A stretch of DNA of 64,000 bases from an uncultured Monoglobus sp. (GTDB lineage: Bacteria > Bacillota > Clostridia > Monoglobales > Monoglobaceae). How positions within the stretch are numbered: the stretch's first letter is position 1; the number at the start of each line of letters is the position of its first letter. The position numbers were made by a program, and so were the translations under genes. Below the pieces are notes generated by a model, which did not search any database, was not told the DNA's origin, and saw only the letters and a program-made list of their open reading frames with translations. The stretch is taken from assembly GCA_947630505.1 (NCBI GenBank), contig CANRHV010000001.1:62001-126000 (forward strand), given 5' to 3'. Of this stretch, positions 1-64,000 are shown piece after piece.

Positions 1-18
1 TGAATTTTAGCATATTGC

Positions 19-402
19 TTAGCTATTTTCTGAAGTTGTTGATATGTCATTTTTATCCAACTTTCCGTGCACAGGATTTTCAAGTCTGACGAGTCCATAG
101 ATATAACTCATCACCAAACCTTTTGCGTAAGCGTCTAAATAATGCCATAATTCCATTAGTTTACTGTAAGAACTGTTTATAATTCCGTGTTTTTGTTCAA
201 TCAACAGAAAAAATTGTGACAATGGCATATCGAATCCACGGCATATTTTAATGAGACTGTTCATTGACGGGATATGGTTTTTATTGAGCATAGTTGTCAG
301 CGATGAGTGTGGTATGCCTGTTTCTTGGGATAGTTTATAATATGTCCACCCGCGACGCTTGCATATTTCTTTGATTAATTCTACCACAAATATATCCTCC
401 AT
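19..402 (-). CDS. XRE-family HTH regulator
   Basis: Small cytoplasmic DNA-binding protein of up to 127 aa. Residues about 8-65 form a Cro/CI-type helix-turn-helix (WTYYKLSQETGIPHSSLT followed by a MNKNHIPSMNSLIKIC helix), the classic XRE arrangement. The C-terminal half has no recognisable domain. The ATG at 402 has GGAG 7 nt upstream. A GTG four codons later is also preceded by GGAGG, so the start is ambiguous. A TATAAT box lies just upstream on the minus strand. It probably belongs to the lysogeny-control region with the repressor at 564-1391. Target genes are unknown. Confidence 0.8.
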   Translation of the reverse strand: MEDIFVVELIKEICKRRGWTYYKLSQETGIPHSSLTTMLNKNHIPSMNSLIKICRGFDMPLSQFFLLIEQKHGIINSSYSKLMELWHYLDAYAKGLVMSYIYGLVRLENPVHGKLDKNDISTTSENS

Positions 403-497
403 AAGTAGGCTCCTTTAATATAATTCATTATATATTAATTTGTGATATTTTTGCAGATGTATACTTCCGTATTAATATGTCGAAAAACTGACATAAT

Positions 498-535
498 AAA
501 CACCCCGAATTGTATAGAACCAATCCGGGGTGTTT
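498..535 (-). terminator. rho-independent terminator of the CI-like gene
   Basis: A perfect 10-bp stem (AAACACCCCG with CGGGGTGTTT) lies 29 nt beyond the stop of the repressor gene. T-rich sequence follows on the minus strand. It separates the repressor from the next HTH gene. Confidence 0.75.
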
Positions 536-563
536 CGCCTTAAAATATTAAATTTTGTAGATA

Positions 564-1391
564 TTATCTGTAATTCTCACATTTGCCAACGACTTTGCCA
601 AAGCAAGTGATTGTGTCGCCTTCATTGAAAACGATTTTGTCATAAGCATCGTTGTGGGAGATTAGTCCGTCTTCGCCTCTCTCTTTAACAAATACATCAC
701 CGTTGATCGAGAATATGCCGATCTCGCCTATTTCAACTGATTCCTGTGGCTTTATGTAAAGCTTATCGCCATCGCTATATGTAGGTTCCATACTGTTACC
801 GCACACACGGACAACAAACTCAGCCTCGCCAGGCGGTGTTTCAAACACATCAAGCATAATATAGTTATCACTGTCAACAAATTGTCCCGTTCCTGCTGAT
901 ACAGGTATATCAAAGTATTTAATTGAGGCGATTATGGGATTAATTGCGCTGTCAATATATTGCTGTGACTGAGCTATAAAAGAAGTATAACTGTCAACTT
1001 GCGATTTACCCTCTATGTTAAGCTGCCGATAGACGTCAATATGCTTTTTTTCACGTTTGCTTAAAATGTAAGGATGAACATTTTGTGTTTGTTTGTCTGC
1101 ATTATAAGCATGTAGCGTTTCTGGCGATTCTGAAACAGAACCGGTATCATAGGCTATAGTTGTGGGAAGTTCTTGGTTATCATTGCCCATTAAGTAGTCA
1201 ACAGACACATTATAGAAATTAGCCAACTTGACCCACGTTTTATCGGTTTCGGGTTTGCGTATATTATTTTCATAATTGGATATTGCGCTTGCGGTTAGTC
1301 CAACGGCAAGTGCCACTTGTTGAAGGGTTTTCCCTGTGTCTTTGCGTAAATTGCGTAATTTTTGACCGGGTGTTAATTCTTTATTTTCCAC
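564..1391 (-). CDS. CI-like repressor with S24 peptidase domain
   Basis: Phage-type master repressor, 275 aa. The N-terminal XRE HTH spans about residues 8-68 (LQQVALAVGLTASAISNYE). The C-terminal LexA/CI-type S24 domain shows the Ala-Gly self-cleavage site (SAGTG), the catalytic Ser in CGNSMEPTYSDGD and the catalytic Lys in DVFVKER. This predicts RecA-stimulated self-cleavage and SOS induction. I place the start at the GTG at 1391 because AGGTG lies 6 nt upstream. An upstream in-frame ATG at 1424 lies inside the promoter. The promoter spacer holds an operator-like TTACAC-N4-GTG palindrome also found at 2182 and 2270, so autoregulation is likely. Confidence 0.88.
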   Translation of the reverse strand: MENKELTPGQKLRNLRKDTGKTLQQVALAVGLTASAISNYENNIRKPETDKTWVKLANFYNVSVDYLMGNDNQELPTTIAYDTGSVSESPETLHAYNADKQTQNVHPYILSKREKKHIDVYRQLNIEGKSQVDSYTSFIAQSQQYIDSAINPIIASIKYFDIPVSAGTGQFVDSDNYIMLDVFETPPGEAEFVVRVCGNSMEPTYSDGDKLYIKPQESVEIGEIGIFSINGDVFVKERGEDGLISHNDAYDKIVFNEGDTITCFGKVVGKCENYR

Positions 1392-1414
1392 GCTATTCAC
1401 CTTCTTTCTATTCA

Positions 1415-1443
1415 ATTTTATCACGTTGCGTGTAATTTGTCAA
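1415..1443 (-). promoter_or_regulatory. repressor promoter with internal operator
   Basis: On the minus strand TTGACA (1443-1438), a 17-nt spacer and TAAAAT (1420-1415). The spacer carries TTACACGCAACGTGATAA (1435-1418), closely related to the palindromes near 2182 and 2270. A bound repressor would cover its own promoter. Confidence 0.75.
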
Positions 1444-1549
1444 TAAATTTTTTGTAAATTACACACTATTATGCGTTATGTTAATTAATATTGTTAAAAA
1501 ATATAATTTGTTTGATTGTTATATTGAATAATTATAGTAGTGCGGACAA

Positions 1550-1574
1550 GAAAAGAGCCGCACACGGCGGCTCT
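1550..1574 (-). terminator. terminator of small membrane-protein gene
   Basis: Stem AGAGCCGC/GCGGCTCT with a 5-nt loop, followed on the minus strand by TTTTC. It lies 12 nt past the stop of the 61-aa gene, which makes that gene a monocistronic unit. Confidence 0.85.
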
Positions 1575-1585
1575 AAACTGAACTG

Positions 1586-1771
1586 TTACTTATCGCTTGG
1601 TTCAAAAACAAAATGGTACAACGCGTTTTTGAGCGCATATACCACAAATATAATGGCATAAGACTTCCAATTATTCATAAAATCGGAGTTCGCGCCATCT
1701 GCGAATATCAGCAAAGCTGGCCCGCACATTCCAAGTCCAAAGTCAAACAGTTCGTGGAAAAATTGTTTCAT
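1586..1771 (-). CDS. small membrane protein with RBS-sequestering leader
   Basis: Predicted 61-aa protein starting MKQFFHELFDFG, with hydrophobic stretches around residues 13-24 and 36-50 and a short charged tail (EPSDK). The start is set by GGAGGG directly upstream of the ATG at 1771. Longer in-frame readings from a TTG at 1849 run through the leader and have no RBS. The gene has its own promoter, a long leader hairpin and a terminator. Its RBS and start codon are perfectly complementary to a 15-nt stretch in its own leader. The layout recalls type I toxin mRNAs (small hydrophobic product, folded mRNA), but the protein family is not recognised. A holin-like or signalling role is also possible. 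Confidence 0.6.
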   Translation of the reverse strand: MKQFFHELFDFGLGMCGPALLIFADGANSDFMNNWKSYAIIFVVYALKNALYHFVFEPSDK

Positions 1772-1873
1772 CGCCCTCCAAGCCACACAATATTTGATTA
1801 TGTAATCTTTACCCCTTTGCTTACGAGGACGCCCCGCAAGCAGCCCCAATTATTCCATTTGGAGGGCGATGAA
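1767..1873 (-). promoter_or_regulatory. anti-RBS / RBS inverted repeat
   Basis: A perfect 15-bp inverted repeat. Positions 1767-1781 read TTGGAGGGCGATGAA on the minus strand and contain the SD and start codon of the 61-aa gene. Positions 1859-1873 carry the exact complement within the same predicted transcript. Pairing would hide the translation start behind a 77-nt loop. Confidence 0.8.
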
Positions 1874-1982
1874 GTTGTGTAAGTGTATGTTGCGTGGGAG
1901 TGACCGAGTCGTATATCCATAGATAAGGCAAATGGTTTGTTGACCGGACATGCTCCCACCTCAACATAGCTCACACAATTTC
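1871..1982 (-). promoter_or_regulatory. structured 5' leader (long imperfect hairpin)
   Basis: About 110 nt fold into one long hairpin. Segments 1970-1982, 1962-1968 and 1953-1959 pair in register with 1871-1883, 1886-1892 and 1894-1900, giving roughly 26 bp plus small internal loops and a 52-nt apical region. The minus-strand promoter at 1983-2012 starts transcription at its 5' edge. The 3' arm ends exactly where the anti-RBS begins. It does not match a riboswitch class I can name. Confidence 0.65.
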
Positions 1983-2012
1983 ATTTTATTATAGCATAAA
2001 GATTTGTGTCAA
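1983..2012 (-). promoter_or_regulatory. promoter of the structured-leader gene
   Basis: Minus strand TTGACA (2012-2007), 18-nt spacer, TAAAAT (1988-1983). An overlapping TATAAT (1993-1988) also exists but is only 13 nt from the TTGACA. Transcription would begin in the first nucleotides of the leader hairpin. Confidence 0.65.
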
Positions 2013-2060
2013 GAAAATATACAATGATAAGACAAATTCACAAAGAAAAACGATTAATAA

Positions 2061-2094
2061 CAAAAGAAACCGCATACTGATACGGTTTCTTTTG
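2061..2094. terminator. strong bidirectional terminator
   Basis: Perfect 12-bp stem CAAAAGAAACCG/CGGTTTCTTTTG with a 10-nt loop and A/T tracts on both sides. It insulates the small membrane-protein unit from the region to the right. Confidence 0.8.
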
Positions 2095-2141
2095 TTTGTA
2101 TTATCCAAATACATTTTTTTGAAAAATCCAAATATTAACTG

Positions 2142-2170
2142 TTGACATCATTTACACGTTATGTTAATAT
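2142..2170 (+). promoter_or_regulatory. promoter facing into the 3' end of the next HTH gene
   Basis: TTGACA (2142-2147), 17-nt spacer, TAATAT (2165-2170). The spacer contains TTTACACGTTATGTTAA, a half-match to the repressor operator. No plus-strand ORF of useful size follows before the convergent gene ending at 2318. The product is probably a short or antisense RNA. Confidence 0.6.
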
Positions 2171-2181
2171 TAAAATACAAG

Positions 2182-2198
2182 TTACACAAAATGTGTAA
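2182..2198. promoter_or_regulatory. operator palindrome O1
   Basis: TTACACAAAATGTGTAA is a 17-bp near-perfect palindrome just downstream of the 2142-2170 promoter. It matches the sequence inside the CI-like gene promoter, so it is a likely CI-like repressor site. Confidence 0.65.
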
Positions 2199-2269
2199 AC
2201 GATGCCAATTTGATATGGGTTTAATATAAAGAAGGTGCATAAGAATGTGATATTTTTTTTGAGGTAAAG

Positions 2270-2286
2270 TTACACAAAACGTGTAA
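2270..2286. promoter_or_regulatory. operator palindrome O2
   Basis: TTACACAAAACGTGTAA is a second copy of the operator, 88 bp (about eight helical turns) from O1. That spacing would suit cooperative looping. Confidence 0.6.
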
Positions 2287-2300
2287 GCACAAACAAAAGA

Positions 2301-2329
2301 AACAACGAGCGTGTAAGTCACTCGTTGTT
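2301..2329 (-). terminator. terminator overlapping the end of the HTH gene
   Basis: Stem AACAACGAG/CTCGTTGTT (2301-2309 with 2321-2329). On the minus strand it is followed by TTTCTTTTGTTT. The stop codon of the HTH gene (2318-2320) lies in the loop region. Confidence 0.8.
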
Positions 2330-2674
2330 GGAGGAAAGGTTATTAATAAATGTTATAAACATTTGGCGTGCTGGAGGCGGCATTTTAATATAATGATATA
2401 TTATTTCAAACTCATTATCAGAGAGGTTATATCTATCTTTTAGAGTTTGAAGTAGTGAATCATCAGGATCAAGGAACATTTCATTTTCGCCATTACGAAG
2501 CCAACTCTCGTTGACATGAAACGTAGAACAAATAATACTAATGTTTCTATCAGTGAGATCGCGATGACCTGTTTCAATTGATGATATTGTTACCTTGTTT
2601 AGTCCAATTTGTTGAGCAAATTCTTGTTGGGTTAAACCTAATGTTTTACGCAATTGTTTTACACGCTCATTCAT
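2318..2674 (-). CDS. XRE-family regulator (Cro-like)
   Basis: 118-aa DNA-binding protein. The HTH covers about residues 4-60 (LTQQEFAQQIGLNKVTISSIE), followed by NESWLRNGENEMF, a tail seen in many clostridial phage XRE regulators. An upstream ATG at 2710 would lie inside the promoter. The ATG at 2674, 8 nt after GGAGG, is the credible start. It is divergent from the early plus-strand operon and shares a 200-bp control region with it. A Cro-type antagonist role is inferred. Confidence 0.85.
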   Translation of the reverse strand: MNERVKQLRKTLGLTQQEFAQQIGLNKVTISSIETGHRDLTDRNISIICSTFHVNESWLRNGENEMFLDPDDSLLQTLKDRYNLSDNEFEIIYHYIKMPPPARQMFITFINNLSSNNE

Positions 2675-2698
2675 AGCTGCTGCCTCCTTTGTAAATTG

Positions 2699-2727
2699 AT
2701 TATAACACATATGGTATGCTTTGTCAA
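2699..2727 (-). promoter_or_regulatory. consensus promoter of the Cro-like gene
   Basis: Minus strand TTGACA (2727-2722), exactly 17 nt, TATAAT (2704-2699). The spacer contains GCATACCATATG, related to the GCATAT/TATGC repeats on the facing early promoter. This suggests autoregulation. Confidence 0.85.
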
Positions 2728-2747
2728 GGAAAATTTATATGCTCTGT

Positions 2748-2792
2748 AATATTTTTGTAACATTTATGCAAGAAAAATGTAACAAAAATATT
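2748..2792. repeat. 45-bp near-perfect palindrome between divergent promoters
   Basis: Arms 2748-2765 (AATATTTTTGTAACATTT) and 2775-2792 are inverted copies with one mismatch around a 9-bp centre. The palindrome lies midway between the two divergent consensus promoters. It could be an operator for another factor or a cruciform. Confidence 0.7.
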
Positions 2793-2798
2793 TACAAA

Positions 2799-2832
2799 GC
2801 ATATTGACAGGATATGCAATGAGTGTTATAAT
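2799..2832 (+). promoter_or_regulatory. early promoter with GCATAT-N7-ATATGC operator
   Basis: Perfect consensus: TTGACA (2804-2809), 17 nt, TATAAT (2827-2832). The -35 box lies inside the palindrome GCATATTGACAGGATATGC (2799-2817). Two direct repeats GTATGCAAA follow at 2833 and 2853. It drives the plus-strand early genes from 2878. Confidence 0.88.
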
Positions 2833-2877
2833 GTATGCAAACGGAACATAAAGTATGCAAAATACAGGAGTGGTTAG

Positions 2878-3015
2878 ATGAGTCCTATCAAGGAATTAGA
2901 CGTTATTGAATTTATTGACAAGATAAAAAAGCTTCCAGAGGAAGTTAAGCAACAAATAGTTAATGAAATTGGCAGAGAACCCACACAAACAGAAAGCGAG
3001 GAAGAAATAGGATGA
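2878..3015 (+). CDS. 45-aa acidic small protein
   Basis: First gene after the early promoter: 45 aa beginning MSPIKELDVIEFI, rich in Lys and Glu, with a likely single amphipathic helix. GGAG lies 8 nt upstream. No family is recognised. Its position suggests an early regulatory or adaptor peptide. Confidence 0.6.
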   Translation: MSPIKELDVIEFIDKIKKLPEEVKQQIVNEIGREPTQTESEEEIG

Positions 3016-3070
3016 GATGTAAGAGGCGAGATGATATAACAATAAATTTTACAGAAAGGCAGATGAAATT

Positions 3071-3346
3071 ATGGATAAAAAACAATTTGTATTATTACAG
3101 ACAAAAGCGTTTGAGAAACTGAATGAAGTGTTAGATCGGGATGCTCTGTCTGAATGTGAGGTTAAAGAAATGAAGGCGTTGTTTCAAATAATATTTGGAA
3201 CTGAGGCGCTTGTATCATTAATAACAAACAGCACAAGCAAAGACAAATATTCTATCCAAATAGATGCCTCAAACCCCAATGAGACAAAGGAGAAGGTTAA
3301 GGCTGCAATATTAGACGCATTAACCGTTGACCGACAACCAAACTAA
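3071..3346 (+). CDS. hypothetical early protein
   Basis: 91-aa mostly helical soluble protein with no recognised domain. It follows the 45-aa gene by 55 nt under the same promoter and ends just before a terminator hairpin that mainly serves the opposite strand. Confidence 0.6.
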   Translation: MDKKQFVLLQTKAFEKLNEVLDRDALSECEVKEMKALFQIIFGTEALVSLITNSTSKDKYSIQIDASNPNETKEKVKAAILDALTVDRQPN

Positions 3347-3349
3347 GGC

Positions 3350-3383
3350 AAAAAGCCATCGTTGTACAAACAACGACAGCTTT
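3350..3383 (-). terminator. terminator between convergent genes
   Basis: Interrupted stem AAAGC..TCGTTGT / ACAACGA..GCTTT with loop ACAA. On the minus strand it is followed by a T run (GCTTTTTG). It ends the small membrane-protein gene at 3392-3598 and may also stop the plus-strand operon. Confidence 0.8.
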
Positions 3384-3391
3384 AAGGATAT

Positions 3392-3598
3392 CTATCGGTG
3401 CAAATCGGTATACACATTAACCCGATCTGTACCGATTCTAAACTCAACATTACGATATTCCAAAACGGAAGCCGCAATTACGCAGATAATCTTATAGGTA
3501 ATGCAGCCGAGAACTATCAATGTAAAGCATACAATTAACAGCCCTACAATATTGTAAGTTGAGTTACAATGTGTGGCAACATCAATTATACCTGCCAT
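3392..3598 (-). CDS. small single-span membrane protein with pseudoknot leader
   Basis: 68-aa protein starting MAGIIDVATHC. One strong transmembrane helix lies at about residues 14-40 (VGLLIVCFTLIVLGCITYKI), followed by a basic/polar tail. GGAGG lies 6 nt before the ATG at 3598. An upstream in-frame ATG lies within the leader structure. As with the 61-aa gene at 1586, it has its own promoter, a leader of about 140 nt with mutually exclusive or pseudoknotted pairings, and a terminator. Function unknown. A type I toxin-like or membrane-regulatory peptide is possible. Confidence 0.6.
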   Translation of the reverse strand: MAGIIDVATHCNSTYNIVGLLIVCFTLIVLGCITYKIICVIAASVLEYRNVEFRIGTDRVNVYTDLHR

Positions 3599-3613
3599 AC
3601 ATTTCCTCCCTTC

Positions 3614-3714
3614 ATACTCAGGGAGAGTGTCATATTGTTGGTGTACATCCATGGCGCCCCCTCTGGAGTTCAATTCCACTGAGTATACATAGACGGTTGA
3701 TGATTAATATGACA
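3614..3714 (-). promoter_or_regulatory. leader with a-b-a'-b' pairings (pseudoknot or switch)
   Basis: In the minus-strand transcript TGTCATATT (3714-3706) pairs perfectly with 3636-3628, and ATACTCAG (3686-3679) pairs perfectly with 3621-3614. The order is interleaved, which makes an H-type pseudoknot or two exclusive hairpins. The last strand ends 8 nt before the SD. Confidence 0.6.
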
Positions 3715-3747
3715 TCCGGTGCGACCTGTAAAAACAAGCGCAAAAGC

Positions 3748-3777
3748 ATTATATCACATTTTGTAATTAATTGTCAA
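3748..3777 (-). promoter_or_regulatory. promoter of the pseudoknot-leader gene
   Basis: Minus strand TTGACA (3777-3772), 18-nt spacer, TATAAT (3753-3748). Transcription should start near 3741, giving a leader of about 140 nt. Confidence 0.78.
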
Positions 3778-3841
3778 CCGTATACTCGTGGAAGATTGAT
3801 TTGACAAACAAACCAAACACATAAGTTAAGGAGGATAAACA

Positions 3842-4030
3842 ATGACAGACGAACATTATCAAGAATTAACAAAGCAGTTAGAGCATGAAATGAACTTGCC
3901 TTATAAGCACGAAGGCTTTAAGAATTGCATTTATTATACGGACAGGCTGTGTCGCGCATTGCTTGTATATAATTGCAGGGTTCACGGTAAATGTAATAAC
4001 TACATAAAAAACCGAGCGGCACAAATTTAA
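3842..4030 (+). CDS. hypothetical Cys-containing small protein
   Basis: 62 aa with four Cys and several His (CIYYTDRLCRALLVYNC, HGKC). A small zinc-binding fold is possible, but no family is recognised. A strong AAGGAGG lies upstream. It is the first gene of the long plus-strand run and sits 19 nt before the sigma-like gene. Confidence 0.6.
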   Translation: MTDEHYQELTKQLEHEMNLPYKHEGFKNCIYYTDRLCRALLVYNCRVHGKCNNYIKNRAAQI

Positions 4031-4049
4031 GACAAAGGAGATGCGGCAA

Positions 4050-4628
4050 ATGACTGATACGGAAAGAGCCTTGATTGAGGATTACTTATCCGACAATTAT
4101 TTAAAATCAAAGAATTGTGTTTGTAAGATTTTGAAACGAGATTACATATCGGACGCGGATTTCGATGAGTACAGAGGCGTGGTTGATGAGGCTCTGGTTA
4201 AGGCGGCAAGGGGTTATGACCCAAGCAAAGGAACGCAGTTTGCTACGTTTGCCTACCTTAATATAAGTTCAGGTATCAAGAGTCTGATGACTTATAAGAA
4301 CAGAGATTGCCGCATGATAAACAAAAGGTCTGTCTCACTTGACAGCCTCGTGGACGAAGAAGAGGACGTTTACCTGAAAGACATAATCATTGGCAGCGAG
4401 GGCGTTGAGCTTCAGAGCATGGTACGGGTCAACGCATATTTAAACCAACTATCCAAGCGAGCGGTAAAGGCTCTTGGGTATAGAGTGAGAGGATATTCTT
4501 GGAATGAGATCGGAGATATTCTTGGCTACAGCAAACAAAAAATAAAAAATATTAAAGATGAGGTTAGTCTAAAAGAAAATAGAGACATATTAACACGCAG
4601 CGAAGAAACAATACCATGTTATCAATAA
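4050..4628 (+). CDS. phage-encoded sigma-70-family factor
   Basis: About 192 aa. The region 2-like part (residues about 45-90) contains AARGYDPSKGTQFATFAYLNI, which closely follows the sigma region 2 pattern (Y.P..G..F.TYA). The C-terminal part has a region 4-type HTH (SWNEIGDILGYSKQKIKNIK). The ATG at 4050 is preferred because AAGGAG lies 9 nt upstream, while an ATG at 4041 touches the SD. It probably redirects host RNA polymerase to later promoters of the element. Promoter specificity is unknown. Confidence 0.8.
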   Translation: MTDTERALIEDYLSDNYLKSKNCVCKILKRDYISDADFDEYRGVVDEALVKAARGYDPSKGTQFATFAYLNISSGIKSLMTYKNRDCRMINKRSVSLDSLVDEEEDVYLKDIIIGSEGVELQSMVRVNAYLNQLSKRAVKALGYRVRGYSWNEIGDILGYSKQKIKNIKDEVSLKENRDILTRSEETIPCYQ

Positions 4629-4649
4629 CGAAAGGAGAGTATGTAATTT

Positions 4650-6638
4650 ATGGAAGAAACAGCGAAAATTTCAATAGGCGAAAGTAGGATTGACAGACTT
4701 TCAATCGAGAATATACTGCACGATCTGAACTATCGCAGAATTGTTAACCACGAGAGAAACAGGGCAAGTGGACAATGGAACTCCAACAAGAAAACAACAT
4801 TTATTGATTCTATTTTAAGAGGATATGTTGTTTTGCCGATTACGGTAGTCCAGAAAGGCACGGGCATGAACGCTACGTTGGAGATTGTGGACGGCGGACA
4901 GCGAATTTCAATGCTTGAGGATTTCAAGAACAACGTCTTTAAACTCGGTTCTAAAATCAGAAACAAAAAAATACCGCCCATAACCATTCGCGTACCAAAG
5001 ATGGTGGACAAGCTTGACGAAAAGGGCAAAGTGGTAAAAGAATTGTTGCCCGGCAAGAAACGTCGCACTCCTGTTAAGGTTCCGCTACTTGACGATAACG
5101 GCAGACCCGTTCTTGAAGATAAAGAATTTTCTATAGCTAACAAGCACTACAAGGATTTGCCGCCTGAACTTCAACAAGCTTTCCTTCGTTACGATAAGAT
5201 GCTCGTTGTAAATATGGTTAATTACACCGAGACAGAGACACGCGAATTGATGCGCAGATTTAATATGGGCACCGCTATGAATCCTGCGCAGATCGGCGTA
5301 ATCTTATCATCAGATGAGATATTTGCGTTTGTTAAGAGAATTTGCAAACATGACTTATTTAAAAATTGCTCTACATGGACGCGTAACGAGGGCATAAAGG
5401 CGGCGGTAGAGCGTTGCATTACCGAATCTTATGTGCTCATGTATGACCCTGATAATTGGGTAAGTACATACACTACCAATGTTGATAAGTTTAATATGAC
5501 TGCAACAGAGGGAACCTTGCAGGAAATGGAAGACATCATGGATAGTCTTGCTTCTGTCGTGGGTGAAGACGAGTATTTAATTGATCGTTTGAACAACAAA
5601 AACATGTTCTTAATACTTGCGAATTTTAAGACATTCTTTGATGAAGCAAAGTATGAGCTGAGCGATTATGCTAAATTCTTACACGATTGGTTTGACCATA
5701 TTAAAGACGCCTCGACTTATAACGAGGATGATAAAGAAGGAACAAAATCCAAACAGGCGGTATTAAAAAGGCTGCAAGTTTTAAATGAGGAACTTTCCAA
5801 ATGGCTTGAGGTTAATGGTACTATCGCAGGTGACACAGAGGACGATGAAGAAGTGTGGGACGCGACTGCGGAAGAACCCGATCAGTCTGACACGGACAAC
5901 ACAAGCGAGCCCGACGATGATGATCTGTGGGGAGACACACCCGAAAATAACTCAAACACGATTGACTCAAACACGATTGAGTTAAGCGAAGACGCGGACG
6001 CAGCGAACGAGCAAACACAGACAGTCGCACCCACAACTGAGGTTGAATCGCAACCCGATACTGAACCCAATCCCACCGAGTCTAAGCTTGCTACGGAAAC
6101 TCTCAAAATCTACGCCGACATAACCGAGCTTACAAATCACGATGTTGTCCGCAGACTGTACAACCAAGAACCCGGTTATGTCAAGGGCTACATGACAAAA
6201 GCGATGATGGTTGCCTCAACAATGAGTGATTATCATTTTGAGGGATTTGACGGAGATAAAATTAGTAAGTTTATCAACAAGATCAACTCACAACCGGCCA
6301 CAGATATAGCAACGCAGGTAGATGATTGCAAATATTATCTTGACTGTCTTGATGAATACTTAATAAGCGTGCCCTCGGACAGCGATTTTATCACCGACGA
6401 AAATATGCTGTGCTTACTGAACGTGATTAAAATGGCACAGAACGATGACGCTTACAAGGACGTGGAGGATAATGTGATCCGAGATTGGATTATCAAATTT
6501 GTGGACGAGTATGACGAGCACTCCCGTTTCGCCGAAATGAGCAGCGACAATCACGACTATGTGATTATGGGTAAGATTTCATACCTGTCATCTGAACTGT
6601 CAAAATATATCAGCGACCTTTGGGTCGATGGGATGTAA
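4650..6638 (+). CDS. DUF262/ParB-like protein with acidic linker
   Basis: 662 aa. The N-terminal about 250 residues resemble the DUF262 (GmrSD N-terminal, ParB/Srx-like) fold, with the VDGGQRISML signature and a preceding QWNSNKKTTFIDSIL segment. Residues about 390-480 form a very acidic low-complexity linker, followed by a helical C-terminal domain. No HNH/GmrD nuclease part is seen. It may act in DNA partition, as an NTP-dependent DNA processing factor or in defence, and its role here is not established. The next gene is a second ParB-like protein. Confidence 0.7.
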   Translation: MEETAKISIGESRIDRLSIENILHDLNYRRIVNHERNRASGQWNSNKKTTFIDSILRGYVVLPITVVQKGTGMNATLEIVDGGQRISMLEDFKNNVFKLGSKIRNKKIPPITIRVPKMVDKLDEKGKVVKELLPGKKRRTPVKVPLLDDNGRPVLEDKEFSIANKHYKDLPPELQQAFLRYDKMLVVNMVNYTETETRELMRRFNMGTAMNPAQIGVILSSDEIFAFVKRICKHDLFKNCSTWTRNEGIKAAVERCITESYVLMYDPDNWVSTYTTNVDKFNMTATEGTLQEMEDIMDSLASVVGEDEYLIDRLNNKNMFLILANFKTFFDEAKYELSDYAKFLHDWFDHIKDASTYNEDDKEGTKSKQAVLKRLQVLNEELSKWLEVNGTIAGDTEDDEEVWDATAEEPDQSDTDNTSEPDDDDLWGDTPENNSNTIDSNTIELSEDADAANEQTQTVAPTTEVESQPDTEPNPTESKLATETLKIYADITELTNHDVVRRLYNQEPGYVKGYMTKAMMVASTMSDYHFEGFDGDKISKFINKINSQPATDIATQVDDCKYYLDCLDEYLISVPSDSDFITDENMLCLLNVIKMAQNDDAYKDVEDNVIRDWIIKFVDEYDEHSRFAEMSSDNHDYVIMGKISYLSSELSKYISDLWVDGM

Positions 6639-6673
6639 ATAAATAAAAATTTTAATATATAGGAGGATAAAAA

Positions 6674-7513
6674 ATGACACTGTTTAACAGGACAAAGGAG
6701 CAAACAAAGCGCAATGATTTAGCGTCTGCGCAACCGAAATTTTATCCCATTGATGTGGACAATCTGCATCTTGCGGACTATCAAAGGGGATTGAGAAAGG
6801 CAAGAGCAAAGAAACTGGCGGAAAGATATGATCCTGATATTTTCGGGATAGTTCTCGTAAGTTTTCGAGACGGCAAGTATTGGGTCGTTGACGGACAGCA
6901 TAGAGTGGAGTGTTGTCGCATACGCGGCATTAAGACAGTCTGGTGCCAAGTCCTCGAAGGTCTGACTTACGAGGAAGAAGCGGCTAAGTTTTTTGAGGTC
7001 AACGACAGCAGAGTAAGGCTGACCGCAAATCACAAGTTTAACGCTAAAGTTGAGGGCAAAGACAAGAAAGCGTTAGATATTGTGAAAGCTCTTGACAAAT
7101 ACGGCTTTACGTACGCCAAAGAAGCGACCGATCAGGGCGACAACTGTATCAGAACCATCGGCACATTACAAAAAATTTATGACAGACACGGTTATATCGG
7201 ACTGTGTGAAGTGCTGGATATACTGCGTCGTGCGTGGAATGGTGATGTGCGTTCTCTGAAAGCCGAAATTATCAGAGGGCTTAACACTTTTATCATCAAC
7301 TACGATTACGACAAACATTTCTTAATTAAAGTGCTTGAATCTGATACGCCGTGGGGTATAAGCAATCGCGCAAGGTCTACGACCAATAATTTAAATCGTC
7401 CCGATTGTAGCAGCGTATGTTTCCATATAGCAAAGACCATCAGGGAATTATATGAGGAAGCGGCTATTAAAAACAAAATCCGTGTAAAACCTTGTGTTTT
7501 AAAGGCGAGCTAA
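6674..7513 (+). CDS. ParB/Srx-like nuclease-fold protein
   Basis: 279 aa. The N-terminal 20-110 region carries a ParB-type core with VVDGQHRVECCRIRG and a DYQRGLRKARAKKLAERYDPDIFG lead-in, as in the DUF6551/ParB N-terminal families. The C-terminal half is helical. GGAGG precedes the ATG. It is paired with the DUF262 protein upstream, which suggests joint DNA handling (partition, NTP-dependent switching or anti-restriction). No ParA partner is visible in the window. Confidence 0.75.
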   Translation: MTLFNRTKEQTKRNDLASAQPKFYPIDVDNLHLADYQRGLRKARAKKLAERYDPDIFGIVLVSFRDGKYWVVDGQHRVECCRIRGIKTVWCQVLEGLTYEEEAAKFFEVNDSRVRLTANHKFNAKVEGKDKKALDIVKALDKYGFTYAKEATDQGDNCIRTIGTLQKIYDRHGYIGLCEVLDILRRAWNGDVRSLKAEIIRGLNTFIINYDYDKHFLIKVLESDTPWGISNRARSTTNNLNRPDCSSVCFHIAKTIRELYEEAAIKNKIRVKPCVLKAS

Positions 7514-7536
7514 ATACATAAAAAGGAGGGAATGTG

Positions 7537-8301
7537 ATGTCGGGTTTAGTTGCTCCGCAAGGGCAAACGAGTGATGGAATTAAAATGGCCAAAGATCTTT
7601 TAACGAAACAGAAGATTCGTGTACTTACGGGCTACCACTATTTAATTTTGGCATTGATATATAAATATCAAGATGCGTACCACCCTACAGGTTTTACTAT
7701 AGCTAAGTTGAAAAAACGTCTGAGCGTGAAATTAGGGGCAACGACGAAACAATACATAGCTACGAGTATGACGGAAGATCAAGCTAAAAAGTGTTTATTT
7801 GAGTTGGAAAATATGGGTATTATTCATATTACGCCACCAAAAAACAATCCTCATGCGCAACGTAGGTTTCATCGGTTGAAGATTGCTAAAAGATATTATG
7901 ATTGCCGTAATGGTTTTATAGAAATTTACGAGCCGTTATTTGTTGCTGCAAGGTGTCATGCAATTTCATATAGTATGTTTAAAACAAGTTTGTGTGTATT
8001 AAGACTAATGCCAGACCTCAAGCATGAGTGTGATTATTTAACATTACAGAAGATTGCAAAATATTTAGATAGTTCAGCAAGCGCCGTTTCTCGCGATTTG
8101 GTAAAATTAAGTAACAAGGGTTTAATTTTAATTACCAAAGAAAAATGTGACGGAGATTGTTCTTGGCACAATACATACCAACAAGGTTTACCTTCTGAGA
8201 TTGACGGTATATATTTACACACTGTTAAAGATGAAAATGATATGTTGCAAATTTATGCGTGTTTGAATGAAATGAGCTTAGAAAGGGTTGGGTGTTCATG
8301 A
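7537..8301 (+). CDS. winged-helix-like DNA-binding protein
   Basis: 254 aa. It contains two helix-turn-helix-like segments, at about 35-95 (GFTIAKLKKRLSV..EDQAKKCLFELENMGII) and 165-205 (LQKIAKYLDSSASAVSRDLVKLSNKGLI), typical of winged-helix/MarR-like or replication-initiator folds. The ATG at 7537 lies 6 nt after GGAGGG. It may be a replication initiator or transcription factor. Its position before the replication genes is compatible with either. Confidence 0.6.
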   Translation: MSGLVAPQGQTSDGIKMAKDLLTKQKIRVLTGYHYLILALIYKYQDAYHPTGFTIAKLKKRLSVKLGATTKQYIATSMTEDQAKKCLFELENMGIIHITPPKNNPHAQRRFHRLKIAKRYYDCRNGFIEIYEPLFVAARCHAISYSMFKTSLCVLRLMPDLKHECDYLTLQKIAKYLDSSASAVSRDLVKLSNKGLILITKEKCDGDCSWHNTYQQGLPSEIDGIYLHTVKDENDMLQIYACLNEMSLERVGCS

Positions 8302-8648
8302 GAGCGGAGTTTACAAGAAAAGCAAGATTTGTTCTGCGAGTAATTCTCATGACGTGTGGGTTCATGTGTATGGCGGTATCGGTGTCGCTTGATTCGTGTT
8401 TCATAGCTTACATAATACCGGCGGCGCTTATATTGATACCGATGTACCGTGAATTTGAGGACGCGTATCGAGAGACTTATCTGCAAGATGAAACGGAGCT
8501 CGCAGAGGAAGAAGTTGAAGCAGTAAAGCCGATAGACTATTGGGCTTATCTTGGTTTGGCAGATGATGACGACGCAGATGATATAACGGAATTAATCTGC
8601 GCAGAACCAATCAAACAGACCTGTAAAATCGGCATTTCTGTCAAATAA
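8298..8648 (+). CDS. two-span membrane protein with acidic tail
   Basis: 116 aa. Two hydrophobic helices at about residues 9-30 and 34-50 are followed by a Glu/Asp-rich cytoplasmic tail. The start overlaps the previous stop as ATGA, implying translational coupling. No family is recognised. Confidence 0.6.
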   Translation: MRAEFTRKARFVLRVILMTCGFMCMAVSVSLDSCFIAYIIPAALILIPMYREFEDAYRETYLQDETELAEEEVEAVKPIDYWAYLGLADDDDADDITELICAEPIKQTCKIGISVK

Positions 8649-8761
8649 TGAGCAAAAATAGTTAAAATTTACAGATTTTTTGTCTGATATTAAAGAAAAA
8701 TAGCACGCAAAAGCCTGTTAAAATGTACGTTTGATTTGAGTAGAAAATGGAGGATAAAATA

Positions 8762-9022
8762 ATGGGGAACGAGCGCAATTTATCAGTAGTTATAAGCGAC
8801 ATGCTTGACATAATTCCGACGGAGGAACAAGAGCTTATTACTAATTTGCGTAATGTACAAGACAGTATAGATTTTACCGCGCCCGAGGCAATGGGTGTAC
8901 GCTGGCGTCAAGTTGCGGATTGTTTAAACGGTTACTTTATGTCGGCGTATGACGAAAGTATTGACTGGCACCGCAAGGTCGTTGCCTGTTGGACGGGAAA
9001 GGAATCGGAGAAGAATGAATAA
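8762..9022 (+). CDS. hypothetical protein
   Basis: 86 aa starting MGNERNLSVVISDML. The upstream in-frame ATG at 8747 sits in the SD (ATGGAGG), so 8762 is chosen, 8 nt after GGAGG. Acidic and helical, with no recognised domain. It overlaps the next gene by a few bases. Confidence 0.6.
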   Translation: MGNERNLSVVISDMLDIIPTEEQELITNLRNVQDSIDFTAPEAMGVRWRQVADCLNGYFMSAYDESIDWHRKVVACWTGKESEKNE

Positions 9023-9389
9023 GCAGAATGTAAAAGATGTGGTGGATGTCAATGTGACATTTCCGTACACAGAAGATACGATTAGACACATCTGTATATG
9101 GTACAGTGAAGACGGATTGAGAGGTATGGCAAACAATCGCGGCAAGTGCAGACCGCAGGATCACAGTATATGGATTGGAGTTCCATTAAGTAAGATTGAA
9201 AAAATCGTAAACGAGTGTAAGGCTGATGGTAGATACATAAAATATGTCACGGAATATCAGCAGTATCAATCCACTAAAAGCGCATTAGATAACCTCCAAG
9301 AGGTTAATATAGGTTTAAATTCCTATAGCGCAGCGTCATCTTATATATGTAAAATCTATAATCTGTATAATATGATGGTCTTTAGTTGA
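9015..9389 (+). CDS. hypothetical protein
   Basis: 124 aa starting MNKQNVKDVVDVNV. GGAG-like sequence lies upstream and the start overlaps the end of the previous gene. A longer in-frame reading from 8949 only shadows that gene. No domain recognised. Confidence 0.55.
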   Translation: MNKQNVKDVVDVNVTFPYTEDTIRHICIWYSEDGLRGMANNRGKCRPQDHSIWIGVPLSKIEKIVNECKADGRYIKYVTEYQQYQSTKSALDNLQEVNIGLNSYSAASSYICKIYNLYNMMVFS

Positions 9390-9398
9390 GGTGAGAGC

Positions 9399-9608
9399 GT
9401 GAAAAGATTAACCAAAAAGTACAGTAATGGTAGAATAACTCTTAATGAAGGGTTATTTAATGCCAATCAAGAAACGATTGACAGAGAGCTCAATGCCTTT
9501 GAACCATTTATGGCAGTCACTGAAAAGCTATATGAATATGAAGAAGCGGGTCTTGATCCTGCAACAATTAACCGTCTCAAGTCGCGATATTTTGGAACAA
9601 ATGTATAG
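9399..9608 (+). CDS. small phage-type protein
   Basis: 69 aa from a GTG with GAGGTGAG upstream. The C-terminal LYEYEEAGLDPATI motif is common in small clostridial phage proteins of unknown function. Confidence 0.65.
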   Translation: MKRLTKKYSNGRITLNEGLFNANQETIDRELNAFEPFMAVTEKLYEYEEAGLDPATINRLKSRYFGTNV

Positions 9609-9618
9609 AGGTGAGAAA

Positions 9619-10257
9619 ATGAGCAGTGCAGTAGAAGAAATGTCGGAACTTGAAGCTCTTACAAAGCCTGTGTCGGCATATATCAAAAGAAACTTTGACC
9701 CAATGACAAAGGTTGTTATAAGCGATGAGCGAGTTGATGTCTATCAAGGCGTGATGGGTTTATCATTTGAGGACGGTAGTAATTTTAATAAACAAGATGT
9801 GGTTAAACGGTTGAAATATAAGCGTGGTTCTTTGGTTTCAGCACTTAATAATCATGTGAAAATGTGGCTTTGGATTGCAAACGAAACAAGACGCCGGCAA
9901 AGAAAGGTCAAAAAATACGAATATTTTAAAGCTATGGAATTTAACGGGCAAATACTTCAGAACAGCTCATTTATCTGTGATTATGTGCATCATTCGGATT
10001 ATGTCATTGCAAGGAGAGAGGATTCTGATCCAGGGTTTGATAAACCGTGTAAGTTTTGTCCTATAGACTGGTGTTCTTTGAACAAGCAAAATGAATGTGG
10101 TTCAATGTATGCCCCAAATTGTTCCGTGGCGTTTCACTGGGATGACAGTTACAGTACAGATTATAAAGCAACAGCCGAAATTGCCGATAGAATTGCTGAA
10201 TTGAAAATTAAAGAAGAATACGAGCCCGTGCTTAAAGCTGAAGAAAAAGGGGGTTAA
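9619..10257 (+). CDS. hypothetical Cys-rich phage protein
   Basis: 212 aa starting MSSAVEEMSELEAL, with GAGGTG upstream. A longer frame beginning at 9445 overlaps the preceding gene and is not used. A cysteine cluster at about residues 147-172 (PCKFCPIDWC ... CGSMYAPNC) suggests zinc or iron-sulfur binding. No family assigned. Confidence 0.65.
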   Translation: MSSAVEEMSELEALTKPVSAYIKRNFDPMTKVVISDERVDVYQGVMGLSFEDGSNFNKQDVVKRLKYKRGSLVSALNNHVKMWLWIANETRRRQRKVKKYEYFKAMEFNGQILQNSSFICDYVHHSDYVIARREDSDPGFDKPCKFCPIDWCSLNKQNECGSMYAPNCSVAFHWDDSYSTDYKATAEIADRIAELKIKEEYEPVLKAEEKGG

Positions 10258-10261
10258 TGCA

Positions 10262-10633
10262 ATGGCCGATAACAGAATCTGGCTTGTTTACATTTTAGAG
10301 TCAGCAAAGCTTCACGAAGAAGAAGATATGCCGCTGAGCATTCTTGGTGCCTTTGACAATTACAAGGATGCAATGTGTTGTTTCAAGGGTGCCGTAAATG
10401 AAGCCTTCAAAACATATCGTTATTACAACAAATGGGATTACACTGAAACCCACGACGTGTATACCGAGGGTGTAGTCTGCAAGAGGAGAATCTCTGATGT
10501 TACCACAATGGACAATCCGTGGAGCAATAGATACGCTGACATCTACATTAGGCTGATAACAGTGAATAACGACATCTACAATCTCAGCAAAACTGTGCTT
10601 AAATCTGAAGAAAAAGAACTTAATTTAACCTAA
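10262..10633 (+). CDS. hypothetical protein
   Basis: 123 aa soluble mixed alpha/beta protein, with GGGGG 9 nt before the ATG. It follows the previous gene with a 4-nt gap. No recognised domain. Confidence 0.6.
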   Translation: MADNRIWLVYILESAKLHEEEDMPLSILGAFDNYKDAMCCFKGAVNEAFKTYRYYNKWDYTETHDVYTEGVVCKRRISDVTTMDNPWSNRYADIYIRLITVNNDIYNLSKTVLKSEEKELNLT

Positions 10634-10654
10634 ACAAAGGAAGGAGTGTGAGCG

Positions 10655-11323
10655 GTGGTTTCACAAAAGCGATATTACATAATTACAGACGGCACAAGAT
10701 ATGTCAGACAAAACATTAAACATAGATACGAGGCTGTTTCAAACTTTACAATGGCAGATACATACGATAGCACTGCGATAGCAAAAAATGTTTGGCGAAA
10801 CTCGCTAAGCCGATCTATGCAAAAGGATTTCTATGTGGCAAGAGTAGAGGATGGCGAGATTGTTAAGGTTGAAAGTTCAACAACCACATATCGCAATAAG
10901 CCAAACCCTCACGCTATTGCCTGTGACAGAGAGTTATGTCCCGAGGCGCTTCAATGGATAAATAGAGTGTCAGGTCTTGCAAACGTGACAAAAGAAGCAA
11001 AACAACGATATGATGAGCTTAATAAGCAATTATCCGAGACGCAGCAAGCGATAGCCGATCTGAATCATTATATAGAGTTTAACGCCGTCAACGCTGCGAC
11101 AGGTTACAAACTCACAGCGGCATTGCACAAATTGTTTGTGCGTCGCCGCAATATCAAAGATGAGATGTTGGTTGTGGAAATTATTTGCGAGTGTGAGCCT
11201 GACGGCGGTTCTAATATCACGAAATTAATTAGAAGTATAAACGGTATGCAACACCGCAAATATGAACCCCGCGTCTTATCGTCATTGTTTGAAGATGGAA
11301 CAATAAATATTGACTCTCTTTAG
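10655..11323 (+). CDS. hypothetical protein with central coiled coil
   Basis: 222 aa from a GTG with AAGGAG 8 nt upstream. Residues about 110-150 look like a coiled coil (TKEAKQRYDELNKQLSETQQ). No family recognised. Confidence 0.6.
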   Translation: MVSQKRYYIITDGTRYVRQNIKHRYEAVSNFTMADTYDSTAIAKNVWRNSLSRSMQKDFYVARVEDGEIVKVESSTTTYRNKPNPHAIACDRELCPEALQWINRVSGLANVTKEAKQRYDELNKQLSETQQAIADLNHYIEFNAVNAATGYKLTAALHKLFVRRRNIKDEMLVVEIICECEPDGGSNITKLIRSINGMQHRKYEPRVLSSLFEDGTINIDSL

Positions 11324-11333
11324 GTGAATAAAT

Positions 11334-11540
11334 ATATTAGAGGTGAGACAACTGGATAGACAAAAACTGAAGGAAATTATAATGGATTTCTTTGACGTTC
11401 CCAATGACACATATACATATAATCTAACTCGTGTTAAAGAAGCGTTTGAGATAGGTACTATGTCTTTGGACGATTTTGTAGAACTTGATGAAAGCAATAT
11501 TGACGAGTTGGTTGATTATATAATTGCGAATTATAATTAA
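11334..11540 (+). CDS. small acidic protein, probable ATA start
   Basis: 68 aa if it starts at the ATA at 11334, which sits 7 nt after AGGTG (11322-11326). The alternatives are the in-frame GTG at 11343 with no SD at a proper distance, or a CTG at 11352 6 nt after a second AGGTG. The protein is acidic and helical (DFFDVPNDTY, LDESNIDELVDYI). No family recognised. Confidence 0.5.
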   Translation: MLEVRQLDRQKLKEIIMDFFDVPNDTYTYNLTRVKEAFEIGTMSLDDFVELDESNIDELVDYIIANYN

Positions 11541-11583
11541 AAATACATGATTACGGAGAACAAATATAGTGGGAGATGATTTA

Positions 11584-12393
11584 ATGGATAACAAACAGGA
11601 ACTATCTAACGATGTTTCGGTGTATTTGAACGGTGTAAAAATTGGTGATGTTCATAATTGTACAGATGACTTGGGTAAAGCTATTTCAACGGCAATAAGA
11701 ACACCCAAAGCGGTGACAACCTCTTTCTCAACAAATGATTTAGAGCGAGCGTTGGGAACATCGGATTTTCTTACAACTTCTACGTCAACGCAAGACCAAA
11801 ACGTGACATATCATATCAATCCGCTCGGTATTGATGTTACAGATATACCGGTAATCACGGACATTGATGTTATCGTTCCGGGATTGATAACAATGGTGTA
11901 TTTCAGTGACGGTGGCAAAGAAAAGATGAGGTTGCAGGATGGCGACACTTGGGACTTGACAACCTGTTGCTATTACGCTCTTGCAAAGCACCTATATCGT
12001 AAGACTTTAAATTACAAAGGCATTGAGTATATGGCGAACATACTTTCAATGTATAAGGGTGTTGAAAAGATGGTAAGCAAGGCTGTGAAACAATATAATC
12101 AAGGTCAAAAGCGAGCGCAGGAACGCAAAGAGCGTCAGGCGAAATCTAAGAACCAAATTAAAGGTAGAAAGACAAAAGGCGTAGCCAAGGGTAAATCGGA
12201 CTCTGCGAAAGTTGCGCCGGGTCAGGCTTTTGTAGAACATTTAGGGAATGTTTATGATGAGTTATGTAAAGCGTTGGGTATTGAGCGTGAAAGTTTGGAG
12301 GACATCATGATGAAAATCACAAATTCAGAATCCAAAGAAAAAACCTGTGAGACACCGAATTGTTGCCCGAAATGCAAGGAGGATACCGACTAA
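11584..12393 (+). CDS. hypothetical protein with basic coiled region and Cys tail
   Basis: 269 aa from the ATG after GGGAG. An in-frame ATA at 11566 with its own GGAG is also possible. Residues about 170-215 are very Lys/Arg-rich (QKRAQERKERQAKSKNQIKG), suggesting nucleic-acid contact. The C-terminus ends in CETPNCCPKCKED, a likely metal site. Function unknown. Confidence 0.6.
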   Translation: MDNKQELSNDVSVYLNGVKIGDVHNCTDDLGKAISTAIRTPKAVTTSFSTNDLERALGTSDFLTTSTSTQDQNVTYHINPLGIDVTDIPVITDIDVIVPGLITMVYFSDGGKEKMRLQDGDTWDLTTCCYYALAKHLYRKTLNYKGIEYMANILSMYKGVEKMVSKAVKQYNQGQKRAQERKERQAKSKNQIKGRKTKGVAKGKSDSAKVAPGQAFVEHLGNVYDELCKALGIERESLEDIMMKITNSESKEKTCETPNCCPKCKEDTD

Positions 12394-12394
12394 T

Positions 12395-12796
12395 ATGAAA
12401 TATTGCACAGACGACGGAAAGCATATCTTTAACACCGAAGAAGAAGTGTTTGACTTTGAACGCAAGAATATTAATAAAATTCATTTGGAGTGTGCCGTAC
12501 GCGAACTGGTTATACAGACAGACGTGTGGATAGAACCTGAATATGATCGAAACGGCAATATTACCGATTTTGAATTTATCAATTTTGACAGTCAGATATA
12601 TCAACCTGATGGTGATTGGGATGATCTTGTATCTTTTTATCACTGCGATGGTGAAAATGAGGGCATGTTTAGTAATTTGATACATACTGACAAGCAAATG
12701 GCTGTTTTTATTAATGATAATTATTGGGAACCGCCGACATTTGCGGAAAATTATTCACAAGGCACAATACATATACGTATGATTCGCAAGCTGTAA
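12395..12796 (+). CDS. hypothetical acidic protein
   Basis: 133 aa starting MKYCTDDGKHIF. GGAGG lies 12 nt upstream inside the end of the previous gene. No recognised domain. Confidence 0.6.
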   Translation: MKYCTDDGKHIFNTEEEVFDFERKNINKIHLECAVRELVIQTDVWIEPEYDRNGNITDFEFINFDSQIYQPDGDWDDLVSFYHCDGENEGMFSNLIHTDKQMAVFINDNYWEPPTFAENYSQGTIHIRMIRKL

Positions 12797-12820
12797 CACG
12801 TTCAAATAAGAGTTTGATTT

Positions 12821-12850
12821 AATATATCTTAACAATATATAAGATATATT
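12821..12850. repeat. 10-bp perfect inverted repeat
   Basis: AATATATCTT (12821-12830) and AAGATATATT (12841-12850) around a 10-nt loop in an A/T-rich gap. It could be an operator or a weak terminator. No T run follows. Confidence 0.5.
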
Positions 12851-12888
12851 ATAAAGAGATATAGAATATAATATAACGAGGTGAAAAT

Positions 12889-13548
12889 ATGAACATAATG
12901 GAAGATGTAGCTCACAAGTTGGGCGTTGAAATTGGAGAGATATTTGGCATTAATTTTGGGGATGGCAAATATAAATTTGAAAATGGTGATATATGGTCTT
13001 GGGATAATAGATATGAGATATGGAAGCCAGTGTTATATGATACGGTAGCAAAACTGTTGAATGGACGCTATGAAATCCGCAAAATTGACAACACACATAC
13101 ATCAAGATGTACAGGCGTAGAGGACGTCAAAGAAGGTCAAAAGATTTATCCGTTCTGTGAAGACCCGTATGTATCGCCATACGATAGCGAACTTGAATTT
13201 AACGAGTTTACCGATGAAAAGGTTAAAAATGATTGGGAACGCGCAATAGAAATATACAAGCGTTTAGCCAAGGCAGCGAGTGAACTCAATACTGAGCCGA
13301 TAGATTGGAACAAGGAGCAAAAGAAATGGTATATTTGTTGTGGTCGTGATAATTATTTAGTGTGCGATTGCGTATATCAAGGCGCCGATGGTGGTCGCAT
13401 CTATTTCACATCAAGCCAAGCCGCACGAAAAGCCATTGAAATAGTTGGCAAGGATGATTTGCTTTGGTTGTTTATAGAGTTTGAACCATATAAAGGTTAT
13501 TATCCGTCAACGGCATCCGTTTCAAAAAAGGAGAACAAAATTGATTAG
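12889..13548 (+). CDS. hypothetical phage protein
   Basis: 219 aa. The N-terminus (MEDVAHKLGVEIGEIFGI, then FENGDIWSWDNRYEIWKPV) resembles the 98-aa protein at 42395-42691 (CEKLGVEPYELF, FDDKHYKLKKCV), so the two are probably members of one phage family. AGGTG lies 5 nt upstream. Function unknown. Confidence 0.6.
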   Translation: MNIMEDVAHKLGVEIGEIFGINFGDGKYKFENGDIWSWDNRYEIWKPVLYDTVAKLLNGRYEIRKIDNTHTSRCTGVEDVKEGQKIYPFCEDPYVSPYDSELEFNEFTDEKVKNDWERAIEIYKRLAKAASELNTEPIDWNKEQKKWYICCGRDNYLVCDCVYQGADGGRIYFTSSQAARKAIEIVGKDDLLWLFIEFEPYKGYYPSTASVSKKENKID

Positions 13549-13714
13549 GCACATAAAGCGAAATATATTAAAACGCAGGTTAGATACAAACGATATAAGC
13601 CGAGAGTGGCAAGTTTTGCAAATCAAAAGATATGGCGGCAAGGGATTATATTGGGCCATGCGCAAGAGTAAACTAAAAAAGCATAAACACAAAAAACGTA
13701 GACAAGGAAAATAG
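13541..13714 (+). CDS. 57-aa basic protein, TTG start
   Basis: Starts at the TTG 7 nt after GGAG and overlaps the end of the previous gene. More than one third of residues are Lys or Arg, ending KKHKHKKRRQGK. Probably binds nucleic acid. No family recognised. Confidence 0.55.
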   Translation: MIRHIKRNILKRRLDTNDISREWQVLQIKRYGGKGLYWAMRKSKLKKHKHKKRRQGK

Positions 13715-13776
13715 CAAAAAACTTACCTTTAAGAATCTTTAATTTATATTTATAAAGTTTATATTTCAAATTTTAA

Positions 13777-13797
13777 TTGTATGTATTTCACATACAA
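13777..13797. repeat. 8-bp hairpin in A/T-rich gap
   Basis: TTGTATGT and ACATACAA around ATTTC in the 124-bp gap 13715-13838. No T run follows. Nothing else is seen in the gap. Confidence 0.45.
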
Positions 13798-13838
13798 CCC
13801 TCAGAGAATAAATTTAATAGGCTTGGTGATTAACCATT

Positions 13839-14153
13839 TTGAAATGTTGTATCTGCGGCAAAGAGATTGAACGCAGTCTATATTCTCATTCCGTTTTATG
13901 CTCTGAAAAATGTTTTGACATTCATTTTTGGAACGAAATTGTCAAAGAAAAGGATCAGCATTTATTTATCAACGGCAAGAGTTATAAAGACGGAGGAACT
14001 TCAACATCATTTTTAGGGTTTGACGGCAGACGCTTTCATATCAAGAAGTTTGACGGCACGGAAATTGTCACAAACAACCTTTGGTGTCAAGGCGAAATCC
14101 CCGAAGAATATAGAGATGTATTACAAGACAACGCAGAGTTTCTACAAGAATAA
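13839..14153 (+). CDS. small zinc-ribbon-like protein
   Basis: 104 aa from a TTG. The N-terminal KCCICGKEIERS ... CSEKCF gives a CxxC...CxxxC pattern typical of small zinc-binding phage proteins. The remainder has no recognised domain. The start rests on GGTG about 10 nt upstream. Confidence 0.55.
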   Translation: MKCCICGKEIERSLYSHSVLCSEKCFDIHFWNEIVKEKDQHLFINGKSYKDGGTSTSFLGFDGRRFHIKKFDGTEIVTNNLWCQGEIPEEYRDVLQDNAEFLQE

Positions 14154-14174
14154 GAAAAGAAAACAAAATTAAAA

Positions 14175-14375
14175 GTGTCGGTGGACAAAGATAAAGTCGC
14201 ACTAATACTGTGTGGGTACGGTAACGCACACACATGGCTGTGTATTCCGTCGCGGGCAATCGGTCAGATAAACTTGATGTCTGTTTCTGCGTTCACAACT
14301 GCGGTAGGTGAAAAGCCTTGCCCGACGCTTTATAAAAAGTATATTATAAAGGAGTTTTTTAATGGCAGTAAGTAA
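14175..14375 (+). CDS. doubtful 66-aa ORF
   Basis: Open frame from a GTG without a clear SD. It overlaps the start of the SSB-like gene by 14 nt. It is the only frame in the 208-nt gap and may not be translated. Confidence 0.25.
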   Translation: MSVDKDKVALILCGYGNAHTWLCIPSRAIGQINLMSVSAFTTAVGEKPCPTLYKKYIIKEFFNGSK

Positions 14376-15408
14376 GTATGGTTTGGTTCAAACGAAAGGT
14401 TCATTTCAAATCAGGGGCATTGTCTCGGGTACGCAGAGCAACAATTTTTATCGCGAGATAACAACCTCTACAGGTCAGACAATGCGTATCGTCAATTTTG
14501 ACGTTGAGTATGAAAAGGGAAAAAGACTTCGCCTCAATTTGACGGGTGCGCCGAGAGACTATGTGTATTTCAGCAAGTCACATCAAAACGGCGGTAAGCC
14601 CGAAACAGAGAAGGTTACATGGGGAGATAGGTTCTCGTTTAACCGTGAAGGTTTTGACCTGATTGGTGTCAGAATCGGCTTAGCTAAAGTTGCAACAAGC
14701 GACGGCAGACAGGTCAACGAGCGCAAAGTCGTGACAGAGTATGACGCTTGTCAAGAGGTTCAAGCAAAATTGCATGATGGTCAGAGCGTTTATGTGTTTG
14801 GCAATATTGAGCACAGAAGTTATTTTGATAAGAATGGCAATAAGAAACAATCAGTCAACTTAGTTCCTACGCAGATTTCCTTATGTCAGGACGTTGATTT
14901 TAGCGATGAGCAATATAAGCCTCTGCACGCGTTCAGGCAAGCGATTGTTTTCATGGGTATAGCCCAAGAGAAAAACGACGATGGTAAGGCTACGGGACGC
15001 TTTACAATTCCCGCAAAGATTCTTGAATATTCGTCGATTGAGGACGCGGAATTTATTGTTGAAAGCGTTAAACTGGCAAACACATTCAAGAAGGCTCTCA
15101 AACCGTATAACGCTATAACGGTTGAAGGCAAAATTATTCGCAGCATTGAAACGGCGGTCGTAGAAGAAGATGACGGTTGGGGAGAGCCCAGTGAGTTTAA
15201 CAAGGTCACAGCGCCGTCTAAAATTGAGTACATAGTGAGTCGCGGCAACAAGGACACGATAGACGCGGAGCTTTATACTCAGAGTTCCATTGAAAACGCG
15301 ATAGCCAAAATCGCTCAGGCAAATAAGGTAAGCGCAGATTTTGGTGACGATGATGATGAATGGGACATTGGCGATAATGACATTGACGATATTCCATGGA
15401 AGGAATAA
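14362..15408 (+). CDS. SSB-like single-stranded DNA-binding protein
   Basis: 348 aa. The body is beta-rich, consistent with OB folds. The C-terminus is strongly acidic and ends DDDEWDIGDNDIDDIPWKE, the DDIPF-like tail by which SSBs recruit partners. AAGGAG precedes the ATG. It heads the replication module and is followed 20 nt later by a Sak4-like ATPase, a common phage pairing. Assignment rests on the tail and context, and the primary sequence is divergent. Confidence 0.7.
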   Translation: MAVSKYGLVQTKGSFQIRGIVSGTQSNNFYREITTSTGQTMRIVNFDVEYEKGKRLRLNLTGAPRDYVYFSKSHQNGGKPETEKVTWGDRFSFNREGFDLIGVRIGLAKVATSDGRQVNERKVVTEYDACQEVQAKLHDGQSVYVFGNIEHRSYFDKNGNKKQSVNLVPTQISLCQDVDFSDEQYKPLHAFRQAIVFMGIAQEKNDDGKATGRFTIPAKILEYSSIEDAEFIVESVKLANTFKKALKPYNAITVEGKIIRSIETAVVEEDDGWGEPSEFNKVTAPSKIEYIVSRGNKDTIDAELYTQSSIENAIAKIAQANKVSADFGDDDDEWDIGDNDIDDIPWKE

Positions 15409-15427
15409 AAATTTAGGAGGAATGTAA

Positions 15428-16603
15428 TTGAAATCAAGAGCAGCAAGTAAAATTCAAAGCAAACTTGTTATGCTGTTGTTTGGCTCTACATTCACGGGCA
15501 AAACAACATTGGGATTGCAGCTTGCGGATTTTGTAAGGAATGACGGTAAGCCGTTCCGTCTCATGGTAGTGGATGCCGAGATGGGCGGAGCCGATGACGC
15601 ATTGGAGGAACTTGAAGCCAGAGGCGTTGATATGAGAAATGTTTATGTATTCTATACACAAAGCCTTCAGGAACTTAAAGTTCTCCTTGATAAGATAAAG
15701 AACCACGAAACATTTTATGAGTATGATGAGGACGGCAACGAGACGGACAACGCTATTTTGGACGCTGACGGAAATGAGTTCTTCCCCGACGCTATTATGA
15801 TTGACGGCACAACGATTTTCCGGTTAACCAGTGAACAAGGACTGTTGGAGCTTTCCAAAAAGCGCAACACTATCAAGGCCAATAATGACGGATTGGTAGG
15901 TGACGCCCGTACCGTCAAGATACAGGGCGCTGATCTGGAGTTTAAGGATTATAAAAAACTCAACTATTCGGGACAGAGCCTTGTGCTTGACCTTATGGCA
16001 CTTGATATAAACGTAGTGTTGACAGCACGCGAAAAGGATATTACTACACAGAAGCTTGATAAGGACGGGAACAAGATAACTGTCTCCACGGGCGAAACAA
16101 CGTATGACAGTTTTAAGGGACTTGATTATAATGTCAAGACAATTCTGCGTATGTATCAAGACCCCGAAACAGGACAGATTTGCGCTCAGGTAAAGAAGGA
16201 CAGAACAAAAGTACATCGTCCCGGCGAGATACTTGAAGACCCTACGCTGCTTGATTGGCAGACGGTGATTGACAAGAACGCGGACAGAAAATCGTTTGTT
16301 CTGAAAAACGATTTGGATAAGGCGGTTGCTACTGAGCTTGAAATGTACGAAAAGGATGCCATGCAGGTACAGGATTCGGATAACACGGCGGGCAGTGATG
16401 CTCCTACGGATAAAGGTGGGGCAGAACCTAAAGACGAGATCGCGGATTTAAAGGCGGAAATCCGCCAGAAAATCAATGCGCTGACTCCTCCCGAAAAACA
16501 GGCCATGCGAGAAAAACTGAAGGAGGCTAAATTGCCTGTTGCGTATAAGAACGTGATGGACGCGGACATTCTTCAGAAAGTGCTTGAAGTATTGAACGGA
16601 TAA
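15428..16603 (+). CDS. Sak4-like AAA ATPase (AAA_24), recombination
   Basis: 391 aa from a TTG with AGGAGG upstream. Walker A is LLFGSTFTGKTTLGLQLA near residue 14-30, with later MVVDAEMGG and MIDGTTIF strands as Walker B-like elements. It matches phage AAA_24/Sak4 RecA-like ATPases that act with SSB in single-strand annealing. A C-terminal extension of about 100 aa is Lys/Glu-rich and probably carries protein contacts. Confidence 0.78.
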   Translation: MKSRAASKIQSKLVMLLFGSTFTGKTTLGLQLADFVRNDGKPFRLMVVDAEMGGADDALEELEARGVDMRNVYVFYTQSLQELKVLLDKIKNHETFYEYDEDGNETDNAILDADGNEFFPDAIMIDGTTIFRLTSEQGLLELSKKRNTIKANNDGLVGDARTVKIQGADLEFKDYKKLNYSGQSLVLDLMALDINVVLTAREKDITTQKLDKDGNKITVSTGETTYDSFKGLDYNVKTILRMYQDPETGQICAQVKKDRTKVHRPGEILEDPTLLDWQTVIDKNADRKSFVLKNDLDKAVATELEMYEKDAMQVQDSDNTAGSDAPTDKGGAEPKDEIADLKAEIRQKINALTPPEKQAMREKLKEAKLPVAYKNVMDADILQKVLEVLNG

Positions 16604-16615
16604 AGGATAATAGCT

Positions 16616-17293
16616 ATGAAAGAACAAGTTATGCTCAACAGAGTGTGTGCCGAGTGCGGAGAACCTATAGTCGTAACACATCAAACGGCTGGCGATATAA
16701 TTTATTATCAAAAGAAAACTTATCACAGTAAGTGTTTCCGCAAGTTATGTAAAGGCAAAAGGCGTAAAGCGGGCGATAAATGGGATAAGGCACTTCAAGA
16801 TTTTGATACAATTCGCTTCAAATCAAATGCTCATTTTAACGACCTCCTAATCCGCGATGAGTTGTACATATTTATAATGGAGCAATACAAAATTGAAGTA
16901 ATCCCGTCGTTTGTCTGGCAGCGACTCAATGAGATATTCACAGGCACATACAAGGGCATGACAAAAGGGATACCGCCTTCGCATCTTTTGGATATGTGGA
17001 GGCGGTATATCCGCAAACTCAACAAGATCGCGGCTGAAAACACAGTTAAAGGCAAGACCTTTAACACGGATATGCGTATCAGATATGACCTTGTGGTGCT
17101 TATAAACAAGTATGACAGTTATCTGAAATGGCGGGAAAAGCAAAAAATACTCGCCGCAGAGCAGCAGCGCAAAATTCTTGAGCGTAACAAGTCTTTCATT
17201 GATATTAAAACGATACAAACAAAATCGAAAGAACATTGTGAACAGAACATTGAAAATGAAATGACCGGCTTGGTTGATGACATTTTCGATTAA
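16616..17293 (+). CDS. hypothetical zinc-finger replication-module protein
   Basis: 225 aa. The N-terminus shows CAECGEPI ... HSKCF, a zinc-finger-like motif, followed by a helical basic body. It lies between the ATPase and the DnaB-like helicase, where loader-type proteins often sit, but no loader motif is visible. Confidence 0.6.
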   Translation: MKEQVMLNRVCAECGEPIVVTHQTAGDIIYYQKKTYHSKCFRKLCKGKRRKAGDKWDKALQDFDTIRFKSNAHFNDLLIRDELYIFIMEQYKIEVIPSFVWQRLNEIFTGTYKGMTKGIPPSHLLDMWRRYIRKLNKIAAENTVKGKTFNTDMRIRYDLVVLINKYDSYLKWREKQKILAAEQQRKILERNKSFIDIKTIQTKSKEHCEQNIENEMTGLVDDIFD

Positions 17294-17311
17294 CAGGTGG
17301 TGGTTTAACAT

Positions 17312-18862
17312 TTGGATGAAGGCTTAAAGACCACAAATGTCCAATCCGAGATGTGTTTTGTCGGAGCGCTGCTGAGTAATCCCGATTTATATATAAACTA
17401 CGGAAACTTCATGCGCTCAAAATATGACTTTTCCGATCCCGTTGTCCGTTTCTTGTATGATAACCTTGAAACGTATTATCTGACATTCTCACAGACCATT
17501 GACGAAACTAAGATGAACGTCTTTATGAGCCAGAACGATGAGCGTCTGAGAACATATAAGCAGTATAAAGGTTATAAGACCATTGAACAGTATATAAGGC
17601 TTGCGGACGTCAATGATGTTGATAACTATTTTACAACAGTAAAGAAATTTTCACTCTTGCGTGAGTATGAAAAAAACGGATTTCCCGTGGACAAAATCAT
17701 GCGTCACAGCAGATTTGACTCTATGACCGCAAGCGATATATATAGGATAATCAGAGTCAAAGCCGATAAGATCAATACCGTTATTAGCGCAGGAACCGAG
17801 GCTGTTGAGCTCACATCAAACAATGTTGAGACGATCAATTCATATATTGACGTTCCGATGATGGGTCTGCTGACGCCGTGGTATCTCTACAATGAAATGT
17901 TCCTCGGTCTGCTGAACGAAGATATTATCTTAGAGGGCTTTTTGAGCAATGAGGGCAAGACCAGAAAACTAATGTTGCTTGCCGCGTATGTGTCTCTTGT
18001 TCAGAACAAATCATTTTTATTTATGAGCAATGAGATGAGCGAAAAAAAGCTCCGCGCCTGTCTGATAACAACAGTCCTTAACAACAAAGAGTTCAAAGAA
18101 CTGCACGGCGTTAAATTAATGAAACCCGAAAAGGAAATAAAACTCGGCGTTTACCGAGACAGAACGGGCGATTTAATACGCAGAAAAATTGACGATGACG
18201 GCAATTACACCGAAACCAAAGACGAGTTCCTTAAAAGAATACAACAGGAGTCTGATGAGTATTGGGACGTTATCAAGGTTGGAAAGTGGATTGACGAGCA
18301 CGATAACGGCAAGTTGTTGTTTAAAGACGTTGGCGACGATTACAGTGACAGACAGATTGAGTTTGAACTGCGCAAATATAAAACGGTCATGAACGGTGTG
18401 TACTACGGTTATGACACACTCAAAGGCTATCGTTCCGAGGAATGGAGCACGATCAAGCAGAGCGCAACGCGGATAAAAGAGATAACAAAAGAACTTGGGC
18501 TTTCAGGATTTTTGGTGTTCCAATTGACCGATGATACCGTATTCACGGATATATTCAGTCTCAGCAGCAACAATATCGCGGGAGCTAAAGGCATAAAGCA
18601 CGTTACCGACGCACTAACGCTCGGCAAACGCATACCTCATGAGAGTTACTATTTATATCAGGTAGTGATTGAAAACGATGAATGGGGCGAGCCTATTGCG
18701 AAAGATTTGGACTATAAAAAACAGTATTTTGCCATAAAAGCCGATAAAAACAGAGACGGTGACAAAGACAAGATTATGGCTTTTGAGATAGATTTGAACT
18801 ATAACATCTGGGATAACGTGGGCTATCTTATTAAGAAACCCCGCAGCGCAGATGAGGATTAG
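17312..18862 (+). CDS. dnaB: DnaB-like replicative helicase
   Basis: 516 aa from a TTG after GGTGG. The N-terminal about 150 aa resemble the DnaB N-domain (QSEMCFVGALLSNPDLY). The RecA-like domain has a Walker A variant, EGFLSNEGKTRKLMLLAAY, with one more residue than the canonical GxxxxGK spacing. Motifs FLFMSNEMS and GFLVFQLTDD follow, where DnaB has its E-M and Q-L-S strands. It unwinds DNA at the fork ahead of the DnaE-like polymerase. Confidence 0.78.
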   Translation: MDEGLKTTNVQSEMCFVGALLSNPDLYINYGNFMRSKYDFSDPVVRFLYDNLETYYLTFSQTIDETKMNVFMSQNDERLRTYKQYKGYKTIEQYIRLADVNDVDNYFTTVKKFSLLREYEKNGFPVDKIMRHSRFDSMTASDIYRIIRVKADKINTVISAGTEAVELTSNNVETINSYIDVPMMGLLTPWYLYNEMFLGLLNEDIILEGFLSNEGKTRKLMLLAAYVSLVQNKSFLFMSNEMSEKKLRACLITTVLNNKEFKELHGVKLMKPEKEIKLGVYRDRTGDLIRRKIDDDGNYTETKDEFLKRIQQESDEYWDVIKVGKWIDEHDNGKLLFKDVGDDYSDRQIEFELRKYKTVMNGVYYGYDTLKGYRSEEWSTIKQSATRIKEITKELGLSGFLVFQLTDDTVFTDIFSLSSNNIAGAKGIKHVTDALTLGKRIPHESYYLYQVVIENDEWGEPIAKDLDYKKQYFAIKADKNRDGDKDKIMAFEIDLNYNIWDNVGYLIKKPRSADED

Positions 18863-18876
18863 ACGGAGGGTGGCAA

Positions 18877-19902
18877 TTGGATGTCAAAGCGCTAAAGAAC
18901 TACATATTTGAAAACGACTGTGTAGAACAGATTTTAGAATCGGTCAATTGCCACCACATTAAATATCATTATACGGGCGGCTATTGGACTTGCTGTAATT
19001 ATGACGGCGATAATCCGAAAGCCGTCGTTTTGTATGACAACGAATATCTGACTTGCGTTAATTATACGCGTCAAATGATAAAAGGCACACGCCAAACAGA
19101 TATTATAGATTTGGTTTGCTACAACAAAGACCTCTCTTTCCCCCAAGGAGTTAAACATATATGCGAAGTTGTCGGGCTGTCATACTATCACAATTTTGAA
19201 GATGATATGCCCGAAAGCTTCAAAATCCTTAAACTGCTTGACGATATGAAAACGGGTGAAACAGACGAGGAAAAAGAGGTTTTAGTGCCGATCAGCGAGT
19301 CTGTTTTGTCTTATTATCAGCCGTATGTAAACGAGCTTTTCTGTGAGGACAATATCAGTTTTGAGACTCAGAAGGAATTTGAGGTGGGATTTGACCCAAA
19401 CAGCAATCGTTATACAATCCCCATACGCTCGGAGTTGGGAGACTTGGTTGGCGTTAAAGGGCGCTATTTTTACAGAAACGTGCCTGATTGTAAGAGCAAG
19501 TATTTATATATTGAACCCTGCGCCAAGTCAATGATTTTATACGGCTTGCATAAAACAATAGACCAAATCAAGTCAACAGGACGAGTTTATGTGGTAGAGG
19601 CTGAAAAAGCCGTTATGCAATTATGGAGCTACGGATATATGAACAGTGTGTCCTGTGGCGGAAAGATAATCACGGCTCACCAGAGAGACCTGCTTGTAAG
19701 GCTTGGAGCGGATATAGTCTTATGTTTTGATAAGGACGTTACAAAAGCGGACATAGAGGAAACGGCAAACTTGTTTCCCGACGGAGTGCCGATATTTTAT
19801 ATGTATGACGAGGACAATATATTGGAAGAAAAAGAGTCGCCAAGTGATAATCCAAGCAAGTGGCGGCGCATGGTAGATAACAATATATACAAACTGCGTT
19901 AG
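18877..19902 (+). CDS. DnaG-like primase
   Basis: 341 aa from a TTG with GGAGG upstream. The N-terminal segment is a degenerate primase zinc domain (CCNYDGDNPKAVVLY). The C-terminal TOPRIM part shows VYVVEAEKAVMQLWSYGYMNSV and DIVLCFDKDV, giving the conserved Glu and DxD acidic positions. It makes primers for the adjacent helicase and polymerase. It is shorter than host DnaG (about 600 aa), as is usual in phages. Confidence 0.75.
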   Translation: MDVKALKNYIFENDCVEQILESVNCHHIKYHYTGGYWTCCNYDGDNPKAVVLYDNEYLTCVNYTRQMIKGTRQTDIIDLVCYNKDLSFPQGVKHICEVVGLSYYHNFEDDMPESFKILKLLDDMKTGETDEEKEVLVPISESVLSYYQPYVNELFCEDNISFETQKEFEVGFDPNSNRYTIPIRSELGDLVGVKGRYFYRNVPDCKSKYLYIEPCAKSMILYGLHKTIDQIKSTGRVYVVEAEKAVMQLWSYGYMNSVSCGGKIITAHQRDLLVRLGADIVLCFDKDVTKADIEETANLFPDGVPIFYMYDEDNILEEKESPSDNPSKWRRMVDNNIYKLR

Positions 19903-19915
19903 GTGGTGAATTAAA

Positions 19916-21694
19916 TTGAAATATAAATTATACAAAGAGCATAATACAGACCCAGCGGATATAAAGCGCACATTTCTTGAAAATCGCGGTGTGACGGATT
20001 ATCAGAAATATCTCAACCTTGACGATTCCGTTGTTGAGAGCTATAAGAATTTAGACAACATAGACCCTGCGATCAATTTGCTGTATTCACATATCGGAAC
20101 TAAAAGCAATATCGGTGTGTTGGTTGATACGGACGTGGACGGTTATTGTTCCGCTGCTATGATATACAGTTATATCAAACGCATGGCAATGACCTTTGAG
20201 CATCATGAATGTACACTGTCATATATTATGCACCATGAGGCAAAGGCTCACGGACTCGGAGATATGGATTTAGACAAGGATTTTAAAGTCTTAGATTTGT
20301 TGATAATCCCCGATGCTGGTACAAACGATACCGAAGAATGTAAACGCCTTAAAGAGCAAGGCATTGATATTCTTATATTAGACCACCATATATGCGACAC
20401 AGACAATCCGTATGCGACGATAGTTAACAACCAAATAAGCGACCGTTATAACAATAAGGATTTATGCGGAGCGGGCGTGGTCTACAAGTTCATGGAAGCG
20501 TGTGATGATGTGTTATGGTATGACTATACTCCAACCTATTTGGACTTGTGCGCTCTGGCAAATATCAGCGATGATATGGATATGCGTTCTTTTGAAACGC
20601 GCTATCTCACCGACAAAGGATTGTCCAATATCAAAAACAAATGCTTTAAAGCGTTAATCGAGGCACAGGATTATATGATGAAGTCGCATATTAATATCCA
20701 TAACATACAGTGGTACATAACGCCTATTATCAACGCCTGTATAAGACTCGGTTCAAACAAAGAGAAAGAGCTGTTGTTCAGGGCGTTTATCGAGGACGAG
20801 AGTGAGACTTTTACATATAAAAAACGAGCTGCAAAAAACGCTCCCGCCGAAACCGTGACTGAAAATATTTATGACCATGTTGTAAGAATATGCAAAAACA
20901 TCAAAACGCGTCAGGATAAAAAGAGAAGTAAGGGTATTTCTGAGATAGAAAAATTGATAGACGGAAATACCGACAATCAGGTTATTATGGTTGACGCTTC
21001 AGGTTTGATTGACGGCGGGCTTACGGGAGTTGCGGCTATAAAAATCGCCGAAAAGTATAACAAACCCTGTATTTTGTTATCGCAGACGTCTGATGATGAA
21101 GGCGTTTTGCGTGGGAGCGGAAGGAATTTTAACCACAGTCCCGTTGAGAGTTTTAAGGATGTTGTATCTGGGTCGGGAGTGTTTGAACTGGCACAGGGAC
21201 ACGATAACGCGTTTGGTGTGAGGCTGAAGGCTGACAGGGTTAATGAGGCAATGTCGGCACTGAATAAGTCTTTGCAAGATGTTGAGTTTGACAAGACGTA
21301 TTATGTTGACATGATACTTGACGGCGATGACGTTACACCTCGTTTAATTCTTGATTTTGACGAGCTTAAAGATATTATTGCGCAAGGTCTTGATGAACTG
21401 TTAATCAAAATTTCCGATGTTTTTATATCGCGAGAGGACGTTCAGGTTATAGGCAAAAGCGAGGACACCATCAAGTTTACCTGCGGTGATATTGTTTATA
21501 TACAGTTCAGGTGTCAAAAGGGAGACTCGCTCTTTGATTGGCTTAATGACCCGTGGGGCGATACGGATTATATCAAGTTTGACCTGATAGGAAAACCCGC
21601 GATCAATGAATATAACGGCGCTCTTACCTGTCAAATTATCATAGTTGATACGGAGATCAAAGAGGAAATGTCCGCAGAAAAGGCGGGTGGTTGA
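19916..21694 (+). CDS. recJ: RecJ-like ssDNA exonuclease
   Basis: 592 aa from a TTG. DHH-family motifs are present: VDTDVDGYCSAAMI (motif I), IPDAGTND (motif II) and ILDHHICD (motif III). The DHHA1 region shows GGLTGVAAIKIAEKYNKPCI and a SGSG-type loop. A 5'-3' single-strand exonuclease for replication or recombination. It is followed without a gap by the polymerase gene. Confidence 0.88.
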   Translation: MKYKLYKEHNTDPADIKRTFLENRGVTDYQKYLNLDDSVVESYKNLDNIDPAINLLYSHIGTKSNIGVLVDTDVDGYCSAAMIYSYIKRMAMTFEHHECTLSYIMHHEAKAHGLGDMDLDKDFKVLDLLIIPDAGTNDTEECKRLKEQGIDILILDHHICDTDNPYATIVNNQISDRYNNKDLCGAGVVYKFMEACDDVLWYDYTPTYLDLCALANISDDMDMRSFETRYLTDKGLSNIKNKCFKALIEAQDYMMKSHINIHNIQWYITPIINACIRLGSNKEKELLFRAFIEDESETFTYKKRAAKNAPAETVTENIYDHVVRICKNIKTRQDKKRSKGISEIEKLIDGNTDNQVIMVDASGLIDGGLTGVAAIKIAEKYNKPCILLSQTSDDEGVLRGSGRNFNHSPVESFKDVVSGSGVFELAQGHDNAFGVRLKADRVNEAMSALNKSLQDVEFDKTYYVDMILDGDDVTPRLILDFDELKDIIAQGLDELLIKISDVFISREDVQVIGKSEDTIKFTCGDIVYIQFRCQKGDSLFDWLNDPWGDTDYIKFDLIGKPAINEYNGALTCQIIIVDTEIKEEMSAEKAGG

Positions 21695-24600
21695 TTGTAT
21701 AGCTCATTACACAATCACACGATGTACTCACTGCTTGACGGATATGCCACGCCGACGGAGTACCTTGAAAGAGCCAAAGAAATCGGGTTAAAGGCTTTTG
21801 CCATAACGGAACACGGCAATGAGTACAGTTGGTGCTATTTTGACAAACTCAAAAAGGATTATCCCGAAATTAAAATGATTTACGGTGTTGAGTTTTACGA
21901 GTGTTTTGATATAAACATTCGCGATAAAAACAACAAATATTTTCATTTAATTGCGCTTGCCAGAAACGAAAACGGCAGAAAAGCCTTAAATAAACTTGTC
22001 ACAAAGTCAAATTTTAAGGGCTTTTACAGTAAGCCGAGAGTGGATTTAAACTGTTTCAGAGAACTTAACTGCGGCGATGACCTTGTTGTTTCGTCAGCCT
22101 GTCTTGCGTCAAAACTTGCGCATGAACCCGATTACGATAAGTGCCTTGAATACATCAAGGAATATCAAAGCGTGTTCCCGCATTTTTATCTTGAAATGCA
22201 GTCGCATAAGCATGATGATCAAAAAAACTACAATCAAAAGATTTTGAAACTGTCTCAGGACACGGGCGTACCGTATATCATAACGACCGACTCCCACGCC
22301 GCCAAAGAAACAGACCTGTATTATCAAGGTCGTTTCGTGCAGATAGCCCACGATAAGGATACAATAAGCGAGGTCTATGAAGGCTGCTATATGCAGACGG
22401 AAGATGAGATTCATAGTATAATGGACGGTCAAATCGGCGCAGAGAACGTCAATATTGGTCTTGCCAACACGAATGTGATAGCAGATATGATAGATGATGT
22501 TAATATGCCGTTTCAAGGTCCCAAACTTCCTAAGTTTCCTCTGTCAGACGGATTTAACAATAATTATGAGTATCTGCAACATTTAATCAAGGAAGGCTGG
22601 TATCAGCGAGGATTTGACAAGTTTGACGATGAAACAAAGAAGATATACCGCAAGCGACTTGAATACGAGCTTGACGTAATTCATTCTATGGGATTTGACG
22701 GTTATTTCTTAATTATATGGGATTTTCTCAACTTCGCAAAATCGCATGACATTATGGTTGCGCCGGGCAGAGGAAGCGGAGCGGGAAGTCTTGTATGCTA
22801 CACAATACATATAACCGATCTGAACCCAATAAAATACGGACTTATATTTGAGCGTTTTTTAAACCCCGAAAGGGTATCTTTACCCGATGTAGACAGTGAT
22901 GTTTCAGACAGAGGCACGATCATTAATTATTTGATAAACAAATACGGTGAAAACAATGTCTGCCAAATTATAAATTTTAATTTTATGACACCCGCGCTTG
23001 CAATACAAGATGTCGGAAGAATACTCGGTTTCAAGTACACCGAAATGCAGCAACTCAGTCAAAAGTTCTCGTATGATACCTTTGACGAGTGCGTTCAGCA
23101 CAACAGAAAATTCATAGATGACAACCCTAAATACACCGAGTTGTTTGATATAGCAAGTAAATTGTCTGGAAGGTTAAAAACTGTCTCGTGTCACGCGGGT
23201 GGCGTCGGTATAGTAGATACCGATATGAGCGATTACATGGCTATGAAAATCGGCACAGAGGGCGAGCATATCATTCAGGTTGATAAGCGGATAATTGAGG
23301 AAATAGGCATAATCAAATTTGATATACTCGGCGTCAAGACGCTTAATATGATTAAGGAAATACAAACGGATATAGGAGCGGATGAATATGATTTAAACAT
23401 CAACAATCCCGTATTTGAGGCTGATACAAGGTCGTATGATCTGTTGGGTAAGGCTCTTACAAACGGAGTATTTCAGGTTGAAAGCGCGGGTATGAAAGAC
23501 TTGCTTTTGCGGTTAAAGCCCGATTCGTTGGGAGATTTGGCTGCGGTGCTTGCTCTGTATCGCCCCGACTCTATGGGTGCCCTTGAAGAATATATAGAGT
23601 GTAAGCACGACCCAAGTAAGGTCAAATATATTCACCCCGATATGGAGCCGATATTGAAAGAAACATACGGTTGCATGATTTATCAGGAACAATTGCTTGA
23701 TATTGTGAGGAAGTTTGGCGGACGCAGCTACGGAGGGGCGGACTTGTTCCGTAAGGGAATCGCGAAGAAGAATGTAGATCTCGTCAAAGCGGAAGCTGAT
23801 AAACTCTATAAAGAAATCATAAATAACGGCTACGATAAGAATATAGCAAGAACGATAAGCAATGACCTATCCCAAAAGGGCGGATATTTGTTTAATAAGT
23901 CTCACGCGTACAGTTACGCGATCATTTGTTTCCAAACCGCTTATTTGAAAACATATTATCCCGTACAATTTTTCAAGGCTCTGTTCAATCTTAACAAAAA
24001 CAAAGTGGGTATGCTTAACAAGTATATGCTTGACGCGGTTCCGTTTAACGTCTCAATATTACCGCCCAATATCAATAAGTCACAAATCAATTTTTCTGTT
24101 GATAACAACGCTGTGCGGTTTGGCTTATCGGGCATAAAGGCTATAGGAAAAGATTTTGCGTCAACGATTATCGAGGCGAGAGGCAAAGGGTTTAAGTCGT
24201 TTAATGATTTTATTGAGCGCGTTAATCCCAAAAAAGACCAAGTAATAGCCTTGATTAAAGCGGGAGCCTTGCCTGTTAAGAACAAAAGAAAAGCCTTGAT
24301 AGGTTACTTAAACTCCTTATATACTCCCTCACAGTTTGTTCCCGTAACAACACTTCCGACGTATAAGAAATTAAGCGAGGAATGGGGGATAGACGCTGAA
24401 CAATACCGCATAGGCACAAAAAAATATGACTATGACAAAGCCAAATTATTGGACGCTTATAACGAGAAAAAACGAGAGAAATTTAACGTCCAACAGAAAG
24501 AAAAATATCAGGCGTATGCGGACGCAAACAAAAAATATCTTGAAAATCAAGAATTTTGGGAGTTTGAGACATTGCAAATCTTCATAAGCGGCAATCCGTT

Positions 24601-24925
24601 TGATAAGGCTTATGACTATATCAAGCCCTTTGACAGTGTTCCCAACGGAGACGAGTGTGTGATTGTCGGAGTTATAGCCAAAGTTATTAAGAAAAAAAAC
24701 AGGCGCAAGAACCCGTTTGCGTTTATCAACATCTATTCTTCTTTTGGTTTGGTCGAGGGCAGAGTGTGGAGTAATGTGCTCAAACAGTATGAAGATTTGG
24801 TTAAGGGCGGTACGCAGGTGGCTTTGGTTGTGGATAAAGAAAATAACGACAGCGTTGTTGTGCGTAAGATGAAGCCGTATAGCGAATGGCTTGAACAAAT
24901 GAGAAAGCGAGGTGCGAAGATATAA
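21695..24925 (+). CDS. dnaE: DNA polymerase III alpha subunit (DnaE type)
   Basis: 1076 aa, starting at a TTG immediately after the RecJ stop. The N-terminal PHP domain has LHNHTMYSLLDG and FAITEHGNEYS. The catalytic palm has the APGRGSGAGSLV nucleotide-binding loop and the LPDVDSDVSD aspartate motif. The C-terminal about 330 aa carry a helix-hairpin-helix and an OB-fold-like end. Near full length, so probably active. The element therefore encodes its own replicative polymerase. Confidence 0.93.
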   Translation: MYSSLHNHTMYSLLDGYATPTEYLERAKEIGLKAFAITEHGNEYSWCYFDKLKKDYPEIKMIYGVEFYECFDINIRDKNNKYFHLIALARNENGRKALNKLVTKSNFKGFYSKPRVDLNCFRELNCGDDLVVSSACLASKLAHEPDYDKCLEYIKEYQSVFPHFYLEMQSHKHDDQKNYNQKILKLSQDTGVPYIITTDSHAAKETDLYYQGRFVQIAHDKDTISEVYEGCYMQTEDEIHSIMDGQIGAENVNIGLANTNVIADMIDDVNMPFQGPKLPKFPLSDGFNNNYEYLQHLIKEGWYQRGFDKFDDETKKIYRKRLEYELDVIHSMGFDGYFLIIWDFLNFAKSHDIMVAPGRGSGAGSLVCYTIHITDLNPIKYGLIFERFLNPERVSLPDVDSDVSDRGTIINYLINKYGENNVCQIINFNFMTPALAIQDVGRILGFKYTEMQQLSQKFSYDTFDECVQHNRKFIDDNPKYTELFDIASKLSGRLKTVSCHAGGVGIVDTDMSDYMAMKIGTEGEHIIQVDKRIIEEIGIIKFDILGVKTLNMIKEIQTDIGADEYDLNINNPVFEADTRSYDLLGKALTNGVFQVESAGMKDLLLRLKPDSLGDLAAVLALYRPDSMGALEEYIECKHDPSKVKYIHPDMEPILKETYGCMIYQEQLLDIVRKFGGRSYGGADLFRKGIAKKNVDLVKAEADKLYKEIINNGYDKNIARTISNDLSQKGGYLFNKSHAYSYAIICFQTAYLKTYYPVQFFKALFNLNKNKVGMLNKYMLDAVPFNVSILPPNINKSQINFSVDNNAVRFGLSGIKAIGKDFASTIIEARGKGFKSFNDFIERVNPKKDQVIALIKAGALPVKNKRKALIGYLNSLYTPSQFVPVTTLPTYKKLSEEWGIDAEQYRIGTKKYDYDKAKLLDAYNEKKREKFNVQQKEKYQAYADANKKYLENQEFWEFETLQIFISGNPFDKAYDYIKPFDSVPNGDECVIVGVIAKVIKKKNRRKNPFAFINIYSSFGLVEGRVWSNVLKQYEDLVKGGTQVALVVDKENNDSVVVRKMKPYSEWLEQMRKRGAKI

Positions 24926-27180
24926 TTAAATATTCCGAATATGATGAGACATTTAAGTTCCATATAACCGTATCAAACGAGATTTATTATAATACCGAGT
25001 CCGCATGGGGCGTATATAATTTTGAAACAACAGATGATATTCCCTATTTTGAGGAACTTGACGCGTTTATGGACGAAGATAGCGAATCTAAAAAAATCAG
25101 CACTCTTGCGGGAACCATGCAGCGTTTATATGCGGGCAGCGAATACCTTGTTGAGGCGGTATATCAATACAGTTCCACATACGGGCACCAATACAGACCG
25201 ATAGCCGTATACGCTGTCGCGCCACAGACTCCCGAAAAGCAACTGCTGTTTTTGCAGTCAATTATATCGCCCAAGGTTGCCGAGAGTTTAATCAAAGCAT
25301 ATCCCAATATCGTAAACGATGTTATTACGGGCGTTGTTGATACCATTGATTATAGTCGCGTCAAGGGCGTCAGAGAGGTTATGTGGCGCAAGATAAAGGA
25401 TAAGATTATAAATAATTATTTGATTTCAGACATTATAACCCTGCTCAGTCCGATAGGCGTTACCTATACAATGATAAAAAAACTGCTTGATGAAATGCCA
25501 AATCCCACACTGCTAAAGCAAGAGATAGAAAACAATCCGTATGTATTAACAAGGATAAACGGATTGGGATTTAAGCGTGTTGATGACATGGCTCTGAAAC
25601 TGAAACCCGATCTTGTAGAGTCTGTTGAAAGACTTACGGCGTATATCAAATATTTCTATACCGAGATGGGCGAGGGTCAAGGGCATACATGGTGTTCAAG
25701 AAAAATTCTTCTTTCAGCCGTGCAGGACAATGTTCCTCAATGCGCACCTCTGCTTGATGATTTACTTGAGCATAATAATTTCCTTCATATTGACGGTGAC
25801 AGAATAGGACTGCAATATTATTACAAGACCGAGATGGAAATATACGATTTGCTTAAACGCAAGTCAAAAATTCAAACAAATATACACTTAAGCAGGGAAC
25901 AAATAAGTAGGGCGGTAAATGAGGCTGAGCGTGAACAAGGCTTTGAATATGCCAAGGAACAACTTAAAGTTATCAACGACTGCCTGAACAGAACCATAAG
26001 CCTGATTACAGGCAAGGCGGGCTGCGGTAAGACATCTATTATGAGAGCCATCATCAAGGCGTATGAACAGAATGAATATGAGATTGCCGCGTCCGCACTA
26101 TCCGCTATGGCTGCGCAGAGAATTACCGAGGCTACCGATTTTCCCGCAGCAACCATACACAGAACATTAGGTTGTATGGGATTTAACAAGTTTGCGTTCA
26201 ATAAAGACAATCATCTTTTGGTTGATGTGGCTTTTATGGACGAGGGAAGTATGGTCAACGCGCACATATTCTTAAAATGGCTTGAAGCGATAGACGATAG
26301 CACGAGAATTATTATATCGGGCGATCACAAACAGCTTCCGCCGATAGGTTTTGGCAATGTATTCTCAGACTTGATAGAAATGCTTGACGATGATGTTGTC
26401 AGCACTCTCACAAAGCCCATGAGACAAGCCGCCGAATCGGGCATATTGGTTGACGCTAACCTGATACGCGAAAACATCAATCCTATCAAAGAGAGTCCCG
26501 CGCCTCGCATTATACACGGCAAGAACCAAGATATGTATTATATGTTCCGAGGCAACAGACAGACCTTGTTTGATATAGCGGTAAAGACGTTTTTAAGCAC
26601 AGCGGAGTCTGAGGGACTGGACAGCGTTGCGATAGTCGTTCCGCGCAAGCAAGGCTGTCTCAACAGCACGGCGGAACTCAACAACGCCATTCAAGATAAA
26701 CTGATACCCGGCAACGTACAGCACATTGAAAGCGGAGGACGTGTGTTTAAACTCGGTGCTAAAGTCATACAGACGGTCAATGATTATCAGAATAATGTGT
26801 TTAACGGCGATGTGGGCTATATAACCGAGATAGGCAAACGAAACAAAGGCAAAAACTCGTGGTACTGTGTTGTGAGGTTCAAGGATATGCTCACGGGCGA
26901 GAGCAAAGACATATCATACACACAGCGAGAAGCAATGGCGCTTGATCTGGCGTATGCCTTAACGGTTCACAAGATACAAGGCGGTTCTCGCAAAACGATT
27001 ATAGGCATTATAGACAACACGCACTATCAGCTTTTGGATAACTGTATGCTATACACACTGCTTACCAGAGCCAAAGAACGCTGCTTGCTTCTCGGAGAAT
27101 ATCAAGCGTTTCAGCAGTGCATACGCACAAGCCACAACAGCCGCAACACATGGATGAACCTTGAAACAATGAAAAATTAA
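24922..27180 (+). CDS. recD2: RecD2-like helicase, probable ATA start
   Basis: 752 aa from the ATA at 24922, which overlaps the polymerase stop and lies 7 nt after AGGTG. No ATG, GTG or TTG occurs in this frame before 25069, yet the intervening 49 codons read like the RecD2 N-terminal beta domain. Superfamily 1B motifs: Walker A LITGKAGCGKTS, VAFMDEGSM, ISGDHKQLPPIG, LDLAYALTVHKIQGG and LLTRAKERC. A helix-hairpin-helix region lies before the helicase core, as in RecD2. DNA unwinding in replication restart or recombination. Confidence 0.85.
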   Translation: MIKYSEYDETFKFHITVSNEIYYNTESAWGVYNFETTDDIPYFEELDAFMDEDSESKKISTLAGTMQRLYAGSEYLVEAVYQYSSTYGHQYRPIAVYAVAPQTPEKQLLFLQSIISPKVAESLIKAYPNIVNDVITGVVDTIDYSRVKGVREVMWRKIKDKIINNYLISDIITLLSPIGVTYTMIKKLLDEMPNPTLLKQEIENNPYVLTRINGLGFKRVDDMALKLKPDLVESVERLTAYIKYFYTEMGEGQGHTWCSRKILLSAVQDNVPQCAPLLDDLLEHNNFLHIDGDRIGLQYYYKTEMEIYDLLKRKSKIQTNIHLSREQISRAVNEAEREQGFEYAKEQLKVINDCLNRTISLITGKAGCGKTSIMRAIIKAYEQNEYEIAASALSAMAAQRITEATDFPAATIHRTLGCMGFNKFAFNKDNHLLVDVAFMDEGSMVNAHIFLKWLEAIDDSTRIIISGDHKQLPPIGFGNVFSDLIEMLDDDVVSTLTKPMRQAAESGILVDANLIRENINPIKESPAPRIIHGKNQDMYYMFRGNRQTLFDIAVKTFLSTAESEGLDSVAIVVPRKQGCLNSTAELNNAIQDKLIPGNVQHIESGGRVFKLGAKVIQTVNDYQNNVFNGDVGYITEIGKRNKGKNSWYCVVRFKDMLTGESKDISYTQREAMALDLAYALTVHKIQGGSRKTIIGIIDNTHYQLLDNCMLYTLLTRAKERCLLLGEYQAFQQCIRTSHNSRNTWMNLETMKN

Positions 27181-27203
27181 CATACATAACGGAGGATAAC
27201 ACT

Positions 27204-27515
27204 ATGGAGAAAAACAATGTAGCATTTACTAACGATTTAATGGCGATTACCTCTGATAAAGGCGAAGATTACGAGGCTGAAATATTAGACTCATTTGGCA
27301 TGGACGGTGCGGAATATATGGTCTGCGCTCTCTTTGAAAACGAGGCGGACATCACACGGACGGACACGATTTGTGAAGGGGCGATATTTAAGATCGTATA
27401 CGGCGCAACCGAGGCAGACGATTATCTTGAGGAAATTGAGGGCGGCACCGATACATACAATACGGTCTATGACAAATTTATGGAGAGAAATGCGGAGAAA
27501 TATGATTTTGTATAA
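27204..27515 (+). CDS. DUF1292 (YrzB-like) protein
   Basis: 103 acidic aa. The pattern EILDSFGMDGAEYMVCALFE followed by IFKIVYG and YNTVYDKFME matches the DUF1292 family common in Bacillota. Cellular role unknown. GGAGG lies upstream. Confidence 0.65.
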   Translation: MEKNNVAFTNDLMAITSDKGEDYEAEILDSFGMDGAEYMVCALFENEADITRTDTICEGAIFKIVYGATEADDYLEEIEGGTDTYNTVYDKFMERNAEKYDFV

Positions 27516-27639
27516 AAAAGAGCATAAAAATGACAACAAACATCGTCTTCTTTCCGAGGACATACGGCGAATAAAGATAAAAGAAGATAAAAACAAAACC
27601 GATAAAACAGATATTTGAAAGACTTGAAGGTGAATTATT

Positions 27640-29187
27640 ATACATAAGACAGTTAAAATGGGCAGCCTGTTTTCAGGCATAGGCGGATTTGAGGTTGCCG
27701 CTCAGTGGCACGGCGCAGAAGTTGTGTGGCAGTCTGAGATTGAGCCGTGGGCGGTGGAGCTGCTTAAACAGCATTTTCCAAACGCCAAACAACTTGGCGA
27801 TATTAATGATATAAAAGGCTCGGAAATTGAGCCTGTGGATTTGATTACATTTGGTTCGCCATGCGTAGGGCTGTCCGTTGCAGGAAAACGAAAAGGACTG
27901 GCTGATGAACGCTCAGGTTTGTTTACTGAAGCAATAAGAGTAATTAAAGAAATGAGGAAATCAACAAATGGAGAATACCCAAAATACATTTTATGGGAAA
28001 ACGTGCCGGGAGCACTCACAAGCAATAAGGGGTGTGACTTTAGAACCGTGCTTGAAGAAATCGCAGAAACCGAAATTCCAATGCCTAAGTCTGGAAAATG
28101 GGCAAGCGGCGGAATGGTGCGAGGGGGGGAGTGTGACATTGCATGGCGTGTCTTGGACGCCCAATATTGGGGAGTGCCCCAACGCAGAAAGAGAATCTTC
28201 CTTGTGGGAGATTATAGATCTGAACGCTCCGCAGAAATATTATTTAAGCCCGAGGGCGTGTCAGGGTATACTTCGCCGAGCGGAGAGGCGCGGAAAAGAA
28301 TTGCCGCCGATCTTGAAAAATGCCTTAGTGAGACAGGCGGAGCTGACGGCGTAGATTACAAACCGTGCTATGGGTTTAGATGGACAGCGGGTTCAAAAGC
28401 CGGAAATATAGGTTGGAGCGAAAACGTTTCACCAACATTAACAAGCGACGGAAAACCACAAGCAATATGTATGCCGTCTGTAATGGTTCAGGCATATAGA
28501 ATATGTTCATGCGCAAGTAATTCGATGAAGTCAGCGAACCCACACTCAGGAATATACAAAACTAACAAAGCCTCAACAATAGATACATCGGGCGGAAATC
28601 CCGCATGTAATCAAGGTGGTTTATTGATTTGTATGCCATGTGTGTATGACGCAAGAGGAAATGGCAATGGAGCAACTTCTCCCACATTGGTTGGAGATCA
28701 CGAAAGCCGAGTAACAGATTATACATCGCTATTGCTTTCGCCAATCTATTCAATAGACCGAGCGGCGTTTAATCAAGGTAAGAACGCACAATACAATTTC
28801 AGCATACGAGATGACGGGCTCATGCAGACGATTGTAGCAAGAGGTCCCAATGCGGTAGCGATTCCCGATTTGGCATGTTTTCAAGGACAGGCATCTCCAA
28901 GTGCAGAAATAAGTTATTCAAATAAAACCAGTTCAACCATTCAATGTACTAAACAAGCAGATGTTCTGCACCTTAAAGAGAACTTGACTTACATAGTGCG
29001 TCGCTTAACACCCGGAGAGTGTGCACAGTTACAAGGTTTTCCACCCGATTGGCACGAGATTACGAATGAACAAGGAAAACCAATGCCCGACACAGCGGCA
29101 TATAAAGGTTACGGAAACGCGGTTGCGACGGTTTGCGCAGAATATCCGATAACGGGCATTATAGAGGCACTTCAAGAAGAAATTTAA
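27640..29187 (+). CDS. DNA cytosine-5 methyltransferase 1
   Basis: 515 aa if started at the ATA at 27640 (AGGTG 7 nt upstream). The first ATG, at 27658, is 25 nt from that SD. C5-MTase motifs: GSLFSGIGGFE (I), FGSPCVGLSVAGKRKGL (IV, catalytic PC), WENVPGAL (VI), YWGVPQRRKRIFLVG (VIII) and a C-terminal RRLTPGECAQLQGFP / GNAVATVCA (IX-X). Long target-recognition region of about 230 aa. Carries a G7 run at 28123-28129. No cognate restriction enzyme nearby. Probable DNA protection or anti-restriction role. Confidence 0.9.
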   Translation: MHKTVKMGSLFSGIGGFEVAAQWHGAEVVWQSEIEPWAVELLKQHFPNAKQLGDINDIKGSEIEPVDLITFGSPCVGLSVAGKRKGLADERSGLFTEAIRVIKEMRKSTNGEYPKYILWENVPGALTSNKGCDFRTVLEEIAETEIPMPKSGKWASGGMVRGGECDIAWRVLDAQYWGVPQRRKRIFLVGDYRSERSAEILFKPEGVSGYTSPSGEARKRIAADLEKCLSETGGADGVDYKPCYGFRWTAGSKAGNIGWSENVSPTLTSDGKPQAICMPSVMVQAYRICSCASNSMKSANPHSGIYKTNKASTIDTSGGNPACNQGGLLICMPCVYDARGNGNGATSPTLVGDHESRVTDYTSLLLSPIYSIDRAAFNQGKNAQYNFSIRDDGLMQTIVARGPNAVAIPDLACFQGQASPSAEISYSNKTSSTIQCTKQADVLHLKENLTYIVRRLTPGECAQLQGFPPDWHEITNEQGKPMPDTAAYKGYGNAVATVCAEYPITGIIEALQEEI

Positions 29188-29226
29188 AATCAACAAAAAC
29201 AATAAATCAGAAAGGCGGGTGCTGTT

Positions 29227-29469
29227 ATGTGTTACAGCGGAATATGTCATTTTGAAAATTCATACGGAGATTGTACGGTTGCGAACTATGACGAATTTAA
29301 AAATCAATACCATGTAACCCCGTGTCAGGCGGGTGGCTATCCCGAATTAACAGAAATGGACAAGTTGAACTACAGAAAGAACAAAGACAAGTTTCAGAGA
29401 ATATGCAAAGACTATGACACAAAGCACCCGCCCGTGAAATATACGCCGATCAGGGAGATTTTCGGGTAA
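29227..29469 (+). CDS. hypothetical Cys-containing small protein
   Basis: 80 aa starting MCYSGICHFENSYGDC, with four Cys in the first 40 residues, possibly metal-binding. It lies between methyltransferase genes. AAGGCGGG is upstream. No family name can be given. Confidence 0.6.
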   Translation: MCYSGICHFENSYGDCTVANYDEFKNQYHVTPCQAGGYPELTEMDKLNYRKNKDKFQRICKDYDTKHPPVKYTPIREIFG

Positions 29470-29544
29470 TTCAGAGAGACAGGGAAACCCAATCAAAACG
29501 AGATTTGATTTAAAAACGAAAGAGAAAGAAGGTTATACAAGAGT

Positions 29545-29814
29545 TTGACAAAAAGTAATACATATATTAAAAGCCCGCTTAATTATGTTGGCGGTAAGTT
29601 TAAATTGTTGCCCTCAATCATTCCTTTGATACCCACAGACCTCAATGTATTTTACGATTTGTTTGGCGGTGGTTTTAATGTGGGAATCAATGTTGAGGCA
29701 GAACGGATTGTGTACAATGACATAAACGAACCTGTAAGCCGTATGTTAAAGGCAAAGGATAAAAGCGATGACGTTGAAGTTTTGATTACAAATTACTCAA
29801 CTCCCGGAGAATAA
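29545..29814 (+). pseudogene. Dam-type methyltransferase, N-terminal fragment
   Basis: 89 aa from a TTG. SPLNYVGGKFKLLPSIIPLIP and DLFGGGFNVGIN match the SAM-binding N-terminus of Dam/DpnM-type N6-adenine methyltransferases. The frame stops after 89 aa, far short of about 270, and no DPPY motif follows. The end (GGAGAATAAATATAGTAG) is almost identical to the end of the second dam-like gene (33173-33190), suggesting deletion of the middle by recombination. Probably inactive. Confidence 0.75.
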
Positions 29815-30011
29815 ATATAGTAGAACCGATTAGAGCTCACTACTCTAAGGTTTAAAACCCTCCTTTCTTGGGCGCTGCATAGCGCCCACATGGGATGTCA
29901 AGTAGACAAATCCAATTTGTTATGGTGCAATTCCATATCGTCCCACCAAATTTTGACAAATGAAAGGAGTCAGAGTTTGTCTCAACGAGAGGCGTCATAC
30001 TCGATAAATAA
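29815..30011 (+). other. gene-free gap with GC hairpin
   Basis: 197 nt between the dam fragment and the second C5 methyltransferase. It contains GGGCGCTGCATAGCGCCC (29870-29887), a perfect 6-bp hairpin with no T run. No ORF or promoter stands out. It may be a scar of dam rearrangement. Confidence 0.4.
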
Positions 30012-31529
30012 TTGACAAATACACCAAAAGAAAAATTGACAGCTAATATCCTATTCTCAGGCATAGGGGCGCAAGAAAGAGGTTTTAGAAACTCAGGATT
30101 ATTTGATATTGATATTGTAACAACATCAGAGATTAATAAGGAAGCGGTTGTTGCATACGCTGCAATACATTGTGGTCTAACCCCAGAGATGGTTGAAAAC
30201 TATCCTGATTATCCAACAAGAACAGAGATGGCAGAGCATTTAAGAAAAATTAATTTGGGTTACAATCCCGAGAAAGGCAAAGCGTTTGATTGGTTTAAAT
30301 TAACTAAACGAAAATCAAAGGATTTGGAAAAGTATTGGCTTGCTTGTAATCTTGTCCATAATGGGGGGGATATATGTAATATTAAATCTTTGCCATACGC
30401 TGATTTGTGGACGTGTAGTTTTCCCTGTACAGATATAAGTATTGCCGGCTCAATGAAAGGATTAAACCCGGACAGCGGAACCAGAAGCAGTCTATTGTGG
30501 GAAAATATAAGGTTGCTGAAACAAGCGAAAGATAACAACACATCACCTAAATACATTATGTTTGAAAATGTAAAAAATCTTGTCAGTAAAAAGTTTTTGC
30601 AATCGTTTAACGACTTAATTAATATTTTGGATGAACTTGGATTTAATACATATTGGTCTGTTTTAAACGGAAAAACTTGCGGTATACCGCAGAACAGAGA
30701 GCGAGTGTTTGCCGTAGCTGTTCGCAAGGATATTGATACGGGTAAAATGGATTTTCCTAAACCGTTTGATAACGGATTGCGTTTAAAAGATATGCTACAA
30801 GATACAGTAGATGATAAGTATTATTTATCTGAAGAAAAAGTGCAGAGGTTCCTTATTAAGGATAAAACAGCTTTATTATATGACCCCACATGGTTGAAAA
30901 CAAGAGGTGAAGCCAGAGGCTGTAATGAGTTTTGTCCAACCTTAATGGCAAGAGATTATAAAGACCCTAAATTAATAAACGAAAATTCTGTTCATCAAGT
31001 GGGAAACCTTATACATAAATCTAACGGTTGGGACAATCCCCAAACAGGAAGAGTTTATTCAACGCACGGCTGTTCCCCAACGCTGAATACTTGTGGTGGC
31101 GGACAGCGTGAACCTAAAATTATTGAGAGAAAAAATAAAATTGCAATACGAAAGCTAACTCCAACCGAGTGTTTTCGTTTAATGGGGTTCAATGATGCTG
31201 ATTGTAAAGCGGTAAAAAATATGGGAATAAGTGACTCACAATTATATAAACAAACAGGCAACTCAATTATAACAAATTGTGTTTCGCTGATAGCTGAACA
31301 CTTATATAAAGCGCAATATAACAACGAATATATATGTTTGGACGAGTGTGTTGAGACGCAACCACAAACGACAATAAACAAGCCAAAGTTAATTGGTGGG
31401 ATTGGTGAACCAAATTGGGCTGGTTCATATCGTCAGGGCAACAGAGTTTATGACTCGAAAAATATTGCAGTTTGTCTCACAACAACCCCGGTAGGTTCAG
31501 CGGGGGCAAAGCGTGTTGTGCTCGGTTGA
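30012..31529 (+). CDS. DNA cytosine-5 methyltransferase 2
   Basis: 505 aa from a TTG. SD support is weak, and a second in-frame TTG lies at 30036. Motifs: ILFSGIGAQERGF (I), CSFPCTDISIAG (IV, PC), MFENVKNL (VI), TCGIPQNRERVFAVAV (VIII) and RKLTPTECFRLMGF / QTGNSIITN (IX-X). A tail of about 50 aa after motif X (GGIGEPNWAGSYRQGNRVYD) looks like a target-recognition segment of a different C5 methyltransferase. Contains a G7 run at 30363-30369. DNA modification. Confidence 0.88.
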   Translation: MTNTPKEKLTANILFSGIGAQERGFRNSGLFDIDIVTTSEINKEAVVAYAAIHCGLTPEMVENYPDYPTRTEMAEHLRKINLGYNPEKGKAFDWFKLTKRKSKDLEKYWLACNLVHNGGDICNIKSLPYADLWTCSFPCTDISIAGSMKGLNPDSGTRSSLLWENIRLLKQAKDNNTSPKYIMFENVKNLVSKKFLQSFNDLINILDELGFNTYWSVLNGKTCGIPQNRERVFAVAVRKDIDTGKMDFPKPFDNGLRLKDMLQDTVDDKYYLSEEKVQRFLIKDKTALLYDPTWLKTRGEARGCNEFCPTLMARDYKDPKLINENSVHQVGNLIHKSNGWDNPQTGRVYSTHGCSPTLNTCGGGQREPKIIERKNKIAIRKLTPTECFRLMGFNDADCKAVKNMGISDSQLYKQTGNSIITNCVSLIAEHLYKAQYNNEYICLDECVETQPQTTINKPKLIGGIGEPNWAGSYRQGNRVYDSKNIAVCLTTTPVGSAGAKRVVLG

Positions 31530-31643
31530 CAGATAAAAATAATATTAACACTATAGGTGTGTAGCAAAAAATAAACTCAATCAAATGCGTGTTTGAACCA
31601 GAACGGTTTGAGCGCAAAAAATGAACAAACGAGGTGTTATAGC

Positions 31644-32426
31644 ATGATAGAAAAGGTAAACCCGAGCCACGTTGATAAAATCGCAGATCGCATCGCAGGA
31701 GCAATAGTTGATTTGGCATATCAAACCAAAGAAGACCCAAAGATAGCGGTTGAGGTTTTAATAGGTCACGGCACTTGTCACGTTATTATTGAAACAGATA
31801 CCCAGCTTGACCGAGTTAAAATAGCACGGATAATCACAAGAATAGGCGGACGGGTGTTTACGGATATAGCAATCTATCCACAGGACAAACACTTAGCCGA
31901 TAATCAATCTGAAGGTTTTAGGTGCGGGGACAATGGTGTGTTTAAGGGTGTGCCCGTCACAGATGAACAAAGAAAATTGTCTCAAATCGCAAGGGATATA
32001 TACAAGAAATACCCCTATGATGGCAAATATATTCTTGACGGAGACAGGCTTGTTATTTGTCAAAGCAATGCCAAAACAGAAGATTTGCAAGAACTTTACC
32101 CAGACGCCATAATTAACCCGCTCGGATATTGGATTGGCGGCAGTGACGTAGACACGGGAGCAACAAATCGCAAACTCGGCTCTGATATGGCTGATAGTGT
32201 TACAGGCGGTGGACTATTCGGCAAGGATTGTTCCAAAGCAGACGTCAGCGTTAATATATACGCTTTCTTAAAAGCTCAGAAAACAGGCAAACCCGTAGAG
32301 TTAAGTTGTGCCATCGGTGATGACACAGTTGACGGAAAGCCATATTCCGAGATCGTTGCGATAGCCAAGAAATACATAGACTCCGTGGGCGGATTTGAAA
32401 AGTTTGCCGAGTGGGGATTGGTATAG
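31644..32426 (+). CDS. metK: compact S-adenosylmethionine synthetase
   Basis: 260 aa (host MetK is about 390) from an ATG after GAGGTG. Clear MetK signatures in order: SHVDKIADRIAGAIVD (for GHPDKIADQISDA), GDNGVFKGVP, NPLGYWIGG, DTGATNRK (for DxGLTGRK) and GGGLFGKDCSKADVS (for GGGAFSGKDPSKVDRS). The missing length is mostly in the centre and C-terminus. It makes SAM from methionine and ATP. Placed among four methyltransferase genes, it probably supplies their methyl donor or replaces a limiting host pool. Confidence 0.88.
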   Translation: MIEKVNPSHVDKIADRIAGAIVDLAYQTKEDPKIAVEVLIGHGTCHVIIETDTQLDRVKIARIITRIGGRVFTDIAIYPQDKHLADNQSEGFRCGDNGVFKGVPVTDEQRKLSQIARDIYKKYPYDGKYILDGDRLVICQSNAKTEDLQELYPDAIINPLGYWIGGSDVDTGATNRKLGSDMADSVTGGGLFGKDCSKADVSVNIYAFLKAQKTGKPVELSCAIGDDTVDGKPYSEIVAIAKKYIDSVGGFEKFAEWGLV

Positions 32427-32433
32427 TAGCATA

Positions 32434-33187
32434 ATGAAATATGTTGGAAGTAAGAACAGACTGGCAAAATTCATAGCTCCGATAATGCAACAAACGATTG
32501 ATGACAACGATATTCGAGAATGTTATGAACCGTTTGTGGGCGGGTGTAACATGATTGACAAAATCAAGTGTGACAGAAAACTTGCAAGCGATAACAATAA
32601 ATACTTGATTGCGTTTTGGCAGAAGATAGCGGACGGTTGGGATATTTCACAAGAACCTATGTCTAAAGAGTTGTATGCCGACATTAGAGCTAATCCCAAT
32701 GATTATCCGCCCGAACAGGTAGCATTGGCAGGTTTCTGTGCCTCGTATAACGCCAAATGGTTTGGCGGATATGCAGGAATTGTTACCACAAAAACAGGAG
32801 TTAAACGAAATTATTACGATGAAGCTGTTAGAAATGTTATGAAACAGGCACCATTAATTAAGGATATAGAATTTTCACACAGAGATTATCTTGATATTAT
32901 CCCCCCCCCACAACGCCGTGGTATACTGCGATCCGCCGTATAGGGGTACAACCAAGTACGGTGATAAAAACTTTGATTATGAGAAGTATTATTCGTGGGT
33001 GAGAGAAATTTCCAAAAACAATATTGTATTTTGCAGCGAATATTCTATGCCTGATGACTTTATCTGTATTTGGCATAAAAATACAACAGTAACGCTTGAC
33101 AAAAGCCAAAAGATAAAATCATGTGAGAAGTTGTTTATACATAACAAAAATCAAACAAAATTTAATTTTTGCGGAGAACAAATATAG
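32434..33187 (+). pseudogene. Dam-type N6-adenine methyltransferase split by a C9 tract
   Basis: Frame 1 (32434-32943) has MKYVGSKNRLAKFIAPIM and YEPFVGGCNM, the SAM-binding start of a Dam-family enzyme. At the C9 run 32891-32899 the frame breaks. The continuation (VVYCDPPYRGTTKYGD, DPPY catalytic motif) is in the next frame and ends at 33187. With C8, one base fewer, the two parts fuse into a full protein of about 250 aa. Either a phase-variable gene in the OFF state, a true pseudogene or a homopolymer read error. Confidence 0.85.
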
Positions 33188-33211
33188 TAGAGAGAAAATG
33201 AAGGTGAGACT

Positions 33212-33439
33212 GTGGCAGTAAAGATAGTATGTGATTTGTGTGGCGAAGATGCAGATGAGACTGAATTTATTTTGCCATCTTACGAAGACTGTGTTTATGA
33301 AAGAAACGGACAACCAATAGCCAAGGTTTGTGTAGGCATTAAGCCGCGTGCGATCAATTTGTGCCACGACCACATGAAACAACTTGCGGATTGGATAGAC
33401 ATTTTCTATAAAAGAAAATTTTTAATAAAAACACATTAA
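33212..33439 (+). CDS. small zinc-binding-like protein
   Basis: 75 aa from a GTG with AAGGTG upstream. VCDLCGEDA at the N-terminus and NLCHDHMKQL at the C-terminus give CxxC and CHxH pairs. Function unknown. Confidence 0.6.
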   Translation: MAVKIVCDLCGEDADETEFILPSYEDCVYERNGQPIAKVCVGIKPRAINLCHDHMKQLADWIDIFYKRKFLIKTH

Positions 33440-33508
33440 TCATAGAGAACAAATATATTAGAGAGAAAAAATTAAATTTTAAATATTATTCTGAAGGAGA
33501 CGATTATA

Positions 33509-34150
33509 ATGACAACAGAAACAATGAACATTCACAAGGCGCTGGCGGAGCTTAAATCTCTGGACAAGCGTATACCCAATTTAATCAGAGAGTGCGATTA
33601 CTGCGTGACAAACAAAGTAACAAACGAGAAGATCAATGGTTATACCATAGACGAGGTTAGGGATCTAATCAAGAGCGATTATCAGAAAATCATTGATCTG
33701 ATGAAGCGCAGAGACGCTATCAAACGAGCGGTCGTAGCCTCAAACGCGGAAACGGAAGTAACCATCGCGGGAGTTAAATATACCGTGGCGGTTGCCATTG
33801 AAATGAAGAACCACGGCATGGACTATAAGAAACTCCTGCTCCAGTGTATGACAAGCGACCATGTAGATTGCAGTAAGTCGTTAGCGGCAAACAACGGCGA
33901 GAGACTTGAAAAGGCTGCGGATGACTATGTTGCAAATTTCTACGGTTCAAAAGAAAAAGCCGCCAAAACAGAAGAAGCTATGGCAATGCGAGAGCAGTAC
34001 ATAAGGCAGCGTAAGTATGAATTGATTGACCCTCTGAACGTGATTACCAAGATCGCCGAGCTGTCAGACGAGATCGAGAAGTTCATGTCCGAGGTTGACG
34101 GAGCGCTCTCAACGAGCAATGCCAACACGACAATAGAAATAACATATTAA
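33509..34150 (+). CDS. hypothetical coiled-coil phage protein
   Basis: 213 aa with predicted coiled coils at about 5-75 and 150-205 and a beta hairpin (AETEVTIAGVKYTVAVA) in the middle. GGAG lies upstream. A recurring phage protein type of unknown function. It is the last gene before the large structured RNA. Confidence 0.65.
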   Translation: MTTETMNIHKALAELKSLDKRIPNLIRECDYCVTNKVTNEKINGYTIDEVRDLIKSDYQKIIDLMKRRDAIKRAVVASNAETEVTIAGVKYTVAVAIEMKNHGMDYKKLLLQCMTSDHVDCSKSLAANNGERLEKAADDYVANFYGSKEKAAKTEEAMAMREQYIRQRKYELIDPLNVITKIAELSDEIEKFMSEVDGALSTSNANTTIEITY

Positions 34151-34163
34151 GCACAACGATAAC

Positions 34164-34574
34164 GTAGTTGCATACCGAAAACCCTAAAGGTTGGTTGCCC
34201 GATTTTTGTTAGAGTTTTGCGGGTTAATAAATTTAAAACTCTACAAATATTTTGCCCTCATTTGAAATGACGGCAGCGATGATAAGTAAAGTGGCGTAAT
34301 GGATAGCGCGAACACCCGTTAAGTGTTTATTATAGGTTCAAATCCTATCTTTACATAATAAAACAGCATACTCACTGTGACCCGCAGTGCAGAGAGATGG
34401 GTTATAAAGAGTAAAATTTAAACTCAAAAACTCAAACAGCAATATTCAAACATTAAACTGTATATCTCTTAAAATTCGTGCATTAAACCTGAACGCTTTA
34501 CAAAATCCTTGGTCAAATGTTAGCAGCGCAATCAACGTAGCTTTGGGTGAGCATCAAGGCAGGTATGTAACTAC
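34164..34574 (+). ncRNA. large structured RNA, ROOL/GOLLD-like
   Basis: A gene-free 411-nt stretch closed by nested long-range helices: P1 34164-34176 with 34562-34574 (13 bp, one G-U), P2 34181-34189 with 34541-34548 (8 bp, one bulge), P3 34190-34197 with 34529-34536 (8 bp, one G-U) and P4 34259-34265 with 34513-34519 (7 bp). Inside are a 9-bp hairpin (34210-34218/34235-34243) and a tRNA-like fold (34285-34356). Size, phage setting and the embedded tRNA-like unit fit ROOL or GOLLD RNAs, but I cannot run a covariance search. The strand is assumed from neighbours. Confidence 0.65.
34285..34356 (+). tRNA. tRNA-like fold, anticodon GTT (Asn-like)
   Basis: Cloverleaf of 72 nt: acceptor AGTAAAG/CTTTACA with a first-pair A-A mismatch, D-stem GCGT/GCGC, anticodon stem AACAC/GTGTT with loop CCGTTAA, T-stem ATAGG/CCTAT with loop TTCAAAT. 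Position 33 is C instead of the universal U, and CCA is not encoded. These defects and its place inside the structured RNA suggest a tRNA mimic or a decayed tRNA. Confidence 0.45.
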
Positions 34575-34667
34575 TTTATATAGATTTCATTTTTTCATAT
34601 CCAAAACAATTAACTTAAAACAAAACTAACTCACAAAATTTTTGCGTCGCCTGTAGGAGGAAACAAA

Positions 34668-34805
34668 GTGTATGATGTTTTGAATATATGCCGTTATGTG
34701 ATTATATATAGCAATAAACGCAGCTACGGCGTGTCCAATTTGAAACTTCAAAAACTGTTGTACCTCATACAGGCGATTGTCTTATGCCGACAGGGATTAT
34801 TTTAG
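34668..34805 (+). pseudogene. truncated Panacea/DUF4065 (SocA-like) gene
   Basis: 45 codons from a GTG after GGAGG: YDVLNICRYVIIYSN ... NLKLQKLLYLIQAIVLC matches the start of DUF4065/Panacea-domain proteins (about 150-190 aa, antitoxins of various toxin-antitoxin pairs). A stop cuts it after the first helices and no toxin partner is adjacent. Probably a remnant. Confidence 0.7.
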
Positions 34806-34826
34806 CGAGAGGTGTGAACATAACCA

Positions 34827-35069
34827 ATGAAACCCAGACTTTTCATAAAAAACCTACCCGAATACACGGGTGATCTTGACATCAGACTATCGGACTACAG
34901 TATTTCTGAAGACGAATACAACCGTGTTGAGATTTACAAGCAGATTGACTCAGATAGCCAACCGATATTGCTTGGTGGTATAGATGATGTTTACAACGAC
35001 CCAGACTCTCCGCTATATCATAATGAAATGTTAAGGTTTATCAAGTGCAGAGTAAGGAAACAAATATGA
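34827..35069 (+). CDS. hypothetical protein
   Basis: 80 aa, acidic and polar, with no recognised domain. It lies 21 nt after the Panacea remnant, with GAGAGGTG upstream. Confidence 0.55.
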   Translation: MKPRLFIKNLPEYTGDLDIRLSDYSISEDEYNRVEIYKQIDSDSQPILLGGIDDVYNDPDSPLYHNEMLRFIKCRVRKQI

Positions 35070-35079
35070 AAAATATGAA

Positions 35080-35802
35080 TTGACAGATGAAACGATGGAG
35101 TATGACGGACACACACTACACAGGATACGGGCGCTTAGAGATTTTGGCGATGTCAAAGCGGGAGATTTGGGCGGTTGGATTGAAAGTGAAGATAATCTTG
35201 ATCCAGATAAAGACGCTTGGGTGTATGATAACGCAAAAGTTATGGATTCGGCACGCGTTGAGAAATATGCAAGAGTCTGGGGAATGGCATGTATTAAAGA
35301 TAATGCAATAGTAAGTGGTGCAAGTTGGGTAAAAGATAATGCACTTGTACTAAATAATGCACGCGTTGATGCTATATCTTTGATTAAAGGTCATGCAAGG
35401 GTTGTTGGCAACGCTTATGTGCGCAATTCTTCCATTATGGGAGAAGCTTATATTGCTGATTCGGCAAAGATAACGTGTGGATGTTATATTCTTGGCAATA
35501 CATGTGTCTGTGGGGATAGTATAGTAACTGACAGTAAAGTACATGGCTGTGCTCGTTTGTGTAACTCTGCTGAAATTTTAAACAGCGGTGATTATATTTG
35601 CATTGATGGTATCGGCTCACGCCTATCTGCCACAACAGCATTTCGTGACAAAGAACTTGGTATAGCAATATCATGTGGATGTTTCCTTGGTAATTTATCA
35701 GAGTTTAAGAAATGCGTCATAGAAACTCACGGTGACAACAAATATGCCAAAGAGTATTTGGCGCTTATAGATATAATCAAAGCACATTTTGAAATCAGTT
35801 AA
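35080..35802 (+). CDS. left-handed beta-helix (hexapeptide-like) protein, YdcK-type
   Basis: 240 aa, TTG at 35080 or ATG at 35095. After GDLGGWIESEDNL come many short repeats of the kind DNAKVMDSARV, DNALVLNNARV, GHARVVGNAYV: about 12 rungs with A/V and N/D at fixed positions, typical of single-stranded beta-helices in phage YdcK-like proteins. No acyltransferase residues are evident. Structural or surface-binding role inferred. Confidence 0.72.
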   Translation: MTDETMEYDGHTLHRIRALRDFGDVKAGDLGGWIESEDNLDPDKDAWVYDNAKVMDSARVEKYARVWGMACIKDNAIVSGASWVKDNALVLNNARVDAISLIKGHARVVGNAYVRNSSIMGEAYIADSAKITCGCYILGNTCVCGDSIVTDSKVHGCARLCNSAEILNSGDYICIDGIGSRLSATTAFRDKELGIAISCGCFLGNLSEFKKCVIETHGDNKYAKEYLALIDIIKAHFEIS

Positions 35803-35842
35803 AATAAGTATTTGAACGACTAATATTAGGAGGATAAAACAA

Positions 35843-36481
35843 ATGAAAACAGTTATCATGGGACAACATATTGTCCACAAATATAAGGTGAATAGTAATC
35901 TCAAAGATATTATAGGTGATAACGGCGAAACGAAAGCGGTGTTTATCGCAAAGCCCGCTATCGAGATAACCGACGAAATTGCCGATGAGCAGATTTGCGA
36001 GTTTGATGGTGAAATTAAATTTAACAGCAATAGCGGGGCTTATCTCTCATCATTGTACGCCAGAATCGTAACCATAGATGGTAAGATGTGTTTGGTCTTA
36101 CGCACGGAGTTTGAAGTCACTACCCAGACCGAGACAGTCTACACCGACAAGGTGATAAGCGAGACGGATGAATACAAAGACATCTCAGAAGCTGAGCTCG
36201 ACGATCTTCTTAAAAAATACAACAAACAAATCATCGAAAGCGACGAAAAAATGCTTAAATATTGCAAACTCTACAATCTCACGCCCGAAGACACCGACTG
36301 CGAAGAATTGTTTAAAGAGGTTTATGAGGGGTATAAGTTTGAGATTGACGATAAAGGCAACTTGTCTCCCCAAGCAATTTCAAAGGTACAAGAGTTTGCT
36401 ACCACTTCGACCATTACAATACCCAGTGGTAAGATTCACTGGTCAAGTGATGGTATGAGAGCCACATTGTCTGGCAGTTAA
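35843..36481 (+). CDS. hypothetical protein
   Basis: 212 aa. Mixed N-terminal domain and a charged helical segment (EAELDDLLKKYNKQIIESDEK). AGGAGG lies upstream. Unrecognised. It directly precedes the dUTPase gene. Confidence 0.6.
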   Translation: MKTVIMGQHIVHKYKVNSNLKDIIGDNGETKAVFIAKPAIEITDEIADEQICEFDGEIKFNSNSGAYLSSLYARIVTIDGKMCLVLRTEFEVTTQTETVYTDKVISETDEYKDISEAELDDLLKKYNKQIIESDEKMLKYCKLYNLTPEDTDCEELFKEVYEGYKFEIDDKGNLSPQAISKVQEFATTSTITIPSGKIHWSSDGMRATLSGS

Positions 36482-36492
36482 GGAGAACATAC

Positions 36493-37059
36493 ATGACAGA
36501 ATTATATACATTCATATTATGGGTCACGGCATTTGTGGTCTCTCTCATAGCACTAGTAATTGTTGACCGTAAACCTGTGATAAAATTCCGTCTCGCTTCC
36601 AAATATGTAACGCTCCCGACCAAACGCGACGAGGACGCAGGATATGACATATATCCGCATTTTAAAGACCTTAGTTTAGTGATACCTCCCCACAAAACAG
36701 CACTAATCCCCACAGGTCTTTACAGTGTAATTCCTAAAGGTTATTATATGCAGCTTAAAGAGCGTAGCAGTACAGGAAGTAAGACCGTTATTCAACAGGC
36801 AGGCGTTATAGATTCGGGCTATAGAGGCGAGTGGAAGGTGCCCATAACCAACGGTGGAACCAAACCTCTTATTATAGCCAAATTTCCCGAAGATTTTGAT
36901 AGCACTATGACAACGATTTTGCCCTATAACAAAGCAATTTGTCAGGCAACTCTTGAGAGAGTTCACCCGTCAAAGATTAAACGCATTAGCTCGGTTGCGT
37001 TTGCTAAATGCTGCAACACAGAGAGGGGAGAGGGTGGTTTTGGCTCTTCCGGCAAATGA
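36493..37059 (+). CDS. dut: dUTPase with N-terminal membrane anchor
   Basis: 188 aa. The five trimeric dUTPase motifs are present: DAGYDIYP (I), KERSSTGSK (II), GVIDSGYRGE (III), AICQATLERV (IV) and ERGEGGFGSSGK (V). It hydrolyses dUTP to dUMP, keeping uracil out of DNA and feeding dTMP synthesis. Residues about 4-24 (FILWVTAFVVSLIALVIV) form a transmembrane helix absent from ordinary dUTPases (about 140-150 aa). AAGGAG lies upstream, so the long start is credible. Confidence 0.92.
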   Translation: MTELYTFILWVTAFVVSLIALVIVDRKPVIKFRLASKYVTLPTKRDEDAGYDIYPHFKDLSLVIPPHKTALIPTGLYSVIPKGYYMQLKERSSTGSKTVIQQAGVIDSGYRGEWKVPITNGGTKPLIIAKFPEDFDSTMTTILPYNKAICQATLERVHPSKIKRISSVAFAKCCNTERGEGGFGSSGK

Positions 37060-37381
37060 ACAAAGAGAAAAATTAAATGTAAGACTAAATCATAAACGCT
37101 TGTACTGTCCGTTTTGTGAATCTCAAGTAATGGTGCCAAATCTGTTTGGCAAAATCAATGATCTGTATAACAGAACCAAAAGGCACACGGCTTATCAACC
37201 CGATTATAAGGGTGTACGGATAGACTTATATGCTCACTGCGACGAGTGTGATAAGGATTTGACTTATTGGATTGACTGCCATAACAATGCCAAGCTTGGG
37301 TTTACGGCGGACGTGTACAAAGTGGAAAGCAGAAAGAAAGGAAATGATAAATTTGCATACAGAAGAAAAAACAATATTTGA
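37040..37381 (+). CDS. hypothetical zinc-binding protein
   Basis: 113 aa from a TTG after GGGGAG, overlapping the end of dut. YCPFCESQV and HCDECDKDL give two CxxC pairs, a probable zinc ribbon. Longer in-frame readings run back into dut and are not used. Confidence 0.6.
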   Translation: MALPANEQREKLNVRLNHKRLYCPFCESQVMVPNLFGKINDLYNRTKRHTAYQPDYKGVRIDLYAHCDECDKDLTYWIDCHNNAKLGFTADVYKVESRKKGNDKFAYRRKNNI

Positions 37382-37619
37382 TAACATTTTTTTGGATAGG
37401 ATTGTTGACGCCAACGCTTTTGTAGAACTGATGGGAACAATCCCGAATGACGTGAACGCAATTAGCGGCAATTACGTTGTTAACGGCAAATCAATACTCG
37501 GTCTGTGTAGTCTGAATCTGTGCCAGCCCATTCGCGTAGAAATCAACGGCAAGGTTGATAAGGAGTTTAGCGATAAGGTTATGGCGTTTAAAAAGCCGTT
37601 GGTAAAAGATAACGATTAA
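37344..37619 (+). CDS. HPr-like small protein lacking the catalytic His
   Basis: About 91 aa. The VDANAFVELMGTI ... GNYVVNGKSILGLCSLNL ... IRVEINGK pattern matches the HPr (PTS phosphocarrier) fold. The position of the active His15 and its surrounding motif are not conserved, so a structural or regulatory role is likelier than phosphotransfer. The start overlaps the previous gene. Confidence 0.6.
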   Translation: MINLHTEEKTIFDNIFLDRIVDANAFVELMGTIPNDVNAISGNYVVNGKSILGLCSLNLCQPIRVEINGKVDKEFSDKVMAFKKPLVKDND

Positions 37620-37636
37620 CAGGAGGCGTGGTATAA

Positions 37637-37939
37637 TTGAACATTAAAGTTGAAAAGCACCGTGATATATGCGATGAGCTTAATCAGATATACGAGCGCA
37701 AGAACCACGATTACGGCGACAGTTTCCATAAAAGCTGGGTAGAAGAAGGAATGGCGATGCCACGAATAAGGCTCGGCGATAAGTTTAACCGTTTCAAGAC
37801 CCTGACCCTCAACACCAATTCACAAGACGCTGATGCTCAACGGGTCAAAGACGAGTCGATCAGAGACACGCTGCTTGACCTTGCCAATTACGCCATCATG
37901 ACAATAATGGAATTGGACGAAACGAGGGCGAACACATGA
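37637..37939 (+). CDS. Nmad1 / DUF1599 protein
   Basis: 100 aa from a TTG after AGGAGG. YERKNHDYGDSFHKSW, RIRLGDKFNRFKTL and IRDTLLDLANYAIMTIMEL are the hallmarks of DUF1599 (nucleotide modification associated domain 1) phage proteins. Proposed to act in modified-nucleotide metabolism; activity unproven. Confidence 0.82.
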   Translation: MNIKVEKHRDICDELNQIYERKNHDYGDSFHKSWVEEGMAMPRIRLGDKFNRFKTLTLNTNSQDADAQRVKDESIRDTLLDLANYAIMTIMELDETRANT

Positions 37940-38475
37940 GACGTAAATTTAATATTGCAACAGTGATTGTTTTTCCCGTATTTATAACGATGTTGATTAT
38001 AGGCGGAATTTTACGGATCAAAGAGTTGTATATTAATGGATTTAACTTTGCCGATGTATGTGATCTTGTGATTTGTTTCTTGATTATTATATTAGACACA
38101 GTTGTACTTATAACAACTTTGCGTGATTTGATATACAAAACCCAATCAAAACCTAATTTTATCTACCTGAGCCACCCATACGGCGGTGACGAGGCTAATC
38201 TCCGTAAATGCGCTACAATATACAAGAAACTGCAACCCGAACTTTACGAGAGCAAAGGACAAGTCTTGTTATCCCCACTTCAATCATGCGGTTGTCTGTA
38301 TAACGATATGAGCTATGAAAACGGACTGTCACTTAGTATGGAACTGCTCAAAATGTGTAGCGAAATATGGATATGCCCCGGTTGGGAAAACAGTGAAGGT
38401 TGTCGCCGCGAAAGAGACTACGCCTACGAGCATGGTATAACAGTACGGTATTTAAGGGAGGATGAATTGTGCTAA
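37936..38475 (+). CDS. membrane-anchored DUF4406 (deoxyribosyltransferase-like) protein
   Basis: 179 aa overlapping the previous gene by 4 nt. Two transmembrane helices (about 8-27 and 38-58) precede a DUF4406 domain: FIYLSHPYGGDEANLRKC ... EIWICPGWENSEGCRRERDYA, a fold related to nucleoside 2-deoxyribosyltransferases. Possible nucleotide salvage at the membrane, paralleling the anchored dUTPase. Confidence 0.75.
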   Translation: MRRKFNIATVIVFPVFITMLIIGGILRIKELYINGFNFADVCDLVICFLIIILDTVVLITTLRDLIYKTQSKPNFIYLSHPYGGDEANLRKCATIYKKLQPELYESKGQVLLSPLQSCGCLYNDMSYENGLSLSMELLKMCSEIWICPGWENSEGCRRERDYAYEHGITVRYLREDELC

Positions 38476-38909
38476 CCATACGTCCCATTCATCTTAAAGA
38501 AGCAAACGCTTTTGTGAAGAACTATCACAGACATAATTTACCCACTGTAGGAGGAAAATTTGCAATTAGTTGTTACGAAAATGACCGATTGTGTGGTGTT
38601 GCAATATGTGGACGTCCAACAGCAAGAAAACTTGATGACGGAGTTACTCTTGAAATCTATAGAAACTGTACAGATGGGACTCGTAATGCGTGTAGTAAAT
38701 TGTATGGTGCGTGTGTAAGGATTGCTAAAAACATGGGTTATAAAAAGGTTGTTACCTATATTTTAGAATCCGAAAATGGCGCCAGTGTTAAAGCCAGTAA
38801 TTTTGTCAATGAAGGAAAAGCAGGTGCACTGGCACAAACGGGAGCACGCCAGCAAAAATATAGGGTAGCTCCAATGGAATATAAAAAACGATATACATAT
38901 TATTTGTGA
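38469..38909 (+). CDS. XF1762-family GNAT-like acetyltransferase
   Basis: 146 aa from a GTG 7 nt after GGAGG. IHLKEANAFVKNYHRHN, GVAICGRPTARKLDDG, LEIYRNCTDGTRNACSKLYGA and KKVVTYILESENGASVKA match the XF1762/N-acetyltransferase-like family of phages. Substrate unknown. Confidence 0.78.
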   Translation: MLTIRPIHLKEANAFVKNYHRHNLPTVGGKFAISCYENDRLCGVAICGRPTARKLDDGVTLEIYRNCTDGTRNACSKLYGACVRIAKNMGYKKVVTYILESENGASVKASNFVNEGKAGALAQTGARQQKYRVAPMEYKKRYTYYL

Positions 38910-38947
38910 TAAGATTTAACACGGTATTTAAGAGAGGATGAGTTAAC

Positions 38948-39244
38948 ATGAAAAACAAGATAATTGTACCGCTTTATTTTACAGGTGTGTTGATCACATT
39001 GATTTTTCCTGCTGTCATATTAAACGTATGCGTGTCACATTTACTCGCCGCAGGATTTTCGTTTACATATTTATGTTACGCAATATGCTCGGTCATAATT
39101 GAAATAACATTTGTGTCCACATTGCATCTTGGGTGGTATCTTATCTCTCTTATTGCAACCCACGAACAAGGATATGAACCACATGTCAAATCGTGTACAA
39201 CCAAAGATTGTAGTTGTGAAAATATGGGCAAGGAGGAAAATTAA
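38948..39244 (+). CDS. two-span membrane protein with Cys tail
   Basis: 98 aa with two hydrophobic helices (about 5-33 and 36-70) and a tail containing CTTKDCSC. Immediately followed by the glutaredoxin-like gene with no gap. No family recognised. Confidence 0.6.
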   Translation: MKNKIIVPLYFTGVLITLIFPAVILNVCVSHLLAAGFSFTYLCYAICSVIIEITFVSTLHLGWYLISLIATHEQGYEPHVKSCTTKDCSCENMGKEEN

Positions 39245-39457
39245 ATGCTGAAATTATACACTACACATTGTCCTGCATGTGAAATTATCAGGACAATGCT
39301 TGATAACAACAATATAGACTATGAAATTATTGACGATGAGGACAAAGTTTTTGAGACTGCTCAGAAATATAACATGACCCACATGCCGTTTGCTGTGGCT
39401 GACGACAAAGTATTATCCTCGTCCGAGATCAAGGATTATATACAAACAAAAATTTAA
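39245..39457 (+). CDS. glutaredoxin/NrdH-like redox protein
   Basis: 70 aa with the redox motif TTHCPACEI (CPAC), cis-Pro region THMPFAV and a thioredoxin-type beta-alpha pattern. Placed 20 nt before nrdD, it may supply electrons to ribonucleotide reduction. Class III enzymes usually use formate, so its true partner is uncertain. Confidence 0.78.
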   Translation: MLKLYTTHCPACEIIRTMLDNNNIDYEIIDDEDKVFETAQKYNMTHMPFAVADDKVLSSSEIKDYIQTKI

Positions 39458-39477
39458 ACAACAGGAGAAGTGATGTA

Positions 39478-41379
39478 ATGTATCATAAGACAACGTATGA
39501 CACAAATTTTGATGACTTGTATATGCACCTGCGGAGCAAATATCCCGATAAACTCTTTGATTTAGAGGGGATAGGAAAGCAAACAGATATGGGCAAATTC
39601 AGTAAGGCATTTTTCAGTTCAACCACTACGGCGGATACGTCCGTGGACGCTAACAGCAATGTAGACGATCATACCGTAGTCGCATACGAGAACGAGCTAC
39701 CCAAGCCTTATATGCGTCTTAATTCTCTTTATTTAATATGGAAAGACGGCAGACATTTGTTTTCGCGAGCATGGGCTGACGAGATGGTTGAGGCTGAGTT
39801 GTCGGGTGCTATTTACATAAATGATTTGTCAAATGTTCAAAAACCATATTGCTACAATTTCAGTACATACGACGTTATGGCTAAAGGCTTGCCGTTTGTC
39901 AATAAGGTAAACTCCCTGCCTGCCAAGCACTTGAACAGTTTTTGCGGACAAATGGTTCATTTCACCTCGTATGCAAGCAACCAAATCATGGGAGCCGTAG
40001 GTCTTGCTGATTTGCTGATAGTTATGAGCTATTACGTTAAAAAAGAATTTGACGAGAATCCCGACGTACCCAAAGATTATATATGGAGAAACGTCAAACA
40101 GGAAATGCAATCGCTTATATATTCTATGAACCAACCTTTCAGAGGAGGACTGCAATCAGGTTTCTATAATGTATCAATATTTGACAGTGAGTTTCTTGAC
40201 ACAATGCTCCCCGATTATATATTCCCCGACGGCAGCAACCCCGACAAACAACTGGTTCAAAAGCTTCAGGAAATGTTTATTGGCCTGATGAACGAGACTC
40301 TTGAAACCTCGCCTGTCACATTTCCCGTAACAACAGCCACATTCTGCGTAGACGAAGAACGCAACGTCAAAGACAAAGGTTTCCTTGAATTTATTTCAAA
40401 GAAAAATCAGAAATGGGGCTTTATGAACATATACGGCGGAGAAAGTTCAACGCTCAGCTCGTGCTGTCGTCTGCGTTCCGATAAAAACAACAGATATTTG
40501 GGATATGTTAATTCATTTGGTAGCGGTGGTACGCAAATAGGCTCGTTCGGCGTGGTAACGCTCAACCTTCCTCATATTGCACTTATATCCAAAGACGAGA
40601 AAGAATTTGAGGACAACCTTCTTCACTATGCGGATATGGCTATCAAAATAAACCATGTCAAGAGATACTTACTTAAAAAGCGCATATCTATTCACGGACT
40701 TCCCCTCTACGACCACGGATTTATGGATTTGCAAAAACAGTACGCAACCATAGGCTTGTGCGGCGTTTACGAGTGCTTACAAGTTATGGGTTATGATATT
40801 AAATCAGCCGAGGGTCAACAGTTCTGCTATAAGATATTCTCTATGCTTAACGATATAAACGACAAGGCTGATAACAAATACGAGTACGCTCACAATCTTG
40901 AGCAGACGCCCTCCGAGAACTCAGCTATTAAAATGGCGGCAAAGGACAAGCTTCTCGGACTGCAAGATGAATATGAGCTGTATTCCAATCAATTTATCCC
41001 TCTGCAAGTTACGGCTAATATGCTTGAGAGAATTGATTTGCAGGGTAAGTTTGATAGTCAGTTCTCAGGCGGCAGCATCCTACACTTAAACGTAGATGAC
41101 AGAATAGAAGATTATCACGACAGTATGAATCTGACCGAGGCCGCAATTAAGGCGGGCTGTGTGTACTTCGCAGTGAACTATAATATTCAGCGATGCGAGA
41201 ATGGGCACATGTCCGTCGGCAAGAATGAAAATTGTCCTATTTGCGGTAAGCCTATAACGAACAACTTTATTAGAGTGGTAGGATTTTTGGTTGACGTCAA
41301 AAACTTCCATAAGGTAAGGCGCGAACACGATTATCCCAACAGGCAGTTCTATCATTCAATTAAAAACCCGTCACTATGA
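39478..41379 (+). CDS. nrdD: anaerobic ribonucleoside-triphosphate reductase
   Basis: 633 aa glycyl-radical enzyme. The C-terminal zinc site is CENGHMSVGKNENCPICGKP, followed by FIRVVGFLVD, where the radical Gly is expected. The body contains GGESSTLSSCCRLRSD, with the active-site Cys region. Converts NTPs to dNTPs without oxygen; requires activation by NrdG, the next gene. No ATP-cone domain is visible at the N-terminus, so allosteric control may be reduced. Confidence 0.9.
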   Translation: MYHKTTYDTNFDDLYMHLRSKYPDKLFDLEGIGKQTDMGKFSKAFFSSTTTADTSVDANSNVDDHTVVAYENELPKPYMRLNSLYLIWKDGRHLFSRAWADEMVEAELSGAIYINDLSNVQKPYCYNFSTYDVMAKGLPFVNKVNSLPAKHLNSFCGQMVHFTSYASNQIMGAVGLADLLIVMSYYVKKEFDENPDVPKDYIWRNVKQEMQSLIYSMNQPFRGGLQSGFYNVSIFDSEFLDTMLPDYIFPDGSNPDKQLVQKLQEMFIGLMNETLETSPVTFPVTTATFCVDEERNVKDKGFLEFISKKNQKWGFMNIYGGESSTLSSCCRLRSDKNNRYLGYVNSFGSGGTQIGSFGVVTLNLPHIALISKDEKEFEDNLLHYADMAIKINHVKRYLLKKRISIHGLPLYDHGFMDLQKQYATIGLCGVYECLQVMGYDIKSAEGQQFCYKIFSMLNDINDKADNKYEYAHNLEQTPSENSAIKMAAKDKLLGLQDEYELYSNQFIPLQVTANMLERIDLQGKFDSQFSGGSILHLNVDDRIEDYHDSMNLTEAAIKAGCVYFAVNYNIQRCENGHMSVGKNENCPICGKPITNNFIRVVGFLVDVKNFHKVRREHDYPNRQFYHSIKNPSL

Positions 41380-41395
41380 CACAAGGAGAACATCA

Positions 41396-42112
41396 ATGAA
41401 TTTATTGGGAACACAATATACACTCAAAAACAAAGCGTATGAAATTTACTTAGCAGGTTGTGGCAGACCCTCGCATTGCGAGGGCTGTCATAATCCCGAA
41501 TCGTGGGATTTTAACGCAGGAACAAAGATAACGAACAACACCATTGAGAACATTTCCGCAGAGATAAACAGCCATGCCGATTTGGTTGAAAATATCTGGA
41601 TTTTAGGCGGCGAACCTCTCGATCAGCCGTTAGACAGTTTTCTGTATTTTATGGTGAATTTGCTGACAGATACTAACTGTAAGATTTGGTTGTTTACGGG
41701 CTATGATTTAGATACGGCAGTCTCTAAACTGTTAGAGAGAAATTCGATAGGTATGTGTCGTCTGCTTTGTGTTGACTACTTGAAATACGGTGCATATAAA
41801 CCTGAACTTACTGTCAATAACCACATTGAGCATGGCATACAACTCGCAAGTAGCAACCAACATATCATGACACTTGTGGAAATAGAAGAATATATTGAGA
41901 ACAAATTAAATCCGCACACGCAAATTAAACTAAACAGCAACAAAGAACTCGTGAGCCAAATACAGGAAAAGCTCAAACAAAACGGCGGCTATTGCCCATG
42001 CGTCCCCAAATACCTATGGAACGCCGACACCAAATGTCCCTGCAAAGAGTTCAGAGAAATGGAAGAAGGCGAGTGCAACTGCGGATTATATATCAAGACA
42101 CCGAAAGGGTGA
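41396..42112 (+). CDS. nrdG: NrdG activase fused to FTR-like catalytic domain
   Basis: 238 aa. Residues 1-160 are a radical-SAM NrdG (AGCGRPSHCEGCHNPESWDF, then IWILGGEPLDQ). Its cluster motif is CX5CX2C instead of CX3CX2C. The C-terminal about 80 aa (IKLNSNKELVSQIQ ... GGYCPCVPKYL ... KCPCKEFR ... ECNCGLYIK) match the ferredoxin-thioredoxin reductase catalytic fold, with CPC, CPC and CxC motifs for a 4Fe-4S cluster plus disulfide. The fusion could deliver electrons for radical formation or link activation to redox state. Confidence 0.85.
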   Translation: MNLLGTQYTLKNKAYEIYLAGCGRPSHCEGCHNPESWDFNAGTKITNNTIENISAEINSHADLVENIWILGGEPLDQPLDSFLYFMVNLLTDTNCKIWLFTGYDLDTAVSKLLERNSIGMCRLLCVDYLKYGAYKPELTVNNHIEHGIQLASSNQHIMTLVEIEEYIENKLNPHTQIKLNSNKELVSQIQEKLKQNGGYCPCVPKYLWNADTKCPCKEFREMEEGECNCGLYIKTPKG

Positions 42113-42116
42113 ATGT

Positions 42117-42215
42117 ATGAAGAAAAGATTGATACCAATAACAATTGGACTATTGTCGGGTGTACTGACGTATGTACTTGTGACGACTATCATTAAATTG
42201 TTTTGTATTATATAA
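42117..42215 (+). CDS. 32-aa transmembrane micropeptide
   Basis: MKKRLIPITIGLLSGVLTYV and a hydrophobic end: one membrane span with a positive N-terminus. It lies 4 nt after nrdG. SD is weak (AAAGGGTG). Possibly translated by coupling. Confidence 0.45.
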   Translation: MKKRLIPITIGLLSGVLTYVLVTTIIKLFCII

Positions 42216-42230
42216 AGAACGGAGAAAATA

Positions 42231-42314
42231 ATGGTATTTGATTTAAACGCTGCGATAGAAACAGTATGTATGACAGCAATAGTTATTACATTTGTTGTTA
42301 TGATATGGAAATAA
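42231..42314 (+). CDS. 27-aa transmembrane micropeptide
   Basis: MVFDLNAAIETVCMTAIVIT and hydrophobic end, with GGAG 7 nt before the ATG. It follows the previous micropeptide by 15 nt. Single span, function unknown. Confidence 0.45.
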   Translation: MVFDLNAAIETVCMTAIVITFVVMIWK

Positions 42315-42342
42315 AGACAATCCGAAGATTAACTAAAATAAC

Positions 42343-42369
42343 GCCGAAGGGAGACTTTCTCCCTTCGGC
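42343..42369. terminator. 11-bp perfect hairpin
   Basis: GCCGAAGGGAG/CTCCCTTCGGC around ACTTT, very stable. No T run follows on the plus strand, so it may be an RNA-processing or stability element after the nrd operon as well as a terminator. Confidence 0.6.
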
Positions 42370-42394
42370 AACAAGAGGATAAGGGAGAATTTGA

Positions 42395-42691
42395 ATGAAC
42401 GATAACAAAGAATTAAAAAAACAGATCATATCCGCCCTGTGTGAAAAATTGGGCGTAGAGCCTTATGAGCTTTTTAGATTTACAAACCAAACAACCGAAG
42501 ACGTATACTTCTTTGATGACAAACACTACAAACTTAAAAAATGTGTTGCTGTCGGGGACAGAATGGGTCACTATATGGTGCCCGATTCGACCGTTTCATT
42601 AAACTGGCTGATGAGCGATGAGTGCGAGGTCGAGTTGGCTGATAAGTATATGGTTGCTGAACTTGAGGGCATTGTAAACTGTTTCAAATAG
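42395..42691 (+). CDS. hypothetical phage protein
   Basis: 98 aa, similar in layout to the N-terminus of the protein at 12889 (CEKLGVEPYELFRF, FDDKHYKLKKCVAV). GGGAG lies upstream. Function unknown. Confidence 0.6.
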   Translation: MNDNKELKKQIISALCEKLGVEPYELFRFTNQTTEDVYFFDDKHYKLKKCVAVGDRMGHYMVPDSTVSLNWLMSDECEVELADKYMVAELEGIVNCFK

Positions 42692-42755
42692 AACTTTGAT
42701 TTGAAATCAAAATCTTTAAATTTGCGATTAACATTCTAACTATACTTATAATATT

Positions 42756-42783
42756 TGCCTACAAATTTGAAAGTTTGTAGGCA
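42756..42783. repeat. 10-bp inverted repeat upstream of methyltransferase
   Basis: TGCCTACAAA (42756-42765) and TTTGTAGGCA (42774-42783) around 8 nt. Likely a hairpin in the leader of the N6-methyltransferase, 16 nt before its SD. Confidence 0.6.
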
Positions 42784-42811
42784 GATAATTGAAACTAAAG
42801 GAGAGATAGAG

Positions 42812-43429
42812 ATAATCAGTACAAACAAAGATTGGACAGGAAATAAAAACAGCATTTTTAAAACGCTCGGAGCGAGTAATCATACCGATAAGGAACGAGA
42901 AAACAATGACTATTATGCCACCGATCCCATAGCGATTGACGTCCTTATTAATGATGGACATGCTCAGATACATAAGAAAGTATGGGAATGTGCCTGTGGC
43001 GAAGGACATCTTGCCAAACGGCTCAAAGAATATGGGCACGAGGTCATTTGCTCGGATTTGATTGATAGAGGGTACGGTCAAGGCGGTATAGATTTTCTCT
43101 CTTGTCACAAAGAATGGAACGGTGATATACTCACAAATCCGCCGTATAAATATGCGAAGGATTTTGTTGAACACGCTTTGTCAGTTATACCCGACGGATA
43201 TAAGGTTTTCATGTTTCTGAAGATTCAGTTCTTAGAGGGAAAATCAAGAAAAGAATTGTTTGCAAAATACCCCCCCAAGACCATATACATATCAAGCAGC
43301 AGAATTATGTGTGCTAAAAACGCTGAATTTGAAACAATGAAAAAAGGTGGCGGTTCTGCGGTCGCATACGCATGGTACGAGTGGGAGAAGGCCTATCAGG
43401 GCGAAACTGTTGTGAAATGGATTAATTAA
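42812..43429 (+). CDS. N6-adenine DNA methyltransferase, probable ATA start
   Basis: 205 aa. Relatives, as I recall them, begin M(S/I)TNKDWTGN. Here STNKDWTGN is preceded only by ATA-ATC, with AAAGGAG 8 nt before the ATA and no ATG, GTG or TTG between SD and coding sequence. Motif I is WECACGEGHLAKRL and catalytic motif IV is DILTNPPYKYAK. Contains a C7 run (43270-43276). Stands apart from the methylation island but probably contributes to the same modification programme. Confidence 0.82.
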   Translation: MISTNKDWTGNKNSIFKTLGASNHTDKERENNDYYATDPIAIDVLINDGHAQIHKKVWECACGEGHLAKRLKEYGHEVICSDLIDRGYGQGGIDFLSCHKEWNGDILTNPPYKYAKDFVEHALSVIPDGYKVFMFLKIQFLEGKSRKELFAKYPPKTIYISSSRIMCAKNAEFETMKKGGGSAVAYAWYEWEKAYQGETVVKWIN

Positions 43430-43447
43430 ATTAAAGGAGAACAAAAC

Positions 43448-43825
43448 ATGAGCAAGATATTATGTAACAGAGATTGTTTCAACTGTATATACGATGACTG
43501 TATTGAAGGTCAGCATATACCGAAAATCAAACCAGTCAAACCGCCATCTAAAAAGAGACCATCTTTAGATTTAATGACCGAGGAAGAACGTGCGGAGTAT
43601 AAGCGTGCTTACAGTAAAGCATGGCGCGAGAAAAACAGAGACAAGGTTCGCGGCTACCGACGTAAATATTACGCCAAACATCAAGCTAAAGCCATCAAAT
43701 ACGCAAAACAATACAGACAAGACCATCAGGAAGCATATAACGCCTACCATGCAGAATATAGAGCAACGCACCGAGACCAAATCAACGCCAAACGACGTCA
43801 ATTCTACGCAGAGCACGGATATTAA
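43448..43825 (+). CDS. Cys-N-terminal, tyrosine/arginine-repeat protein
   Basis: 125 aa. The N-terminal CNRDCFNCIYDDC is a likely metal knot. Residues about 45-125 are a basic helical run with periodic YR.(K/Y) units (RAYSKAWREKNRDKVRGYR, RKYYAKHQ). Common phage type, perhaps DNA- or RNA-binding. AAAGGAG lies upstream. Confidence 0.6.
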   Translation: MSKILCNRDCFNCIYDDCIEGQHIPKIKPVKPPSKKRPSLDLMTEEERAEYKRAYSKAWREKNRDKVRGYRRKYYAKHQAKAIKYAKQYRQDHQEAYNAYHAEYRATHRDQINAKRRQFYAEHGY

Positions 43826-43912
43826 GAAATAATGTCACGAATGATTTACTATCTTGCCTATTGTTACAAATAAAACAGGCACGGTAAACACAGACTGATA
43901 TAAGGAGATAAG

Positions 43913-44146
43913 ATGAAAACTTACGACGATTCCATTAAATATATGAAACGCGAAATGAAAAAGCAGACCGAAGCCCATAGGCAACCTTACCGAGACGCAA
44001 TCGCAGCTATGGAAATCTGTAATTTGTATGGCCGAGATCGCCACAGAGCTTTAGCACGAGGCGCACGTCTATGTGATACACTTGATCTACTGTCCACATT
44101 AACATTTGATCCTAAAACACGCTTAATCCTAAAATTTTTACGATAA
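43913..44146 (+). CDS. hypothetical basic protein
   Basis: 77 aa, helical, Arg/Lys-rich, no recognised domain. AAGGAG lies upstream. Confidence 0.55.
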   Translation: MKTYDDSIKYMKREMKKQTEAHRQPYRDAIAAMEICNLYGRDRHRALARGARLCDTLDLLSTLTFDPKTRLILKFLR

Positions 44147-44161
44147 GAAAGGGTGTGACGC

Positions 44162-44629
44162 ATGATAGAAATACTCGGCTCTAACTTAGAACAATTCTTT
44201 AAAAACTCTGGACTGAAAGCAAAATGTACATACAAGCAAGACAAGCCCTTATGGGAATATGGCGAAATCTACGAGGTATGGGAAGTTGACCGCAAAACTT
44301 TTAAGATTATGGATTCAATGTCTGAAGATAAGTTTAAAAGCTACTATTCCAACGACGATGACGCATTTGACGCATGGTGGTGTGGTCGAGACTGCGACGG
44401 ACTATTCGCTTCCTGTATGTATTTCCCTAATGATACGTGTATGATTAATGGACAAAAAATACGTGCGTGGCAAGACAAAGAATGTGAAACAAAAAAATAC
44501 CGAACATTGATTAATTATCTTGCTCAGGAAATGGGCGCAACTACTTGTAGTAACGTGTTTGCCCTAACCTATGATCTTGCTATATATAATAATATGACAC
44601 TTGGAGAGTTGTTTAAGAAATATAATTAA
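44162..44629 (+). CDS. hypothetical protein
   Basis: 155 aa mixed protein with scattered Cys and Trp. It lies 15 nt after the previous gene. No domain recognised. Confidence 0.55.
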   Translation: MIEILGSNLEQFFKNSGLKAKCTYKQDKPLWEYGEIYEVWEVDRKTFKIMDSMSEDKFKSYYSNDDDAFDAWWCGRDCDGLFASCMYFPNDTCMINGQKIRAWQDKECETKKYRTLINYLAQEMGATTCSNVFALTYDLAIYNNMTLGELFKKYN

Positions 44630-44638
44630 GGTGATAAA

Positions 44639-44959
44639 ATGAGAATAATTACAGGCAATAGAGGAAGCGGACTATCAACATCATTGGTACTTGAATCGGC
44701 ACAGTTTAATACTCCTATACTAACTACCAGCATAGGAAGTTGTAAACACTTAAAAGATTTGGCGCAACAGATGGGACTGTCGATTCCCGAGCCGATCCAC
44801 TTGAATCAAACAAATCTTAATTTAAAATATTATTTGAAAACGAATGATAGGTTATTGATTGATAACGCAGACTTTGTGCTTAAGACACTGTTAAAAGAAA
44901 AAGGCTTCGACGGCCATATAGTGGCCGCTGGTCTAAATTTTAACGGAATTGGATTTTAG
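44639..44959 (+). CDS. P-loop-like protein with degenerate Walker A
   Basis: 106 aa. IITGNRGSGLSTSLVLES sits where related phage ATPases have GxRGSGKTT, so the Walker Lys is Leu here. The Walker B-like strand RLLIDNADFVL is preserved. Probably binds but does not hydrolyse nucleotide, or is decayed. Confidence 0.65.
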   Translation: MRIITGNRGSGLSTSLVLESAQFNTPILTTSIGSCKHLKDLAQQMGLSIPEPIHLNQTNLNLKYYLKTNDRLLIDNADFVLKTLLKEKGFDGHIVAAGLNFNGIGF

Positions 44960-44966
44960 AACAGTG

Positions 44967-45006
44967 CATTGAAAATTGAGGAACAAAGTGCCGCTACTTT
45001 TCAATG
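44967..45006. repeat. 9-bp inverted repeat
   Basis: CATTGAAAA and TTTTCAATG separated by 22 nt, between the P-loop-like gene and the next ORF. Hairpin in the transcript; no T run. Confidence 0.45.
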
Positions 45007-45055
45007 AAATAACAGTAATTCAAATATAGATCAATCAGGCAAGGAGGCATTAGCC

Positions 45056-45244
45056 ATGACAATGGAGGAGTTTATATTAAAATATTGTAAAGCATGTGGC
45101 TCTCAACGATGTGGCGGAGCCCGTGACGTACCGTTCAGAGACGCGTGCGAACATTATCAAAAAGAAAAATCGTTAATGAAAGAAGATACCCTGTCTAACA
45201 AGGAGAACCAACGATTACGTCAGAAAGAAATATGGATAATTTAA
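45056..45244 (+). CDS. small Cys-containing protein
   Basis: 62 aa with KYCKACGSQRCGG and later ACEHY, a plausible metal site. GGAGG lies upstream. Overlaps the next gene by 13 nt. Confidence 0.55.
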   Translation: MTMEEFILKYCKACGSQRCGGARDVPFRDACEHYQKEKSLMKEDTLSNKENQRLRQKEIWII

Positions 45245-45435
45245 TATCACTCATACAAAAATTACCACCCACAAAACCGATCGTTGTGTCTGAACTGCCA
45301 CCGGTCGAATCAGCCGAGCAGTATGTATTTTATCAGATACCGATTAATCGTATAACCTGCAAACAATATATGGTAATAGATAATCAATGGGAATATTTAG
45401 GTGAGGGCTTGGGATTATTTTCATCTAAATGGTAA
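45232..45435 (+). CDS. hypothetical protein
   Basis: 67 aa, no recognised domain. Weak SD. Overlapping start with the previous gene suggests coupling. Confidence 0.5.
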   Translation: MDNLISLIQKLPPTKPIVVSELPPVESAEQYVFYQIPINRITCKQYMVIDNQWEYLGEGLGLFSSKW

Positions 45436-45469
45436 ACCTAAATCAAATGAGGATTTGAAACAGCATCGC

Positions 45470-45493
45470 GGGGACGGGAACACAACCGTCCCC
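45470..45493. terminator. GC-rich hairpin before xis
   Basis: GGGGACGG/CCGTCCCC with an 8-nt loop, followed by AAAATAATT. Likely ends the long early transcript before the integration genes. Confidence 0.6.
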
Positions 45494-45524
45494 AAAATAA
45501 TTCAAAATAAATTGGAGGAATTTA

Positions 45525-45734
45525 ATGCAGAAAAACGAGAGCGCAGTAGATATGCGTAGTAAAATATTACTTGATGTAAATGAAGCTATGGCGTATACAA
45601 GCCTCGGCAGAAATACAATCACTCAACTGATCAATGACCCGAATACGGGCATAGGACGCTTTTGCGGCAGAAAAAAGCTTGCCTACCGCCCGATGCTTGA
45701 TAAATACATAGCACAAAACAGGAGGCTGATATAA
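45525..45734 (+). CDS. xis: excisionase-like (Xis) protein
   Basis: 69 aa. ILLDVNEAMAYTSLGRNTITQLI is a MerR-like winged HTH followed by RFCGRKKLAYRPMLDKYI, the layout of Tn916-type excisionases. GGAGG lies upstream. Encoded just before the integrase. Confidence 0.75.
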   Translation: MQKNESAVDMRSKILLDVNEAMAYTSLGRNTITQLINDPNTGIGRFCGRKKLAYRPMLDKYIAQNRRLI

Positions 45735-45741
45735 TTGTCGC

Positions 45742-45770
45742 TTGACAATACAACGATACTATTCTATAAT
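45742..45770 (+). promoter_or_regulatory. consensus promoter of the integrase
   Basis: TTGACA (45742-45747), 17 nt, TATAAT (45765-45770). The -35 lies in the palindrome ATTGTC-GCTT-GACAAT (45734-45749), a possible operator. Separate expression of int from the early operon is implied. Confidence 0.85.
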
Positions 45771-45828
45771 TTAATCGTAGAATTTTGTCTGTGCCCGCTT
45801 ACTCAGTATATCAGAAGGAGGGGTACAG

Positions 45829-46944
45829 ATGGGTAAGAATTTAAAAGGAAAAGAATTAGGAAAGGGTATCTCGCAAAGAAAGGACGGCAAATATGAGGCG
45901 AGGTACATAGACGTAACAGGTAAACGCCGAAGTATTTACGGCGATAAACTGTCCGACGTACGCCAACGACTGGTGGAGGCGCAATACAAAACGCAAAATG
46001 ACATGGCAACATATAACAGTAACATGACTGTTGATGAGTGGTATAATCAATGGTTGGAAACATATAAAGTGGGTAAAATAAAAAACAACTCACTCAAAGA
46101 AATCAGAGTGGCCTATAGAGCGGTTATCCAACCATATATAGCTCATAAAAAGATTTCTCAGATTACACAAATGGATATACAAAATATCATTAATGCCGAG
46201 CATCAACGCGGGGTGGCAAACAGCACGATTAAAACAACCGTGGGACGTATAGTGGACATGATGAACGCAGCGTGTAATAACGACTTGATTGTTAAAAATC
46301 CCTGCTTTAACCTAATGTATCCAAAACAATCGGCTCACAAATATAACGTTAAAGAACGTCGTGCTTTAACGTTATTTGAACAAAAAATACTTTTGAGAGA
46401 ATTGCCGCATAATCAGTATGGAAACATGATCCGTTTAATGTTGTTTACTGGTCTGAGAGTAGGAGAAGCTTGTGCGTTGCAGTGGGGAGATATTGATCTT
46501 AAAGACAGAACAATGAAAATATGTAGAAATATATCTGATAAAAAGATCAGTACACCAAAGACAAAACAAAGTTGTAGAATCATACCATTAGGAGAAGATG
46601 CACACAGTTTGTTATGCGAACATATGGAAATGTATGAAGAGATAAACAAAAACCAATTTGTATTTATGACCAACAGGGGGAATTATTATGTTCCGAACGC
46701 TGTGAATTCATCAATGAAGTATTTTCTGCAACGCCATAATTTAGAACACATTAACGTAACACCACATATTTTGCGACATACTTTTGCAACAAGATGTTTT
46801 GACGCCGGATTAGACGCCAAGGTTATTCAAGCGTATTTGGGTCATAGCAACATACAAACTACCCTGAATATCTACACACATGTTGATAAGAAAATGTTAA
46901 AAGATAATATATCTAAGCTTACATTTGGCGTAAAAATGGCGTAA
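45829..46944 (+). CDS. int: tyrosine recombinase / integrase
   Basis: 371 aa. The N-terminal arm-binding part (GISQRKDGKYEARYIDVTGK) is AP2-like, as in Tn916-family integrases, followed by a SAM-like core-binding domain. Catalytic residues: Arg in FTGLRVGEACALQW, HxxR in HILRHTFATR, His in YLGHSNIQTT and Tyr in NIYTHVD. Integrates and, with Xis, excises the element. It is the last gene of the element at this end. Confidence 0.95.
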   Translation: MGKNLKGKELGKGISQRKDGKYEARYIDVTGKRRSIYGDKLSDVRQRLVEAQYKTQNDMATYNSNMTVDEWYNQWLETYKVGKIKNNSLKEIRVAYRAVIQPYIAHKKISQITQMDIQNIINAEHQRGVANSTIKTTVGRIVDMMNAACNNDLIVKNPCFNLMYPKQSAHKYNVKERRALTLFEQKILLRELPHNQYGNMIRLMLFTGLRVGEACALQWGDIDLKDRTMKICRNISDKKISTPKTKQSCRIIPLGEDAHSLLCEHMEMYEEINKNQFVFMTNRGNYYVPNAVNSSMKYFLQRHNLEHINVTPHILRHTFATRCFDAGLDAKVIQAYLGHSNIQTTLNIYTHVDKKMLKDNISKLTFGVKMA

Positions 46945-47051
46945 ACCAAATAAACATACAATATACCAATCTCAAAAACAACGTATTTTCGGGACGTGTA
47001 AGGATTACAAAATAATTTTGTGACAAATTTATTAAAAATTTACAAAAATTG
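46945..47051. other. element/chromosome junction (att region)
   Basis: The 107 nt between the integrase and the promoter of the PucR-type gene must contain or adjoin one attachment site. No tRNA gene or clear core repeat is seen. The other end of the element is outside the window, so the att core cannot be read. Confidence 0.45.
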
Positions 47052-47080
47052 TTGATTTTTTATTTTGTTTAAGATATAAT
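47052..47080 (+). promoter_or_regulatory. promoter of the PucR-type regulator
   Basis: TTGATT (47052-47057), 17 nt, TATAAT (47075-47080), about 45 nt before the GTG start. Confidence 0.75.
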
Positions 47081-47125
47081 ATGATTAGAATAGTGACAGA
47101 AAATTTTGTTTAGGGGGTGTTGTTT

Positions 47126-48211
47126 GTGCAAGGCAGAGTATTTCAGAACACGCTTGTGCAGCTAAAAAGAGAGGTCCAGAGGACCTTGGGAGTTATCGAC
47201 GACAGCGACACGATCATCGCGTGCAGCGATGAGGATAAAATAGGCAACACGGTAGATAATATTTTCACTGTGTTTTCGGCCACCGGAGAGGTTAAGACGG
47301 TAGCCGGCGCGTGCTACAAAAAAATAGAGACGTTCAGCAAGTGCGAGTATATCGTGTTCTGCGAGGGCGACGATGATGTGGCGAGAAACGCCTGCTCGTT
47401 CCTTGCGGTGAACTTCCTCACTATCAAGCAGTATTATGACGAAAAGTATGACAAGTCAAGCTTTATCAAGAATATCATCGTTGACAACGTGCTGCCCGGC
47501 GATATACTGTACCGCACAAAGGACCTGCATATCAGCGTTGACGGATTCAGAGTAGTGTATCTGATACGCGTTTCCGAGGAGACCGATCAGGGTTATCTCG
47601 ACATACTCAACAATATGTTCCCGGATAAGGCCAACGACTATGTTATCCGTATAGACGAGAAGGACGCGGTCGTGGTTAAGGAGTTCCGCGCCGAGCCCGC
47701 GAAGGCGGAGGTGCTGAATGTCGCTCAAAGCATATTTGACACGTTGGGCGCCGAGGCGATGATAACGCCGCTTATAGGAGTTTCCACTTTGGCCGAGAAG
47801 ATACAGGATCTGTCTCAGTGCTACAGAGAGTCAAGAATCGCCCTTGAGGTAGGCAAGGTGTTTGACACCGAGAAAGACATCATAAGCTACGACAATCTGG
47901 GCATAGGCCGCCTGATCTATCAGCTGCCCACCACGCTTTGCGAGCTGTTCCTCAACGAGGTTTTCAAAAAAGAGTCGATCAATGTGCTTGACAGCGAGAC
48001 GATATACACCATCCAGAAATTCTTTGAGAACAACCTGAATGTTTCCGAGACATCGAGAAAGCTGTTTGTCCACAGAAACACGCTGGTCTACAGACTTGAC
48101 AAGATCAAGAAGCTCACGGGCCTCGATCTCCGGGAATTCGACGACGCGATAATATTTAAGGTTGCCATGATGGTAAACAAGTACCTCTCATCGCAGCCCA
48201 CAAGACTGTAA
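47126..48211 (+). CDS. PucR/CdaR-family transcriptional regulator
   Basis: 361 aa from a GTG 8 nt after AGGGGG. The C-terminal HTH of the PucR family is clear: NNLNVSETSRKLFVHRNTLVYRLDKIKKLTG. The N-terminal two thirds have no named sensory domain. Probably a cytoplasmic regulator of local chromosomal genes. First chromosomal gene beside the element. Confidence 0.82.
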   Translation: MQGRVFQNTLVQLKREVQRTLGVIDDSDTIIACSDEDKIGNTVDNIFTVFSATGEVKTVAGACYKKIETFSKCEYIVFCEGDDDVARNACSFLAVNFLTIKQYYDEKYDKSSFIKNIIVDNVLPGDILYRTKDLHISVDGFRVVYLIRVSEETDQGYLDILNNMFPDKANDYVIRIDEKDAVVVKEFRAEPAKAEVLNVAQSIFDTLGAEAMITPLIGVSTLAEKIQDLSQCYRESRIALEVGKVFDTEKDIISYDNLGIGRLIYQLPTTLCELFLNEVFKKESINVLDSETIYTIQKFFENNLNVSETSRKLFVHRNTLVYRLDKIKKLTGLDLREFDDAIIFKVAMMVNKYLSSQPTRL

Positions 48212-48327
48212 AATATAAGAAAAATAAGGGTATAAATTTGTTTTAACTCAAATATGATTATTCGGGGCGGCTGAGGCGGCTGTGTTTTGCCTGTCCGCCC
48301 CTGATTTTGCGCAGTGAGGAGATCCAA

Positions 48328-48423
48328 ATGAACAGAAAAGCAGTGAAAATTACAGCGATAGTCATAGCGGCGGTATTCTTTTTGGGAATATGCGCGGGTC
48401 TTTCCGCAATGTTTTTCATGTGA
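48328..48423 (+). CDS. 31-aa single-span peptide
   Basis: MNRKAVKITAIVIAAVFFLG and hydrophobic end, with GAGGAG upstream. A short membrane peptide just before the S41 protease gene. Might be a small subunit or a chance ORF. Confidence 0.45.
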   Translation: MNRKAVKITAIVIAAVFFLGICAGLSAMFFM

Positions 48424-48470
48424 GACCGAGCGAGCCTGTTAAAAAAGTATAATTCCCGGAGGATGCGAAT

Positions 48471-49643
48471 ATGTATATTAAAAAGAAAACGCTGATACTT
48501 CTGGCCGTTTTGCTGATAGTCGCGACATCGGTCACCACCATAGGGATTGTGAATCCGTTCGGATTCACGCATTTTTTAAGTTTCCTGAAATTCAATGTTC
48601 TGACCGACGCCATTGAGGACAGATATTATACCGACGTGCCGATAGAGGATTACGTGAACGGCGCCATATCGGGATTCGCCGAGGGCACGGGCGACCCGTA
48701 TACCGACTTTATATACGGCGAGGAGGCCGACGCCTACATGGAGGACATCAGCGGCAGCTTTGACGGTATCGGCGTGTATATCGAAAACAATACCGAGGAC
48801 AACACGATAACGGTCGTCTCGGCGATCGCCAACACTCCCGCCGAGGAGGCCGGCATAGTCAGCGGAGATAAGATATTGGCTGTGGCCGGCGTCAGCTATA
48901 CCGGAGAGCAGATGAACGAGGCGGTCAAAAACATGAAGGGGCAGTCGGGCACCACGGTGGACGTGACGGTGCTCAAGGCCGACAGCGGCGAGACCGTGAC
49001 TTTGACATTAGAGCGCAGACATATTGACGTGACGACCGTGGAGTCAAAAATGATAGACGGCACCAAAACCGGATATATCGCGATCTCGCAGTTTACCGAG
49101 ATCACGGGTGACGAGTTTCATGATCAACTGGTCGAACTGACCGACAAGGGCGCCAAGAATCTGGTTCTGGACCTGCGCAACAACCCGGGCGGCTATGTGG
49201 ACGCGGCTGTGGACGTTGCGTCAAACTTCGTGAAGTCCGGAGAGGAGATAGTATACACCCTCGACAAGCGCGGCAAAAAGGAGAGCTACACATCAAAGGG
49301 CAGTCAGTATTATTTGCCGCTGGTCGTGCTGATAAATCAGGGTTCCGCGTCGTCAAGTGAGATATTGACCGGAGCGCTCAAGGACCACGGACTCGCGCAT
49401 GTCATCGGCGAAAAGTCCTACGGCAAGGGCATAGTGCAGGAGGTATTCGAGGGCATAGACGGAATAGTGTCGGTAACGATCGCCAGATATTATACCCCGA
49501 GCGGCACCTGCATCCATGAGATCGGCATCGAGCCCGACGAAAATATACCCATGGAGCTCAGCAAATACGCCCGTCTGAGCGAGCTGTCTCTCGCCGAGGA
49601 TGAGCAGCTGTCAGCCGCGGTGAATTATTTGAATAACAAATAA
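48471..49643 (+). CDS. S41 C-terminal processing protease (CtpA-like)
   Basis: 390 aa. One N-terminal transmembrane or signal helix, PDZ domain at about 90-175 (IANTPAEEAGIVSGDKI), then the S41 peptidase with catalytic Ser in NQGSASSSEILTG and Lys in KSYGKGIVQ. Exported or membrane-anchored protease. GGAGG lies upstream. Confidence 0.92.
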   Translation: MYIKKKTLILLAVLLIVATSVTTIGIVNPFGFTHFLSFLKFNVLTDAIEDRYYTDVPIEDYVNGAISGFAEGTGDPYTDFIYGEEADAYMEDISGSFDGIGVYIENNTEDNTITVVSAIANTPAEEAGIVSGDKILAVAGVSYTGEQMNEAVKNMKGQSGTTVDVTVLKADSGETVTLTLERRHIDVTTVESKMIDGTKTGYIAISQFTEITGDEFHDQLVELTDKGAKNLVLDLRNNPGGYVDAAVDVASNFVKSGEEIVYTLDKRGKKESYTSKGSQYYLPLVVLINQGSASSSEILTGALKDHGLAHVIGEKSYGKGIVQEVFEGIDGIVSVTIARYYTPSGTCIHEIGIEPDENIPMELSKYARLSELSLAEDEQLSAAVNYLNNK

Positions 49644-49663
49644 GCGAAAAGGACGCGGATTTT

Positions 49664-50143
49664 ATGATTCTTTCAAAGATCCCGCAAAAGATAAAAGCCG
49701 TTATTCGGCGGTTGTTTAAGAAAAGGGAGGATCGCGCGGTCGAGCCTGTACCGATAGAGACAAAAGCGCCGCTGATAAATCCGCTTGATTTTAGCAGCTT
49801 TCCCGCCGCGATAGAATTCGCGCTGAGCGCCGCGGGGATATCCGCGGACAGCGCGGGCATAGGGATCGCGCTGCCAAGCGGTTATGCGGGCGCGGCGAGC
49901 CTTATGGACTATATCTGCCCGAGATTCAAGTGGGTCGCGGTCTATACCGATGATCCCGCCGCCGAGGATATTGCCGACGGGATTTACGGCAGATTCGGCC
50001 TGCCGATAATGCTGTACGGCTCAAAAGATTTCGCGCGGTGCCGTCAAACCTTGACGGCGGATATCGGCGTCGGCGCACTGCGTTTCGGCCGCGACCTTTG
50101 CATAGTCGGCACCGACGAGAGCGGAGAATTGGTCCGCGGCTGA
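49664..50143 (+). CDS. hypothetical protein
   Basis: 159 aa with a basic N-terminus and an alternating alpha/beta body (IGIALPSGYAGAASLMDYI) reminiscent of a Rossmann-like fold. It follows the protease by 20 nt, probably co-transcribed. No family assigned. Confidence 0.6.
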   Translation: MILSKIPQKIKAVIRRLFKKREDRAVEPVPIETKAPLINPLDFSSFPAAIEFALSAAGISADSAGIGIALPSGYAGAASLMDYICPRFKWVAVYTDDPAAEDIADGIYGRFGLPIMLYGSKDFARCRQTLTADIGVGALRFGRDLCIVGTDESGELVRG

Positions 50144-50151
50144 AATTGGTG

Positions 50152-50180
50152 TTGACAATCGCTTGATATTAGAGTATAAT
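50152..50180 (+). promoter_or_regulatory. promoter of greA
   Basis: TTGACA (50152-50157), exactly 17 nt, TATAAT (50175-50180). Confidence 0.88.
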
Positions 50181-50242
50181 TTACAAGCTAACTATAAGTT
50201 TATATTTGTATACAATTTTTAAAATATCGGAGGTAACTAAGA

Positions 50243-50716
50243 ATGGAAAAGAAACAGGTTAAGTTAACTGAAGATGGTTTAAAGCAGCTTGAGGAAGAAC
50301 TTGAATATTTAAAAACCAAAAAACGCAAAGAGGTTTCGGAGAAGATAAAGGTAGCTCTGGGATTCGGAGACCTTTCCGAGAACTCGGAATATGACGAGGC
50401 CAAGAACGAGCAGGCTCAGGTCGAGGCGCGTATCGTGTCTCTTGAGAACATGCTCAAGAACGCTGTCGTTATCAGCGAGGAGGACCGCGACACCTCGATC
50501 GTGGAGATTGGCGCGAAGGTAAAGCTTCTCGACATCGAGTTTGACGAGGAAGTGACCTACAAGATTGTGGGCTCCACCGAGGCCGATCCCGACAAGGGCA
50601 AGCTGTCGGACGAGTCGCCTTTGGGCGCGGCTCTGCTGGGCAGAAGCACGGGTGAGACGATTGATGTTGAGGCGCCCGCGGGAATAATTCAGTACAAAAT
50701 TCTGGGAATTTCCTAA
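50243..50716 (+). CDS. greA: transcription elongation factor GreA
   Basis: 157 aa, standard length. N-terminal coiled coil ([32 protein letters not shown]) and C-terminal FKBP-like domain ([14 protein letters not shown]). Stimulates RNA cleavage in backtracked RNA polymerase. GGAGG lies upstream. Followed by lysS, a frequent neighbour in clostridia. Confidence 0.96.
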
Positions 50717-50738
50717 AATTTAATATACGGAGGAAAAA

Positions 50739-52238
50739 ATGAGCGAAAATAACAGGCAGACAGAAAAGGAACTTAACGAGGTACTGAGAATACGGAGGGA
50801 CAAGCTCGGCGTTCTCAGGGAGAGCGGACGCAACCCGTTTGAGGTGACGTCCTTTGACCGCAAGGACATGGCCGGCGACATCAAGGCCGACTATGAGGCA
50901 TACGAGGGAAAGATCGTCACGATAGCCGGCAGGCTGATGGCAAAGCGCGTTATGGGAAAAATGTCATTCGCCGATCTGTCGGACCGCAGCGGCAGGATAC
51001 AGCTCTGCGTAAAGAGAGACGAGCTTGGCGACGACGAGTACAAGATATATAAGAAATACGACATCGGCGATATAGTCGGCGTGACCGGAGAGGTTTTCAA
51101 GACCAAAATGGGCGAGATAACCGTCCGCGCGTCAAGCGTTAAGCTGCTGTCCAAATCCCTGCGCCCCCTGCCCGAAAAGTTCCACGGCATGACTAACACC
51201 GACCTGAGATACAGACAGCGCTATGTCGATCTGATAATGAACGACGAGGTGCGCAGAACGTTCGAGCTGCGCTCGGTCATCATCCGCGCGATCAGAAGCT
51301 TTCTTGACGAGCGCGGCTTTATGGAGGTTGAGACACCCATACTCAACACGATCCCCGGCGGCGCGGCGGCAAGACCGTTTATCACCCACCACAACACGCT
51401 CGACATAGATATGTACATGCGCATAGCGCCCGAGCTTTACTTAAAGCGCCTTATCGTGGGCGGCTTTGAGAAGGTCTACGAGATGGGACGCCTGTTCAGA
51501 AACGAAGGCATGGACGTTAAGCACAATCCGGAGTTCACATCTGTGGAGGTATACGAGGCCTATGCTGACTATGAGGACATGATGGACCTCACCGAGGACC
51601 TGTTTAATTATGTGGCAGAAAAGGCGCTGGGAACCACCAAGCTCACCTATCAGGGCGAGGAGATCGACCTGGGCGGAAAATGGGAGCGGCTCACCATGCT
51701 TGACGCGATAAAGAAGTACGTCGGCATCGATATGCGCGGGGCCGCGACAGCCGAGGAAGCCATAGATATGGCGAAAGCCGCAGGAGTTGAGTTTGACGAC
51801 GACGCGCCCAAGATGTCAAAGGGCGAAGTGATCAGTTATGTGTTTGAGGAAAAAGTGGAGGACCGGCTTGTCCAGCCCACATTTATATACGAGTATCCGG
51901 TTGAGATCTCTCCGCTGGCAAAGCGCTACGCCGACAATCCCGACTTCACCGAAAGGTTTGAGGTGTTCATAACCCGACGCGAGTTCGGCAACGCGTTCTC
52001 GGAGCTCAATGACCCGATAGACCAGAAGGAAAGGTTCATAAAGCAGGTCGAAAAGCGCGAAGCGGGCGACGACGAGGCCAACATGATGGACGAGGACTAC
52101 GTCAACGCCCTCGAGTACGGCCTGCCCCCCACAGGCGGCCTCGGAATAGGCGTCGACCGCCTGGTAATGCTCCTCACCGACAGCAGCTCCATTCGCGACG
52201 TTTTATTGTTCCCCACAATGAAACCTATAGAGGAGTAA
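50739..52238 (+). CDS. lysS: lysyl-tRNA synthetase (class II)
   Basis: 499 aa. OB-fold anticodon-binding domain at about 60-150, then the class II core with [18 protein letters not shown] (motif 2) and [12 protein letters not shown] (motif 3). Charges tRNA-Lys. 22 nt after greA with GGAGG; likely operon. Confidence 0.97.
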
Positions 52239-52370
52239 AGAGCCGTTATTAAGGCGTACGGCAAAGCCCAAAAGCGCGTAAATAGGCCGTTTTCGGGCGT
52301 TTATACACCGAAAACATAAACACAAAACTGCGCCGAATTTGCGAACAATTTGCGAACAAATCAAGTATAA

Positions 52371-52404
52371 AAAGCCGCAGAAACGTATTCCCGCGGCTTT
52401 TTTG
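52371..52404 (+). terminator. terminator after greA-lysS
   Basis: AAAGCCGC/GCGGCTTT stem with a 14-nt loop followed by TTTTTTG. Ends the operon. Confidence 0.85.
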
Positions 52405-52482
52405 CGCTTTTTTTTAACACAACAGAACGGAGAGATATACACAATGGAACCAATGACACAGTATTATCGGGGTTTGTCATGA
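52405..52482. other. gap at the left edge of the A/T-rich islet
   Basis: Holds only a 12-codon ORF with GGAGAG upstream (MEPMTQYYRGLS). Possibly the scar of insertion or of a lost gene. Nothing else seen. Confidence 0.35.
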
Positions 52483-52511
52483 TTGACAAGTTAAGCGCTT
52501 TATGTTATTAT
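52483..52511 (+). promoter_or_regulatory. promoter of the HipB-like gene
   Basis: TTGACA (52483-52488), 17 nt, TATTAT (52506-52511). Confidence 0.78.
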
Positions 52512-52551
52512 AATTATGCAAATTAGATAAATTAAGAAATCAGGTGATAGT

Positions 52552-52890
52552 ATGAAAATAACCGAAAACGAAAATGAACAGGCTATTTTGAAAGAAATTG
52601 GAGCCCGAATCAAACAGTGCCGCATATTATTAGATATTACGCAGGCCGAACTTGCGGACAAATGCGGAGTTTCAGACCGTACGGTATTTCGTATTGAAAA
52701 TGGGGAAGACTCAAAATTTTCAAATTATATAAAAATACTGACAGAATTGCGGTTAAGGCAAAATATAGATATACTGATTCCGGAACTACCGCCGGATTTT
52801 AAGCCGCTGTCTAAGCGGAAAAAACCAAGACAGCGCGTTAGATCAAGACGTTACGCAAAATCAAGTCGAGTTTGGGAAGAAGATAAATAA
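52552..52890 (+). CDS. HipB-like XRE antitoxin, orphan
   Basis: 112 aa. HTH at about 15-65 (ITQAELADKCGVSDRTVFRIE). The tail LIPELPPDFKPLSKRKKPRQ is typical of HipB-type partners of HipA kinases in gut clostridia and Bacteroidota. No hipA frame follows. The 250 nt after it have only short broken frames, so it may be an orphan or solitary antitoxin. Confidence 0.72.
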   Translation: MKITENENEQAILKEIGARIKQCRILLDITQAELADKCGVSDRTVFRIENGEDSKFSNYIKILTELRLRQNIDILIPELPPDFKPLSKRKKPRQRVRSRRYAKSSRVWEEDK

Positions 52891-53058
52891 AAGATAATAG
52901 AGCCGGACAATAAAGAATATACCGGAATCGAGTTTGTATATTACCTTCGGGATTAACTAAAGCTTACGCTATATGCCGCGACCGTTCCTCACATAGAAAA
53001 CAGAGCGGCCGCCATTGAGCATGAATTCGGGATATTGATGAAAAGAAATAGAAAATGT
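52891..53058. other. degenerate sequence after the HipB-like gene
   Basis: No ORF above 30 codons with an SD. Short readable pieces (such as AAAIEHEFGILMKR near 53005-53050) suggest remains of a decayed coding sequence, of unknown family. Confidence 0.35.
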
Positions 53059-53118
53059 AATTAGTCAAGTATAAATTACTCATTTATGCTTGACTAATTT
53101 ATTTTTGCGTGCTATAAT
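53059..53118 (+). promoter_or_regulatory. promoter with 11-bp inverted repeat operator
   Basis: TTGACT (53090-53095), 17 nt, TATAAT (53113-53118). The -35 is inside the right arm of a perfect inverted repeat AATTAGTCAAG (53059-53069) / CTTGACTAATT (53089-53099). Probably a repressor-controlled promoter for the ATPase gene. Confidence 0.75.
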
Positions 53119-53147
53119 ATAAACAACCTAAGATGGAGGTTGTGTAA

Positions 53148-54551
53148 ATGTTTATAGGCAGGGAGCGCGAGATTAATACTCTTGACAGTCTGTATAAATC
53201 GAATAAATTTGAATTTGCGGTTATTTACGGCAGGCGCCGTGTCGGCAAAACTTCACTTATAAATCGGTTTATCGGGAATAAAAGAGCTGTGTATTTCATG
53301 GGTGTTGAAAGCAATGCAAAGCAGAATCTTGAAAACTTTTCAAAAAGCGTTATGGAGTTTGCAAGCGGCTTTGAAACCGAATCATCTTTCCTTTCATTCC
53401 AAGCCGCGATTGAATATGTGTTTAAGCTTGCGGAAAAAGAAAGGGTAATACTTGCAATCGACGAATATCCTTATGTGGCTCGTTCGTCAAAAAGTCTTGC
53501 ATCCACTTTGCAGCTCTTGATAGACAAATACAAAGATACATCAAAACTAATGCTTATTCTCTGCGGTTCTTCCATGTCATATATGGAAGACCATGTGCTT
53601 GCGTATAAAGCGCCTCTCTATGGCAGAAGAACGGCTCAAATCAAGCTTTTACCGTTTGAGTTTGAAGAAGCCTGCGAGTGCCTTCGAGGTATGCCGGACG
53701 AGGATAAGGCGCTGATTTACGGTATTGCCGGCGGCACGCCGCAGTATCTTTTGCAGATGAGCAGCAAATTGAGCGTGGAAGATAATATAAAAAACACATA
53801 TCTTAACCCTACATCTTTTCTTTATGAAGAGCCGATCAATCTGTTAAAACAAGAAGTCCGTGAGCCCGCTACTTATATGGCAATTATTACGGCTATAGCC
53901 GCAGGATCGTCAAGAATGTCGGAAATTTCAAGCAAGGTCGGAGAAGAGACAAATGTATGCACGAACTACATTAAAAACCTTATAAATCTCGGAATTGTGC
54001 GGAAAGAAACGCCTTACGGCGAAAAGGCTTCCAGAAAGTCGATATATTCTATTGAGGACAATATGTTTCGTTTTTGGTATCGGTTTGTGCTTGACAATAA
54101 TTCGCTCATTGTACGCGGGGCCGCGGATTTGGTTTACCAACGAATTGAACCTCATCTTTCTGACTATATGGGCAAGGTTTTTGAGGAGATATGTAAGCAG
54201 TATCTTTGGAAACAGCTTCTTTCCGGCAACTGCCCGGTAGAGTTTAACTCTCTCGGTCGTTGGTGGGGCAATGATCCTCAAGAAAAAGCCCAAGCCGAGA
54301 TTGACATTATGGGCGAACAGGATAAAAATACGGCTTTGTTTGCGGAATGCAAATGGACAAACGAAAAAGTTGACCTCGGCATTTTGGAAACGCTCGCAAA
54401 ACGCAGCGAATTGTTTAACTATAAAACAAAGCATTACTACCTGTTCTCAAAATCCGGCTTCACAAAAGGATGTATCGACAAAGCGAAGGATATGGGTAAT
54501 GTGAGATTGGTTGAATATAAAGAAATGACGGAGGAGAAATATTATGGCTAA
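53148..54551 (+). CDS. ATPase_2 / DUF234 family protein
   Basis: 467 aa. N-terminal STAND-like ATPase with Walker A YGRRRVGKTSLI and Walker B-like ILAIDEYPYVA, then an LLCGSSMSYME sensor and a winged helix. The C-terminal DUF234 domain (WWGNDPQEKAQAEIDI ... FAECKWTNEKV) has the D-x(n)-ExK pattern of PD-(D/E)XK nucleases. Widespread in archaea and clostridia, function unclear; a defence or mobile-element role is possible. Start ATG with GGAGG. Confidence 0.82.
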   Translation: MFIGREREINTLDSLYKSNKFEFAVIYGRRRVGKTSLINRFIGNKRAVYFMGVESNAKQNLENFSKSVMEFASGFETESSFLSFQAAIEYVFKLAEKERVILAIDEYPYVARSSKSLASTLQLLIDKYKDTSKLMLILCGSSMSYMEDHVLAYKAPLYGRRTAQIKLLPFEFEEACECLRGMPDEDKALIYGIAGGTPQYLLQMSSKLSVEDNIKNTYLNPTSFLYEEPINLLKQEVREPATYMAIITAIAAGSSRMSEISSKVGEETNVCTNYIKNLINLGIVRKETPYGEKASRKSIYSIEDNMFRFWYRFVLDNNSLIVRGAADLVYQRIEPHLSDYMGKVFEEICKQYLWKQLLSGNCPVEFNSLGRWWGNDPQEKAQAEIDIMGEQDKNTALFAECKWTNEKVDLGILETLAKRSELFNYKTKHYYLFSKSGFTKGCIDKAKDMGNVRLVEYKEMTEEKYYG

Positions 54552-54828
54552 AATCAGTGAAGAAATTAAGGTTATACCTCATAATGGAAGAAAAGATTCA
54601 GGAACATGGGACAGTATTAGAAAAGAATGGATAAATCAAATTGACGGAACAGCTGTACCAGATAAATATGTTTGGCTGAAACAAAAAATAAATATATCTG
54701 ATGAGGCTTTAGCTGAAGCATATATCAAAACTGATTATAGTAAATTGTCAAATGATGATTTTGAAAGAGTCCTAAAAAAGTATTCCTTATTTAAATATAT
54801 GGATGAAAATGGATTATTGGAGGTGTAA
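54544..54828 (+). CDS. hypothetical protein
   Basis: 94 aa, overlapping the ATPase gene by 8 nt (ATGGCTAA reading), ending 1 nt before the next start. No domain recognised. Coupled with the specificity subunit that follows, perhaps the remains of a methylase. Confidence 0.5.
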   Translation: MAKISEEIKVIPHNGRKDSGTWDSIRKEWINQIDGTAVPDKYVWLKQKINISDEALAEAYIKTDYSKLSNDDFERVLKKYSLFKYMDENGLLEV

Positions 54829-54829
54829 C

Positions 54830-55339
54830 ATGTTTGACAAAAACTGTTGGAGCGAATTCTATCTATCTGATTTGTTCGAAATAAAAAAAGGAAAACGTCT
54901 CACTCGAGAAAATCAAACTCCAGGTGATATAATATTTGTAGGTGCAACTGCATGTAATAATGGCATTACTTCATATATTGGACAAAATCCTATTCATGAC
55001 GGAAATACAATTTCATTGACTTATAATGGTTCAGTTGGCGAAGCATTTTATCAAAAAGAACCATTTTGGGCATCTGATGATGTAAATGTATTATATCCTA
55101 AAAATTTTGTTATGAATGAAAAAATAGCATTGTTCTTTTGTACTATTTTAAGACATGAAAAACAAATGTGGTCTTACGCTAGGAAGTGGAACTTAGAGCA
55201 GATGAATAATACAATTATAAAGCTTCCCGTAAACAAAAACCAAGAACCTGATTTTAATTATATGGAGACTTTCATGGATAGTTTAGATGGAGATGTTTAT
55301 GATATTCCAGATTATTTTTTGACTGAAGGATTGCTTTAG
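54830..55339 (+). CDS. orphan restriction-modification specificity subunit (one TRD)
   Basis: 169 aa from an ATG after GGAGG. WSEFYLSDLFEIKKGKRLT ... GDIIFVGATACNNGITSYI ... GNTISLTYNGSVGEAFYQ is the target-recognition domain of type I / BcgI-like S subunits. Only one TRD and no M or R gene nearby. Could serve a distant system or be inactive. Confidence 0.8.
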   Translation: MFDKNCWSEFYLSDLFEIKKGKRLTRENQTPGDIIFVGATACNNGITSYIGQNPIHDGNTISLTYNGSVGEAFYQKEPFWASDDVNVLYPKNFVMNEKIALFFCTILRHEKQMWSYARKWNLEQMNNTIIKLPVNKNQEPDFNYMETFMDSLDGDVYDIPDYFLTEGLL

Positions 55340-55365
55340 TTAAAAGATTATAAACGTAAAAAAGC

Positions 55366-55384
55366 GGCAGACTGTCGGTCTGCC
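55366..55384. repeat. 7-bp hairpin
   Basis: GGCAGAC/GTCTGCC with loop TGTCG, 27 nt after the specificity gene. A weak terminator candidate, as the following run is C-rich. Confidence 0.5.
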
Positions 55385-55415
55385 CCCATTAATCATATAT
55401 AACGAGCCAGACTTG

Positions 55416-55450
55416 GTAATGTTTGATAGTGCTTCAAACATTACTTTTTT
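55416..55450 (+). terminator. terminator at the right edge of the islet
   Basis: Perfect 11-bp stem GTAATGTTTGA/TCAAACATTAC with a 7-nt loop and T6. Confidence 0.88.
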
Positions 55451-55645
55451 GTATTTTTGAGCATTTGTATATACAATTGTTATAGCATTTATATACCAAT
55501 TTGAGAAAGATCAAGTGTTTCAAAAGAGGGTGATATCCTCATTTGGTTTCGTGGTTCCCAATAGGGAGCGAACAGCCTCCCTGTTGACACACGATTTTGC
55601 GTTGCAAAATCTATTGTGTTATACCATTTGTAGTCGCAGGCGGTA
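55451..55645. other. gene-free, palindrome-rich stretch
   Basis: No credible ORF. Contains GGGAG..CTCCC-type pairings near 55560-55585 and ATTTTGC/GCAAAAT (55592-55608). Looks like the remnant of a mobile-element end or a structured RNA; not identified. Confidence 0.35.
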
Positions 55646-55680
55646 AAAAGTGATTGAGGCGAGTTTTCTCAGTCACTTTT
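55646..55680. terminator. 13-bp hairpin
   Basis: AAAAGTGATTGAG (55646-55658) pairs with CTCAGTCACTTTT (55668-55680) with one G-U. A tail of T and mixed bases follows. Could terminate in either direction. Confidence 0.7.
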
Positions 55681-55758
55681 GTCTATTGAACAAAAAATGT
55701 TTGCACTGCGTGTCTTAGAGGTAAATTGAAAATTTGTGAACAATTTGGCAAATTCGTA

Positions 55759-55787
55759 TTGCAAAATAAAATTCGGTATGGTATAAT
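55759..55787 (+). promoter_or_regulatory. promoter for the ArsR-linked operon
   Basis: TTGCAA (55759-55764), 17 nt, TATAAT (55782-55787), about 95 nt before the next gene. Confidence 0.72.
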
Positions 55788-55885
55788 AGCAAAGTATGCA
55801 TAATATATGATCGGGATTATTGCGGCCGCGGGGCGGCTTTGGAACTTCGATTTAAATGCTGATCATCGGAAAAGAGTTGATTTTT

Positions 55886-56524
55886 ATGGACAGTCAGGCC
55901 AGAGAGGCCAGAGAGATGACAAAACAGCTGCCTTTTAAAAAGCGGCTTATAAACTTCTGGTTTTACAACAAATGGATAGTTGCGGGAGTGATCCTGGTTA
56001 TCCTCACGATCGCGCTGACGATCTATGAGGTCACCAATGTTCAGTCCTATGATTCCCTTGTGGCGGTTTACAGCGGCGACGCGGTGCCCGAGGAGGTCGC
56101 GGGCAAGATACAGGCCGAGCTTACCGAATACTGCAACGACGTCAATCAGGACGGAAATATTTCGGTCTCGGTGACGCCGATGTCCGGCAGCCGCGACGAC
56201 GGCAGCGAGGAGGCGGTGGCGGTCGAGACGCGCCTGATGAGCGAGCTCAATTCCGGAACCAACGACATATATATTGTCGACAAGGAGTACTATGACTTTT
56301 TGATGGACAACGACTACGCCGAATGCTTCTCACAGGTGTACCCGCTGAACGAAAACGGCGCGCTTATGGAAAAGATGGGGCTTTCGGGAGAGTATTATCT
56401 GCTGGTTCGCGATCTGTATCCGGCTCATGAGGGCAAGGCTGACAAGCGGGCCGCTCACAACAACGCGGTGGCGATATACGAGCATCTCGCGGGGATCGCG
56501 CATGATGACCCCGCCGCGGAATAA
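55886..56524 (+). CDS. single-pass membrane protein, extracytoplasmic domain
   Basis: 212 aa. A cytoplasmic basic N-terminus is followed by one transmembrane helix at about 28-50 (WIVAGVILVILTIALTIYEV) and an outside domain that resembles a small substrate-binding-like alpha/beta fold (DIYIVDKEYYDFLM). Followed 13 nt later by an ArsR regulator, so it may be metal-related. No family assigned. Confidence 0.65.
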   Translation: MDSQAREAREMTKQLPFKKRLINFWFYNKWIVAGVILVILTIALTIYEVTNVQSYDSLVAVYSGDAVPEEVAGKIQAELTEYCNDVNQDGNISVSVTPMSGSRDDGSEEAVAVETRLMSELNSGTNDIYIVDKEYYDFLMDNDYAECFSQVYPLNENGALMEKMGLSGEYYLLVRDLYPAHEGKADKRAAHNNAVAIYEHLAGIAHDDPAAE

Positions 56525-56537
56525 AAGGTGATGTCAG

Positions 56538-56864
56538 ATGAGTGATAATATTCGAAAATGCGAGATCATGGACCCCGATCTGATTCGGCGCGTCACGTCG
56601 TTCTTTAAGGTTCTGGGCGACGAGACCCGGGTCAAGATACTCTACGCCCTGTACGGACGCGAGATGTGCGTGACCGACATAGCCGAATCTCTGGAGGCTT
56701 CGGGCTCGGCGGTGTCGCATCAGCTCAAGCAGCTCAAACTCGAGGGACACGTGAAGTCCCGCCGCGAGGGCAAGAACATATTTTACTCGCTGGACGACGA
56801 GCATGTTGTTGACATAATACATCAGGCTCTGACCCATGTCGAGCACAAATCAAACGAAAAATAA
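56538..56864 (+). CDS. ArsR/SmtB-family metal-sensing repressor
   Basis: 108 aa winged helix (VLGDETRVKILYALYGREMC ... EASGSAVSHQLKQLKLEG). The C-terminal helix contains D-x-H-x10-H-x2-H (DEH ... HVEH), the alpha-5 zinc site of CzrA/SmtB-type sensors. Predicted zinc or cobalt de-repression. The alpha-3 Cys pair of ArsR/CadC types is absent. Confidence 0.88.
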   Translation: MSDNIRKCEIMDPDLIRRVTSFFKVLGDETRVKILYALYGREMCVTDIAESLEASGSAVSHQLKQLKLEGHVKSRREGKNIFYSLDDEHVVDIIHQALTHVEHKSNEK

Positions 56865-56919
56865 ACACAAAACAACAGCAATAGATAAAAGACTAACATT
56901 AAGAATTGGAGGGATATAA

Positions 56920-59900
56920 ATGTATCGTAAGGTGTCAACCGAGCTTTCCTTTGTTGAAAGAGAGAAAGAAGTAGTTGATTTTTGGAAAAAGAACGATATA
57001 TTTAAAAAGAGTGTAAAAAACCGCGAGGGAGCGGAGATATATACGTTTTTTGACGGACCGCCCACGGCCAACGGCAAGCCCCATATAGGCCACGTGCTGA
57101 CCCGCGCGATCAAGGACCTGATCCCCAGGTACCGCACCATGAAGGGCTATTTGGTAGAGCGCAAGGCGGGCTGGGACACCCACGGCCTGCCCGTTGAACT
57201 TGAGGTCGAGAAGAGCCTCGGCATCAGCGGCAAGCCCGAGATCGAAAAATACGGCGTTGAGGACTTTATCAAAAAGTGCAAGGACAGCGTTTTCGTGTAC
57301 CAGAGCGACTGGGAGGAAATGAGCGACCGCGTCGGATTCTGGGCCGATATGGACAACCCGTACGTAACCTACCACAACGACTATATTGAGTCGGTATGGT
57401 GGGCGCTCAGGCAGATCTGGGATAAAGGCCTGCTCTACAAGGGCCACAAGATCATGCCCTACTGCCCGCGCTGCGGCACCGCGCTGTCGAGCCACGAGGT
57501 GGCGCAGGGCTACAAGGACGTCAAGGAAAACTCGATCATCGCCAAGTTCCACATAAAGGACGCGCCCGAGAACGAGTATATTCTCGCGTGGACCACGACG
57601 CCCTGGACGCTGCCGTCCAATGTGGCGCTGTGCGTCAATCCCTATGAGACCTACGTCAAGATCGACACGGGCAGCGAGAAATATATTCTGGCCGAGGCGC
57701 TGCTTGAGAAGGTTATCGACGGTGAGTACACCGTGCTTGAAAAGCACGTCGGAACCGACCTTGTGGGTATGCACTACGACCCGCTCTATGATTTCGAAAA
57801 GCCCGAGGGCGACGCCTACAGGATCGTGGCCGACAACTATGTAACCATGGAGGACGGTACCGGAATCGTGCATATCGCGCCCGCCTTCGGTGAGGACGAC
57901 AACCGCGTCGGCAAGGACTATGACCTGCCTTTTATAAATCTTGTAAACACGCAGGGCAAGTTCGTAGACGGCTGCGGAGACTGGTCGGGCATGTTCGTAA
58001 AAGACGCCGACAAGCTGATCATCCGCGACCTCAAGGACAGAGGTCAGGCGTTCGCGGTCATCCCGTTCGAGCACAGCTATCCCTTCTGCTGGAGATGCGA
58101 CACGCCGCTGCTCTACTACGCCTGCGACACGTGGTTCATCAAGATGACCGCCGTGCGCGACAATCTGCTCAAAAACAACGAGACGGTCAACTGGCTGCCG
58201 GACAACATCAAGCACGGCAGATTCGGAAACTTCCTCGAGAATATAATCGACTGGGGTCTCTCCCGCTCGAGATACTGGGGAACGCCCCTGCCTATCTGGG
58301 AGTGCTCCTGCGGACACAGACACGTTATCGGCTCTATAGCCGAGCTCAAAGAAATGGGGATCAACTGTCCCGACGACATCGAGCTGCACAAGCCGTATGT
58401 CGACGAGGTCAAGCTCCGCTGCCCCGAGTGCGGCGGCGAGATGAAGCGCGTTCCCGAGGTTATCGACTGTTGGTTCGACTCGGGCTCGATGCCCTTCGCG
58501 CAGCTCCATTATCCCTTTGAGAATAAAGAACTGTTCGAAAAGCACTTCCCCGCCGACTTCATCAGCGAGGCTATCGACCAGACCAGAGGCTGGTTCTACA
58601 CTCTGATGGCGATATCGACCCTGCTGTTTGACAAGTCGCCATATAAAAACGTTATAGTTATGGGTCACGTGCAGGACGAGCACGGCAAAAAGATGAGCAA
58701 GCACCTGGGCAACGTTATCGCGCCTATGGATATACTCAACGACCAGGGCGCAGACGCGGTTCGCTGGTACTTCTACTCGAACTCCGCGCCGTGGCTGCCC
58801 AACAGATTTTCGGCGAGAAACGTTTCGGAATCCCAGCGCAAGTTCCTGGGCACTTTGTGGAACACCTACGCGTTCTATGTGCTGTATGCCGAGATCGACA
58901 AGTTCGACCCCACAAAGCACGAGCTTGACCCCGAAAAGCTGTCGGTTATGGACAAGTGGATATTGTCAAAATTAAACGGCGTTATCAAAGAGGTGGATGA
59001 CAACCTGTTTAACTACAAGATCGTCGAGGCTACCCGCGCGATCTCCGAGTTCACCGATGAACTGTCCAACTGGTATGTGCGCAGGAGCCGCGAGCGCTTC
59101 TGGGCGAGCGAGCTGACCGACGACAAGATCAGCGCCTACATGACGCTCTACACCGTTCTGGTCGAGTTCTCGAAGGTTTGCGCGCCGTTCATCCCGTTTA
59201 TGACCGAGCAGATATATCAGAATCTGGTGCTGTCGGTCGACAAAAACGCGCCCGAGAGCGTGCACCTGTGCGACTATCCGAATATTCGCGAGGAGCTCAG
59301 CTTCCCCGAGATCGAGACCGATATGGACGCGGTGCGCAAGGTGGTTATCCTGGGCCGCGCCTGCCGCAACGAGGCGAACATCAAAAACAGACAGCCTCTG
59401 CCCAAGCTCTATATCCAGTCAAAGACCGAGATAAATCCCGATTATATTTATATAATCTTAGACGAGCTCAATATCAAAGAGGTCGAGTTTGTGGACGACG
59501 CGAGCGCGTTTATCGCCTACAAGTTTAAGCCCCAGATGAGGACTATGGGTCCCAAGTACGGACGGCTTATGCGCCCCATATTCGACGAGATCGCCAAGAT
59601 GGACGGCGCCGAGGTCATGGCCGTGCTCAATTCGGGTGAGCCACTGCGCCTTAAGGTTCAGGATACCGACGTTGAGGTTTATAAGGACGACGTGCTGATC
59701 GAGACCGAGCAGATGAACGGCCTTGTCAGCGACAGCGACGGCGGCTTCACCGTGATCCTCGACACCAACTTAAACGACGAGCTGATCGATGAGGGCTTCC
59801 TCAGAGAGATACTCAGCAAGATACAGACCATGCGCAAAGACTCAGGCTTTGAGGTTCAGGATCGGATCAGCGTGGCCTACAGCGGCAGCGAAAAGATCGC

Positions 59901-60033
59901 CGCGATTTTCGATAAGTTCGACACCGAGATCAAGACTCAGGCTCTGGCCGACACTATAGAATCGGCCGAAAACAGCGGCAAAGAGTGGAACATCAACGGC
60001 GAAAAAGTCACAATAGAAGTCAAGAAAATATAA
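56920..60033 (+). CDS. ileS: isoleucyl-tRNA synthetase
   Basis: 1037 aa class I synthetase. HIGH motif GKPHIGHVL, editing domain at about 180-390 (AWTTTPWTLPSN), and KMSKH signature GKKMSKHLGN. The C-terminal anticodon-binding and zinc-less end is like the longer, eukaryote-type IleS found in some anaerobes. GGAGG lies upstream. No T-box leader fits in the 55-nt gap before it. Confidence 0.96.
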   Translation: MYRKVSTELSFVEREKEVVDFWKKNDIFKKSVKNREGAEIYTFFDGPPTANGKPHIGHVLTRAIKDLIPRYRTMKGYLVERKAGWDTHGLPVELEVEKSLGISGKPEIEKYGVEDFIKKCKDSVFVYQSDWEEMSDRVGFWADMDNPYVTYHNDYIESVWWALRQIWDKGLLYKGHKIMPYCPRCGTALSSHEVAQGYKDVKENSIIAKFHIKDAPENEYILAWTTTPWTLPSNVALCVNPYETYVKIDTGSEKYILAEALLEKVIDGEYTVLEKHVGTDLVGMHYDPLYDFEKPEGDAYRIVADNYVTMEDGTGIVHIAPAFGEDDNRVGKDYDLPFINLVNTQGKFVDGCGDWSGMFVKDADKLIIRDLKDRGQAFAVIPFEHSYPFCWRCDTPLLYYACDTWFIKMTAVRDNLLKNNETVNWLPDNIKHGRFGNFLENIIDWGLSRSRYWGTPLPIWECSCGHRHVIGSIAELKEMGINCPDDIELHKPYVDEVKLRCPECGGEMKRVPEVIDCWFDSGSMPFAQLHYPFENKELFEKHFPADFISEAIDQTRGWFYTLMAISTLLFDKSPYKNVIVMGHVQDEHGKKMSKHLGNVIAPMDILNDQGADAVRWYFYSNSAPWLPNRFSARNVSESQRKFLGTLWNTYAFYVLYAEIDKFDPTKHELDPEKLSVMDKWILSKLNGVIKEVDDNLFNYKIVEATRAISEFTDELSNWYVRRSRERFWASELTDDKISAYMTLYTVLVEFSKVCAPFIPFMTEQIYQNLVLSVDKNAPESVHLCDYPNIREELSFPEIETDMDAVRKVVILGRACRNEANIKNRQPLPKLYIQSKTEINPDYIYIILDELNIKEVEFVDDASAFIAYKFKPQMRTMGPKYGRLMRPIFDEIAKMDGAEVMAVLNSGEPLRLKVQDTDVEVYKDDVLIETEQMNGLVSDSDGGFTVILDTNLNDELIDEGFLREILSKIQTMRKDSGFEVQDRISVAYSGSEKIAAIFDKFDTEIKTQALADTIESAENSGKEWNINGEKVTIEVKKI

Positions 60034-60052
60034 AATGTCTACAAAAAAATCA

Positions 60053-60083
60053 GCGGCTCTCCCGATTGGGAGGGCCGCATTTT
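60053..60083. terminator. terminator between convergent ileS and S41 gene
   Basis: GCGGCTCTCCC/GGGAGGGCCGC stem around GATT followed by ATTTTC. Probably bidirectional. Confidence 0.82.
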
Positions 60084-60099
60084 CAATTTTATTTATAAA

Positions 60100-61614
60100 T
60101 TATTTGCTTTCGTTCGGGATGATGCCGTAGTGGCTCATGGCGGCGTTCAGCTGCTCGTCGACAAGCTCCTGCGTCTCAACTAAGGCTTTGTAAAGCTCGC
60201 GCTGGGTGGTGAGATCAAGCACTCCGTAGGGGAACAGGCCGTGCATGGCCTGGAAACGCTGTATCGCGTCAGCCAGGTCGGGGCCGAAGCTCGGGTCGTC
60301 GGTGTTGCCCAAAAATCTGTTCCACACCGCCAGGATCTTTTTGGCTTTCGCAATGTTCGGGTCGCTCATGCCCTGCTCGTAAACCGCGGCGTAGTCAAAA
60401 TCGCTGAATCCGCTGTGGTCAAACGGGATATAGGTGTTTTCAACGACCGAGTCCGGATCAAGACCTACCTGGTCGATGTTGGTGCCGAGCGGGGTCAGGT
60501 AGTAAGCCGCGGTGAATTTCATCGCCTCGCCGTCTTTGAGCGGCATTATAGACTGTACCGTGCCCTTGCCGTAGGTGCGCGTTCCGATAAGAATACCCGC
60601 CTCGTTGTCCTGTATCGCTGCCGCCAGAACCTCGGAGGCGCTGGCGCTGTTCTCGTTGACAAGAACCACAAGATCGTATTTTTTATCGGATTTGTTGTCC
60701 GACTTGAAAACTATGTCAAACATGTCCGCCTTGTGGTCCTCGGAGACGATTATGTCGCCGTCTTTTAAGAAATTGTTCGCGATCGTCACGGCCTCGGACA
60801 GATAGCCGCCGCCGTTGTCGCGCACGTCGACGATTATGTCGGTGATCCCCTGTTTATCGGCGTCGGCCATGGCTTCGGCGAACTGTGCGCCCGCGTTGTC
60901 CATAAAGCTGTATATTCTTATGTACATGGCTTTGCGGGGCGAGCCGTCAATGTCGTCGACGCCCTCAAGAACGGTGTGGGCGACCGAGAGCTTTTCGGCG
61001 ATCTCCTCGCGCGTTATGGTGAAGTAAAGGGGCGAGTCGCTGCCGCCGCGGAGAACTCCGATAACGACCTGCGTTCCGATCTCGCCGCGAATGAGCGCCT
61101 GCGCGTCCTCGATAGTGGCGCCGAAAAGAGTTGTTCCGTCCGCGCTGTAAAGTATATCGCCGGCCATGATGCCGGCCTTGTCCGCGGGAGACTCGTTATA
61201 TATCGAGCCCACGACCAGCTTGCCGCCGATCTCGTTCATCGTTATGCCTATGCCTCCGACCGCGCCCTCAAGCTCGGATAAAAACTCGTTGGTTTCCTCG
61301 GAACTCGGATAAAACACCGAGTAATTGTCTATTGACGAAAGTATAGCCGTCATTACTTTGTCATACAGCTCGGGATCGTCTTTCAGCGCCTCCAGCAGTC
61401 CCGCTTTATAGAGGGAGGCGGAGGTGACGCCGTCCTTCGCGAATACAGACAGATACTCCACGATCTCGTTCACATATTCCGAGATATACTCTCCGCTGTA
61501 TTGCTGCGGCGCCGCTGACGCGGGCGCGTCCTCGGCGAATACCGCTTGGCCGAAGCTCATAAAAACACAGCTTGCCGCCAGCGAAGAGGCGAGTATCTTT
61601 TTTAAACTATTCAT
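60100..61614 (-). CDS. secreted S41 protease with PDZ and C-terminal domain
   Basis: 504 aa from the ATG at 61614, 9 nt after GGGAG (an ATG at 61623 touches the SD). Signal peptide (LKKILASSLAASCVFMSFGQ ... AEDAP). PDZ at about 120-205, S41 core with VRDNGGGYLSEA, catalytic Ser in NENSASASEV and Lys in RTYGKGTVQ. A C-terminal 100 aa contains a peptidoglycan-binding-like repeat (FGPDLADAIQRFQAMHGL). Cell-envelope protease. Confidence 0.9.
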   Translation of the reverse strand: MNSLKKILASSLAASCVFMSFGQAVFAEDAPASAAPQQYSGEYISEYVNEIVEYLSVFAKDGVTSASLYKAGLLEALKDDPELYDKVMTAILSSIDNYSVFYPSSEETNEFLSELEGAVGGIGITMNEIGGKLVVGSIYNESPADKAGIMAGDILYSADGTTLFGATIEDAQALIRGEIGTQVVIGVLRGGSDSPLYFTITREEIAEKLSVAHTVLEGVDDIDGSPRKAMYIRIYSFMDNAGAQFAEAMADADKQGITDIIVDVRDNGGGYLSEAVTIANNFLKDGDIIVSEDHKADMFDIVFKSDNKSDKKYDLVVLVNENSASASEVLAAAIQDNEAGILIGTRTYGKGTVQSIMPLKDGEAMKFTAAYYLTPLGTNIDQVGLDPDSVVENTYIPFDHSGFSDFDYAAVYEQGMSDPNIAKAKKILAVWNRFLGNTDDPSFGPDLADAIQRFQAMHGLFPYGVLDLTTQRELYKALVETQELVDEQLNAAMSHYGIIPNESK

Positions 61615-61637
61615 AATGATCATCTCCCAAATATCTA

Positions 61638-62036
61638 TTATTTCTCAACAACTTTTATATGCTCAACGCGGTATGTGCCGTCAGCGAGTTTGACCGCGAT
61701 GATCTGCACGTCCATGTCCAAAAACCACGCCAGAGATTTGAGATCGAGCTCCGAGCCGCCATCTCTGCCGTCCCAAACGTTTCTGTCAAAAGCGGGCACG
61801 GCTGTGTATTCAAGGGCCGCCGCCGCGGCGGTGCCCACGGTGTCGGCCGCTCTTATCGGTCTGACTTTGGTGAGTATTATCTCGTTGTCGTTCCAGTCCG
61901 AAAGATAGAGCTTTCCTCTCAGCACCGCTGTGTCCGTGATGAGTTTTCCGGGCTCGATCGCGTGCGCGCCCTGAGGCGCGATAACCGCCGAAACCAACAA
62001 AACGCATATTATAATTTTTGATATTATTTTTTTCAT
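61638..62036 (-). CDS. small secreted protein
   Basis: 132 aa with a clear signal peptide (KKIISKIIICVLLVSAVIAP, cut after AHA). The mature part is beta-rich, acidic, unknown. Between argS and the S41 protease on the same strand, so probably one operon. Confidence 0.7.
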   Translation of the reverse strand: MKKIISKIIICVLLVSAVIAPQGAHAIEPGKLITDTAVLRGKLYLSDWNDNEIILTKVRPIRAADTVGTAAAAALEYTAVPAFDRNVWDGRDGGSELDLKSLAWFLDMDVQIIAVKLADGTYRVEHIKVVEK

Positions 62037-62055
62037 ATATTGTCTCCTTTGACGA

Positions 62056-63756
62056 CTACATATGATTCGGCGCGTCGATTTTAAGCATATTAAGCACGCC
62101 GGCTATGACTTTGCGCGCGCAGTCGATAAGCTTGACTCTGGCGTCGCGCAGCTCCTCGTCGTCAACGTTGACGCGGCAGTTGTTGTAAAAACCGTGAAAC
62201 TCGGTGGCGAGCTCCGTGGCGTAGCGCGTCATGCGCGCGGGCTCCAAAGTCTCGGCCGAGATCTTGATCTCCTCGGGCATGTCCGCAAGCTTTTTGAGCA
62301 GCGACAGCTCGCTCTCATGCTTGAGCAGCGACGGATTGATCTCGGCGTACGCTTTGGGAACAACGCCGTCCTGTTTTAATATTCTTAAGATTCCGCATAT
62401 CCTGGCGTGGGCGTACTGCACATAGAATACCGGATTGTCGTTGCTCTGCTCTTTTGCCAGCTCAAGGTCAAAGTCCAGATGGCTGCCCGCGCCGCGCATA
62501 TTAAAGAAGAAGCGCGCCGCGTCGATGCTGACCTCGTCGAGAAGGTCGGTCAGGCTTATCGCCTTGCCGGTGCGCTTTGACATGCGCACCACCTCGCCGT
62601 CGCGCGTCAGGCGCACAAGCTGCATCAGCACGATGTCAAGCCGATTTGAGTCGATACCCACGGCGCTCAGCGCCTCCTTCATGCGCGCCACATGGCCGTG
62701 ATGATCCGCGCCCCAGACATTTATAGCGCGGTCAAAGCCTCGGGTCTCCAGTTTGTTTATATGGTACGCGATGTCCGCCGCAAAGTAGGTGGGTATTCCG
62801 TTTTGGCGGATCAGAACCTCGTTTTTCTCAAGACCCATTTTTTCGCAGTCGAGCCACAGCGCGCCGTCCTGCTCGTAGGTGTAGCCCCGCTCGGTCAGAC
62901 GGTCGATCGCCGCTTTAACTGCTCCGCTCTTGTGGAGCTCGCTCTCGCGGAACCACACGTCATAGTGTATTCTGTATTTCTCAAGATCGGTTTTGAGCGC
63001 CGCTATGTTTTTCTCAAGAGCGTAGTCGATCAAAGCCTGCGCCCGCTCTTCCTCGGGGGCGTCGAGGTACTTGTCCCCGTTTATTTCGATAAACTCTTTG
63101 GCTCTGTCAATAATGTCCGAGCCTTGGTATCCGTCCTCGGGGAACTCGACCGCGTCCTCGCCGCGGAGCTGCTGAATATATCTGGCGCTCAGAGAGCGAC
63201 CGAATTTGTCGATCTGGTTTCCCGCGTCGTTTATATAAAACTCTCGGGTAACATCGTATCCCGCGTACTCGAGGACCGACGCCAAACAGTCGCCCAGCGC
63301 GCCGCCTCTCGCATTGCCCATATGCATGGGACCGGTGGGGTTGGCGCTGACAAACTCAACCATGGCTTTTTTGCCCTTGCCGATGTCGATTTTGCCGTAA
63401 TCCGCGCCCTGTTCCTCAATGGCGCGCATTGTCTCGTAAAGCCAACCGGGGGTTAAGTAAAAATTGATAAATCCCGCGCCGGCAACCTCGATTTTTTCGA
63501 TATTCGCGCCTTTGTCGATTCTCGATGTGATCTCGGCGGCGATTTTCGCGGGGGCGCAGCGGAACTCTTTGGCGAGCGCCATTGCCGCGCTGCAGGCAAA
63601 GTCGCCGTGGCTTTTGTCCTTGGGGACCTCGATCTTTATGCGGTCGCTCAGCGATTCTATATCCGCGGCGCTGAGCGCGCCGTCGTCCATGGCGGCGGTT
63701 AGCGCTTGTTTTATTTTGTCCGTGATCTCCTGTTTTATCTTGTCGGTAATGCTCAT
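62056..63756 (-). CDS. argS: arginyl-tRNA synthetase
   Basis: 566 aa class I enzyme. HIGH-type motif GPMHMGNARGG, MSKRTGKAISLTDLLDE at the KMSK position, N-terminal Add1-like domain and C-terminal DALR anticodon domain. The ATG at 63756 follows AAAGGAAA. A longer frame to 63801 has no SD. Confidence 0.96.
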   Translation of the reverse strand: MSITDKIKQEITDKIKQALTAAMDDGALSAADIESLSDRIKIEVPKDKSHGDFACSAAMALAKEFRCAPAKIAAEITSRIDKGANIEKIEVAGAGFINFYLTPGWLYETMRAIEEQGADYGKIDIGKGKKAMVEFVSANPTGPMHMGNARGGALGDCLASVLEYAGYDVTREFYINDAGNQIDKFGRSLSARYIQQLRGEDAVEFPEDGYQGSDIIDRAKEFIEINGDKYLDAPEEERAQALIDYALEKNIAALKTDLEKYRIHYDVWFRESELHKSGAVKAAIDRLTERGYTYEQDGALWLDCEKMGLEKNEVLIRQNGIPTYFAADIAYHINKLETRGFDRAINVWGADHHGHVARMKEALSAVGIDSNRLDIVLMQLVRLTRDGEVVRMSKRTGKAISLTDLLDEVSIDAARFFFNMRGAGSHLDFDLELAKEQSNDNPVFYVQYAHARICGILRILKQDGVVPKAYAEINPSLLKHESELSLLKKLADMPEEIKISAETLEPARMTRYATELATEFHGFYNNCRVNVDDEELRDARVKLIDCARKVIAGVLNMLKIDAPNHM

Positions 63757-63809
63757 GCTGAAATTTTTCCTTTCTGATTTTGTTTGCTGTCCGCTAATCA
63801 CTACATGCC

Positions 63810-63923
63810 CACCTCATCAGTCGCCTTCGGCGCCGGCTTCCCCTCAAGGGGAAGCCTTTTTTGCCTTCCCCCTTGAGGGGAAGGTGGGTTTTTGCCCGAA
63901 TGGGCAAAAAGTCGGATGAGGTG
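63810..63923. repeat. MITE-like palindromic intergenic element
   Basis: 114 bp bounded by CACCTCATC and GATGAGGTG inverted ends. Inside are GGCTTCCCCT-CA-AGGGGAAGCC, a C/G-rich arm and TTTTTGCCC/GGGCAAAAA. Such elements recur in gut clostridial genomes; transposase-less. Confidence 0.8.
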
Positions 63924-63939
63924 TTCTATTCGCTATTTA

Positions 63940-64000
63940 CTAATCCCTAATCTCTACGTTGACCGTCATATTGTTTTTGATGAAGTTTTGGTTGTCGGCG
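63940..64000 (-). CDS. C-terminal end of a gene, possibly DUF1934
   Basis: Last 19 codons on the minus strand (DNQNFIKNNMTVNVEIRD then TAG). DUF1934 (YwiB-like) genes often precede argS in clostridia and end in a similar beta strand. The piece is too short to be certain. Confidence 0.4.
   Translation of the reverse strand, partial: ADNQNFIKNNMTVNVEIRD

What the first reader, a model, noticed from the sequence alone, without database searches (positions are those of the whole stretch)
34164..34574. Unannotated ~410-nt phage RNA closed by three nested long-range helices, with a tRNA-like core
In a 517-nt stretch without intact genes, four long-range helices (13, 8, 8 and 7 bp, positions in the feature entry) are perfectly nested and enclose a tRNA-like fold. 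This depth of nesting is not expected by chance. Large ornate phage RNAs such as ROOL and GOLLD are known from Firmicutes prophages and often sit near or contain tRNAs. I cannot match the sequence to either, so it may be a divergent member or a new class.
Basis: partly seen in the sequence, partly recalled or inferred. Interest (0 to 1): 0.82.

Follow-up and report, generated by a model that had tools for sequence, protein, structure and literature searches.

The report
New widespread phage RNA with tRNA slot
The window holds one member of a previously unrecognised, intricately folded RNA that sits directly after one conserved phage gene in very different phages (relatives of T5 among them) and often displays a tRNA or an imitation of a tRNA's anticodon arm; it may be a decoy against bacterial defences that cut tRNAs.

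Summary
At 34164-34574 (+) lies a structured RNA closed by the 13-bp helix P1 (34164-34176/34562-34574). P1 and two further nested long-range helices are compensated in 81 homologues (P1 96% paired, 367 double-change cells against at most 123 in shuffles). A model of its 3' domain hits 99 of 100 loci chosen only because they encode the upstream protein (phrog_1491, T5.085-like). That gene occurs in about 700 sequenced phages, and the RNA's motifs are present in all 11 named ones inspected. Rfam knows only the first 86 nt of a gut subset, as RAGATH-27. ROOL and GOLLD are not supported. The core is pseudoknotted, carries 7-nt A-rich repeats (z = 63), and has a variable slot holding a whole tRNA (here tRNA-Asn), a rearranged tRNA with a closed acceptor stem, or only an anticodon stem-loop. 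Twenty of 26 such loops equal real anticodon loops, and close relatives differ in anticodon. The protein's model resembles DIP1984 (Z 11.7). Shown: a new RNA class tied to one protein gene. Inferred: a ribonucleoprotein presenting tRNA/anticodon mimics, most likely a decoy for tRNA-cutting nucleases. Transcription and function are untested.

The parts
34164..34574 (+). whole RNA, P1 to P1'
   Evidence: P1 boundaries; homologous RNAs at the same place in 99 of 100 gene-selected loci
33509..34150 (+). partner gene, 213 aa, phrog_1491 (T5.085-like); fold like DIP1984 (3kdq)
   Evidence: synteny
34164..34176 (+). P1 5' strand
   Evidence: 96% paired, 12 covarying pairs in 81 homologues
34176..34182 (+). 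conserved CGAAAAC junction
   Evidence: present next to P1 in nearly all members
34183..34189 (+). long-range helix P4, 5' strand
   Evidence: 88.7% paired against at most 64% in shuffles
34190..34196 (+). long-range helix X, 5' strand (pairs with the P7 loop)
   Evidence: 77.8% paired against at most 60.5% in shuffles
34197..34201 (+). pseudoknot stem P2, 5' strand
   Evidence: scores above dinucleotide shuffles, p=4e-27
34211..34218 (+). pseudoknot stem P3, 5' strand
34220..34224 (+). pseudoknot stem P2, 3' strand
34235..34242 (+). pseudoknot stem P3, 3' strand
34284..34357 (+). tRNA-Asn(GTT) in the variable slot
   Evidence: ARAGORN, RF00005 53.5 bits
34402..34505 (+). A-rich heptad repeats (NNTNAAA/G), imperfect in this member
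   Evidence: period-7 signal over 83 members, z=63; W copies
34507..34511 (+). P5 5' strand CCTTG
   Evidence: 100% paired in 48 sequences, 4 of 5 pairs with double changes
34530..34536 (+). helix X, 3' strand (P7 loop)
34541..34547 (+). helix P4, 3' strand
34555..34559 (+). P5 3' strand CAAGG
34562..34574 (+). P1 3' strand

Best explanation
This is one member of a new class of phage RNA (about 240-450 nt) encoded directly 3' of, and probably transcribed with, a gene for a DIP1984-like protein. Shown by comparison: the RNA class, its double-pseudoknotted core, its 7-nt repeats, its tie to the gene, and a variable slot that presents a tRNA, a rearranged tRNA or an anticodon stem-loop. Inferred: the protein binds the RNA, perhaps on the heptads, and the particle works like a display stand. 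The tRNA or anticodon mimic in the slot is taken by a host or defence enzyme that recognises tRNAs, most likely an anticodon nuclease, which is thereby titrated or inhibited; different phages swap the displayed anticodon to suit the nuclease they meet. Confidence: new RNA class about 0.97; RNA-protein partnership about 0.75; decoy mechanism about 0.35.
For: Covariation of P1, P4, X and P5 and pseudoknot scores above shuffles. Gene-RNA linkage: 99 of 100 loci chosen by protein alone; conversely, the RNAs found by a DNA pattern without using the gene all turned out to have the gene upstream. Heptads: lag 7 observed 729 against 96 expected. Slot: whole tRNAs inside the RNA in W, L049, L098, L130, L142, L168, L169, L184; anticodon-stem-loop hairpins in 20 of 71 tRNA-free slots against 2.6 expected; 20 of 26 listed loops are identical to anticodon loops of real tRNAs with the same anticodon; seven close relatives (core 72-90% identical) carry GCT, GAT, TAA, GCT, GCT, TGA and GTT. 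T-arm plus closed acceptor stem plus D-arm in permuted order in L125, L177 and L149 and, by eye, in Erwinia phage Rebecca L206. [quoted passage not shown]
Against: No expression, binding or phenotype data. A majority of members show no hairpin meeting the strict anticodon-arm definition, and a few have almost no slot (L094, L194), so the mimic cannot be the whole function. The conserved core and heptads are not explained by a decoy. The tRNA-rich neighbourhood makes chance capture of tRNA genes easy. The DIP1984 fold says nothing about RNA binding. RtcB is present in only 6 of 16 carrier records.
Confidence: 0.38

Rival explanations
1. The core RNA-protein particle has another function (for example an RNA scaffold or compartment, or control of host translation or decay), and the slot is merely a tolerant peripheral loop in which neighbouring tRNA genes land and decay.
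For: Slot content and length vary greatly and it is nearly empty in L094 and L194. Carriers lie in tRNA-rich regions. Permuted tRNAs can arise from partial deletion of tandem tRNAs. ROOL and GOLLD also lie near tRNA islands, and tRNAs occur in the GOLLD linker (PMC12286853).
Against: Anticodon arms persist with intact 5-bp stems and authentic loops while D- and T-arms are gone. Close relatives differ in anticodon while their cores are alike.
Confidence: 0.35
2. The RNA is a platform for handling phage tRNAs: it carries, protects or helps to mature the tRNA in its slot.
For: Intact tRNA-Asn in W; intact tRNAs in seven other members. Many carriers are tRNA-rich; RtcB ligase in 6 of 16 records.
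Against: Most members have no complete tRNA in the slot; the permuted ones have a closed acceptor stem and so cannot be charged without processing.
Confidence: 0.12
3. The element is a cis-acting 3' UTR structure that controls the mRNA of the upstream phrog_1491 gene.
For: It lies directly 3' of that gene on the same strand, and no separate promoter or terminator was found in W.
Against: Far larger and more elaborate than known 3' UTR controls (own knowledge). In L128 it lies about 1.2 kb downstream, behind other reading frames.
Confidence: 0.12
4. A divergent member of ROOL or GOLLD.
For: Phage, tRNA neighbourhood, ornate pseudoknotted fold, embedded tRNA.
Against: No match to either Rfam model at E <= 10 in W and none in homologues. 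Shorter, with its own conserved motifs and a constant protein-gene partner.
Confidence: 0.02

Closest known systems
RAGATH-27 (Rfam RF03100)
   Same: Matches the first 82-88 nt of the RNA in L002, L004, L125 and L149 above the gathering score and L003/L118 and L135 below it: truly the 5' fragment of this class.
   Different: The Rfam model has 86 positions and a single helix (in fact pseudoknot stem P3) and misses P1, P2, P4, X, P5, heptads and slot. It does not detect W or the T5-like, Vibrio and Serratia members. No held paper mentions RAGATH-27.
GOLLD and ROOL RNAs
   Same: Large, pseudoknotted phage/prophage RNAs near tRNA islands; GOLLD linkers sometimes contain tRNAs (PMC12286853).
   Different: No model match; different motifs; constant protein-gene partner; 7-nt repeats. 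RNA-only cages are known for them, untested here.
Bacterial Y RNA YrlA
   Same: Ends paired into a long stem and a tRNA-like module (own knowledge); its tRNA-like domain was proposed as an anticodon-nuclease competitor (PMC7790460).
   Different: Only chance-level YrlA hits, on ordinary tRNAs. The constant neighbour is not Ro60/Rsr; far larger pseudoknotted core.
DIP1984 family protein (3kdq, NF038048)
   Same: Fold of the partner protein: VIA-align Z 11.7 over 152 of 153 residues, next entry 6.9.
   Different: No NCBIfam/Pfam sequence match to DIP1984. Two cellular DIP1984 loci have no tRNA or Rfam RNA nearby and no R1 match.

Membership tests
ROOL | match to the Rfam ROOL covariance model | tested here: not met
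   no match at gathering or E<=10; none in homologues
ROOL | RNA-only homo-oligomeric cage | not testable with these tools
   needs cryo-EM
GOLLD | match to the Rfam GOLLD covariance model (conserved 3' region) | tested here: not met
GOLLD | tRNA in a variable linker, near tRNAs | tested here: met
   tRNA-Asn in W and whole tRNAs in seven other members; a resemblance, not proof of kinship
RAGATH-27 | RF03100 score above 76.1 bits in W itself | tested here: not met
   not listed for W at E<=10; met by close gut relatives L002, L004, L125, L149; not met by distant members
YrlA / bacterial Y RNA | match to RF02553 in the RNA itself | tested here: not met
   only weak hits (24.4 bits, cut-off 69) on ordinary tRNAs downstream
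YrlA / bacterial Y RNA | Ro60/Rsr protein partner | not tested
   the constant neighbour is phrog_1491; carrier genomes were not scanned for Rsr
tRNA | complete tRNA gene in the slot of W | tested here: met
   ARAGORN and RF00005 53.5 bits; charging not testable
DIP1984 protein family | NF038048 sequence score | tested here: not met
   not listed at E<=1; only the fold resembles

The most novel reading that the evidence does not exclude
Many large phages share a ribonucleoprotein, a heptad-repeat RNA plus a DIP1984-like protein, that carries a plug-in tRNA or anticodon mimic, exchanged between phages, as a programmable inhibitor of anticodon nucleases: a general, previously unseen RNA-based counter-defence.
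Probability: 0.33. Interest if true: 0.95.

Novelty: categorically new. Interest (0 to 1): 0.87.

Why it matters
A 240-450-nt RNA with strong covariation, tied to one gene, is present in T5-like phages and, by its partner gene, probably in hundreds of sequenced phages, yet only a fragment of one branch is catalogued, as RAGATH-27. It provides an accessible laboratory system (phage T5 in E. coli K-12), gives a hypothetical protein family (phrog_1491, labelled 'tail fiber protein') a likely RNA partner, and makes testable the idea that phages carry interchangeable anticodon decoys against tRNA-cutting defences. It also bears on what large phage RNAs near tRNA islands are for.

Tried and rejected
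ROOL/GOLLD: rejected by model search. BLAST of the window RNA against phages and 197 related genomes gave only tRNA and chance hits; the family is visible only through the neighbouring gene or motifs. The DNA pattern search in IMG/VR returned 59 stretches, most of them chance matches in coding DNA; the true ones were told apart by the CGAAAAC and P1 motifs. PAK_P3 sRNA2 (PMC4933390), which carries T-loop letters, was considered; PAK_P3 gives no hit for the partner protein, and the stretch held (L207, first 45 kb) gives no hit to model R1, so kinship is not shown. RtcB as an obligate partner: only 6 of 16 records. Phage K lncRNAs (PMC9241854) were noted as analogous and not tested for kinship. 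The descriptor scan for permuted tRNAs is noisy (34 of 83 loose hits, 12 expected), so only cases with a canonical T-loop and a recognisable D-arm are counted. My P2 column test was wrongly indexed and is disregarded; the pseudoknot rests. Foldseek against PDB gives no match at E<=0.001; the DIP1984 resemblance rests on the structural Z-score gap and on motifs read by eye. Among 245 genomes of the same class only the window's own genome hit R1, as expected for a phage element. A paper that may discuss DIP1984 could not be read.

Full report
WHAT WAS CLAIMED AND WHETHER IT IS THERE. The claimed closing helix is exactly present: 34164-34176 GTAGTTGCATACC with 34562-34574 GGTATGTAACTAC, the longest helix in the stretch. 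Two more long-range helices nest inside it: 34183-34189/34541-34547 and 34190-34198/34528-34536. A tRNA-Asn lies at 34284-34357, and no ORF of 50 aa or more lies between 34150 and 34827. Folding energy alone is modest (z -2.48). The case rests on homologues.

FINDING THE HOMOLOGUES. BLAST of the RNA found nothing useful. The 213-aa gene directly upstream (33509-34150) led to IMG/VR contigs L002-L004, which show a clearly similar RNA directly after the same gene. An alignment of that protein gave 80 viral loci and 21 genome loci, and tblastn found 699-708 records in the phage collection: T5-like Salmonella and Escherichia phages, Vibrio, Pseudomonas, Klebsiella, Erwinia, Lactococcus, Bacillus and Clostridioides phages. 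One record calls the protein similar to T5.085. In all 11 named phages fetched for this purpose, the stretch of a few hundred nt after the gene holds the RNA motifs.

THE RNA CLASS. Common order: P1 5' strand; CGAAAAC; P4 5' strand; X 5' strand; an H-type pseudoknot P2/P3; a variable slot; A-rich heptad repeats; AAATCC; hairpin P5-P6-P7 whose loop carries the X 3' strand and whose 3' side carries the P4 3' strand; GGCTG; P1 3' strand. On 81 sequences (effective number 64) the top covarying column pairs are P1 (z up to 24), P5 (20-22), P4 (9-14), P6/P7 (6-12) and X (6-7). Pair counts: P1 96.0% paired with 367 double-change cells (shuffle maximum 60.0% and 123); P4 88.7% (maximum 64.0%); X 77.8% (maximum 60.5%); sliding by one or two columns destroys all three. 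P5 on a separate MAFFT alignment of 48 sequences is 100% paired with 4 of 5 pairs changed on both sides; P5 positions were found with a complementarity rule, so its percentage leans high, but the double changes and slide control stand. P1 partners were also chosen by complementarity, so I compared them with mismatched partners: own median -23.0 kcal/mol, others -7.3, 77 of 83 better than the best 5% of the others. Pseudoknot scores exceed dinucleotide shuffles (p 4e-27).

AN UNBIASED TEST. Model R1, built from the 3' domain, hits 99 of the first 100 loci selected by protein only, always 3' of the gene on the same strand (36 of these loci supplied the model's own sequences). Held-out members L049, L066, L128, L148, L157 and L171 score E<2e-7, whereas chance pattern hits, PAK_P3 and DIP1984 loci score nothing. 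W scores 63.3 bits (W is in the model). L173/L174, L202 and L206 are weak (E 0.02-0.15), so the model does not reach all branches. Conversely, all true RNAs found by the DNA pattern without reference to the gene proved to have the gene.

HEPTADS. Upstream of AAATCC, AAA/AAG triplets recur every 7 nt: lag 7 observed 729, expected 96 (z 63), with peaks at 14, 21 and 28; 80 of 83 members. Such a register suggests a repeated binding site, for a protein oligomer or an RNA strand. This is inference.

THE SLOT. Whole tRNAs sit inside the RNA in W (Asn), L049 (Ser), L098 (Ile, Gln), L130 (Gln), L142 (Leu), L168 (Ile), L169 (Tyr) and L184 (Ser). In L125/L059, L177 and L149/L081, and by eye in L206, pieces stand in permuted order: T-arm, acceptor 3' strand, short loop (UUCG in L125), acceptor 5' strand, D-arm, an acceptor end that is closed and could not be charged as such. 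Part of this could be tandem-tRNA debris; in L149 an alternative tRNA reading exists (35.8 bits). Most striking, slots without a tRNA contain anticodon-arm hairpins in 20 of 71 cases against 2.6 expected, and 20 of 26 listed loops are identical to the anticodon loop of a real tRNA with that anticodon. Seven relatives with cores 72-90% identical show GCT, GAT, TAA, GCT, GCT, TGA and GTT. Many members show no such hairpin under strict criteria.

THE PROTEIN. phrog_1491 is labelled 'tail fiber protein', a doubtful label for a protein always next to this RNA in tRNA-rich regions. AlphaFold gives pLDDT 90.8. The only outstanding structural neighbour is 3kdq, which from my own knowledge is DIP1984 of C. 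diphtheriae: Z 11.7 over 152 residues, next 6.9. A DIP1984 sequence shares the pattern of motifs by eye. Function of that family: unknown to me.

MECHANISM. Shown: RNA class, fold, linkage, slot content. Inferred: transcription with the gene (no promoter or terminator consensus in between), RNA-protein particle, display of a tRNA or anticodon mimic, and titration of anticodon nucleases, for which YrlA is the nearest published suggestion (PMC7790460). The main rival is that the slot is a tolerant site and the core does something else; I hold the two about equal. No expression data were available.

KNOWN OR NOT. Rfam holds only RAGATH-27, one helix of 86 positions, matching the 5' part of the gut branch. 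Nothing else but tRNA reaches its threshold, and no convincing match exists at E<=0.5 in members from T5-like, Vequintavirinae, Vibrio, Serratia and other phages. The paper library has no hit for RAGATH-27 or T5.085; most subscription papers and preprints are not held, so prior description elsewhere cannot be excluded. I rate the class categorically new, with the caveat that it resembles GOLLD and ROOL in genomic setting and style.

Noticed in passing
window 34669-34806: Directly after the RNA a short frame reads like the N-terminus of a Panacea/DUF4065 (SocA/GepA-like) antitoxin (VYDVLNICRYVIIYSNKRSYGVSNLKLQKLLYLIQA) and then stops: probably a truncated gene. Identified by eye only.
   Followed up: no
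window 27658-29187 and 30012-31529: Two C5 DNA methyltransferase genes (phrog_116) lie close together, with short Dam-like ORFs (by eye) at 29545-29814 and 32395-33187 that look truncated or frameshifted.
   Followed up: partly
window 39478-42112: Anaerobic ribonucleotide reductase NrdD/NrdG pair carried by the phage.
   Followed up: partly
L151, between the gene stop (1127) and P1 of the RNA: An acceptor/T-arm minihelix of a tRNA (GCCCCTG..TTGGGTTCGACTCCCAA..CAGGGGC) lies just upstream of the RNA while a tRNA-Asn-like anticodon arm lies inside its slot, as if one tRNA had been split around P1.
   Followed up: no
L094 6021-6478 (Dulem virus 39, PP511791): Annotated hypothetical proteins (XCD07466, XCD07536, XCD07538) overlap the RNA or its 3' edge and are probably spurious.
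   Followed up: partly
PHROG phrog_1491: The label 'tail fiber protein' is propagated to many phage annotations; fold and context argue against it.
   Followed up: yes
carrier phage records (Rebecca, LIBA6276, CM1, PMBT69, Dulem virus 39, G199): RtcB RNA ligase genes in 6 of 16 carrier records.
   Followed up: partly
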